NCBI GenBank assembly: GCA_030680175.1
Contig: JAUXWO010000123.1
Coordinates: 132,328-167,666 of the forward strand
DNA from: Vicinamibacterales bacterium
GTDB taxonomy: Bacteria > Acidobacteriota > Vicinamibacteria > Vicinamibacterales > UBA2999
DNA length: 35,339 bases
Reading direction: 5' to 3'
Shown here: piece after piece, positions 1-35,339 of the stretch
Layout: every line of letters starts with the position of its first letter
Position numbering within the stretch: position 1 is the first letter of the stretch
Position numbers and translations under genes: made by a program
Notes under the pieces: generated by a model
The model's database searches: none
What the model saw: the letters and a program-made list of their open reading frames with translations, nothing else
What the model was told of the DNA's origin: nothing

Positions 1-252
1 CTGAACGCCGCCGTCACCGTCCGGTTCCCCAAGGCGGGGCAGTACGAGACGGTCAACATCTGGGACAACCGCATCAGCAAGCGGTTCGGCCTGCCGGCGG
101 GCCAGTCGATCGAGGCGATGTTCGACCTGTTCAACTCGCTGAACTCGAACGTGATCCTCGCGCAGGTGCTTCGCAACGGCCCGACGTTCGGCCAGCCGAC
201 CGAGATCATGGCGCCGCGCGTCTACCGCCTCGGCGTCCGCTACCGCTTCTAG
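1..252 (+). CDS. TonB-dependent receptor, C-terminal fragment
   Basis: The window opens inside this gene; only the last 83 codons are present, ending at TAG 250-252. The visible part reads as alternating outer-membrane beta strands, with the phrase FDLFNSLNSN followed by PRVYRLGVRYRF at the extreme C-terminus. A terminal aromatic after alternating hydrophobic residues is the usual outer-membrane insertion signal. The wording (NALNSN-like turn, then a PR-x-hydrophobic-R-hG-hRhRF ending) is typical of the large carboxypeptidase-regulatory-like/TonB receptors that are numerous in Acidobacteriota, which take up siderophores, glycans or other ligands through the outer membrane. The substrate cannot be judged because plug and extracellular loops lie outside the window. 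It is followed by a strong intrinsic terminator. Confidence 0.8.
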   Translation: MNAAVTVRFPKAGQYETVNIWDNRISKRFGLPAGQSIEAMFDLFNSLNSNVILAQVLRNGPTFGQPTEIMAPRVYRLGVRYRF

Positions 253-291
253 CGCGCCGCCTCGTCTTTGTTCGCTGCCAGTCTCTCCATA

Positions 292-320
292 GGCGGTCCT
301 TCGGGGCCGCCCTTTTTTTT
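292..320 (+). terminator. Rho-independent terminator after the TonB receptor
   Basis: An 8-bp GC-rich stem (left arm 292-299, right arm ending at 311) with a UUC loop is followed directly by eight T residues at 313-320. It lies 40 bp after the receptor stop codon on the same strand. Confidence 0.85.
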
Positions 321-375
321 GAGGGGGATCGGGGATCAGGGATCAGGGATCGGGGAACAGGGATCGGGGAACGGT
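321..375. repeat. Degenerate GGGATC array
   Basis: Immediately after the terminator the words GGGATCGG, GGGATCAG and GGGAACAG alternate for about 55 bp with a period near 7-8 bp. The array is non-coding and contains five GATC sites. A TTGACA hexamer follows at 375-380, but I see no convincing -10 at the right distance. Confidence 0.7.
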
Positions 376-408
376 TGACAGTGCCGGGTTGCGAATTGAG
401 TTACGATT

Positions 409-480
409 CGAAGCGAACAGCGAACAGCGTCGCCTCCGCGGCCGAAGGCCGCTACGACGGGAACAGCGAACAGCGAAGCC
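409..480. repeat. GCGAACA heptamer array abutting a start codon
   Basis: Copies of the heptamer GCGAACA occur at about 412-428 and again at 460-476, on both sides of a short palindrome (GCGGCCGAAGGCCGC at 438-452). The array runs into the ATG at 481, so the region where a ribosome-binding site would lie is made of repeat units. The same heptamer sits in front of the ATG at 27793. Confidence 0.65.
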
Positions 481-1806
481 ATGCCCACACCGACCCGCCG
501 CGCCCGCCAGAAGATGGAGATCCCGTTCGACGATGTGTGCGCGCGTCTCGAGACGGCGCTGACGGGCGGGTTCCGCCGCGACATCGTGGCCGATGCGATG
601 AAGGGGGCCACGACGCTCGGCGGCACGCTGCTGCGGCTGCGCGAGGGGCTGCGGTCGGACGTCTGGAAGCCGGCCGGGGTGCGGGTGGATCTCGCCAGGG
701 CCGTCCGGACCTACGACAGCCGCACGCGCCAGGAGGGCTTCCACGCCCTGCACGACTGGGACGGCGTGGCCGACAGCGTCAACGAAGAGACGATCCCGAT
801 CGACGTCCTGCACTACATCGCCGACAAGGCGGGCCTCGAGGCGCCGGACCCCGCGGTGCTCGCCATCCTCCTCGACTACTACTTCATGCACCTGCTGTCG
901 CTGCTCTCGCTGCGGCTGTGGGACGAAGGGGATGCCGACGCGAACCTCGAGCGGCTGGAGGAGCTGCTCGGCCACCTGCAGGGCCCCGAGGGCAGCGGGC
1001 AGCAGTTCTGCAACGATGCGGAGACGCTGATCCTGATTTCGACGGCGCACTACGAGCGCGAGGAGTGGGGGTACGATCTGCTGCTCGAGCGCACGCGCAC
1101 GCTGAACGCCGAACACCGCGCGCGCATCGCGATCGGTCATGCGGCCGCGATGGGGTGCCACCTGCGCTTCGGCTTCGAGGCCACCTACGGACGCGACATC
1201 GTGAACATGCGCGACGACAACGTCGCCGATTATCCGTGGCTCTGCTTCTCGGTGGCGACGCTGATGGCGGAATACGCGCGCATGTCCGCGGAGGGGGTGA
1301 CCGGCGAGGTGCGGGAGACGCTCGTCGAAGCGCTCCTCAACGGCCTGTCACCCGACCCGGGCGCCTTTCTCGCGGCCGCGCCCTCGTCGCTCTCGGCCCA
1401 CGAGGAGGAGCGGCTCGGCTTCCGCGCGCTCTACTACGCGCACGAGGACGCCCTGCTCGCCGAGTTCGAGGCGCATCGTCCCACGGTGGAGGCGTACTCG
1501 CCGTTGTCGTTTTTCTTCAACTTCTCGCACAACGTGCTGAAGGGCACGGTGGTCGATGCGCTCATCTGGGGACAGCCCTGGCGGGTGTCGCTGAACGACC
1601 TGTTCTGCGGCGTGCCGCGCGGCGGGGAGCGGAGCGCCGCGAAGGAGAAGCTGGCGCGGACGCTGATGGGCTACGCGCGCGCCAATCCCCACCGCATCCG
1701 CGGCCGGCTCATGCCCGTCATCGTGTACGACCCGGCCGTCGGCCACCGCGCCTTCTCGCTCACGATGCGGAAGCTGCGCGAGGCCGGCGGACGCCAGGTG
1801 TCCTAG
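481..1806 (+). CDS. Unknown soluble 441-residue protein
   Basis: I do not recognise this protein. It has no signal peptide and no membrane segment. It is rich in Leu, Glu and Arg, consistent with a mostly helical cytoplasmic fold. The middle part contains a conspicuous LLDYYFMHLLSLLSLRLWD stretch around residues 136-154. The C-terminal third has an FFFNFSHNVLKGT segment followed by a conserved-looking LFCGVP. Codon use matches the neighbours and the antisense frames lack initiation context, so it is probably a real gene. The start is the ATG next to a heptamer array, with no purine-rich ribosome-binding site. The TAG stop overlaps the TA target site of a 105-bp inserted element (1806-1910); removing the element would leave the same stop codon. 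Confidence 0.7.
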   Translation: MPTPTRRARQKMEIPFDDVCARLETALTGGFRRDIVADAMKGATTLGGTLLRLREGLRSDVWKPAGVRVDLARAVRTYDSRTRQEGFHALHDWDGVADSVNEETIPIDVLHYIADKAGLEAPDPAVLAILLDYYFMHLLSLLSLRLWDEGDADANLERLEELLGHLQGPEGSGQQFCNDAETLILISTAHYEREEWGYDLLLERTRTLNAEHRARIAIGHAAAMGCHLRFGFEATYGRDIVNMRDDNVADYPWLCFSVATLMAEYARMSAEGVTGEVRETLVEALLNGLSPDPGAFLAAAPSSLSAHEEERLGFRALYYAHEDALLAEFEAHRPTVEAYSPLSFFFNFSHNVLKGTVVDALIWGQPWRVSLNDLFCGVPRGGERSAAKEKLARTLMGYARANPHRIRGRLMPVIVYDPAVGHRAFSLTMRKLREAGGRQVS

Positions 1807-1912
1807 TGTCCTGTATCGGCTGCAGAGGTGCTACCAGCGCCTCTGCTCAGCCGCGATTCTGCGGGCGGCCCAACGGGCGGCCCGGTAGTCGATCGTCAAC
1901 GACACTCCACTA
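1804..1912. mobile_element. 105-bp MITE-like element, copy A
   Basis: The interior (1806-1910) is 105 bp, bounded by TA on both sides within CTAG. The same 105-bp length recurs at 12392-12496 with about a dozen mismatches. The ends begin GTG and finish CAC, giving short terminal inverted repeats, and the interior carries the hairpin-forming CGGGCGG/CCGCCC tract near 1861-1884. There is no coding capacity. TA duplication within CTAG is the known target preference of IS630-family elements, so a non-autonomous IS630-type miniature element is the best guess. It sits between the convergent stop codons of the 441-residue protein and the multicopper oxidase. Confidence 0.75.
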
Positions 1913-1913
1913 G

Positions 1914-3470
1914 TCAGACGACGCGGAAGTTCCGCATCATGCCCATGTCCTCGTGCTCGAGGATGTGGCAGTGGTAGAGGTAGAGCCCCGGGTGCGGGGT
2001 GAAGGTCACCTGCACGCGGACGGTCTCGCCCGGCAGGACGAGCACCGTGTCGGTCCACCCGGCATCCACGATCCCCTCGCGGAGTGCGTTCGCCGGGTCG
2101 CTGCCCCGGCGGTCCAGGACGCGGAACTGGCGCCCGTGGATGTGGATGGGATGCGCCGCCTCCATGCCCATGCCGTTCGGCATGTTGATGAATTCCCAGA
2201 TGTGCGTGGAGCCGGCGCGCACGGTTTCGTCGGCGGCGACGTCCTCCATCGCGAAGGTGCGGTCGCCGAGCAGCCACTGCATGCGCTGGAAGCGGAGCGG
2301 CACCCGGCGGACGGGGGCCGCAGGCTGTGGCGCCCAGGTGGCGTCGAACGAGGGCAGCCGCGCGGGCACCGCCCAGGCGTCGCCGCGTGTGGCGCCGACC
2401 CGCAGCGTCATCAGCCGTGCGGCCGCGCCCTGCGGCAGGGCCGCGGTCTCGCCCATGCCCCCCATGCGCCCCATGCCCCCGCCCATCATCCCGACGCCGC
2501 CGGCCGCCTCCGCCGGGTAGGCCACGCTCTCGAGGCGCACGTCGGTGCCTGCGGCGAACGCGGTGAGGTCCACGAGGAGATCGGCGCGCTGTCCGGGCGC
2601 GAGGGTGAGGGTGGGCTGGACGAGGGGGCGTTCGAGCAGGCCGCCATCGCTGCCGATCACGATCATCGGCAGGTCGTGGCTCCAGGCGATCTTGTAGATG
2701 CGTGCGTTCGAGCCGTTCAGGAGCCGCACGCGATGCCACGCGGCGTCCACGTCGCGCGTGGGCTGCACCTGCCCGCTGACCAGCAGGCGGTCGCCCAGCA
2801 CGCCGTTCATCATCTCCATCATCGTGCCCTGGTAGAGCAGCTGATTGCGGCTGTCGACCAGGCGGTCCTGCAGCACGCACAGCAGCTCGCGGCCGCCCGA
2901 CGGCAGGCCGAGCGCGTCTTCGTCGGGATCGCTGACGAGCAGGAGGCCGGCCAGGCCGTGATAGACCTGCGCGCCCGTCCGCATGTGCGGATGCGGGTGA
3001 TACCAGTAGGTGCCCGCGCGGTTGGTGACCGTGAACTCGTAGACGTAGTCGCGGCCGGCGCCCACCGCGAGGCGCGGGTGGCCGTCGGCGTGCTCGGGGA
3101 CATCGAGGCCGTGCCAGTGCACGATCGAGTCCTCGGCGAGCTGGTTGACGAAGCGGATGCGCACGCGCTGGCCGCGGCGCAGCCGGATCACCGGGCCGAG
3201 ATACGAGTCGGGCAGGGCGGTGAGGGTATCGGCCGGCCCGCTGAGGCGCTCCCCGGTGAAGCGCCAGACGCGCGTGGGCTCCCCCGGCAGCAGCGCGACC
3301 TCACCCGGCGCGGCCGTGAGGACGAGATCGACGTCCGGCGCCTGCGCCCACGCCCCGGCGTCGCGTGGCGTCAGGCCCAGCACGTCCGAGGCAGAGGAGG
3401 CCGGTGAGCAGCCGGCCGCGCCGGCGAGGGTCGAGAGTCCGAGGAGGCGGAGCAGGTCACGTCGGTGCAT
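1914..3470 (-). CDS. Multicopper oxidase (CueO/CotA-like)
   Basis: This is an exported three-cupredoxin copper oxidase of 518 residues. The N-terminus has an RR-DLLRLLG Tat-like start and a lipobox-like LAGAAGC with Cys21. The four copper-binding clusters are present: HWHG at 118-121, WYHPHPH at 156-162, HPIHIHG in the last domain, and HCHILEHEDMGM near 500-511, where His-Cys-His ligate T1/T3 copper and Met511 is the expected axial ligand. A Met/Gly-rich insertion at about 324-341 resembles the Met-rich copper-binding segments of cuprous oxidases, so periplasmic Cu(I) oxidation and copper tolerance is the likeliest role; laccase-type substrates are the alternative. Upstream, two direct copies of GCGAAATGG at 3494-3502 and 3507-3515 are a possible operator. 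The stop codon lies directly beside the 105-bp element. Confidence 0.92.
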   Translation of the reverse strand: MHRRDLLRLLGLSTLAGAAGCSPASSASDVLGLTPRDAGAWAQAPDVDLVLTAAPGEVALLPGEPTRVWRFTGERLSGPADTLTALPDSYLGPVIRLRRGQRVRIRFVNQLAEDSIVHWHGLDVPEHADGHPRLAVGAGRDYVYEFTVTNRAGTYWYHPHPHMRTGAQVYHGLAGLLLVSDPDEDALGLPSGGRELLCVLQDRLVDSRNQLLYQGTMMEMMNGVLGDRLLVSGQVQPTRDVDAAWHRVRLLNGSNARIYKIAWSHDLPMIVIGSDGGLLERPLVQPTLTLAPGQRADLLVDLTAFAAGTDVRLESVAYPAEAAGGVGMMGGGMGRMGGMGETAALPQGAAARLMTLRVGATRGDAWAVPARLPSFDATWAPQPAAPVRRVPLRFQRMQWLLGDRTFAMEDVAADETVRAGSTHIWEFINMPNGMGMEAAHPIHIHGRQFRVLDRRGSDPANALREGIVDAGWTDTVLVLPGETVRVQVTFTPHPGLYLYHCHILEHEDMGMMRNFRVV

Positions 3471-3654
3471 GAGTTCAGCCTGTCACAGGAAGCGCGAAAT
3501 GGGTGTGCGAAATGGCCACCGCAGTGAGATTCCGCGTGGTGCATTTGGTGACACCCAGGAGCTCTGGCCACGCGCGCCGGTGCTGCGTGGGGCGAACATG
3601 GCCGGCCCGCCCGGCGAGGCGGCCACACGGACCCGCTCGCCGGGGCCGGTCAAT

Positions 3655-4950
3655 TCAGAAGTAATAGCGGGCGCGGACCTCGATCCGTACGTCGGCCTGC
3701 CGCTCGCCGAAGTCGGTCCCGGTACCGCCACGCTGGATGTTCATCAGCCAGCGCACCTCGAGATTCTCCACGGGCTTGTGCTGCACCTCCGGCAGGATCG
3801 TGTAGCTGCGGTCGTCGAGGTTCACGATGGCGCTCGCCCCCAGCATCAAATACAGCACCCCCCACGCGTCGGGCTGGGTGACGCGGCCGTACACGTAGTT
3901 CCGCATGGGGGTCAGCTGGCCGTAGCCCGCGGCGGTGGCCATGCCGGCGCTGGACAGCAGCCGGCGATCGCCGGTGTCCTCGAAGGCCTGGTGTCCCCGC
4001 GTGACGAGATCGAAGTAGGCGGCCATCTCCTCACGGCGGTAGCCGAGGCCGTTACGGAAGTAGTCCACGATCACCGTGGTGTTCTGGCTCGTCAGGATGC
4101 GGGCGCCCACCACCGCGCTCGTCGCCCCGTGGCGCTGCTCCACCAGCACCCCATCCTCTTGGAGGACCGGCGTCGCGGCCCGTGGAATGTGCGCCCACTC
4201 GCCGTGCACCTCGATGTTCGAGCGGAGGTTTCGGGACAGGTCGAACCCGACGCGCCCGGGACGGCTCCCGCCCCCCATCCACATCACATCGATGTCCGTG
4301 TCCCACAGCAGGAGGTACAGCCTGGCGGCGGCATTCAGGTGCCCCGTCTGCCCGAAGTGCTCGTTGAGCCCCTCGGCCACCGGAAGCAGGACCGGTGTGA
4401 GGGAGGCCACCTGCAGGGGGCCGTCGAAGGTCCGGATGTAGTCCGCCGACACCACGACGGCGCCTTCGAGGGCGAGCGCCGGATCCTCCGGGCTCTTCTG
4501 CCGGTCAAGGAACGCGGCGGGGTTCCAGATGTAGCCCTTGCCCCATTTCAGCGTGCGCTTGCCGAGGTCCACGGTCAGCGACGGCGCCGGCTTCACCGAG
4601 ACGAAGGCCTCATACGCGGTCAGCGTCGCGTTCCACTCGGCGTTCGCGTGGCGCACGTCGGCCACCGTGCGGGTCTGGGCGCTCAGCCAGCCGCGGCGAT
4701 ACCCCGCGTCGAGCTGCAGGCGCGACTGGAACTGCCGCGCGCGGGCGCCGGCCGTCGCCGTCTCCGGTGACCGGACCTTGAAGAGCGCGCTGTCGGGATC
4801 GAACCAGACCAGGGCCGGCCGGGCCTCGAGGTACCCGCCCAGCGTATAGGGCGACCGGCTCGGTGGAGGAATCCGAATGTCGACCGCCTGGCCCGCGGCG
4901 GGTCCCGCGATCAGCACGACGAGGCCGGCAGCCCACAGCGCCCGGGTCAT
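3655..4950 (-). CDS. Outer-membrane beta-barrel protein, DUF1302-like
   Basis: The 431-residue product has a cleavable Sec signal (hydrophobic ALWAAGLVVLIAGPAAG, cleavage near GQA). Alternating amphipathic strands continue to a C-terminal RARYYF, the terminal-aromatic signature of outer-membrane barrels. A central DLGKRTLKWGKGYIWNPAAF motif resembles DUF1302/alginate-export-like porins. It is the last gene of a four-gene operon, starting 6 bp after the stop of a LolA-like carrier, which itself follows an ABC permease and ATPase. In related clusters such barrels accompany a LolA-like protein and an inner-membrane exporter. I therefore infer that it is the outer-membrane component of an envelope-spanning lipid or lipophile transport route. 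The cargo is unknown. Confidence 0.78.
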   Translation of the reverse strand: MTRALWAAGLVVLIAGPAAGQAVDIRIPPPSRSPYTLGGYLEARPALVWFDPDSALFKVRSPETATAGARARQFQSRLQLDAGYRRGWLSAQTRTVADVRHANAEWNATLTAYEAFVSVKPAPSLTVDLGKRTLKWGKGYIWNPAAFLDRQKSPEDPALALEGAVVVSADYIRTFDGPLQVASLTPVLLPVAEGLNEHFGQTGHLNAAARLYLLLWDTDIDVMWMGGGSRPGRVGFDLSRNLRSNIEVHGEWAHIPRAATPVLQEDGVLVEQRHGATSAVVGARILTSQNTTVIVDYFRNGLGYRREEMAAYFDLVTRGHQAFEDTGDRRLLSSAGMATAAGYGQLTPMRNYVYGRVTQPDAWGVLYLMLGASAIVNLDDRSYTILPEVQHKPVENLEVRWLMNIQRGGTGTDFGERQADVRIEVRARYYF

Positions 4951-4956
4951 CGGCGG

Positions 4957-5706
4957 TCAGCGCCTGACCGACTCGAGGTTCGGCATGAAGGTCAGCGTGA
5001 AGACCTCGGCGGGCACCGTGCGCGGGCTCATCTGCACGAAGACCATGGTGGACGTGTAGCCCTTCTGCAGAGGGCTGCTCGTCTCGACTGTGGCGGGCCG
5101 GACGATCCCGCCGCCGACGTCCTTCACGTCACGGAAGTGCAGCGTCTTGATGAGCACCGAGGTTGCGGTGAGGCATTCGATCTTGGAGGGGAGCGTGTCC
5201 TTGCGGGAGACCCACATCCGGAGCCGGTCGTACGCCACGGCGCGGCTCTTGGCCTTGAGTTCGAGCAGGTAGTCCTCGCCCGACTCCTCGACGCTGGCGA
5301 CGTCGTATTCCGTCGAGTAATCGAGGCTCAGGATGTCGGCGTTGTTGAACACGCCACCGATGACCGACTGGAGGCTGGTCACCCGGATGGGCCGTCCCGC
5401 GTTCGGCACGTAGAGCCACATGTTGTCGCCGAGACGCAGTGTGCTGCGGCCCTTGTCGCTGGCCGGCGACAGGAAGAGCGCCGCCACCTTGTCCCGTCCG
5501 TCGGCCAGCTGGTACAGGAGGTACTCGCGGGTGCGCCCGCTCGGCTCGACGTTGGTGATCCGCTTGTAGGCCTCGTAGGCGGGCGGCGTCAGGCGGCGGT
5601 CGACCTGCTGCAGAAGGGCGGCGCCGTCGATCGTCGCACCGGCCTGGCCCGACCCGGCCAGCACGACGCCCGCGAGCAACACCGTCGCCATCGTCTGATA
5701 TCGCAT
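4957..5706 (-). CDS. LolA-like outer-membrane lipoprotein-sorting protein
   Basis: About 249 residues, with a Sec signal (MATVLLAGVVLAGSGQAGA) and then a soluble beta-rich body typical of the LolA/LolB-like 'outer membrane lipoprotein-sorting' family. Characteristic phrases are LLYQLADGRDK, the WLYVPNAGRPIRV strand and the FNNADILSLDYS segment. Such proteins are periplasmic hydrophobic-cavity carriers. I prefer the ATG at 5706. It has an AGGGGAC ribosome-binding site at 5711-5717 and gives a proper signal peptide. An upstream ATG at 5724 would add six residues and overlap the permease end, but has no Shine-Dalgarno. It lies between an ABC permease and an outer-membrane barrel, which fits a shuttle between the two membranes. 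Confidence 0.82.
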   Translation of the reverse strand: MRYQTMATVLLAGVVLAGSGQAGATIDGAALLQQVDRRLTPPAYEAYKRITNVEPSGRTREYLLYQLADGRDKVAALFLSPASDKGRSTLRLGDNMWLYVPNAGRPIRVTSLQSVIGGVFNNADILSLDYSTEYDVASVEESGEDYLLELKAKSRAVAYDRLRMWVSRKDTLPSKIECLTATSVLIKTLHFRDVKDVGGGIVRPATVETSSPLQKGYTSTMVFVQMSPRTVPAEVFTLTFMPNLESVRR

Positions 5707-5716
5707 CGCGCGTCCC

Positions 5717-6955
5717 CTATCCATGGCGCAGCGCCTCCACCGGGTCCATCCGTGAGGCCTTGAAGGCCGGCTGCACCGTGCCGGCGACCGCCACGAGCAG
5801 GACGACCCCGGAGACCGTCAGCATCTGCCACAGGTCCAGCCGCGGCGCGAGCACGAGGCCCGTCTCACGCCCGAAGTCGAACGTCGGGCCCACCGCGTTG
5901 ATCGCCAGGATGGCGCCGGCCGCGACCGCGTCGCCGATCAGGACGCCGAGCAGCCCGAGCAGGAGGCCTTCGACGATGAACATTCCAAGGATCGTGCGCG
6001 GCATCGTGCCCATGGCGGCGATGGTGCCGATCTCCCGGACGCGTTCGTACACGGACATCAACATCACGTTCATCACGCTGATCAGGACCAGGGCGATGAG
6101 TCCGAGCGTCGCCGAGGCCGCGAGCAGGTCGATCATGACGGCGATGTTGTAGAACGGGGACAGGCCCTCCCAGGTATGCACCTCCGTCGGTCCGATCGCG
6201 CCCGCTGCGCGCCCCTCCTCGAGGGCGCGGCGAATCGCGCCGGCGCTCTCGTTGAGCCGATCGAACTCACGGAGCCGGACCGCGATCTCGCTGATCTCGG
6301 GCTCGTCCATGCGCAGGAGCGACGTCGCGTCGTCGATGTGCACGTAGCCGTCGCGGCCGCCCGGGCCGGTCACGCTGCCCAGCACGCCACTCACCACCAG
6401 CTGCGCGGCGTTGACCGAGCCCTCCCGGTTGGTCGCGACGATGACGACCGTGTCGCCCGGCGCGACGCCCATGCCGCTGGCCAGCAGTTCCGGGATCAGG
6501 ATCTCTCCCGGGTGGAGCGTCCCGGCACCCTGTCTGATGCGTGACGCCAGGAGGGGAATCGTGCGGAGTTCCTCCTCGGGATTCACGCCGTTCAGGCGAA
6601 TGGCCGTCGTCTCGGTGTAGTTGCTGAACATCCCGCTGAACTTGAGGCGGCGCGAATACGCCTCGACCTCGGGCCGGTCGCGGAGCGCCCGCTCCACGAC
6701 GGCGACCTCGGCGGGGCTGAGCAGCATCGTGAGGGGCAGGTTGTCGATCGACGCGACGTAGCCCCGCTGGTGCACCTGAAGGTGTCCGAGCATCGCGTCG
6801 GTCATCTGGCCGACGATGAGGCTGCGGAACGCCCCGGCGGAAGCGCCGAAGACGATCACGGCCATGACGCCGATCGCAATCAGCGAGGCGGTGAGCAGCG
6901 ACCGGCGCCGGTAGCGCACCAGGTTGCGGAGGGCGATCTTGACGATCGTCGTCAT
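5717..6955 (-). CDS. FtsX/MacB-family ABC transporter permease
   Basis: The 412-residue protein has the standard LolC/MacB layout. A short cytoplasmic start (IALRNLVRYRRRSLLT) is followed by a first membrane helix at about 18-40, a large periplasmic MacB-PCD domain at about 41-260, and three C-terminal helices at about 268-300, 320-352 and 375-400. The helix-2/3 linker reads SVYERVREIGTIAAMGT, the conserved FtsX-family coupling segment. Its start overlaps the end of the ATPase gene by 4 bp, indicating translational coupling. It probably forms a homodimeric mechanotransmission-type exporter with the ATPase, extracting a lipid-linked substrate from the inner membrane and handing it to the LolA-like protein encoded next. 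Confidence 0.9.
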   Translation of the reverse strand: MTTIVKIALRNLVRYRRRSLLTASLIAIGVMAVIVFGASAGAFRSLIVGQMTDAMLGHLQVHQRGYVASIDNLPLTMLLSPAEVAVVERALRDRPEVEAYSRRLKFSGMFSNYTETTAIRLNGVNPEEELRTIPLLASRIRQGAGTLHPGEILIPELLASGMGVAPGDTVVIVATNREGSVNAAQLVVSGVLGSVTGPGGRDGYVHIDDATSLLRMDEPEISEIAVRLREFDRLNESAGAIRRALEEGRAAGAIGPTEVHTWEGLSPFYNIAVMIDLLAASATLGLIALVLISVMNVMLMSVYERVREIGTIAAMGTMPRTILGMFIVEGLLLGLLGVLIGDAVAAGAILAINAVGPTFDFGRETGLVLAPRLDLWQMLTVSGVVLLVAVAGTVQPAFKASRMDPVEALRHG

Positions 6956-7653
6956 CGTGCCACCCCCGCCTGCGTCTCCTGGCCGACGAGACGGCCGTCC
7001 TCGAGCCGGAAAACGTGCTCCACCTCGGAGACGACCCTGGGGTCGTGGGTGGAGAACACGAACGTCGTGCCGAGCGTGTCGCGCATCCGTCGCATCGTGT
7101 CGATCACCGTCGAGGCGTTCGCGAGATCGAGATTGGCCGTGGGCTCGTCGGCCAGCACGAGCTGGGGGTTCGTCACGAGCGCACGGGCCACGGCAATCCG
7201 CTGCTTCTGGCCGCCGGACAGGTTGTCGGGGTATCGGTCCTGCTGGTCGGCCAGGCCGACGGCCTCGAGCAACGCCCGCACGCGGCGCCGGCGCTCGGCG
7301 GCCTCCACGCGCTGGATCAGCAGGAGCGGGTACTCGACGTTCTCGTACGCCGTGAGGACCGGAATGAGGTTGAATTCCTGGAAGATGAACCCGATCGTGC
7401 CGCCCCGGAAGAGCGCCGCGGCGCGCGGATCGAGTGAGCCGACCTCCGTGCCGGCCACCACCATCCGGCCGTGCGTGGGGCGATCGAGGGCGCCCAGCAG
7501 ATTGAGCAGCGTCGTCTTGCCGCTGCCCGACGGGCCGATGAAGGTCACCAGGGAGGCGCGATCGATCGTGAAGCTCACGTCCTTCAGCGCATCGACCGAC
7601 ACGCCGCCCCGGCTGTAGGTCTTCGTCAGGCGTTCAGCGACGATGACGCGCAT
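6952..7653 (-). CDS. LolD/MacB-type ABC transporter ATP-binding protein
   Basis: A 233-residue stand-alone nucleotide-binding domain. Walker A is GPSGSGKT at 40-47, the Q-loop lies in FIFQEFNLIP, the ABC signature LSGGQKQR is at 145-152, Walker B LVLADEP ends near 171, followed by a D-loop NLD and the switch His in STHDPRV. The length and the FNLIPVLTAYENVEYPL phrase are typical of the LolD/MacB/FtsE group that partners FtsX-like permeases. It is the first gene of the leftward four-gene operon; the following permease overlaps it by 4 bp. Confidence 0.93.
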   Translation of the reverse strand: MRVIVAERLTKTYSRGGVSVDALKDVSFTIDRASLVTFIGPSGSGKTTLLNLLGALDRPTHGRMVVAGTEVGSLDPRAAALFRGGTIGFIFQEFNLIPVLTAYENVEYPLLLIQRVEAAERRRRVRALLEAVGLADQQDRYPDNLSGGQKQRIAVARALVTNPQLVLADEPTANLDLANASTVIDTMRRMRDTLGTTFVFSTHDPRVVSEVEHVFRLEDGRLVGQETQAGVAR

Positions 7654-7721
7654 GGCACCTGTGATTCCGGCCCCGGCGATCGGTGACAGCTGATGCTGTT
7701 CGCCGGCCGCCGATCGCCCGC

Positions 7722-8627
7722 CTACGTAATGAACGTGTTGTCGCGCAGGTCCGTCAGGGCCTGGCGGATCTCGGCCTGCGTGTTCATCACAATCGGTCCG
7801 TGCCAGGCCACCGGCTCCTGCAGCGGCCGGCCCGACACGAGCAGGAACCGGATGCCCTCGTCACCGGCCTGGACGACGATCTCGTCGCCGCTGTCGAAGA
7901 GGACGAGCGAGCGGTTGGTCGCGTCGTAGACCGTCGGACCCTCGACGCCATCCGCGTCCACGAGCTCCGTCTTCACCGGCAGCCCCTGGGAGGCGTCGCG
8001 GAACGTGCCCGACCCGGCGAACACGTAGGCGAAGGCGTGACGGGACGCCTCCACCGGAAAGCGCCGGCGCCGGCCGGGGGGCACCGAGATGTCAAGGTAG
8101 CGCGGGTCGGCCGCGACGCCCTCCACCGGGCCCTTCTTCCCCCAGAACTCCCCGCACACGATCCGCACATGCGTCCCGTCGTCGTCGGTCACCTCGGGGA
8201 CGTCGGCCGACGAGATGTCCTGATAGCGCGGCGCCGTCATCTTGAGCGACGCCGGCAGGTTGGCCCAGAGCTGGAAGCCGTGCATCCGGCCCTGCGCGTC
8301 GCCGCGCGGCATCTCCTGGTGGAGGATGCCGCGGCCGGCCGTCATCCACTGGATGTCGCCCGGCCCCATCTCGCCGCGGTTGCCGAGGCTGTCGCCGTGG
8401 GCGACGGCGCCGGCGAGGACGTACGTGATGGTCTCGATGCCGCGGTGCGGATGCCAGGGGAACCCGGCGAGGTAGTCCTCAGGCCGCTCGTTGCGGAAAT
8501 CGTCGAACAGCAGGAACGGATCGAATTCCTCCGTCTTGCCGAACCCGAACGCGCGGCGGAGATGCACCCCGGCGCCCTCCATGGTGGGGGTGGACTGCCA
8601 GATGTCTTTCACGGGTCGCATGGACAT
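7722..8627 (-). CDS. Pirin family protein
   Basis: A bicupin of 301 residues. The N-terminal cupin has the pirin metal site: FPWHPHRGIET (His59, His61) and later GRGILHQEMP (His103, Glu105), which correspond to the Fe-binding three-His-one-Glu set of human pirin. FGFGKTEEFDPFLLFDDF and MHGFQLWANLP are further family signatures. Bacterial pirins act as quercetin 2,3-dioxygenases or redox-responsive regulators; the substrate here is unknown. The C-terminal domain holds GRPLQEPVAWHGPIVMNT, the conserved pirin C-terminal motif. It is separated from the ABC operon by about 70 bp and has no obvious functional link to it. Confidence 0.95.
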   Translation of the reverse strand: MSMRPVKDIWQSTPTMEGAGVHLRRAFGFGKTEEFDPFLLFDDFRNERPEDYLAGFPWHPHRGIETITYVLAGAVAHGDSLGNRGEMGPGDIQWMTAGRGILHQEMPRGDAQGRMHGFQLWANLPASLKMTAPRYQDISSADVPEVTDDDGTHVRIVCGEFWGKKGPVEGVAADPRYLDISVPPGRRRRFPVEASRHAFAYVFAGSGTFRDASQGLPVKTELVDADGVEGPTVYDATNRSLVLFDSGDEIVVQAGDEGIRFLLVSGRPLQEPVAWHGPIVMNTQAEIRQALTDLRDNTFIT

Positions 8628-8660
8628 AGTGTGGTCGCTCCCAATAGTTCAGTGTCGCTC

Positions 8661-8797
8661 GCATCAGCGATCAGCTCTCGGCGATCGGCTCTCGGCATTG
8701 CACCACTGCACCACCGAGGGGGAACCTGTCAGCGCCGAAAGCCGAAAGCTGATCGCCGAAAGCCGAAAGCCGAAAGCCGATAGCTGATCGCCGCTCG
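8661..8797. repeat. Facing CGGCTCTCGG / CCGAAAGCCG arrays
   Basis: The spacer between pirin and the S9 peptidase carries GATCAGCTCTCGG-type words on the left (8663-8696). Reverse-complement words (GCCGAAAGC, GCTGATCGC) lie on the right (8732-8795), with a short unique core (ATTGCACCACTGCACCACC) between. The halves can pair as a long imperfect hairpin. The same words recur at 25431-25492 and 25863-25968. Confidence 0.7.
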
Positions 8798-8811
8798 CCT
8801 CGTCCGCCCGG

Positions 8812-10890
8812 CTACTGTCGCGCGGCGGTCGGTGGTGTCGCGGCGGGTTCGCGATAGTCAAGCTCGTGGGGCGGCGGTGGGCCGCCGGGGCCCTTCAGGT
8901 AATGCGTCATCCACTGCATCAGCCGCAGGCTGTAGTCGAGCCGGGAGGCGGCGCGCGCGTTGCCGTGGCCCTCGCCGGGGTACCAGACCAGGCGCACGGG
9001 CGTGTTGCCGTGCAGCTTCAGGTGCCGGTAGAACTCGAGCGACTGCGTCGGGTGCACGCGCGGGTCGGCCGTACCGTGCAGGATCAGCGTCGGCGTCCGC
9101 GACTTCGCCGCGTGATACACGGGGCTGCGGTCGAGCGCGAACTGCCAGTCGTCCCACACCCGCTTGCGCGCGTGGACGTAGTACTCCTCGTTGGCGATGT
9201 CGGTCGTGCCGATCTTCGACACCTTGTTGCTGATGCCGACGAACATGACGGACGCGGCGAACCGCTCCGTGTAGTAGCTGGCGCCCCAGGCGCTCGCGTA
9301 GCCGCCGTACGACCCGCCGGTGATGCCGACCTTGGCGCGATCGACGAGGCCGGTGGTCACGAGGTGATCCACGGCGTCGACGAGGTCGTCGAACTCCTTG
9401 CCGGCCGGATCGGCCTGGCCGAGCTTCGAGAACGCGACGCCGCGCCCGGTGCTGCCGCGGTAGTTCGGATAGAACACCGCGAAGCCCTGCGCCGCGCCCA
9501 CCTGGCCGGCGTTGGCGTAGGAGGTGACCCAGCCGTTGGCGTCGCGCGCCTCGGGCCCGCCGTGCACGGTCAGGATGAGCGGGTACCGCTGTCCCGCCTG
9601 CTCGTCGAGCGGGCGCACCAGGATGCCCTCGAGATCGAGGCCGTCGCGCGCTTTGAAGCGCACGACCTCCTGCCGCGCCAGCCGCATCGTGTCGAGCCAC
9701 GGATTGCTGCGCGTCAGCCGCGCCGGCGTCGTCGCCCCGGACTCGAGCAGGAACACCTCGGCGGGATGGGCGGGCGTATGCGCCAGCAGCGCGACCGCGC
9801 CGTTCCGCGCGCGCTCCATCGCCGTGATGATGGGGCCGCCCGCGGCGACGATCGTGCGGCGGCCCGTGCCGTCCTTCCGCACCTCACCGACGACGGAGGA
9901 GACGCCCTCTTCGCTCATGTAGACGAGCGTGTCGGCATCCCTCCACGCGAAGGCGCGGACGTGCGCCTCGTAGTCGGGCATCAGGTCGCGGAGCGCGCCG
10001 CCGCCGGCCGGCGCCACCATCAGCCGGCCCTCGGACGGATCGTTGATGTCCGCGGCCGAGACCGTCGCGATCGTCGTCCCGTCCGGGCTGAAGCCGACCT
10101 GGCCGATCTTGCCGGGGTTGTCGATCTTCGTCACGAGCGTCCCCCGGGCGGCGTCGACGATGTGGATGCGGCGCTGCATCAGGTCATCGTCCACGAGCGC
10201 CGTCGGGGCGTAGAGGACGACGAGCTGGGTGCCGGCGGCGTTCCAGCCGACGACCGCGGCGGCTCCGGGCAGGTCCACGAGGCGCGCGGCGCCGGCGGTC
10301 AGCCCGTCGAGCGGCGCGATCCACACGCGCAGCGGCTGCAGCGTCTCCTCGAAGATCTCCTGGGTGAAGCCGCGGCGGGCCAGGTCCTGGCGTTCCTTTG
10401 ACGGCGCCTCGCGCGCGAGGAACGCCACCTGCCGCCCGTCGGGGCTGAACTCGAACGCGGCGATGTCGGTCGCGTGGGCGAGCACCCGCTGGCCCTCGCC
10501 GCCATCGCGCGGCACGACGTGCAGCGATCGCGCGTCATCGCCCGCGCGGCGGGCCAGGAAGGCGAGGCCGCGCCCATCGGGCGTCCAGCGCACGCCCCCG
10601 ACGTTGACGGCGCCCGTCACGTACGGGCGCGACGCGCCGCCGGCCTTGACGACGTGCAGCTCGGTCCAGGCGGCCCCATCATCATCCTGGAACGGGATGC
10701 GGGGCACGGCGAGCACGTAGGCGACCTCGCTGCCATCGGGCGAGGGGGCCACGGCGGCCACGGTGCGGATCTTCGCCACGTGGTGCGGGGTGAACGCCTC
10801 CTGCGCCACGGCGGTGAGCGTGCTGGCGGCGACCAGCGCCACGGCCAGGGCCGGTGCGAAGGCGTGCGTAAGTCTGCTGGTTCGGAACAT
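8812..10890 (-). CDS. S9 family peptidase (prolyl oligopeptidase / acylaminoacyl-peptidase type)
   Basis: A secreted serine peptidase of 692 residues. It has a Sec signal (ALAVALVAASTLTAVAQ, cleavage near residue 29), an N-terminal beta-propeller with repeated SPDG motifs (about 45-400), then an alpha/beta-hydrolase domain. The catalytic triad is visible: Ser527 in GGSYGGYA, Asp609 in HGTADPRV and His642 in GEGHGN. An oxyanion segment HGGPEARD sits near 443-450. The open frame extends upstream to 11055, but the ATG at 10890 has a CAGGAG ribosome-binding site and starts a clean signal peptide, so it is preferred. It probably degrades proline-containing or N-acylated oligopeptides in the periplasm. 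It diverges from a molybdoenzyme gene across a 188-bp spacer that must hold both promoters. Confidence 0.94.
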   Translation of the reverse strand: MFRTSRLTHAFAPALAVALVAASTLTAVAQEAFTPHHVAKIRTVAAVAPSPDGSEVAYVLAVPRIPFQDDDGAAWTELHVVKAGGASRPYVTGAVNVGGVRWTPDGRGLAFLARRAGDDARSLHVVPRDGGEGQRVLAHATDIAAFEFSPDGRQVAFLAREAPSKERQDLARRGFTQEIFEETLQPLRVWIAPLDGLTAGAARLVDLPGAAAVVGWNAAGTQLVVLYAPTALVDDDLMQRRIHIVDAARGTLVTKIDNPGKIGQVGFSPDGTTIATVSAADINDPSEGRLMVAPAGGGALRDLMPDYEAHVRAFAWRDADTLVYMSEEGVSSVVGEVRKDGTGRRTIVAAGGPIITAMERARNGAVALLAHTPAHPAEVFLLESGATTPARLTRSNPWLDTMRLARQEVVRFKARDGLDLEGILVRPLDEQAGQRYPLILTVHGGPEARDANGWVTSYANAGQVGAAQGFAVFYPNYRGSTGRGVAFSKLGQADPAGKEFDDLVDAVDHLVTTGLVDRAKVGITGGSYGGYASAWGASYYTERFAASVMFVGISNKVSKIGTTDIANEEYYVHARKRVWDDWQFALDRSPVYHAAKSRTPTLILHGTADPRVHPTQSLEFYRHLKLHGNTPVRLVWYPGEGHGNARAASRLDYSLRLMQWMTHYLKGPGGPPPPHELDYREPAATPPTAARQ

Positions 10891-11078
10891 GACGCGACTC
10901 CTGAACAGGCCGGTGCGGCCGGTCCCCGCGTGTACCCGGATAGGACGCACGGACACCTCCGTTCGTCCCCCCAGTATGCCACCGCGCCCCTGGGACCGGG
11001 GGCGCAGGAAAGGGCTACCTCTGGAACCGGGCTCTGCGGTACAAACGACCAGCAAATACGACCTGAAGGGGGACGCCA

Positions 11079-12269
11079 GTGGGCACGAGTCGCCGGGACG
11101 TGATCAAGCAGGGAATGGCGGGCACCGCGTGGCTGGCCACGCTCGGGATTCCCGAATCGGTGTGGGCGCTCCAGCCGGGCGACGAGCCGGTCGTGTTCAC
11201 CGACTACACCGAGGCCTTCCGCGTGGAGGCGAGCGCCGGCGGCCCGCGCGTGCGGTGCTTCGACCTGCGGCGGCTCACCTCGTGGGCCACGCCGAACGAC
11301 GAGTTCTACACCTTCCACCAGACGGAGGCGCCCACGACGGACACGGCGCGCTTCCGGCTGCGCGTCGGCGGTCTCGTCGAGCGCCCGCGCGAGTTCACCC
11401 TCGAGGAGATCCGCGCGCGCGCCGACCGGCGCGACGAGGCGGTGACGCTCGAGTGTTCCGGCAACTCGCCGCGCGCGGCGCGCATGAACGGGCTGCTGAG
11501 CAACGGCGTGTGGACCGGCGTGGGGCTCCGGTCCATCCTCGAGGAGTGCGGCGTGAAGGCCGAGGCGCGCGAGGTCGTCTTCCTCGGCCTCGACATGGAG
11601 CGCGAGAAGAAGTGGCAGGCGCGGAACGAGGAGTTCGAGGCGCCGCACGGCCGCAGCGTCTACCTGCAGGACGCGCTGCACCCGGACGCGATGCTCGCCT
11701 TCGCGCTGAACGGCCAGCCGCTGCCGCACGAGCAGGGGTTCCCGCTCCGGCTGATCCTGCCGGGCTGGTACGGCATGACGCAGATCAAGTGGCTGTCGCG
11801 CATCGAGGTGATCGACCGCCGCTACGAGGGCCAGCACCAGGTGCGCAACTACCTGAGCCTCCGCTCCGTCGACACGCCGGAGGGCCCGCTGTGGCTCGAC
11901 ATGTCGATCTCGAAGACGAACATGAAGTCCGCGATCGCGCGCGTCACGCGCCGGCGCGCGGGTGGGGCGTGGGAGTACACGGTGTCAGGCGCGGCGTGGG
12001 GCGGGCGGGCGCCCATCGCAGCCGTGGAGGTGCAGGTGGATGAGGGCGCCTGGCAGCGCGCCACGGTCGAGGCGCCGCGCGGGCAGTACGCGTGGCGGCT
12101 GTGGTCGCTCACGACGCGCGACCTCGCCCCCGGCCCGCACACCCTCGCCTCGCGCGCGACCAACGCCGACGGCCTCGTGCAGCCGACGACGGAGGAGCTG
12201 CGCCGGTCGATCCAGAGCGGCCGCGAGGACTTCGCGATCTGGCGCCGGACTATCGAGGTGGGCGCTTGA
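11079..12269 (+). CDS. Sulfite oxidase-family molybdopterin oxidoreductase (SoxC-like), Tat-exported
   Basis: 396 residues starting at GTG, with a GAAGGGGGA ribosome-binding site just upstream. The N-terminus SRRDVIKQG followed by a hydrophobic stretch is a twin-arginine signal, fitting export of a folded molybdoenzyme. The central Oxidored_molyb domain (about 88-255) contains the Mo-ligating Cys126 in LECSGNSPR and the WYGMTQIKWL segment. The C-terminal part (about 270-390) is the Ig-like Mo-cofactor dimerisation domain (GAAWGGRAPIAAVEVQVD). The family oxidises sulfite or reduces S/N-oxides. There is no adjacent c-type cytochrome or heme subunit, so the physiological electron partner is not evident and it may not be a classical sulfite dehydrogenase. 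Confidence 0.92.
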   Translation: MGTSRRDVIKQGMAGTAWLATLGIPESVWALQPGDEPVVFTDYTEAFRVEASAGGPRVRCFDLRRLTSWATPNDEFYTFHQTEAPTTDTARFRLRVGGLVERPREFTLEEIRARADRRDEAVTLECSGNSPRAARMNGLLSNGVWTGVGLRSILEECGVKAEAREVVFLGLDMEREKKWQARNEEFEAPHGRSVYLQDALHPDAMLAFALNGQPLPHEQGFPLRLILPGWYGMTQIKWLSRIEVIDRRYEGQHQVRNYLSLRSVDTPEGPLWLDMSISKTNMKSAIARVTRRRAGGAWEYTVSGAAWGGRAPIAAVEVQVDEGAWQRATVEAPRGQYAWRLWSLTTRDLAPGPHTLASRATNADGLVQPTTEELRRSIQSGREDFAIWRRTIEVGA

Positions 12270-12280
12270 CGCTAGCGCGA

Positions 12281-12388
12281 ATGCAAAACGCAAAAATGCA
12301 GAATGCAGAATGCGAAATGCAAGAAAGGCAGGCTCGCTTCAGTTAGCGGGGTTCCTTTTTGCATGCTGCATTCGGCTCGAAGAGCCGT
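12281..12388. repeat. ATGCAAAA/ATGCAGA short-word repeats with a small hairpin
   Basis: Words such as ATGCAAAA, ATGCAGA and ATGCGAA run from 12281 to about 12328. Reverse-oriented words (TTTTTGCATG, CTGCATTC) follow at 12356-12374. A perfect 6-bp hairpin CGGCTC-GAA-GAGCCG at 12373-12387 ends the block and could stop transcription of the molybdoenzyme gene. The AT-richness contrasts with the surroundings. Confidence 0.55.
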
Positions 12389-12389
12389 C

Positions 12390-12498
12390 TAGTGGACTGT
12401 ATCGACTGAAGAGGTACTACCCGCGCCTCTGCTCAACCGCGATTCCGCGGGCCGCCCAACGGGCGGCCCGGTAGTGAATCGTCAACAACACTCCACTA
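12390..12498. mobile_element. 105-bp MITE-like element, copy B
   Basis: The interior 12392-12496 is exactly as long as copy A (1806-1910) and matches it across the whole length with about a dozen substitutions and no indels. It is again bounded by TA within CTAG. A perfect 9-bp palindrome (GGGCCGCCC-AAC-GGGCGGCCC) lies near 12449-12469. The right-hand CTA forms the TAG stop codon of the leftward FmdB-like gene, as copy A does for the gene at 481-1806. Confidence 0.75.
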
Positions 12499-12741
12499 GT
12501 CGTCGTGCTTGAGTTCGTATTCCCGCTGCGCGACGATCTCCTCGGTGCGCCCCTTCATGCGGCGCGCCTGGCTCTGCTTGATCGCCCGCTGCGTGCCGTC
12601 CTCGGTCTTGAGGGCGGGCAGCGAGATCAATCGCTCCAGATCCTGGCTGGCGCACTTCGGGCAGGCAGGTGTGATCGTCGGCAGCACGAGCATCTCGAAC
12701 TGGTGCGCGCATCCCCGGCAGCTGTATTCGAAGATCGGCAT
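12496..12741 (-). CDS. FmdB-type zinc-ribbon regulatory protein
   Basis: 81 residues beginning MPIFEYSC, the hallmark of the FmdB/CxxC_CxxC_SSSS family. Four cysteines (Cys8, Cys11, Cys27, Cys30) form a zinc ribbon. The rest is a charged helical tail ending KHDD. The biochemical role of the family is uncertain; the name comes from a formamidase-operon regulator. The TAG stop codon is formed at the border of the 105-bp element, and an empty insertion site would keep the same stop. It follows arfB by about 30 bp on the same strand and may be co-transcribed with it. Confidence 0.9.
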   Translation of the reverse strand: MPIFEYSCRGCAHQFEMLVLPTITPACPKCASQDLERLISLPALKTEDGTQRAIKQSQARRMKGRTEEIVAQREYELKHDD

Positions 12742-12771
12742 GTCTGCATTATACGGGGCCGGCCGCCGATC

Positions 12772-13194
12772 TCAGTCGTCGTCGCGGCGGCCGCGGCCCC
12801 GGAGGCCCTTCACCGCGCCGCGCTGTTTCTTCGTCACCAGCCGGCGCTCCCGCGCCGCGGCGCCCGGCCGGGTGGGGCGCCGGCGCTTCGGCCGGACGAG
12901 GGCGCGCGTCACGAACTCCACGAGGCGGGCCCGGGCCGCCTCCCGGTTCTGCGCCTGCGTCCGGTGCTCGCGGCTGTCGATCACCAGGACGTCCTCGGCC
13001 GTCACCCGGCTCCCGCCGATCACGCGCAGCCGCGCCTTCACGTCGCCCGGCAGCGATGACGCGCCGATGCTGAAGCGCAGCTCGACCGCCGTCGACACCT
13101 TGTTGACGTTCTGCCCGCCCGGCCCCGACGCGCGGACGAAGCGCTCCTCGATGTCCCGGTCGTCGAGCGCGATGGTGTCGGTGATGGGAATCAT
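12772..13194 (-). CDS. arfB: Alternative ribosome-rescue factor ArfB (YaeJ), peptidyl-tRNA hydrolase
   Basis: 140 residues with the class I release-factor catalytic loop ASGPGGQNVNK; the GGQ motif is at 26-28. No codon-recognition domain is present. The C-terminal tail is very basic (RPKRRRP, RERRLVTKKQRGAVKGLRGRGRR), as required for insertion into the empty mRNA channel of stalled ribosomes. These features define ArfB, which frees ribosomes stalled on non-stop mRNA by hydrolysing peptidyl-tRNA. The ATG overlaps the TGA of the preceding nucleotidyltransferase gene (ATGA), so translation is probably coupled. Confidence 0.93.
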   Translation of the reverse strand: MIPITDTIALDDRDIEERFVRASGPGGQNVNKVSTAVELRFSIGASSLPGDVKARLRVIGGSRVTAEDVLVIDSREHRTQAQNREAARARLVEFVTRALVRPKRRRPTRPGAAARERRLVTKKQRGAVKGLRGRGRRDDD

Positions 13195-13733
13195 GGCGTG
13201 CCCTCGCCACCCTCGTTGACAAGCGCGCGCTCGACCGCTGCCTGGAACGAGGCCTCATCGAGGGCCGGATAGCGAAACAAGGCGGGCCGAATGGCGTCGA
13301 ACAGTTCGCGCAACCGCGCAGGCTCCACCAGATGCGCCGCGAGCATGCTCCTGACATCGGCATGATCTTGCGTATGGCCGCGCTCGATCTTTGCAAGGGC
13401 TTGCGCATAGAAGTCGTAGTGGTAGAACGCGATCGGCCCCTCCCTGCGAATGTACAGACTGCGCGTGTCCCAGCCGGGCAACTCGGGGATGAAGTGGGCG
13501 GGCGACGCGAGTTCGATGTTCACCTCGAGCCGCTCCTTGAGGTCCGCGATGGCGCGGAGGAGTTCGTCACTGTCCGGGACGAGTGCCAGGTCGATGTCAA
13601 TCGTCGTTGTGCGCCAGCCGAGCAGCACGGCGCTGGCGCCGCCCGTGAAGTACACGCGCGCGGGTTGCCGCCCGGCGTGACCGAGGGCCACCATGAAGCG
13701 GTCGAGGCGATCGCGTTCGGTCAGGTGGCGCAC
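13191..13733 (-). CDS. Predicted nucleotidyltransferase (DUF6036/AbiEii-like)
   Basis: 180 residues from a GTG start. The N-terminal region shows the polymerase-beta nucleotidyltransferase core: YFTGGASAVLLG (Gly31-Gly32 and the following Ser) then TTIDIDLAL with Asp46 and Asp48 as the metal-binding pair. The family includes toxin components of AbiE-like systems and other NTases of unknown target. It overlaps the preceding 92-residue gene by 13 bp and the following arfB by 4 bp, so all three look translationally coupled. A toxin-antitoxin role is plausible from this layout but is inferred. The target (tRNA, protein or other) cannot be read from sequence. Confidence 0.75.
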   Translation of the reverse strand: MRHLTERDRLDRFMVALGHAGRQPARVYFTGGASAVLLGWRTTTIDIDLALVPDSDELLRAIADLKERLEVNIELASPAHFIPELPGWDTRSLYIRREGPIAFYHYDFYAQALAKIERGHTQDHADVRSMLAAHLVEPARLRELFDAIRPALFRYPALDEASFQAAVERALVNEGGEGTP

Positions 13734-13999
13734 GCCAAGGCTCGCTCGAAGCTCACGAGACGGCGGATCAGGGCATTGTAGCGAGAGTGGGCGGTGGCGG
13801 GATCTTCGGCGGCGAGTCGCTGATAGAGCCGATGCTCTGCCCCGTCCACATCCGTATCCGGGACGGCGATCCCCAGTTGGCGCAGTCGGGGGGCTCCGAT
13901 CAGGACAAGCAGCGCGCGATCCGAGATCACGCCGGCGGCCAGATCATCAAGACCGTCGCGCACCAGATCCGCCCCAGGCAATGGCCCCACCATCCCCAT
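13721..13999 (-). CDS. Small unknown protein upstream of the nucleotidyltransferase
   Basis: 92 residues, not recognised. It is a charged, probably helical protein with SDRALLVLIGAPRLRQLGI in the middle and a C-terminal helix (SRYNALIRRLVSFERALA). Two ATG codons (13999 and 13993) are possible starts. Its stop lies 13 bp inside the nucleotidyltransferase gene, the arrangement expected of an antitoxin or chaperone partner translated before the enzyme. It has no helix-turn-helix that I can see. Size, position and overlap support a real gene; function is open. Confidence 0.6.
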   Translation of the reverse strand: MGMVGPLPGADLVRDGLDDLAAGVISDRALLVLIGAPRLRQLGIAVPDTDVDGAEHRLYQRLAAEDPATAHSRYNALIRRLVSFERALACAT

Positions 14000-14061
14000 A
14001 TTCTACGCGCACCGTCCCCTCGACCGGTCGCGAACCCGGCGTCTCGTAATATCATCCCGCC

Positions 14062-15105
14062 ATGCGCGTCGACCCACTCCCCGTGCGCCGCGCAGGCGCT
14101 GTCGTAACGGTTCTCGCGGGCCTGGCGCTGACCTTCGCCCCCGCAAGTGCGCGGCAGGATGTCGCGCCTGCCGCCCTCGCCGGGGCGGCCGAGGCCGCGG
14201 CGAAGCTGCCGCGGCTCCACAGCCTGCTCGTCAGCCATCGCGGTACGCTCGTGCTCGAGCGCTACTACAACGGCACGCGCCCGTCGCGGCCGGCCAACGT
14301 GAAGTCCGTCTCGAAGAGCGTGATCTCGGCGCTCGTCGGGATCGCCGTCGATCGTGGGCACATCACGAGCCTCGAGCAGCCCATCGCCGACTTCCTCCCC
14401 GAGATGGCCGATGCCGGCGCCGGCAAGCGCGCCATCCGCATCGTCGATCTGCTGACGATGCAGTCGGGGCTGGAGTCGACGAGCGGTCGCAACTACGGCT
14501 CGTGGGTGCAGAGCCGCAACTGGGTCCGGGACGCCGTGCGGCGTCCGCTGCTCAGTCCGCCCGGCACCGAGATGGACTACAGCACGGGGAGCTCGCACCT
14601 GCTGTCGGCGATCCTGACCCGTGCGACGAAGCAGAGCACCTGGCAGTTCGCGCAGGAGGCGCTGGCCAGACCGCTCGGGTTCTCGCTGGCGCGCTGGCCG
14701 CAGGACCCGCAGGGGATCTACTTCGGCGGCAATGACATGCTGATGACGCCGCGCCAGATGGTGGCGTTCGGCGAGTTGTACCTGGGCCGCGGCCGCGTGG
14801 GAGACACGCGTGTCGTGCCCGGGTCGTACGTGGACGCATCGTTCGTCCCGCGCGGCCAGTCGCGCTGGGGCAGCGACCGCTACTACGGCTACGGCTGGTG
14901 GATCCGCGACCTGGCCGGCCACCCGACGTTCTACGCGTGGGGCTACGGCGGCCAGTTCATCTTCGTCGTCCCCACACTCGATCTCGTCGTGACCACCACC
15001 TCGGTGTCCACACCCAGCCCGGACCGCCAGGGACATAACCGGTCGATCTACAGGCTTGTGGAAGACGAGATAGTGAAAGACATACGGAATCTGGTGATCT
15101 CGTGA
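14062..15105 (+). CDS. Serine hydrolase, beta-lactamase (class C/EstB) family
   Basis: 347 residues with a Sec signal (VVTVLAGLALTFAPASA, cleavage near 30). The nucleophile motif SVSK is at 82-85. The second motif is YST at 173-175, where classical class C enzymes have YSN. WGYGGQF near the C-terminus takes the place of the KTG motif. These match penicillin-binding-protein-like esterases/peptidases rather than true beta-lactamases. The final residues NLVIS and the TGA lie inside the left inverted repeat of a repeat element beginning at 15087, so the tail has probably been replaced or extended by it. It diverges from the small protein gene at 13999 across about 60 bp. Confidence 0.9.
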   Translation: MRVDPLPVRRAGAVVTVLAGLALTFAPASARQDVAPAALAGAAEAAAKLPRLHSLLVSHRGTLVLERYYNGTRPSRPANVKSVSKSVISALVGIAVDRGHITSLEQPIADFLPEMADAGAGKRAIRIVDLLTMQSGLESTSGRNYGSWVQSRNWVRDAVRRPLLSPPGTEMDYSTGSSHLLSAILTRATKQSTWQFAQEALARPLGFSLARWPQDPQGIYFGGNDMLMTPRQMVAFGELYLGRGRVGDTRVVPGSYVDASFVPRGQSRWGSDRYYGYGWWIRDLAGHPTFYAWGYGGQFIFVVPTLDLVVTTTSVSTPSPDRQGHNRSIYRLVEDEIVKDIRNLVIS

Positions 15106-15378
15106 TGTGGTGATGTGGTGATCTGATGTGCGATGTGAGATCGGCAGATCTACCTTCTGATCTGGTGATCTAATGATCTGGGGATGTGTTGATCTGGTGA
15201 TCTGGTGACCTGTTGCTGGCGCCGACCTGCGGTGGCAGGCGCGGCGAACCGGCTCTGACACGGCCGCGGTCGCTGGCGACTGGCACATCAGCCGATCGAC
15301 AGATCAGTAGATAGCTCTGTCGATCTCACATCGCACATTCAGATCACCAGATCACGACGTCACGAGATCACCAGATTC
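15087..15378. repeat. GATC-rich long-inverted-repeat element, copy 1
   Basis: About 292 bp. The left end (15087 to about 15150) and the right end (about 15318-15378) are imperfect reverse complements over nearly 60 bp, both ending in GAATCTGGTGATCTCG. Inside the left arm, octamers like TGATCTGG repeat to about 15214. A GC-rich unique core follows (about 15215-15281), then GGCACATCAGCC and the right arm. It sits between convergent genes and supplies the last codons and stops of both. It shares arm words and an interior CTTCTGATCT with copies at 18098 and 23404. Confidence 0.8.
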
Positions 15379-16694
15379 TTATCTTCCGAATCTCCTGATC
15401 TATCTACCCACCTCGCCACCCCCCAGACCACCACCCAGGCGGCGATCGCGAGCATCAGGACGCGGATCAGGGTGGCGGCCAGGGCCGCGTCGACGACGGG
15501 GGTCGGGAACTGGCTGAAGGCCTCCCAGCGCTCCGTGGCCCAGTGCCAGCCCGTGTGGGCGACGAGCGCCGACAGGAGGATCGTGCCCATCCGTTCCGCG
15601 ACGACGAAGCGGAACAGCAGCCCGAGCGACGGCAGCAGCACGGCCAGGACCACGAGCTGCCCGAGTTCCACGCCCACGTTGAACGCCAGCAGCGATGTGA
15701 CGACGTGGCTGCCCGCCAGCTGCAGCGTGTCGCGCAGCAGGAACGCGAAGCCGAAGCCGTGGATCAGGCCGAAGCCGAACGTCACCCACCAGCGGCGCTG
15801 GAGGCGGGCGCCTGCGATGTTCTCGAACGCCATGTAGACGATCGAGACCGCGATGAGCGTCTCCACGAGCGGCGGAAACCACAGCGCGTCGGGCGCCATG
15901 CCGAACGCCGACGCGATGAGCGTCACCGAATGGGCGATCGTGAACGAGGTGACGATGACCACGAGCGGCCGCACCCTGCGAAACGGGATCACCAGGCACA
16001 GCAGGAACAGCAGGTGGTCCGGCCCGTCCAGGATGTGGAAGAAGCCTTCGCGGACGAAGCGGTACGCCGACTGGTGCCACCGCGGATCGAGCGCGACGAG
16101 GCCGTGCTCCTCGTGGATGTCGAAGACGCGCTCCACGCCGCCGGGCATCAGGAAGCGGAGGACGACGTTCACGTTCAGCCCGAGGCGGGTCAGCCCGGGC
16201 TCGATCGCGAACGCCGCCGTCTCCGACGTGATCGGATAGACGAACATCACGTCGAGCAGGCCCTGCTCCCAGTAGAGATCGATGTCGTCGGGCAGCCGCG
16301 GTCCGTGCAGGCTGGCCATGGCCGCCTCGAACGAGGCGAATGATCGGTCCGAAGGAAGCGAGACGCGCACGGCGCGGACTTCGGGCCGGCTCAGCCGTTG
16401 GCCGCCCTCGTAGACCTGCACGTAATCGGAGATCCAGACCTGCGCGGCCTCGCGCAGGATGGGGTCGGCGCGGCTGATGTCGAGGTAGCCGGGGCCGAGC
16501 ACCGGCACCTGCATGTCGCGCATGGCCTCGAGCGGCGCGCGCACCAGCAGCACGAGTTCGGTGCCCGAGGGCCGGAGCAGCGCCTGCACGGTCACTTCGT
16601 TGGGCACCTCGTGCGCGGCGGGCACGGCGGGCCGCATCAGGACGAGCAGGAGCACGGCCGCCAGGGCGGCCCACCGGGGGCGTCGCGTCAGCAT
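15360..16694 (-). CDS. HupE/UreJ-family membrane protein with periplasmic N-terminal domain
   Basis: 444 residues. A Sec signal (WAALAAVLLLVLMRPAVPAA) is followed by a periplasmic beta-rich domain (about 28-205). The C-terminal HupE_UreJ_2 membrane domain has about six helices. The metal-site motif HILDGPDH at 220-227 and the IAHSVTL helix are typical of HupE/UreJ nickel- or cobalt-permease relatives. The role is probably metal-ion uptake or release; the ion is unknown. The open frame reaches 16991, but the ATG at 16694 begins the signal peptide. No strong ribosome-binding site is visible. The C-terminal NLVIS and stop are encoded in the right arm of repeat copy 1, mirroring the convergent serine-hydrolase gene. 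Confidence 0.85.
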   Translation of the reverse strand: MLTRRPRWAALAAVLLLVLMRPAVPAAHEVPNEVTVQALLRPSGTELVLLVRAPLEAMRDMQVPVLGPGYLDISRADPILREAAQVWISDYVQVYEGGQRLSRPEVRAVRVSLPSDRSFASFEAAMASLHGPRLPDDIDLYWEQGLLDVMFVYPITSETAAFAIEPGLTRLGLNVNVVLRFLMPGGVERVFDIHEEHGLVALDPRWHQSAYRFVREGFFHILDGPDHLLFLLCLVIPFRRVRPLVVIVTSFTIAHSVTLIASAFGMAPDALWFPPLVETLIAVSIVYMAFENIAGARLQRRWWVTFGFGLIHGFGFAFLLRDTLQLAGSHVVTSLLAFNVGVELGQLVVLAVLLPSLGLLFRFVVAERMGTILLSALVAHTGWHWATERWEAFSQFPTPVVDAALAATLIRVLMLAIAAWVVVWGVARWVDRSGDSEDKNLVIS

Positions 16695-16788
16695 CAACAC
16701 GGCAGGAAGCGTAGCAGAAAAAAAAGAAGTCGCCCGCGGCGCGCCGGATTTACGTATACTTCCCCGGATCAGAGAGGGAGGGTCCCGC

Positions 16789-18027
16789 ATGGGCCGTATT
16801 GTGAAGTCGCGTGGAGTGATGGTCGGAGCCGGGGTGGTCGTGTTGCTCGGGGTGCTCGCGGTGGCGCAGTCCACGTTGGACCGTGTCGCGGCGCAGGGCC
16901 AGGCCGCCGTGGAAGCCCCGATGTTCGAAGTCGATCCGTTCTGGCCGAAGCCGCTGCCGAACGCGTGGCTGATCGGCATGACGATCGGCATCGGCGTCGA
17001 TGACCGCGATCACGTCTTCATCGTGCATCGTCCCGATACGTTCACGGCGCGGACCGAGATCGGCCTGGCCACGGACCCGCCGACCGCGGAGTTCTGCTGC
17101 CGGCCGGCGCCGCCGCTGCTGGAGTTCGATCCGGCGGGCAACCTCGTCAACTCCTGGGGCGGACCGGGTGAGGGCTACGACTGGCCGGGCTCGAACCACG
17201 GGCTGTGGCTCGATCACAAGGGCAACATCTGGATTGGCGGCAACGGCCCCAATGACGCGCACGTGCTGAAGTTCACGCGCGACGGCAAGTTCCTGGCGCA
17301 GTTCGGCAAGCCGGGCGCCCGGCAGGCGCCCGAGAGCGGCGGCAAGCCCGTGTTCCAGGCCAACAGCCACGACCCGTCCAACTTCGGCCGCGTTGCCAAG
17401 ATCTTCGTCGACCCGCGCGCCAACGAGGCGTACATCTCGGACGGCTACCTCAACAAGCGTGTCGCGGTCATCGACGCCGACACCGGCGTGCTGAAGCGCT
17501 ACTGGGGCGCCTACGGCAACAAGCCGGACGATGCGAACCTGGGGCCGTACAACCCGGAGGCGCCGCCGGCCCAGCAGTTCCGCAACCCCGTGCACTGCGC
17601 GGACGTGTCGAACGACGGCCTCGTCTACGTGTGCGACCGGCCGAACAACCGCATCCAGGTCTTCAAGACCGACGGCACCTATGTGTCGGAGATGTTCATC
17701 GCGCGGCGCACGCTCGGCGACGGCGCCATCTGGGACGTCGCGTTCTCGAAGGATCCCGAGCAGCGCTTCCTCTACGTGGCCGACGGCAAGAACGAGCGCG
17801 TCTACATCGTCGAGCGCAAGACGATGACGCTGCTCACGAGCTTCGGCGACGGCGGCCGCCAGCCCGGCCAGTTCTTCGGCGTGCACAGCATCGCCACCGA
17901 CTCGAAGGGCAACATCTACACGACCGAAACCTACGAGGGCAAGCGCCTCCAGAAGTTCGCCTTCAAGGGCATGGGCAAGGTCACCACGATGCACCAGGGC
18001 GTGCTGTGGCCGCGGCAGACTCAATAG
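16789..18027 (+). CDS. Secreted NHL/six-bladed beta-propeller protein
   Basis: 412 residues. The ATG at 16789 is preceded by AGAGAGGGAGG; the frame stays open further upstream but without coding character. An uncleaved or Sec-type hydrophobic segment (VMVGAGVVVLLGVLAVAQ) is followed by NHL-type propeller blades, with phrases such as NHGLWLDHKGNIWIGG, CDRPNNRIQVF, LYVADGKNERVYIVE and GVHSIATDSKGNIYTTE. The blade wording resembles peptidyl-alpha-hydroxyglycine alpha-amidating lyase-like and SMP-30-like propellers abundant in Acidobacteriota; no enzymatic residues can be assigned with confidence. A TATACT at 16755-16760 is a possible -10, without a clear -35. A terminator follows at 18053. Confidence 0.85.
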   Translation: MGRIVKSRGVMVGAGVVVLLGVLAVAQSTLDRVAAQGQAAVEAPMFEVDPFWPKPLPNAWLIGMTIGIGVDDRDHVFIVHRPDTFTARTEIGLATDPPTAEFCCRPAPPLLEFDPAGNLVNSWGGPGEGYDWPGSNHGLWLDHKGNIWIGGNGPNDAHVLKFTRDGKFLAQFGKPGARQAPESGGKPVFQANSHDPSNFGRVAKIFVDPRANEAYISDGYLNKRVAVIDADTGVLKRYWGAYGNKPDDANLGPYNPEAPPAQQFRNPVHCADVSNDGLVYVCDRPNNRIQVFKTDGTYVSEMFIARRTLGDGAIWDVAFSKDPEQRFLYVADGKNERVYIVERKTMTLLTSFGDGGRQPGQFFGVHSIATDSKGNIYTTETYEGKRLQKFAFKGMGKVTTMHQGVLWPRQTQ

Positions 18028-18052
18028 GGCTCGTCGCGCAACGACGCTCAAG

Positions 18053-18085
18053 AGGGCCGGGGCTTACTGCTCCGGCCCTTTCGTC
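18053..18085 (+). terminator. Rho-independent terminator after the propeller gene
   Basis: AGGGCCGG at 18053-18060 pairs with CCGGCCCT at 18072-18079, with a short loop, and is followed by TTCGT. It lies 25 bp after the stop codon and just before repeat copy 2. Confidence 0.75.
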
Positions 18086-18097
18086 TGTACGGCCTTG

Positions 18098-18386
18098 AGA
18101 TCTGGTGGTCTCGTGATGTGGTGATGTGGTGATCTGATGCGCGATGTGGAGATCCGCAGATGTAGCTTCTGATCTTCTGATCTGCGGATGTGCGGCTGGC
18201 CGCCACCCTCGACGCCAGCGCTCAAGCCTGCGCTTACACCGGCACATCAGCCAGATCAACAGATCGACAGGTCAACAGATCAACAGATCAACAGATCAAC
18301 AGATCAGCAGTTCAGCAGATACATCTGCAGATCTCCACATCGCGCATCAGATCACCACATCACCACATCACGAGATCAGCAGATAT
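18098..18386. repeat. GATC-rich long-inverted-repeat element, copy 2
   Basis: 289 bp with the best-preserved arms: 18098-18163 and 18321-18386 are reverse complements over 66 bp with about four mismatches. The centre holds a unique GC-rich core (about 18185-18240), GGCACATCAGCC at 18241-18252, and eight tandem octamers of the AGATCAAC type at 18253-18316. I count about 14 GATC sites in the element. The right arm contains the stop codon of the CDF transporter gene. Confidence 0.85.
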
Positions 18387-19341
18387 CTATCTCGGGAATG
18401 CCCGCGCGTCCGTGGGCGGCATCGTGCCCTTCCCTTGGCTCGAGGTGCGTGATGATGCTCAGGCGCGCGCCCACCGCCCGGTGGACGGCCGCCTCGATTT
18501 CCGACGCGTCGTGGTGCGCGTCGGCCAGCGAGACGCCTGACGGGAACAGCAGGTGGACCTCCACGAACAGCGTCGTGCCGGTCGTGCGGTAGCGAAGCTC
18601 GTGGTAGGCGAGATGGCGCGCGGCCGTCTCCTCGTCGAGGATGCGCCGCACCAGCGCCTCCACCTGCGGGTCGCCCTCGTCCATCAACCCGCCCACCGCC
18701 TGGCGCATCAGCCGTCCGCCGGCCCAGAGGATGTTGCACGCGACGGCGATCGCGACCAGGGGGTCGAAGGGCAGCCAGCCCGTGGCCAGCGTCAGCAGCA
18801 GCCCGCCGACGACGCCGAAGCTGGTCCACGCGTCGGTCAGCACGTGGTGGCCGTTGGCGACCAGGATGATCGATCCGGTCCGGCGGCCGAGCCACACGAG
18901 GTAGCCGCCGAGCGCCACGTTGATCAGTGAGGCGGCGGCGACGTACCACGTCCCCGTCGAGAGGTTCTCCAGCACGAGGCCCGCCATCCACTTCTCGATG
19001 GCGGCATAGATGATGTAGAACGCCGCGACGATGATGAGGGCCCCTTCGACGCCGGCGGAGAAGAAGGCGACCTTGTCGTGGCCGTACGGGTGCGAGTCGT
19101 CGGCGGGGCGGACGGCGATCCACAGGCTCCACGTCGCGAAGGCGACGGCGAACACGTGCACGACGGACTCGGCGGCGTCCGAGAGGATCGCGGCCGACCC
19201 CGTGATCGTGTACGCGTAGGTCTTGCCGGCGAGCATGAGCACGCCGACGGCCAGCGACAGCCGCATGGCCAGCCGCTGCTGGGCCATGCCTTCCGCGGTG
19301 TGGTTATGTCCGGCCTGGAGCAGGCGATCGAGGGTCTGCAT
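18376..19341 (-). CDS. Cation diffusion facilitator (CDF) metal transporter
   Basis: 321 residues with six predicted membrane helices and a cytoplasmic C-terminal domain (about 205-305, ELRYRTTGTTLFVEVHLLFPSGVSLADAH). The inter-helix HPYGHDK motif at 84-90 is typical of CDF exporters. The helix-5 site has HHVLTD (His166, Asp170). In helix 2 the usual H/D-xxx-D pair reads SDAAESVVH, with Glu58 and His62 in the ligand positions, suggesting altered metal preference compared with zinc CDFs. The start at 19341 overlaps the end of the permease-protease fusion gene by 38 bp, so the gene belongs to that operon. The stop lies inside repeat copy 2. Confidence 0.9.
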   Translation of the reverse strand: MQTLDRLLQAGHNHTAEGMAQQRLAMRLSLAVGVLMLAGKTYAYTITGSAAILSDAAESVVHVFAVAFATWSLWIAVRPADDSHPYGHDKVAFFSAGVEGALIIVAAFYIIYAAIEKWMAGLVLENLSTGTWYVAAASLINVALGGYLVWLGRRTGSIILVANGHHVLTDAWTSFGVVGGLLLTLATGWLPFDPLVAIAVACNILWAGGRLMRQAVGGLMDEGDPQVEALVRRILDEETAARHLAYHELRYRTTGTTLFVEVHLLFPSGVSLADAHHDASEIEAAVHRAVGARLSIITHLEPREGHDAAHGRAGIPEIDIC

Positions 19342-21385
19342 CGGGGCGTGTCCGCCAGAGAATCCAGAATGACAGCGCCAGCAGCGCCGTCGCCGCCGCG
19401 TACCCGGCGGGCTCCAGGGCGGCCAGCGACCACCCATAGTACCCCGTCACGAGCGCGATGCCGTTGTTCAGCGCGTGCCACACCATCGCCGGATAGATCG
19501 ATCCGGTCAGCATCGTCACGGCCGCGAAGAGGACCCCGAGGAACGCGGTGGGGAACAGGCGGAACAGGGAGACGTGGAAGAGGCCGAAGATGATCCCGAC
19601 GAGCAGCGCCGCCGGCACGGGACGGAAGAAGCGCCGGAGCGACTGCTGCAGCACGCCGCGGAACGCGATCTCCTCGCACACGCCCGGCATGAGCGTGAGG
19701 AACGGCAGGAGCATCCAGAACGACATGCCCTCCGGGACCAGGTACTGGCCGAAGCTCTCGAGCACCTCGACCGGCACGGGGACGATCCGGTTCGCGAGCT
19801 GGAAGACGCCGGTGCCCACGGCAATCCCCGAGGGGGCCCCCACGAGCACCGCGACCCAGACCTCCCACCGCGGGACCCGGAGCAGCAGCGTCTCGCGCCA
19901 GTCGAGCCGGAAGCGGCGCATGAAGAGGAACGACCCGCCCACGAAGATGCCGCCCAGGTTGATGAGCAGCTGCAGGCGGATGTCGAAGTCCGGGCCCGTG
20001 TTGAGCGAGACGAGCAGGAGCACGGCCCACATCACGGCAAACCACGTGAAGATCCGCTCGGGGCGGAGCGCGGGCACGCCCGGGCGCTCGTAGGTCTCGC
20101 CGGTCGAGGGCACGATCAGGCGCTCGGTGGAGAGCGTGCGGGCGGCCAGCCGCATCGTCCAGCCCGCGGCGCCGGCCGTCACAGCCCAGGCGATGGCGAG
20201 GAACAGCCAGTCGGCGCGTCCGACGAGGACCTCCTTCACCCCGACGCTGATATTCGCGATGGGCACCAGCACGATGGCCGACCGCAGCGGCACCGCGGGC
20301 ATCATGGCGGCGAGCGCCAGGCCCGCGCAGGCGAGCATCATCGGCATGAAGTTGATCTGGGCCTCGCGATACGAGCGGGCGTAGCCGGACACGAGCAGGA
20401 GCATCGCCGAGATGAGTGCGGCCAGAGGCAGCACGAAGAGGAACAGGCCGGCCGCCAGCGCCGGCGTCACCACGGTGGCGAGCGGCGCCGAGGTGGGGAT
20501 CAACTCGAAGCCCACGTACACCAGCAGGTTGGCGACCTGGACGCCCGCGATCAGCACCCCGACCGCCAGGACCAGGAGGAACTTCGCCGTGACGATCTCC
20601 ACGCGCGTGGCGGCCGTCGTGAGCAGCGTTTCGAGGGTGCCGCGCTCCTTCTCGCCCGCCAGCGTGTCCTGCGCCACGATGGCGCCGCCGGTGAAGAGGA
20701 AGACGAGGAGCAGCAGGGTGGCGACGCGGCCAAGCGCGAGTCCGGCCACCTCGTCGCCGCCCGAGAGGTTCTCCTCCCGCACGGCAAGCACGGCCTCGAC
20801 CTCGGCGCCGAAGCCGGCGTCCGACGCGAGGGCGAGGCGGCGCGCGCGCTGTTCCTCGCCGAGGCGCTCCCGCAGGCGTGCGGCCGCCGATTCCGAGGCG
20901 TCCCGGTCGCCGCGGTAGACGACGGTGAGCGCCGGCAGATCCGGCGGGAGCGTCGCGAGCCATTCGTCGGCGCCGACGAGCGCGGCCGGCCGTCCGGGGC
21001 CACGGCGCTCGTGGCGGGCCGCCTCCTGGACCGCGCGCGCCTCGGTGGCGTCCACCACCACGTCGACCTCGCCCCGCTCGAGCGCCGCGCCAGGATCGTC
21101 CACGCGCGCCTCGCGGAACCGGGCCGACCGCGCCTCGCCGCGCACCGCGGCCGCGGCCACGAGGGGGCGGGCCTCCTCGGCGAGGACGCCGTCGACGGCG
21201 TAGGTGTACGCACGCGCCTCGAGCGCCCGCGTCCGCCGCTCCTCCATCAACTGCTGCGCGAAGAGGAAGACCGGCATCAGCACGACCGGCAGCACGATCG
21301 ACATGATGACGGTGCGCCGGTCGCGCAGCATCGTGCGGAGCTCGGTCGTGAAGAGCGTGGCGATGCGGCGGGTCGCGGGGCTCAT
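19304..21385 (-). CDS. ABC-2 (NatB-like) permease fused to a CPBP intramembrane protease
   Basis: 693 residues in two parts. Residues 1-415 are an ABC-2 permease of the NatB type: a first helix near 27-45, a large extracytoplasmic loop, the GEKERGTLETLLTTAATR signature at 244-261, then five helices. Residues about 445-675 are a CPBP (Abi/Rce1-like) membrane protease with the motifs EEIAFRG (Glu571, Glu572, Arg576), FGLFH (His604) and HALNN (His637, Asn641), so it is expected to be catalytically competent. The ATG at 21385 overlaps the ATPase stop (ATGA). The fusion implies that transport and proteolysis are physically linked, for example export of a maturing peptide or lipoprotein. That is inference. 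Confidence 0.9.
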   Translation of the reverse strand: MSPATRRIATLFTTELRTMLRDRRTVIMSIVLPVVLMPVFLFAQQLMEERRTRALEARAYTYAVDGVLAEEARPLVAAAAVRGEARSARFREARVDDPGAALERGEVDVVVDATEARAVQEAARHERRGPGRPAALVGADEWLATLPPDLPALTVVYRGDRDASESAAARLRERLGEEQRARRLALASDAGFGAEVEAVLAVREENLSGGDEVAGLALGRVATLLLLVFLFTGGAIVAQDTLAGEKERGTLETLLTTAATRVEIVTAKFLLVLAVGVLIAGVQVANLLVYVGFELIPTSAPLATVVTPALAAGLFLFVLPLAALISAMLLLVSGYARSYREAQINFMPMMLACAGLALAAMMPAVPLRSAIVLVPIANISVGVKEVLVGRADWLFLAIAWAVTAGAAGWTMRLAARTLSTERLIVPSTGETYERPGVPALRPERIFTWFAVMWAVLLLVSLNTGPDFDIRLQLLINLGGIFVGGSFLFMRRFRLDWRETLLLRVPRWEVWVAVLVGAPSGIAVGTGVFQLANRIVPVPVEVLESFGQYLVPEGMSFWMLLPFLTLMPGVCEEIAFRGVLQQSLRRFFRPVPAALLVGIIFGLFHVSLFRLFPTAFLGVLFAAVTMLTGSIYPAMVWHALNNGIALVTGYYGWSLAALEPAGYAAATALLALSFWILWRTRPDADPRSPAPGRT

Positions 21386-22140
21386 GGCGTGGGGGCCGCG
21401 CCGGCCTGTTCGACGTAGTGCACGAAGATGTCTTCGAGGTAGTGGCGCCCGGTCGCCGCGCGCAGTTCGGCCAGCGTGCCGCAGGCGTGGATCCGTCCCC
21501 GGTGGATGATGGCAATGCGGTCGCACAGCCGCTCCGCCTCGCTCATGATGTGCGTCGAGAAGATGATCGTCTTGCCGTCGTCGCGCAGCTCGCCGATCAC
21601 CTTCTGCATCTCGAGGGCGTTCAGCACGTCGAGGCCGACCGACGGCTCGTCGAAGATCAGGACGGGCGGGTCGTGCGCCACGGTGCGCGCAATCGAGACC
21701 TTCTGCTTCATGCCCTGCGACAGCGTGTCGACGCGCGCGCCGGCGTACTCGCCGATGCCGAAGCGCGTGATGAGCGCCTCGACGCGGGCCGCGACCGCGG
21801 CCTCCGGAAAGCCGTTGATGCGGGCGAAGAACTCGAGCGTCTCGCGGCCCGTGAGCCGCGGGTAGAGCGCGGTGCTGGCCGAGTAGAAGCCGAGCGAGCG
21901 CCGCACGTGCTCGGGCGCCGTCGCCACATCGTGCCCCATCACCGCCGCGCGTCCGGCCGAGGGCGCCAGGATGGTGGACAGCATCCGCAGGGTGGTGGTC
22001 TTGCCGGCGCCGTTGGCGCCGAGCAGGCCGAAGATCTCGCCGGGCTGGCACGCGAAGCTGATGTCGTCGACGGCCCGTACCTCGCCGCGGCTCTGGTCCA
22101 CGTAGATCTTGGTGAGGCCGGCCACATCGACAGGGATCAT
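21382..22140 (-). CDS. NatA-like ABC transporter ATP-binding protein
   Basis: 252 residues. Walker A is GANGAGKT at 41-48, the signature LSQGMKQK is at 140-147, Walker B is LIFDEP at 161-166 with the GLD D-loop after it, and the H-switch lies in FSTHIMSEAERLCD. LSQGMKQ and the IHACGTLAEL ending are typical of NatA/CcmA-type ATPases serving ABC-2 permeases. It is coupled by 4-bp ATGA overlaps to a permease on each side (22137-23399 and 19304-21385), so the transporter is probably a heteromeric NatA-NatB-type exporter with two different permeases. Confidence 0.94.
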   Translation of the reverse strand: MIPVDVAGLTKIYVDQSRGEVRAVDDISFACQPGEIFGLLGANGAGKTTTLRMLSTILAPSAGRAAVMGHDVATAPEHVRRSLGFYSASTALYPRLTGRETLEFFARINGFPEAAVAARVEALITRFGIGEYAGARVDTLSQGMKQKVSIARTVAHDPPVLIFDEPSVGLDVLNALEMQKVIGELRDDGKTIIFSTHIMSEAERLCDRIAIIHRGRIHACGTLAELRAATGRHYLEDIFVHYVEQAGAAPTP

Positions 22141-23399
22141 CGCGCGGTCTCCTTGGGAGCGGGGGCGGCGCGGCCGAACAGGCCGCGAACAAAGGTGGCG
22201 AGCGTGCCGCTGTACGATCCGGCAACGACCGCTTCGGCGGCGACGATGGCGGCGGCGAGCCGCAGGAGCCCCGCGATGGCCGCCAGCGTGACCGCGACGG
22301 TGATGCCGATGAGCGGCCACTGGAAGACGCCGCTCAGCGCATCGCGGATGACGAGCGCCACGTTCACGACCGGGATGGCGGCCAGCGCCGGCGAGAACGC
22401 GGTGCCGCGCGAGCTGAGGAACACGGTCGGCAGCAGCACGAGCAGGTAGAAGGGCGTGATCATCGACTGCCCCTCGCGGAACGTGCGGGCAAACGACGCG
22501 AAGACCATCATCCCGGCCGCGATGAAGGCCGAGAGCAGGACGGCGCCGGCCGCGAGGACCGGGAGCGCCTCCGGGCGCACGCTGAAATCGAGCGCCACCG
22601 CCCCGCCCGCCAGCTGCCCCACGATCGTGCGCATCGTCAGCGCCATGGCGGCGACGTTCAGCAGGCCGGCCACGCAGCCGAACGTGGCCACGTACAGGTA
22701 CTTCGCGACGACGATGCTCGTGCGGGAGGCCGAGGTGGTCATCAGCGTCTCCCAGGTGCCACGCTCGCGCTCGCCGGCCGTCGTGTCGATGGCCGGGTAG
22801 AAGCACCCCACGGCGACCATGACGACGAACATCAGCGGCAGCATCAGCCCGAGGAGGAAGCCGCCCATGTCCCGCTCGCTGGCCACGTTGCGGCCCTCGA
22901 CGAGGAACCCCGCCCAGTCGCGCGCGGCCACGCCACGCGCGAGGGTCTCGGTGCGGATCTGGAGGTCGCGGTACTGCTCGAGCACCTCGACGAGCCGCTG
23001 CCTGGCGGCGCTGCTGCGCTCGTGGGAGCCGTCGTAGACGACGAGCGCCTGCAGGTTCCCGGGAAGCGCCGCGACGGGATGCACGGAGAGTTCGAGACGG
23101 GCGTCGAGCGCGCCGGCGCGAAGCGCGGCGGCGTCCTCGCCGGCCGGGTCCACGATCTGGAAGCGGCGGTCCTGCCGCAGCGCCCGGTCCAGCGGCGCAT
23201 GCGCCTCGAGCGGGCCGGAGACGACGATCCGGGAAGCCATGTCGTCGGTCTGGCCGCGCACGAACGAGATGCCCGTGAACATCAACCACATGAGGCCGGG
23301 GTACAGCAGGATCGGCAGCAGGATGGAGTTGATGACGATGCTCCGCTCGCGGAGGGCGGAACGCACCTCGAAGCGATAGAGCGTGAGCAGGGGGGACAT
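22137..23399 (-). CDS. NatB-like ABC-2 transporter permease
   Basis: 421 residues, with the ATG at 23399 (MSPLLTLYRFEVRSALRERS). The first helix (NSILLPILLYPGLMWLMF) precedes an extracytoplasmic domain of about 150 residues. The conserved GERERGTWETLMTTSASR signature follows and then five more helices. The frame stays open to 23450, but that part translates repeat sequence and is not coding. No ribosome-binding site precedes the ATG: repeat copy 3 begins about 5 bp upstream and must provide the leader. It is the first gene of the overlapping operon running left to the CDF transporter. Confidence 0.9.
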   Translation of the reverse strand: MSPLLTLYRFEVRSALRERSIVINSILLPILLYPGLMWLMFTGISFVRGQTDDMASRIVVSGPLEAHAPLDRALRQDRRFQIVDPAGEDAAALRAGALDARLELSVHPVAALPGNLQALVVYDGSHERSSAARQRLVEVLEQYRDLQIRTETLARGVAARDWAGFLVEGRNVASERDMGGFLLGLMLPLMFVVMVAVGCFYPAIDTTAGERERGTWETLMTTSASRTSIVVAKYLYVATFGCVAGLLNVAAMALTMRTIVGQLAGGAVALDFSVRPEALPVLAAGAVLLSAFIAAGMMVFASFARTFREGQSMITPFYLLVLLPTVFLSSRGTAFSPALAAIPVVNVALVIRDALSGVFQWPLIGITVAVTLAAIAGLLRLAAAIVAAEAVVAGSYSGTLATFVRGLFGRAAPAPKETAR

Positions 23400-23403
23400 C
23401 AGC

Positions 23404-23750
23404 GTATCTGGTGATCTCGTGATGTGGTGATCTGACGATCGGATGTGCAAATGTAAGATCTCACATCTATCTTCTGATCTTGTGATCTATCTCGAACTGG
23501 CGATCTGGCGATCTGGCGATCTGCCGGGTCGGCGGGTCCGTGCACTGTGGCGGACTTCCGAGACTCGGTCTCCCTGGCGCCACCAGCCCCGGGCCCTGGG
23601 GACGCGGCTCGGGGCGCTGGCTGGTTCGCTCGCCAGATGGCACGATCATGAGATAGATTCCCACATCACCAGATCACCACATCAGATCCTGCACATCCTC
23701 AGATCACCACATCAGATCACCACGTCACCACGTCAAGAGATCACCAGATG
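23404..23750. repeat. GATC-rich long-inverted-repeat element, copy 3
   Basis: About 347 bp between two divergent start codons. The left end (TATCTGGTGATCTCGTGATG) and right end (CGTCAAGAGATCACCAGATG) are imperfect reverse complements. Both arms hold many GTGATCT/AGATCAC words. The interior CTTCTGATCT near 23472 is shared with copies 1 and 2. The core (about 23525-23630) is longer and different in sequence. The right arm runs into the ATG at 23748, and the left arm begins about 5 bp from the ATG at 23399. Confidence 0.75.
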
Positions 23751-25415
23751 CGCCATATCTATCTATTCGTCTCGATCTTCGCTGCGGCGTGCAGCCCCGC
23801 GCCGGCAGAGTATGACGTTCTGATCAGGAATGGCCTTGTGTACGACGGGACGGGGGCGCCGCCGGTGGCCGCGAGCGTGGCCATCACCGGCGACCGCATC
23901 GTGGCCGTGGGGGCGCTCGAGGGCGCGCGCGGGCGCACCGAGGTAAATGCCGCCGGCCAGGCCGTCGCGCCCGGCTTCATCAACATGTTGAGCTGGGCGG
24001 ACCGGTCGCTGCTTGTCGATGGCCGCTCGCAGAGCGGCATCCGGCAGGGCGTCACGCTCGAGATCTTCGGCGAGGGCTGGTCGATGGGCCCGCTCAACCC
24101 CGCGATGAAGGCCGAACTCGTGGCCGACCAGGGCGACCTGAAGTTCGACGTGCCGTGGACGAGCCTCGGCGGCTACCTCGAGCACCTGGAGACGAAGGGC
24201 GTCTCCACGAACGTGGCCTCGTTCGTCGGCGCGACGACGGTGCGGATTCACGAGGTGGGGTACGACGACCGTGAGCCCACGCCGGAGGAACTGGCGCGCA
24301 TGCAGGATCTCGTGCGCCAGGCGATGCGCGAGGGGGCGCTGGGCGTCGGGTCGTCGCTCATCTATGCGCCGGCCTTCTACGCGAAGACGCCGGAGCTCAT
24401 CGCGCTCACGCGTGCCGCGGCCGAATCCGGCGGGATGTACATCTCCCACATCCGCAGCGAAGGCGCGCGGCTGCTCGAGTCGATCGACGAGCTCATCACG
24501 ATCGCCCGCGAGGCGAACGTCCCCGCCGAGATCTACCACCTGAAGGCCGCCGGCCGCGAGCACTGGGGCAAGATCGACGCGGCGATTGCGAAGATCGAGG
24601 CGGCGCGCGCCGAGGGCCTGCGCATCACCGCCGACATGTACACGTACGAGGCCGGCGCCACCGGGCTCGACGCGACGATGCCGCCGTGGGTGCAGGAGGG
24701 CGGGGACGCGGCGTGGATCGAACGGTTGAAGGACCCGGCGATTCGCGCGCGCCTGCGCCGCGAGATGACGACGCCCACCGACCAGTGGGAGAACTTCTTC
24801 GTGGGCGCCGGGCCCGAAGGCATGATCCTCGTCGGCTTCCGCAACGACGCGCTGAAGCCGCTCACGGGCAAGACGCTCGCCGAGGTGGCGGCCATGCGCG
24901 GCACCTCGCCCGCGGACACGGCGATGGACCTGGTGATCGAGGACGGCAGCCGCGTGGGCACGGTCTTCTTCCTGATGTCGGAGGAGAACGTCTCGCGCCA
25001 GCTGCGCCTGCCGTGGGTGAGCCTCGGATCGGATGCCGGCTCGCTCGCGCCGGAAGGCGCCTTCCTCGGATCGAATCCGCACCCGCGCGCCTACGGCAAC
25101 TTCGCGCGGTGGCTCGGCAAGTACGTCCGCGACGAGCGGCTCGTCACGCTCGAGGAGGGCATCCGCCGCATGACGTCGCTGCCCGCGGCGAACCTCGGCC
25201 TGGCCGGGCGCGGCCGCCTGGTTGCGGGCCAGATGGCCGACATCGTCGTCTTCGACCCGGCGACGATTCGCGACCACGCGACGTTCGACAAGCCGCACCA
25301 GTACTCGACCGGGGTGTCACATGTCTTCGTCAATGGCGTGGCGGTGCTGCGCGACGGCGAGCACACCGGCGCCACCCCGGGACGCGTGGTGCGGGGACCG
25401 GGATACACGCCGTAG
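23748..25415 (+). CDS. D-aminoacylase-like amidohydrolase, lipoprotein
   Basis: 555 residues with a lipoprotein signal (IFAAAC, Cys15). The fold signatures of N-acyl-D-amino-acid deacylases are present: VLIRNGLVYDGTG at the start, YISHIRSEG (His234), IYHLKAAG (His264), LGSDAG (Asp428) and a closing MADIVVFDP. The metal-binding HxH expected after PGFID is absent: residues 76-85 read GFINMLSWAD. The position of the conserved Cys of D-aminoacylase lies in GEGWSMGP, without Cys. It is therefore a divergent clade that may bind a single metal through the later His and Asp residues. The ATG is the last triplet of repeat copy 3, and no ribosome-binding site is evident. Confidence 0.88.
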   Translation: MRHIYLFVSIFAAACSPAPAEYDVLIRNGLVYDGTGAPPVAASVAITGDRIVAVGALEGARGRTEVNAAGQAVAPGFINMLSWADRSLLVDGRSQSGIRQGVTLEIFGEGWSMGPLNPAMKAELVADQGDLKFDVPWTSLGGYLEHLETKGVSTNVASFVGATTVRIHEVGYDDREPTPEELARMQDLVRQAMREGALGVGSSLIYAPAFYAKTPELIALTRAAAESGGMYISHIRSEGARLLESIDELITIAREANVPAEIYHLKAAGREHWGKIDAAIAKIEAARAEGLRITADMYTYEAGATGLDATMPPWVQEGGDAAWIERLKDPAIRARLRREMTTPTDQWENFFVGAGPEGMILVGFRNDALKPLTGKTLAEVAAMRGTSPADTAMDLVIEDGSRVGTVFFLMSEENVSRQLRLPWVSLGSDAGSLAPEGAFLGSNPHPRAYGNFARWLGKYVRDERLVTLEEGIRRMTSLPAANLGLAGRGRLVAGQMADIVVFDPATIRDHATFDKPHQYSTGVSHVFVNGVAVLRDGEHTGATPGRVVRGPGYTP

Positions 25416-25430
25416 GCGCCCGGCTTCACG

Positions 25431-25492
25431 CTGCCGGCTCTCGGCTTTCGGCTTCCAGCTGTCGGCTTTCGGCTCCCGGCTCCCGGGGATCA
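25431..25492. repeat. CGGCTTTCGG-type array, left half
   Basis: Words CGGCTCTCGG, CGGCTTTCGG and CGGCTCCCGG fill the spacer right after the amidohydrolase stop. They are the reverse complement of the CCGAAAGCCG words at 25863-25968, so the small gene at 25490-25795 is bracketed by facing arrays. The array ends at the stop codon of that gene. Confidence 0.6.
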
Positions 25493-25795
25493 GCTGTCGA
25501 AGGACTGCCGCAGCCGCTCGATCTTCGCGTCACGCTCGTCGTGGAGCTTCTGCACGTCCCGGCGGAACTGCTCGTCGATCGGCTGACGCTCGCCCGGATC
25601 CCAGATGCCGGCGGTCGCCGCCTTGTGCATGATCTCGCGCTCGGCCACCCGCGCCGCGTACACCCGACGCACCTCGGCCACGTCGGCCTTCTGCGCGTCG
25701 GTCACATGGCGTTCCTCGATGCCGGCGTCGGCATCCTGTTGGCGGAGCCGAGCCATCGCCACTTCGTAGGCGCTCTTCGGCGCTTCATCAGTCAT
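25490..25795 (-). CDS. Small charged helical protein of unknown function
   Basis: 101 residues, MTDEAPKSAYEVAMARLRQQ at the start and ERDAKIERLRQSFDS at the end. It is rich in Ala, Arg, Glu, Asp and Gln with no cysteine, signal or membrane segment, and is probably an extended helix or coiled coil. I do not recognise a named family, but codon use is normal and the opposite frames are poor. It stands alone between two facing low-complexity arrays. Confidence 0.7.
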   Translation of the reverse strand: MTDEAPKSAYEVAMARLRQQDADAGIEERHVTDAQKADVAEVRRVYAARVAEREIMHKAATAGIWDPGERQPIDEQFRRDVQKLHDERDAKIERLRQSFDS

Positions 25796-25862
25796 GACTT
25801 CATCATAGCGGGCAGCGGGCGGCGAAATACGAAATGCAGCGCAGAGGGCAAAAGGCAGGATG

Positions 25863-25968
25863 AAGCCGAAAGCCGAAAGCCGATCGCCGAAAGCCGATCG
25901 CCGAAAGCCGATCGCTGAAAGCCGATCGCTGAGAGCCGATCGCTGAAAGCCGACAGCCGGCTACCGAT
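25863..25968. repeat. CCGAAAGCCGATCG array, right half
   Basis: About eight units of GCCGAAAGCCGATCGC and variants (GCTGAAAG, GCTGAGAG), with a basic period of 7-8 bp doubled to about 15-16 bp and several CGATCG palindromes. It ends about 20 bp before the globin start codon. Immediately to its left (25816-25860) are ATACGAAATGC/GGCAAAAGG words like those at 12281. Confidence 0.7.
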
Positions 25969-25987
25969 CCCCGTCTATGATCGGAGT

Positions 25988-26374
25988 ATGCCTCCCCTGA
26001 CCGACGACACCGTGTACGAGCGGATTGGCGAAGAGGGCTTCGCGCGGCTCGTGCGCGGGTTCTATGCGCAGGTGCCGGGCGACGATCTGCTCGGCCCGAT
26101 GTACCCGGCGCACGACCTCGAGGGCGCCGAGGTGCGGCTGCGCGATTTCCTGGTGGGCCGCTTTGGCGGGCCGCCGCGCTACATCGAGGAGCGCGGGCAC
26201 CCGCGCCTGCGGATGCGGCACATGCCGTTTGCCATCGACCTTGCGGCGCGCGATCGCTGGATGCAGCTGATGACCCGGGCCCTCGACGAGGCCGCGCTGC
26301 CCGAGGACGTGACGGCCCTGCTCCGTGAGTTCTTCGATGGCGTCGCGACGTTCATGGTCAATCGCGGCGGCTGA
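25988..26374 (+). CDS. Group II truncated hemoglobin
   Basis: 128 residues, the usual length for TrHb2/HbO globins. GEEGFARLVRGFYAQV (Tyr26 at B10) begins the fold. The proximal histidine is His78 in LRMRHMPFAID, a strongly conserved TrHb2 motif, and Trp90 in RDRWMQLM is the group-II G8 tryptophan. Such proteins bind O2 and NO and are linked to oxidative or nitrosative stress handling. The gene is monocistronic, with a hairpin shortly after it. Confidence 0.94.
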   Translation: MPPLTDDTVYERIGEEGFARLVRGFYAQVPGDDLLGPMYPAHDLEGAEVRLRDFLVGRFGGPPRYIEERGHPRLRMRHMPFAIDLAARDRWMQLMTRALDEAALPEDVTALLREFFDGVATFMVNRGG

Positions 26375-26408
26375 CCGTCCTGCGGTCGCGCCGATCAGCC
26401 GAGGGACG

Positions 26409-26455
26409 TGACCGCCTCGTCATGGTCTCGCGTACTCGTAATGACGGGGCGGTCA
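26409..26455. terminator. Bidirectional hairpin between convergent genes
   Basis: 26409-26423 and 26441-26455 form a 15-bp stem with one G-T pair and a 17-nt loop. The right arm includes the stop codon of the leftward gene at 26453. There is no T tract, so it may block transcription or protect the 3' end rather than act as a classical intrinsic terminator. Confidence 0.6.
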
Positions 26456-26995
26456 GGCGGCCGTGCCGGTGGCCTTGCGAATGAACAGGACGTTGCGGCC
26501 GTTGCGCCGGGTGTAGGTCACCTCGTCCATCAGGGTGCGGACCAGATGCACGCCGAGGCCGCCGATCCGGCATGCGTGCCGTGCGGGGCGCGTGTATCGC
26601 GATGGTTCGATCGGTGTCCGGACCGGCGCGGTGACCGCGTCCGCCCAGCCCCAGGCGGCGTCGAACCGGGCCTGCGCGCCGGCGGGGTGGTCGTGCAGTT
26701 CGAGGCGAAAAGCCGTCGAGCTCAGCGTGAGGCTGCCTCCGAGGGCGGCCGCGTCCACGGTCTCGCCCCGGCGGACGAGCCGGGTGTACGCGTCGGTCTT
26801 CGAGATGCCCTCCCGAATCGGCGCACGGAGCTGCGGCAGCCGCGCCTGCAGGTACGGCCAGAGTCCCTCGCCCGCCTCCGCGGCGTAGCGGCGCCAGTCG
26901 TCCACGTGCGGTTCGTCGGCCAGGGGGAAGTGGACGGCGGTGAGCGAAGAGGCCACGAAAGGACTGTCGCAGTAGGCGAGGACCTCGTCGGCCAC
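26453..26995 (-). CDS. Protein with RsbW-like HATPase C-terminus and unknown N-terminus
   Basis: 180 residues, probably from a GTG start at 26995. The last ~35 residues, RIGGLGVHLVRTLMDEVTY and then RNGRNVLFIRK, closely follow the G2-box end of anti-sigma-factor/serine-kinase ATPases (RsbW/SpoIIAB type). The preceding FRLELHDHPAGAQ may be the G1 strand, but the DxGxPF signature is degraded. I see no N-box (E-x-x-x-N), so kinase activity is doubtful. The first ~95 residues (EPHVDDWRRYAAEAGEGLW, REGISKTDAYTRLVRRGE) are not recognised. It may be a decayed or divergent ATP-binding switch protein. No sigma or STAS partner is adjacent. Confidence 0.6.
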   Translation of the reverse strand: MADEVLAYCDSPFVASSLTAVHFPLADEPHVDDWRRYAAEAGEGLWPYLQARLPQLRAPIREGISKTDAYTRLVRRGETVDAAALGGSLTLSSTAFRLELHDHPAGAQARFDAAWGWADAVTAPVRTPIEPSRYTRPARHACRIGGLGVHLVRTLMDEVTYTRRNGRNVLFIRKATGTAA

Positions 26996-27102
26996 GGCCC
27001 CATGGCCGCCACAGGCGGGCGACGGCGGCGAGTCGTTGTTCGCGGGGAAGTGGCGTCACCGGATCCAGGCCGACATCGTGGGGGCCGTTTCGCTGGAAGA
27101 TA

Positions 27103-27131
27103 TTGACACAGCGTCGGTTGTCCTGCATCAT
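27103..27131 (+). promoter_or_regulatory. Candidate sigma-70 promoter for the leader at 27140
   Basis: TTGACA at 27103-27108, a 17-bp spacer, then CATCAT at 27126-27131 (four of six -10 positions). It points rightwards into a structured leader. Confidence 0.45.
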
Positions 27132-27137
27132 CTGTGG

Positions 27138-27306
27138 CGGATCGGGGGGCGGACAGCCCCCCGGCGCGTGGAGAACACGTGCAAAGAAATACAAAGGATT
27201 ACAACGAGGCGGTTGGGGCGTGTCGTATTCTCGAAAGCGTAACGACAGAGGGGAAGCACCGGGTGGGGTGTCTCCAGTGAGCCGCAGCACCCCGCCCGGG
27301 TTTTTT
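27138..27306 (+). ncRNA. Structured leader or small RNA ending in a terminator
   Basis: From the predicted start near 27138 the transcript would hold a GGGGGGC-GGACA-GCCCCCC hairpin at about 27149-27166 and a CGTG-GAGAA-CACG hairpin at 27167-27180. An A-rich single-stranded stretch follows, and the RNA ends in the strong terminator at 27259-27306. No open frame of quality is present. It could be an independent small RNA of about 170 nt or an attenuating 5' leader of the zinc-ribbon gene at 27367. It matches no riboswitch consensus I can recall. Confidence 0.4.
27259..27306 (+). terminator. Strong intrinsic terminator upstream of the Tat zinc-ribbon gene
   Basis: CCGGGTGGGGTG (27259-27270) pairs with CACCCCGCCCGG (27288-27299) over 12 bp with one G-T pair, followed by six T at 27301-27306. 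It lies 60 bp before the start codon at 27367, so it ends an upstream RNA or controls read-through. Confidence 0.8.
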
Positions 27307-27366
27307 CGCGCCGCACCAGGCGGCACCGAGTCGAGACCATTCGTGACCACTGAGACAAGAGGGACC

Positions 27367-27666
27367 ATGTTCGAGACCACTGGAAAGAACGTCGATCGCC
27401 GGAGCTTCCTCCGCGGGTCCGCGCTGTTTGCCGCCGCTCTCGGCATGACCGTCGTGCCCGGCATTGCCGGCGCGCAGCAGCCCCAGCAGGAGCCGAAGAA
27501 GGAAGAGAAGCCGAAGGATCCGTTCGCTCCCGAAGAGAAGAAGGACGGCGTCCTGGTGGATGCCGACGGCCGCGAGTACCGCGTCTGTCCGCAGTGCGCC
27601 TACAACATGTACAAGCAGGGCCGCATGTGGTTCTGTGAGAACTGCGGCTACAGCTACGTCGAGTAG
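27367..27666 (+). CDS. Small Tat-exported zinc-ribbon (rubredoxin-like) protein
   Basis: 99 residues. The twin-arginine signal DRRSFLRGS (Arg11, Arg12) is followed by a hydrophobic run and AGAQ cleavage near residue 37. A charged Lys/Glu/Pro linker (about 40-60) leads to a four-cysteine ribbon: CPQC (Cys74, Cys77) and CENCG (Cys90, Cys93). The pattern fits zinc or a rubredoxin-like iron site folded before export. I know no assigned function. A GAGGGACC element precedes the ATG. The gene is framed by the terminator at 27259 and another at 27692, so it is a self-contained unit. Confidence 0.8.
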   Translation: MFETTGKNVDRRSFLRGSALFAAALGMTVVPGIAGAQQPQQEPKKEEKPKDPFAPEEKKDGVLVDADGREYRVCPQCAYNMYKQGRMWFCENCGYSYVE

Positions 27667-27691
27667 CGCGCCCCCGTTCTGAGGTAGATTG

Positions 27692-27724
27692 AACGCCCGG
27701 CTCCCGCAAGGGGGCCGGGCGTTT
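27692..27724 (+). terminator. Rho-independent terminator after the zinc-ribbon gene
   Basis: AACGCCCGG at 27692-27700 pairs with CCGGGCGTT at 27715-27723, with additional pairing of CTCCC/GGGGG toward the loop. It ends in TTT and lies 25 bp after the stop codon. Confidence 0.7.
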
Positions 27725-27734
27725 CGCGTTTGCG

Positions 27735-27792
27735 GCTGCGAACGGCCAACAGCGAATTGCGAACAGCGAACAGCGAATAGCGAACAGCGAAT
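27735..27792. repeat. GCGAACA heptamer array abutting the SDR start
   Basis: CGAACGG, CAACAG, CGAATTG, CGAACAG, CGAACAG, CGAATAG, CGAACAG and CGAAT follow each other with a 7-bp period up to the ATG at 27793. The same motif stands before the ATG at 481. Confidence 0.7.
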
Positions 27793-28620
27793 ATGTCCCT
27801 GCACGGCAAGACCCTCTTCATCACCGGCGCCAGCCGCGGAATCGGCAAGGCCATCGCCCTGCGCGCCGCCGCCGACGGCGCCAATATCGTCATCGCCGCC
27901 AAGACGGTGGTGCCGCACCCGAAGCTCCCCGGCACCATCTACACGGCCGCCGAGGAGGTGGTCGCGGCGGGGGGGCAGGCGCTGGCCGTCCGCATGGACG
28001 TGCGCGACGAGGAGGCGGTGGCGGCCGGCGTCGCGGCCGCCGTCGAGCGCTTCGGGGGGATCGACATCCTCGTGAACAACGCGTCGGCCATCACCCTGAC
28101 CGGCACGCTCGACACCCCGATGAAGCGCTTCGACCTGATGCACGGCGTGAACACGCGCGGCACGTTCCTGTGCTCGCAGCAGGTGCTGCCGCACCTGCGC
28201 CGCGCCGCGAACCCGCACATCCTGAACCTGGCGCCGCCGCTCGACTCGACGCTGCAGGCGCGGTGGTTCGCGCCGCACCTGGCCTACACGATGGCGAAGT
28301 TCGGGATGAGCCTGTGCGTGCTGGGCATGGCGGAGGAGTTCCGCGGCGACGGCGTGGCCGTCAACGCGCTGTGGCCCAGGACGGCGATCGACACCGATGC
28401 CATCAGCCTGATCGCCGGGTCCGAGGGCCGGCGGCGGACCCGGTCGGTCGCCATCATGGCTGACGCGGCGCACTGGATCCTCACGCGCCCCAGCCGCGAA
28501 GTGACCGGCCAGTTCTTCGTGGATGAGGACGCCGTGCGCGCGGCCGGCATCACGGACCTGTCCCGCTACCGGCCGGACGGCGTCGCCGAAGAGGCGCTGA
28601 TGCCGGATTTCTTCGTCTGA
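27793..28620 (+). CDS. Short-chain dehydrogenase/reductase, HSDL2-like
   Basis: 275 residues. The Rossmann NAD(P) motif TGASRGIGKAIA is at 11-22, NNAS at 95-98, and the catalytic YTMAK has Tyr165 and Lys169. The IAAKTVVPHPKLPGTIYTAAEEV stretch and GMAEEFRGDGVAVNALWPRTAI are close to the hydroxysteroid-dehydrogenase-like 2 subgroup, which is linked to lipid or fatty-acid metabolism. The HSDL2 serine in the NISPP position reads NLAPP here (Ala147); Ser152, 13 residues before the Tyr, may serve instead. No SCP2 domain follows. The ATG directly follows a heptamer array, and no Shine-Dalgarno is seen. Confidence 0.92.
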   Translation: MSLHGKTLFITGASRGIGKAIALRAAADGANIVIAAKTVVPHPKLPGTIYTAAEEVVAAGGQALAVRMDVRDEEAVAAGVAAAVERFGGIDILVNNASAITLTGTLDTPMKRFDLMHGVNTRGTFLCSQQVLPHLRRAANPHILNLAPPLDSTLQARWFAPHLAYTMAKFGMSLCVLGMAEEFRGDGVAVNALWPRTAIDTDAISLIAGSEGRRRTRSVAIMADAAHWILTRPSREVTGQFFVDEDAVRAAGITDLSRYRPDGVAEEALMPDFFV

Positions 28621-28815
28621 ACGCCCACCCCGGGACGCACTCCGGGAGGGGGCCTGCCGGCGCCAGCTCTGGAAACAGGCCTGTTTTCGCGGTCGAGGGC
28701 GATTTCGCACGGGCCATTCAAGCTGACGCCCACGGTTGCCGAATGATCAGGCAAGTGTCGTCCGCCCTCCGGGACGTTCCCGGGACGGGGTTGGCGGCGG
28801 GAGCCTGACAGAACC

Positions 28816-30240
<1,425 letters not shown>

Positions 30241-30241
30241 G

Positions 30242-30745
30242 CTACGGGCGGTAGTTGCCGAACTGCAGCGCGACGTCGAAGTCGTGCTCCCTGAGCGCGG
30301 CCATGGCCGCTTGCAGGTCGTCCTTGGCCGGCGCGCTGATGCGGAGCTGGTCGCCCTGGATGGCGGCCTGCACCTTCTTGAGCTTCTGTTCCTTCAGGAA
30401 CTTCACGATCTCGCGGGCGGCGTCGCTCGGAATGCCCTGCTGCAGCGTCACCACCTGGCGCACCGTGCCCCCCGAGGCCGGCTCCACCTCGCCGGGCTTC
30501 AGGTTCTTCACCGGCACGTTCCGCCGGACGAGGCGGACCTGCACGACTTCCCAGACCGCCGACAGCTTGAAGGCGTCCTCGGCGGCCAGCGTGAGCGTGG
30601 CTTCCTTCTGGTCGAGCTCGATCGTGGCGGTCGATCCCTTGAAGTCGTAACGCTGGCCAATCTCCTTCCGCGCCTGGTTGATGGCGTTGTCGACTTCCTG
30701 CAGGTCGATGATCGAGGTCACGTCAAACGAGTAGGTGGTGGCCAT
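30242..30745 (-). CDS. yajQ: YajQ family nucleotide-binding protein
   Basis: 167 residues covering the full YajQ (DUF520) family length. Signatures include SFDVTSIIDLQEVDNAINQARKEI, RYDFKGS, a VQVRLVRRNVPVKNL strand, and the C-terminal KVQAAIQGDQLRISAPAKDDLQ with FDVALQFGNYR. Members bind nucleotides; in Xanthomonas a relative is a cyclic-di-GMP effector. It converges with the sigma-54 regulator with only 1 bp between stops and shows no terminator of its own. Confidence 0.96.
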   Translation of the reverse strand: MATTYSFDVTSIIDLQEVDNAINQARKEIGQRYDFKGSTATIELDQKEATLTLAAEDAFKLSAVWEVVQVRLVRRNVPVKNLKPGEVEPASGGTVRQVVTLQQGIPSDAAREIVKFLKEQKLKKVQAAIQGDQLRISAPAKDDLQAAMAALREHDFDVALQFGNYRP

Positions 30746-30808
30746 CCCGATATCGTAGCTGATTCGCCTCGCACGGACGAGCTGGGCGCGGGTGGTGGAC
30801 GGAAGTGA

Positions 30809-30837
30809 TTGAGTGCGGCCCGTGCGAGTCGTATACT
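30809..30837 (+). promoter_or_regulatory. Sigma-70-type promoter of the single-domain response regulator
   Basis: TTGAGT at 30809-30814, a 17-bp spacer, and TATACT at 30832-30837. Transcription would begin near 30844, which rules out a start codon at 30813 and favours the ATG at 30864. Confidence 0.65.
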
Positions 30838-30863
30838 CACCCCGCTCGATGGAAGGCCTGCCG

Positions 30864-31253
30864 ATGACGCACCCTGCGGCCCCGCTGGTCCTCGTCGTGG
30901 ACGACTACGACGATGCACGCGAGATGTACGCCGAGTACCTGCTCGTGTCGGGCTACCGCGTGGCGATGGCCCGTGACGGGCACGAAGCGGTGGCCGAGGC
31001 GACGGCGCTCCTTCCAGATCTCGTCCTGATGGACCTGTCGCTGCCTGGCCTCGACGGCCTGGAGGCCACCCGGCAGCTCAAGGCCGACCCCCGCACGCGT
31101 CACATCCCGATCGTCGCCCTCACCGGTCATGCCCTGTCGAGCGCCGCCGAGGGCGCGCGCGAGGCCGGGTGCGACTCCTTCGTCCTGAAGCCCTGCCTGC
31201 CGGACGAGGTCCTCGTCGAGGTGAAACGCATGCTGGGCCGCACCGTGGTCTAA
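30864..31253 (+). CDS. Single-domain response regulator (CheY-like)
   Basis: 129 residues consisting of one receiver domain. The acidic residues Asp13-Asp14 (VVDDYDD), phospho-acceptor Asp57 in LMDLSLPG, Thr in ALTGHAL and Lys in VLKPCLP are all present, so it should be phosphorylated. There is no output domain. The ATG at 30864 has GGAAGG about 7 bp upstream. An ATG at 30849 is the alternative but would leave almost no leader after the predicted transcription start. The wording (YDDAREMYAEYL, GHEAVAEA) resembles receivers split from hybrid histidine kinases. The gene ends 7 bp before the TudS-like gene, so the two may be co-transcribed. Confidence 0.9.
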   Translation: MTHPAAPLVLVVDDYDDAREMYAEYLLVSGYRVAMARDGHEAVAEATALLPDLVLMDLSLPGLDGLEATRQLKADPRTRHIPIVALTGHALSSAAEGAREAGCDSFVLKPCLPDEVLVEVKRMLGRTVV

Positions 31254-31260
31254 TCCCCTC

Positions 31261-32235
31261 ATGGGGGACGGTATCCGCATCGGCATCTCACAGTGCCTGC
31301 TCGGCGCCGAGGTCCGCTGGGACGGCGGACACAAGCGCGACGGCTTCCTCGTGGAAACGTTCGGACGGTATGTCGAGTGGGTGCCCGTCTGCCCCGAGGT
31401 GGAGTCCGGCCTGCCGGTCCCGCGTGAGACGATGCGCCTGGTGCGGTCCCCGCGGGGGGGCGCCCTCGTCAACGGCGTCCTGGTGCGGCTGATCTTTCCG
31501 AAGAGCGGCGGCGACTGGACCGACGAGATGGCCGAGTGGAGTGCGCGGCGCACCGGCGCGCTCGAGGCCGACCGGCTCGACGGCTACATCCTGAAGAAGG
31601 ACTCGCCGAGCTGCGGCATGACGCGGGTGAAGGTCTACGGCGACACGGGCCCCTCGGCGCGCGTCGGACGCGGGCTGTTCGCCGAGGCGCTGATGGCGCG
31701 GTTCCCCGACCTGCCGGTCGAGGAGGAAGGGCGTCTGAACGACCCGCGGCTCCGCGAGAACTTCGTCGAACGGGTGTTTGCGTACCACCGCCTGCGGGCG
31801 CTCTTCGACGGCCGCTGGACGGTCGGCGGCCTCGTCGCCTTCCACACCGCGCACAAGCTCACGCTGCTGGCGCACCAGCCGGCGGCCTACCGCGACCTCG
31901 GCCGGCTCGTTGCCGGGGCGAAGGCGTTGCCGCGCCCGGAGCTGAAGGCCCGCTACACGCGCGAGTTCATGGCGGCGATGTCGGTCGTGGCCACGCCCGC
32001 CAAGCACGCGAACGTGCTGCAGCACATGCTCGGCCACCTCCGGGGGAAGATCGACGCGCCCGCCCGCGACGAGATCGCCGCGCTCATCGAGGAGCACCGC
32101 CGCGGCATCATGCCGCTGATCGTGCCGCTGACGCTCCTTCGCCACCACGTGCGGCGCCACGAGGTGACCTACCTGGAGGGGCAGACGTACCTCGAGCCGC
32201 ATCCACGGGAACTGGCGCTGCGCAACCATGTCTGA
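31261..32235 (+). CDS. TudS-like (DUF523) and YbgA-like (DUF1722) fusion protein
   Basis: 324 residues. The N-terminal ~150 residues are DUF523: GISQCLLG (Cys12), VPVCPEVESGLPVPRE (Cys44) and KKDSPSCGM (Cys118). These three cysteines match the [4Fe-4S]-binding set of thiouracil desulfurase TudS. Residues about 165-315 are DUF1722/YbgA (RVFAYHRLRALF, FHTAHKLTLLAHQP, REFMAAM, HANVLQHMLGHL). The two-domain form is common in bacteria, often near photolyase genes, but none is present here. The role is likely thiolated-base detoxification or salvage for the first domain; the second is unknown. The next gene, fdhD, starts within its last 8 bp. Confidence 0.92.
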   Translation: MGDGIRIGISQCLLGAEVRWDGGHKRDGFLVETFGRYVEWVPVCPEVESGLPVPRETMRLVRSPRGGALVNGVLVRLIFPKSGGDWTDEMAEWSARRTGALEADRLDGYILKKDSPSCGMTRVKVYGDTGPSARVGRGLFAEALMARFPDLPVEEEGRLNDPRLRENFVERVFAYHRLRALFDGRWTVGGLVAFHTAHKLTLLAHQPAAYRDLGRLVAGAKALPRPELKARYTREFMAAMSVVATPAKHANVLQHMLGHLRGKIDAPARDEIAALIEEHRRGIMPLIVPLTLLRHHVRRHEVTYLEGQTYLEPHPRELALRNHV

Positions 32236-33121
32236 GCACGAGCCCGTCGCCGGTCTCCGAGGCCGCGTGCCACAGACGCCCGTCCCCCCCGTGCGGCAGG
32301 TGCGACGGGTGCCCCGGGTGCGTGTGGGGGACGTCGCGGGTGAGCCGGGGGCACCGCAGGCTGGCGACGATCAGGTGGCCGTCGAGGAACCGATGGAGGT
32401 GCGCGTCAACCGCGCGCCGTTTGCCGTCATCATGCGGACGCCCGGGGCCGACCGGGATCTGGCCGCCGGCTTCCTGCTCGCCGAAGACGTCGTGCGCGCC
32501 GCCGGCGAGATCGGCGCCATCGAGGTCTGCGAGGACGCCGATGTCGAGGCGCGCGACAACACGCTGAACGTGACCGTGGCCGGCGACGCCGTGTCGCGGC
32601 TGGCCGTCAGGCTCGGCGAGCGCCGGCAGGTGATGATGACGGCGTCGTGCGGCCTGTGTGGCCGCCGCACGATCGAATCCCTCCGCGCCCGCGTCACGAC
32701 GGTGGCCGGGGACTGGACGATGCCCGCCGCGGTCATCCGGGAGCTGCCGGTCCGGCTGCGCGCCGCGCAGCCCGTGTTCGAGGCCACCGGCGGCCTGCAT
32801 GCCGCGGGGCTCTTCGACCTCGACGGCACGCTGCAGCTGGCCGCCGAGGACGTCGGGCGGCACAACGCCGTGGACAAGCTCGTGGGCCGCCGGCTGCTCG
32901 AAGGCCGCCTGCCCCTCGATCGCTCGGTGCTGGTCGTCTCGGGCCGCACGTCCTACGAGCTCGTGCAGAAGGCGCTGCTCGCCGGCATCCCGCTCGTGGC
33001 TGCCGTCTCCGCGCCGTCGAGCCTCGCCATCGAGCTGGCCGAGGCCTGCGGCATCACGCTGTGCGGCTTCGTCCGCGGCGGGGCATTCAACGTCTACACG
33101 CATCCCCGCCGGGTGGTCTGA
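32228..33121 (+). CDS. fdhD: Formate dehydrogenase accessory sulfurtransferase FdhD
   Basis: 297 residues. The sulfur-transfer cysteines are Cys141 and Cys144 in ASCGLCGR. Other FdhD signatures are AAGFLLAEDVV, FEATGGLHAAGLFD, AAEDVGRHNAVDKLVG, VVSGRTSYELVQKA and the closing GGAFNVYTHPRRV. FdhD passes sulfur from IscS-type desulfurases to the molybdenum cofactor of formate dehydrogenase. The first ~48 residues are low-complexity and a later start is possible, but the ATG at 32228 overlaps the preceding stop, which supports coupling. No formate dehydrogenase gene is in the window; the only Mo-enzyme here (11079-12269) is of the sulfite-oxidase family, which does not use FdhD. Confidence 0.94.
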   Translation: MSEHEPVAGLRGRVPQTPVPPVRQVRRVPRVRVGDVAGEPGAPQAGDDQVAVEEPMEVRVNRAPFAVIMRTPGADRDLAAGFLLAEDVVRAAGEIGAIEVCEDADVEARDNTLNVTVAGDAVSRLAVRLGERRQVMMTASCGLCGRRTIESLRARVTTVAGDWTMPAAVIRELPVRLRAAQPVFEATGGLHAAGLFDLDGTLQLAAEDVGRHNAVDKLVGRRLLEGRLPLDRSVLVVSGRTSYELVQKALLAGIPLVAAVSAPSSLAIELAEACGITLCGFVRGGAFNVYTHPRRVV

Positions 33122-33153
33122 CACCGCGGGCGGCCCGGCAGGAGCCAGCGACA

Positions 33154-35339
33154 CTAGCGGTGCGGCACGCGCAGCTGCAGCGCGCCGCCGGTGGCGGTGA
33201 ACCCGGCGTCGATGAAGCACTCCGCCTCCGGCGCGCGCGAGGCGGGGAGGCCGTTGATCTCCTCGATGAGCCAGCCGCGCTGGCCCTCCGGCGCGCGATG
33301 CGCGAGCGCGACGATCTCGGCGGCCAGCGCGCGTCCGGCGCGTCCGCGATCGGGGTCCTCCGCCGGCAGCGAGACGAGCAGCACGCGGTTGCCGCGGGCG
33401 ATCCACGCGGCCAGGTGCCCGTCGACGAGCACCACGCGCGCGCCGACGGAGCGGCTCGCGCCCCGTGCCGTCTCGCCCGTCCATGTGGGCCAGGGGAGGA
33501 GCGTACCGAACGGACTGGCCGGGTCGGCCGCCGCGAGCGTGACCGCCTGCGGCGCCTCCGCCGCGTCGCGGCTGGCGCGCAGCAGGTCCACGGCCCCCGG
33601 TTGTGCGAACTGCGCCGCGCCGAGGCCCGCGACGAAGTACCCGCGTCGCACACGGCCGGCCTCCTCGAGCCGGCGCAGCACGGGGTAGAGCGTGCTGAAC
33701 CCGCCCGGCAGGGATTCGACCTGCGCCACCTCGCGCGTCACCACGCCGTGGCGCGCGAGCAGCTGCTGCGCCATCGCCGTCGCCCACGCCGTCGTCGTGC
33801 GGCCCGCCGGCGCCACGATCGCCGTCCAGCGTCCTTCGGCGGATGCGGGCAGCAGGCGGCGCGACCGAAAGGGCGCCACGCGTCCGGCCTTCCGTGCGCG
33901 TGCCGGCGGACGCAGGAATCCGCGCAACGCCTGCAGGGTGTCGTTGGTCACCCGTCCCTGCCAGACGAGCGTCCAGAGCGCGTCGACGGTCTCTTGCGGA
34001 TAGCCGCCGCCGGCCGCCTCGTGCAGCGGCGCGAAGAACGTGGCCCCGTGGGACACGAGATGCGCGAGGATGCGTGCGGCCCGTTCACCGGCGGCATCGG
34101 CCGCAGCGTCCGGCACGGGCGGCAGCAGGTGCGGCAGGTGGTCTGTCAGGTACAAGGCGAGCCGTCCGTCGCGGTCGCCGAGCGGTTCCACGCCCACCCA
34201 CGTGACCTCGCCGGCCGCCAGCAGCGTGTCGAGCTGCGCCGGTTCGTAGCCCGCCACACGCGCGGGCAGGATCTCCTGTTCGAGCAGCGACGCGGCTACC
34301 GGCACGCCCTGCAGCTGCTCGATGACGTCGAGCAGCGCGTCGAGGCCGCGGCGGGGTGCGGCGAGTCCGTGCCATCCGACGATGAAGCGGCCGAGGGCGC
34401 CCGCGTCGACGGGCTCGACGGCCTGCCGCAGGCGGGCGAGCGATCGGTGCCGCACCGCGCGCAGCACGTCCGCGTCGCACCACTCGCGCCCCTGTCCCCC
34501 GGGGCGGAAGGCGCCCTCGACGAGCCGGCCGGTGGCCGTGAGGTGGACGAGCGCGGCCTCGACCACCGCGGGGCCGAGGCCGAAACGCCGGGCCACGGGG
34601 CTCACGGTGAAGGGCCCGTGCGTGCGCGCGTAGCGGCGGAGCAGGTCCCCCATCGGATCGGCGACGGGCTCGAGGAGCGCGGCCGGCAGGCCCGGGGGGA
34701 GCGGCGCCCCCACCACATCACGGTAGCGCCCGGCATCTTCGACGGCGACGAGCCGGCGCTCGCCGCCGATGGGAAGCTCCACGATCCGGCGCGCGGCCAG
34801 GAGGCTGGGCACCGCGACCTTGGCGACGCCGGACTCGGCACGCGCGTCGAGGGCCTCGCGCGTGAGATCGCCCACGCGCAGGAGCAGGTCATGCACGGCG
34901 TCGGCCGACCGCGCGTGGAAGCGCGCCGGCAGATGCTGGCGCTCGGCCTCCACGGCCTCGATGGCCGCCGGGTCGAGCAGGTCGCGCAGCTCGGTGGCGC
35001 CGATGAGCTCGGCCAGCTGCGCCGTGTCCACCGACAGCGCCTGCGCGCGGCGTTCGGCGAGTGGCGCGTCGCCGTCGTACAGGTAGTTGGCGACGTAGCC
35101 GAAGAGCAGCGCGGCGGTAAAGGGCGACGGCGTGCGCGAGTCGATGGTCACGACACGGCGTGTGCGGCTGCGGATCTCGCCGAGCACGGTGACGAGCGCC
35201 GGCACGTCGAAGACGTCCCGCAGGCACTCGCGATACGTCTCGAGCAGGATCGGAAACGACCCGTAGCGCGCGGCGACGGCCAGCAGGTCCGCCGCCCGCT
35301 TGCGCGTCTGCCAGAGCGGCGCGCGCGCGCCCGCCCGCC
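33154..35339 (-). CDS. Lhr-family ATP-dependent helicase, C-terminal part
   Basis: At least 728 codons remain open to the right edge, so the gene is cut at its N-terminal side. The readable frame runs through GTG 35205 without a stop, with RKRAADLLAVAARYGSFPILLETYRECL just before it, typical of the region after the helicase core of Lhr. RSRTRRVVTIDSRTPSPFTAALLFGYVANYLYDGD is the hallmark of Lhr's winged-helix/'DEAD/H-associated' part, followed by the long Lhr C-terminal domain (RRFGLGPAVVEAALVHL, GEVTWVGVEPLGDRDGRLALYL, FFAPLHEAAGGGYPQETVDALWTLVWQGRVTNDTL). The protein is a large SF2 3'-5' helicase involved in DNA repair. The ATPase motifs lie beyond the window. Confidence 0.9.
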   Translation of the reverse strand, partial: RAGARAPLWQTRKRAADLLAVAARYGSFPILLETYRECLRDVFDVPALVTVLGEIRSRTRRVVTIDSRTPSPFTAALLFGYVANYLYDGDAPLAERRAQALSVDTAQLAELIGATELRDLLDPAAIEAVEAERQHLPARFHARSADAVHDLLLRVGDLTREALDARAESGVAKVAVPSLLAARRIVELPIGGERRLVAVEDAGRYRDVVGAPLPPGLPAALLEPVADPMGDLLRRYARTHGPFTVSPVARRFGLGPAVVEAALVHLTATGRLVEGAFRPGGQGREWCDADVLRAVRHRSLARLRQAVEPVDAGALGRFIVGWHGLAAPRRGLDALLDVIEQLQGVPVAASLLEQEILPARVAGYEPAQLDTLLAAGEVTWVGVEPLGDRDGRLALYLTDHLPHLLPPVPDAAADAAGERAARILAHLVSHGATFFAPLHEAAGGGYPQETVDALWTLVWQGRVTNDTLQALRGFLRPPARARKAGRVAPFRSRRLLPASAEGRWTAIVAPAGRTTTAWATAMAQQLLARHGVVTREVAQVESLPGGFSTLYPVLRRLEEAGRVRRGYFVAGLGAAQFAQPGAVDLLRASRDAAEAPQAVTLAAADPASPFGTLLPWPTWTGETARGASRSVGARVVLVDGHLAAWIARGNRVLLVSLPAEDPDRGRAGRALAAEIVALAHRAPEGQRGWLIEEINGLPASRAPEAECFIDAGFTATGGALQLRVPHR

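Follow-up and report, generated by a model that had tools for sequence, protein, structure and literature searches.

An RNA of about 66 nt, encoded directly upstream of a gene for an exported four-cysteine protein, is probably a regulatory RNA that has not been described before, because its conservation lies far above that of the flanking sequence. It was found in a 35,339-nt stretch of DNA from a Vicinamibacterales bacterium, referred to here as the window, where it occupies positions 27240–27306 of the plus strand, and it occurs in 14 genomes in all. The reading that we favour, tentatively, is that of a leader RNA, specific to one family, through which transcription of the downstream gene is attenuated, with an independent small RNA as a close competitor.

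Delimitation of the transcription unit

A preliminary description of this region had proposed a small RNA or attenuator of about 170 nt that starts near 27140 behind a TTGACA-type promoter, passes through two GC hairpins and ends in a strong terminator ahead of the gene. Its components are present in the window. The TTGACA-17-CATCAT site is found at 27103–27131 with 10 of 12 matches. No other site of this kind lies in 25000–30000, where shuffled sequences give an expectation of 0.2. Both GC hairpins (27143–27163 and 27164–27182) form in the predicted fold of 27103–27366. This fold has a z-score of −2.95, which 2 of 200 shuffles equal. Likely genes are absent from 26996–27366, as had been noted, and the T-run is separated from the ATG by 60 nt.

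Comparison with relatives, however, outlines a different unit. The segment 27085–27184 is unmatched at E 0.01 in 13 relatives, which takes the TTGACA promoter and the two hairpins out of the unit, whereas 27185–27306 matches the upstream stretches of all 13 relatives that bear the RNA. From these two results we infer a unit of about 66 nt that begins near 27240, instead of one of about 170 nt. When as much as 260 nt ahead of the RNA was scanned, no TTGACA-type promoter was revealed in 12 relatives; in the remaining one (G025) the scan returned a different TTGACA-type site, the second hexamer of which falls on the conserved box described below. The original proposal thus holds as to a conserved, terminator-ended unit in 14 genomes, and was mistaken about promoter, start and length.

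The conserved segment consists of discrete blocks on the plus strand, here described by mean pairwise identity over 14 sequences. The first is a box, ACAAA-GG-ATTACAA (27191–27204), with an identity of 0.85 over 27191–27203, followed by 19 bases at 0.32 and by a −10-like element, TCGTATTCT (27223–27231), at 0.90. The distance between box and −10 element differs by a few bases among genomes, and the intervening sequence is unconserved. Such a pair of conserved elements around a variable, unconserved spacer (27191–27231) has the pattern of a bipartite promoter, which we propose for this locus. The 8 bases 3′ of the −10 element fall back to 0.32 and then change abruptly to near-invariant sequence, which would place the transcription start at about 27238–27242, 7–11 nt past the −10 element. 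Identity within the RNA reaches 0.90 over 27240–27257 and 0.97 over 27258–27268, and is 0.67 over 27269–27284 and 0.71 over 27285–27299. For comparison, the downstream gene has an identity of 0.76 at the third positions of its final 28 codons and of 0.61 at its six fourfold-degenerate sites.

The best-conserved part of the RNA, a near-invariant 5′ strand (27241–27269), comprises a single-stranded lead and most of the 5′ arm of the terminator. A 22-nt sequence, GACAGAGGGGAAGCACCGGGTG, is the same in 12 of the 14 genomes, with one difference in G029 and several in G037. Further downstream, the terminator loop carries a conserved motif, AGCCGC (27280–27285), in which G42, C44, G45 and C46 (numbered in the first sequence of the alignment) are invariant in all 14 sequences and A41 and C43 are at least 90% conserved.

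These blocks bear on two other explanations. The segment could be a DNA-level element at which a transcription factor acts, be it as an operator or as an initial-transcribed sequence, with the terminator merely insulating the gene. The conserved sequence sets in at a point where RNA polymerase would not yet have left the promoter, and the box upstream of the −10 element, of which 0–2 copies per genome occur in 18 genomes, resembles a regulator or sigma-factor site, as this explanation would have it. Nevertheless, we consider it improbable, since no dyad or direct repeat is visible by eye in 27241–27269, the conserved loop and the maintained stem pairing are features at the RNA level, and a terminator that only insulated the gene would have no use for an invariant 5′ strand. 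The second explanation assumes a tiny leader open reading frame that starts at the GTG at 27263, behind the ribosome-site-like stretch GAGGGG, and the translation of which controls the terminator. Although almost every copy contains GAGGGG-N9-GTG, the frame has 5–6 codons in seven of the 14 and 20–137 in the other seven, and insertions and deletions in the loop break it. A leader-peptide attenuator was rejected, as the variable length over the 14 copies leaves no conserved short reading frame, and control by such a peptide appears very improbable.

The terminator and the one-sided drift of its stem

The terminator hairpin (27259–27299) pairs 27259–27270 with 27288–27299 in a 12-bp stem, closes over a 17-nt loop (27271–27287) and is followed by a U-run encoded by T6 at 27301–27306. 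As the preliminary description had stated, it is strong, and nothing in the window matches it: on either strand, it is the sole stem of at least 10 pairs, wobble pairs allowed, with a loop of 3–20 nt and T6. An equally strong terminator was obtained in none of 300 dinucleotide shuffles, for which the plus strand was scanned. A generic terminator scan that allowed only loops of 3–8 nt missed 27259–27306.

Lack of hairpin conservation, named in the preliminary description as evidence against the unit, is seen for the two upstream hairpins. The terminator hairpin, in contrast, is retained in the relatives, with 99.3% of the cells of an 11-pair stem core paired in the 14 sequences. Thirteen cells have a change on the 3′ side alone, which yields a wobble pair, and two are changed on both sides; no cell has a substitution on the 5′ side alone. 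One cell is unpaired owing to its 3′ base, and in G042 the 5′ arm lacks one base. In pairing, double changes and covariation score, 13 of 500 shuffles did as well as the alignment, and in further pair types 168 of 500 did so, the power to detect covariation being small with 14 sequences and an almost invariant 5′ half. Taken together, the alignment indicates a hairpin that is preserved through evolution. Because nearly all stem changes lie on the 3′ arm, the 5′ arm is probably held by something besides the hairpin, and the 5′ strand probably has a second, sequence-specific job.

Distribution of the RNA

A DNA search with 27080–27400 against 99 genomes (the own genome and 98 relatives) matched 88 of them at E ≤1, mostly over short segments and near chance level. 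At E ≤1e-4, 13 genomes other than the own one were matched, and each of these matches adjoins an orthologue of the Tat gene. The 31 additional DNA matches in the own genome are short and all have E ≥0.1, so that no second copy of the RNA was detected there by this search.

The 14 RNA sequences were used to build a covariance model, R1, which matched 14 of 162 genomes of the order at E 0.01, once each and with E ≤5e-13. The same 14 genomes were matched at E 0.001 among 193 genomes of the class, in a search with stricter filters that lose some weak matches. No RNA was found away from the Tat gene in the order and class genomes, and none in the 138 genomes of the order that do not have this gene. 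Among 396 genomes of the phylum, 19 were matched at E 0.01, of which six were strong matches, all known members of the family, and 13 were weak (24–31.5 bits). Four of the weak matches (L085–L088) were inspected and rejected as copies of the RNA. The match in L085 is a symmetric terminator, those in L086 and L087 are GC-rich hairpins that have parts of the stem and loop in common with the RNA, and L088 has no terminator. No Tat four-cysteine gene was present within 1.8–3.1 kb of DNA around these four, which we judge to be unrelated to the RNA.

The downstream gene and its neighbourhood

The gene downstream of the RNA (P0001; 27367–27666, plus strand) encodes a small Tat-type exported protein with two cysteine pairs, CPQC and CENC. 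Its Tat signal scores above the NCBIfam cut-off for TIGR01409 and below the Pfam cut-off for PF10518. The earlier designation as an exported four-cysteine protein is borne out; all matches to zinc-ribbon domains lie below cut-off. Ten named database records contain the protein, all of them marked as metagenome assemblies; seven are titled Acidobacteria, Acidobacteriota or Acidobacterium, and the others Sulfopaludibacter, Cyanobacteria and Acidimicrobiia.

Orthologues of the gene occur in 24 of the 162 order genomes, 21 in the own family (f1) and three in family f5, and 14 of these 24 genomes contain the RNA. The other ten, which have the gene and no RNA, comprise five of genus g21, one each of g2 (G036) and g10 (G009), and the three of f5. 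In the phylum, a profile of the protein matched 11 of 396 genomes, ten from the own family and one (G506) from another family of the class; neither box nor RNA was visible by eye in the 260 nt upstream of the gene in G506. A tree of the downstream protein, weakly resolved, needs about four changes of RNA presence, at least two of which are forced by its starred branches. The RNA-less genus g21 groups in this tree with the RNA-bearing g22_G021 (support 84/85).

Each of the 14 RNA copies immediately precedes an orthologue of the gene, whereas the farther neighbours vary over these loci, with a downstream SDR gene in four, a globin gene in two and a divergent HATPase gene in three. In the window, the divergent gene (26453–26995, minus strand) has overlapping matches to DUF7005 (residues 3–107) and HATPase_c_2 (residues 29–174). 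Three g2 genomes have a similar frame ahead of the RNA, and in some relatives the upstream neighbours, viewed by eye, are what we take to be succinate dehydrogenase or OsmC-like genes. Arrays of 7–8-base tandem units, apparently intergenic, are also present in the window (27738–27791, 25863–25973, 23406–23727 and 18246–18384), with units such as GCGAACA, AAGCCGA, CGATCTGG and CAGATCAA; the array at 27738–27791 stops just short of the ATG of the SDR gene at 27793.

In G036, the RNA and its −10 element are missing, while the upstream box and TATAGAAT near the gene are kept. This genome apparently represents a natural loss of the RNA. Its locus L044 has the same 200 nt as L071, a named record, which for this reason was aligned and not counted. 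L062–L070 were likewise left out, as their contigs are equal in length to contigs of genomes already in the set.

The promoter box at other loci

An exact pattern of ATTACAA and CGTATYCT gave a single match, at this locus, in nine of 18 genomes and none in the other nine. A stricter pattern had no match in the own genome, because it required GACAAA where the window reads TACAAA. The box alone is also found elsewhere in the 18 genomes. ACAA-N3-WTTACAA, followed at varying distance by CGTATACT, precedes other genes at L115 (G000:C83:5310) and L098 (G107:C208:9754), both of which look by eye like genes for exported proteins or lipoproteins. The occurrence of the box before other exported-looking genes may point to a wider promoter class or regulator.

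Two of the three f5 orthologues (L059 and L061) have a similar box, seen by eye, directly before the gene and no RNA. Since the box there adjoins the gene itself, the comparison suggests that the RNA was inserted between an older promoter and its gene.

Attenuator or independent small RNA

In all 14 loci, a conserved terminator lies between the promoter inferred from conservation and the start codon, the arrangement expected of an attenuator. RNA polymerase would start near 27240 and mostly stop near 27306. The 5′ strand (27241–27269) would be recognised while it emerges by a putative factor, be it a protein, an RNA or a ligand, the binding of which would prevent the 5′ arm from pairing in the hairpin and so let transcription enter the gene. 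The terminated RNA of about 66 nt may have a role of its own too, like GraL of Escherichia coli. We favour attenuation, at a confidence that stops short of a firm assignment, because the RNA always adjoins the gene while farther neighbours differ, because the promoter box directly precedes the gene in f5, where the RNA is lacking, and because the one-sided drift of the stem implies that the 5′ arm is probably held by a constraint other than the hairpin.

The spacing between terminator and gene bears on the dependence on read-through. In g24_G023 the U-run is only 23 nt from the ATG, and the six carriers outside g2 have no −10 pattern of the form TA...T after the terminator; in these genomes the gene thus seems to depend on read-through. 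Weaker −10 elements may be present elsewhere, for example GTATTCG in G030, seen by eye. In L049 (G040), the U-run likewise ends 23 nt before the ATG, with a TATGAT between them that stops 6 nt short of the start codon, so that the gene there may be read as a leaderless mRNA.

Some observations count against attenuation. Ten of the 24 genomes have the gene and lack the RNA, and all eight g2 carriers have a second −10 element between terminator and gene, TATAAT in seven and TATGAT in one, so that the gene there can probably be transcribed without read-through. This element begins 10–13 nt past the U-run in seven genomes and 50 nt past it in one. It is the g2 arrangement that makes a trans-acting small RNA a close rival, namely an independent RNA with its own promoter and terminator and a single-stranded 5′ seed, with the Tat gene either separate or co-regulated. 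The inferred promoter, the short length and the terminator with its U-run fit an Hfq-type small RNA, and Hfq is encoded by every one of the 14 carriers. A search of 20 genomes found it in 19, the exception being G107 of f5, and those with Hfq include five genomes of the family in which the gene stands without the RNA. In RybB and MicA the seed is the 5′ end of the small RNA, and in the present RNA the unpaired 5′ end is among the best-conserved parts; the AGCCGC motif of the loop is conserved as well.

A search for targets did not add to the case for a trans-acting RNA. Complements of the 5′ strand (14 nt, at most one mismatch) outside the RNA numbered seven in the 14 genomes, versus 13 for a reversed-pattern control, and no gene has such a site at its start in more than one genome. 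One complement (L135, in G025) lies a few tens of bases ahead of a start codon, in this genome only. That no copy was found apart from the Tat gene in the order and class genomes also counts against a trans-acting RNA. We regard the trans-acting small RNA as a real possibility, with perhaps a minority share of the probability.

As to how the terminator would be kept open under attenuation, an intramolecular antiterminator was considered and found unsupported, which counts against attenuation too. A fold of the 5′ part with the loop has z-scores of −0.8 to 1.4 in 13 of the 14 sequences, no better than shuffles, and −2.27 in one. The candidate pairs are 85.6% paired, compared with 37–68.5% when slid by 1–3 columns, but they show no excess over shuffled partners (85.9%), no double change and no covariation. 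Nor did the 5′ strand pair consistently with the beginning of the gene itself (z −1.8 to 1.1).

Relation to known RNAs

That the RNA is new to Rfam, as had been supposed, agrees with our searches: Rfam 15 gave no match at the gathering score in the whole window, and nothing convincing in 26996–27366 at E ≤10. The top weak match is asX1 (RF02235), a small RNA of Xanthomonadaceae, with 18.4 bits and E 1.5 against a cut-off of 70. Both RNAs have a GC-rich hairpin and a U-run at the end; membership was rejected, as the score is far under the cut-off and comes chiefly from the terminator stem. Acido-1 (RF01686) and Acido-Lenti-1 (RF01687), presented as computational RNA candidates of Acidobacteria in the section of the survey that lists them (PMC2864571), have no match in the window at the gathering score or in 26996–27366 at E ≤10. 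No prior description of the RNA of about 66 nt was found in the open-access PMC literature.

Two characterised systems resemble it in design. The passages on GraL in the E. coli study describe a short RNA encoded in the greA leader that ends in an intrinsic terminator and acts in cis and in trans (PMC6829880). The present RNA is likewise a short leader RNA with an intrinsic terminator, whereas gene, phylum and promoters differ; the likeness is one of design, with no sequence relation claimed, and both functions here are putative. In leaders of the BglG/SacY type, for example 5′nagY, a conserved RAT extends into the base of a terminator that is itself less conserved, according to the part of the study devoted to them (PMC9981650). 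The near-invariant 5′ strand that runs into the 5′ arm of the terminator is comparable, but the RAT forms an antiterminator hairpin, and the 5′ part of the present RNA does not outdo shuffles in its folding in 13 of 14 sequences. Premature terminators have been surveyed, and the survey depicts, in its treatment of leaders, sensing structures that are diverse, fast-evolving and mostly uncharacterised (PMC2965389). Compared with such leaders, the present RNA looks unusually well conserved within its family.

A dual role as in GraL would reconcile the attenuator and small-RNA readings. In its boldest form, the RNA would found a new, dual-function class of regulators in Acidobacteriota, in which a dedicated factor binds the 29-nt 5′ strand and controls closure of the terminator. 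Transcription from a single promoter would then end in a stable trans-acting RNA of about 66 nt or go on to give the mRNA of the exported zinc-ribbon-like protein. We think this unlikely as a whole, although not far-fetched.

Few RNA regulators have been annotated in Acidobacteria; the table of a 2022 review assigns four distinct annotated sRNAs to the phylum (PMC9029176). The present work adds a well-delimited RNA from 14 genomes of one family. With the inferred promoter, the terminator, the linked gene and relatives that lack the RNA, such as G036 and G009, its function is directly testable, and the one-sided drift of the stem points to a sequence-specific second role of the 5′ strand.
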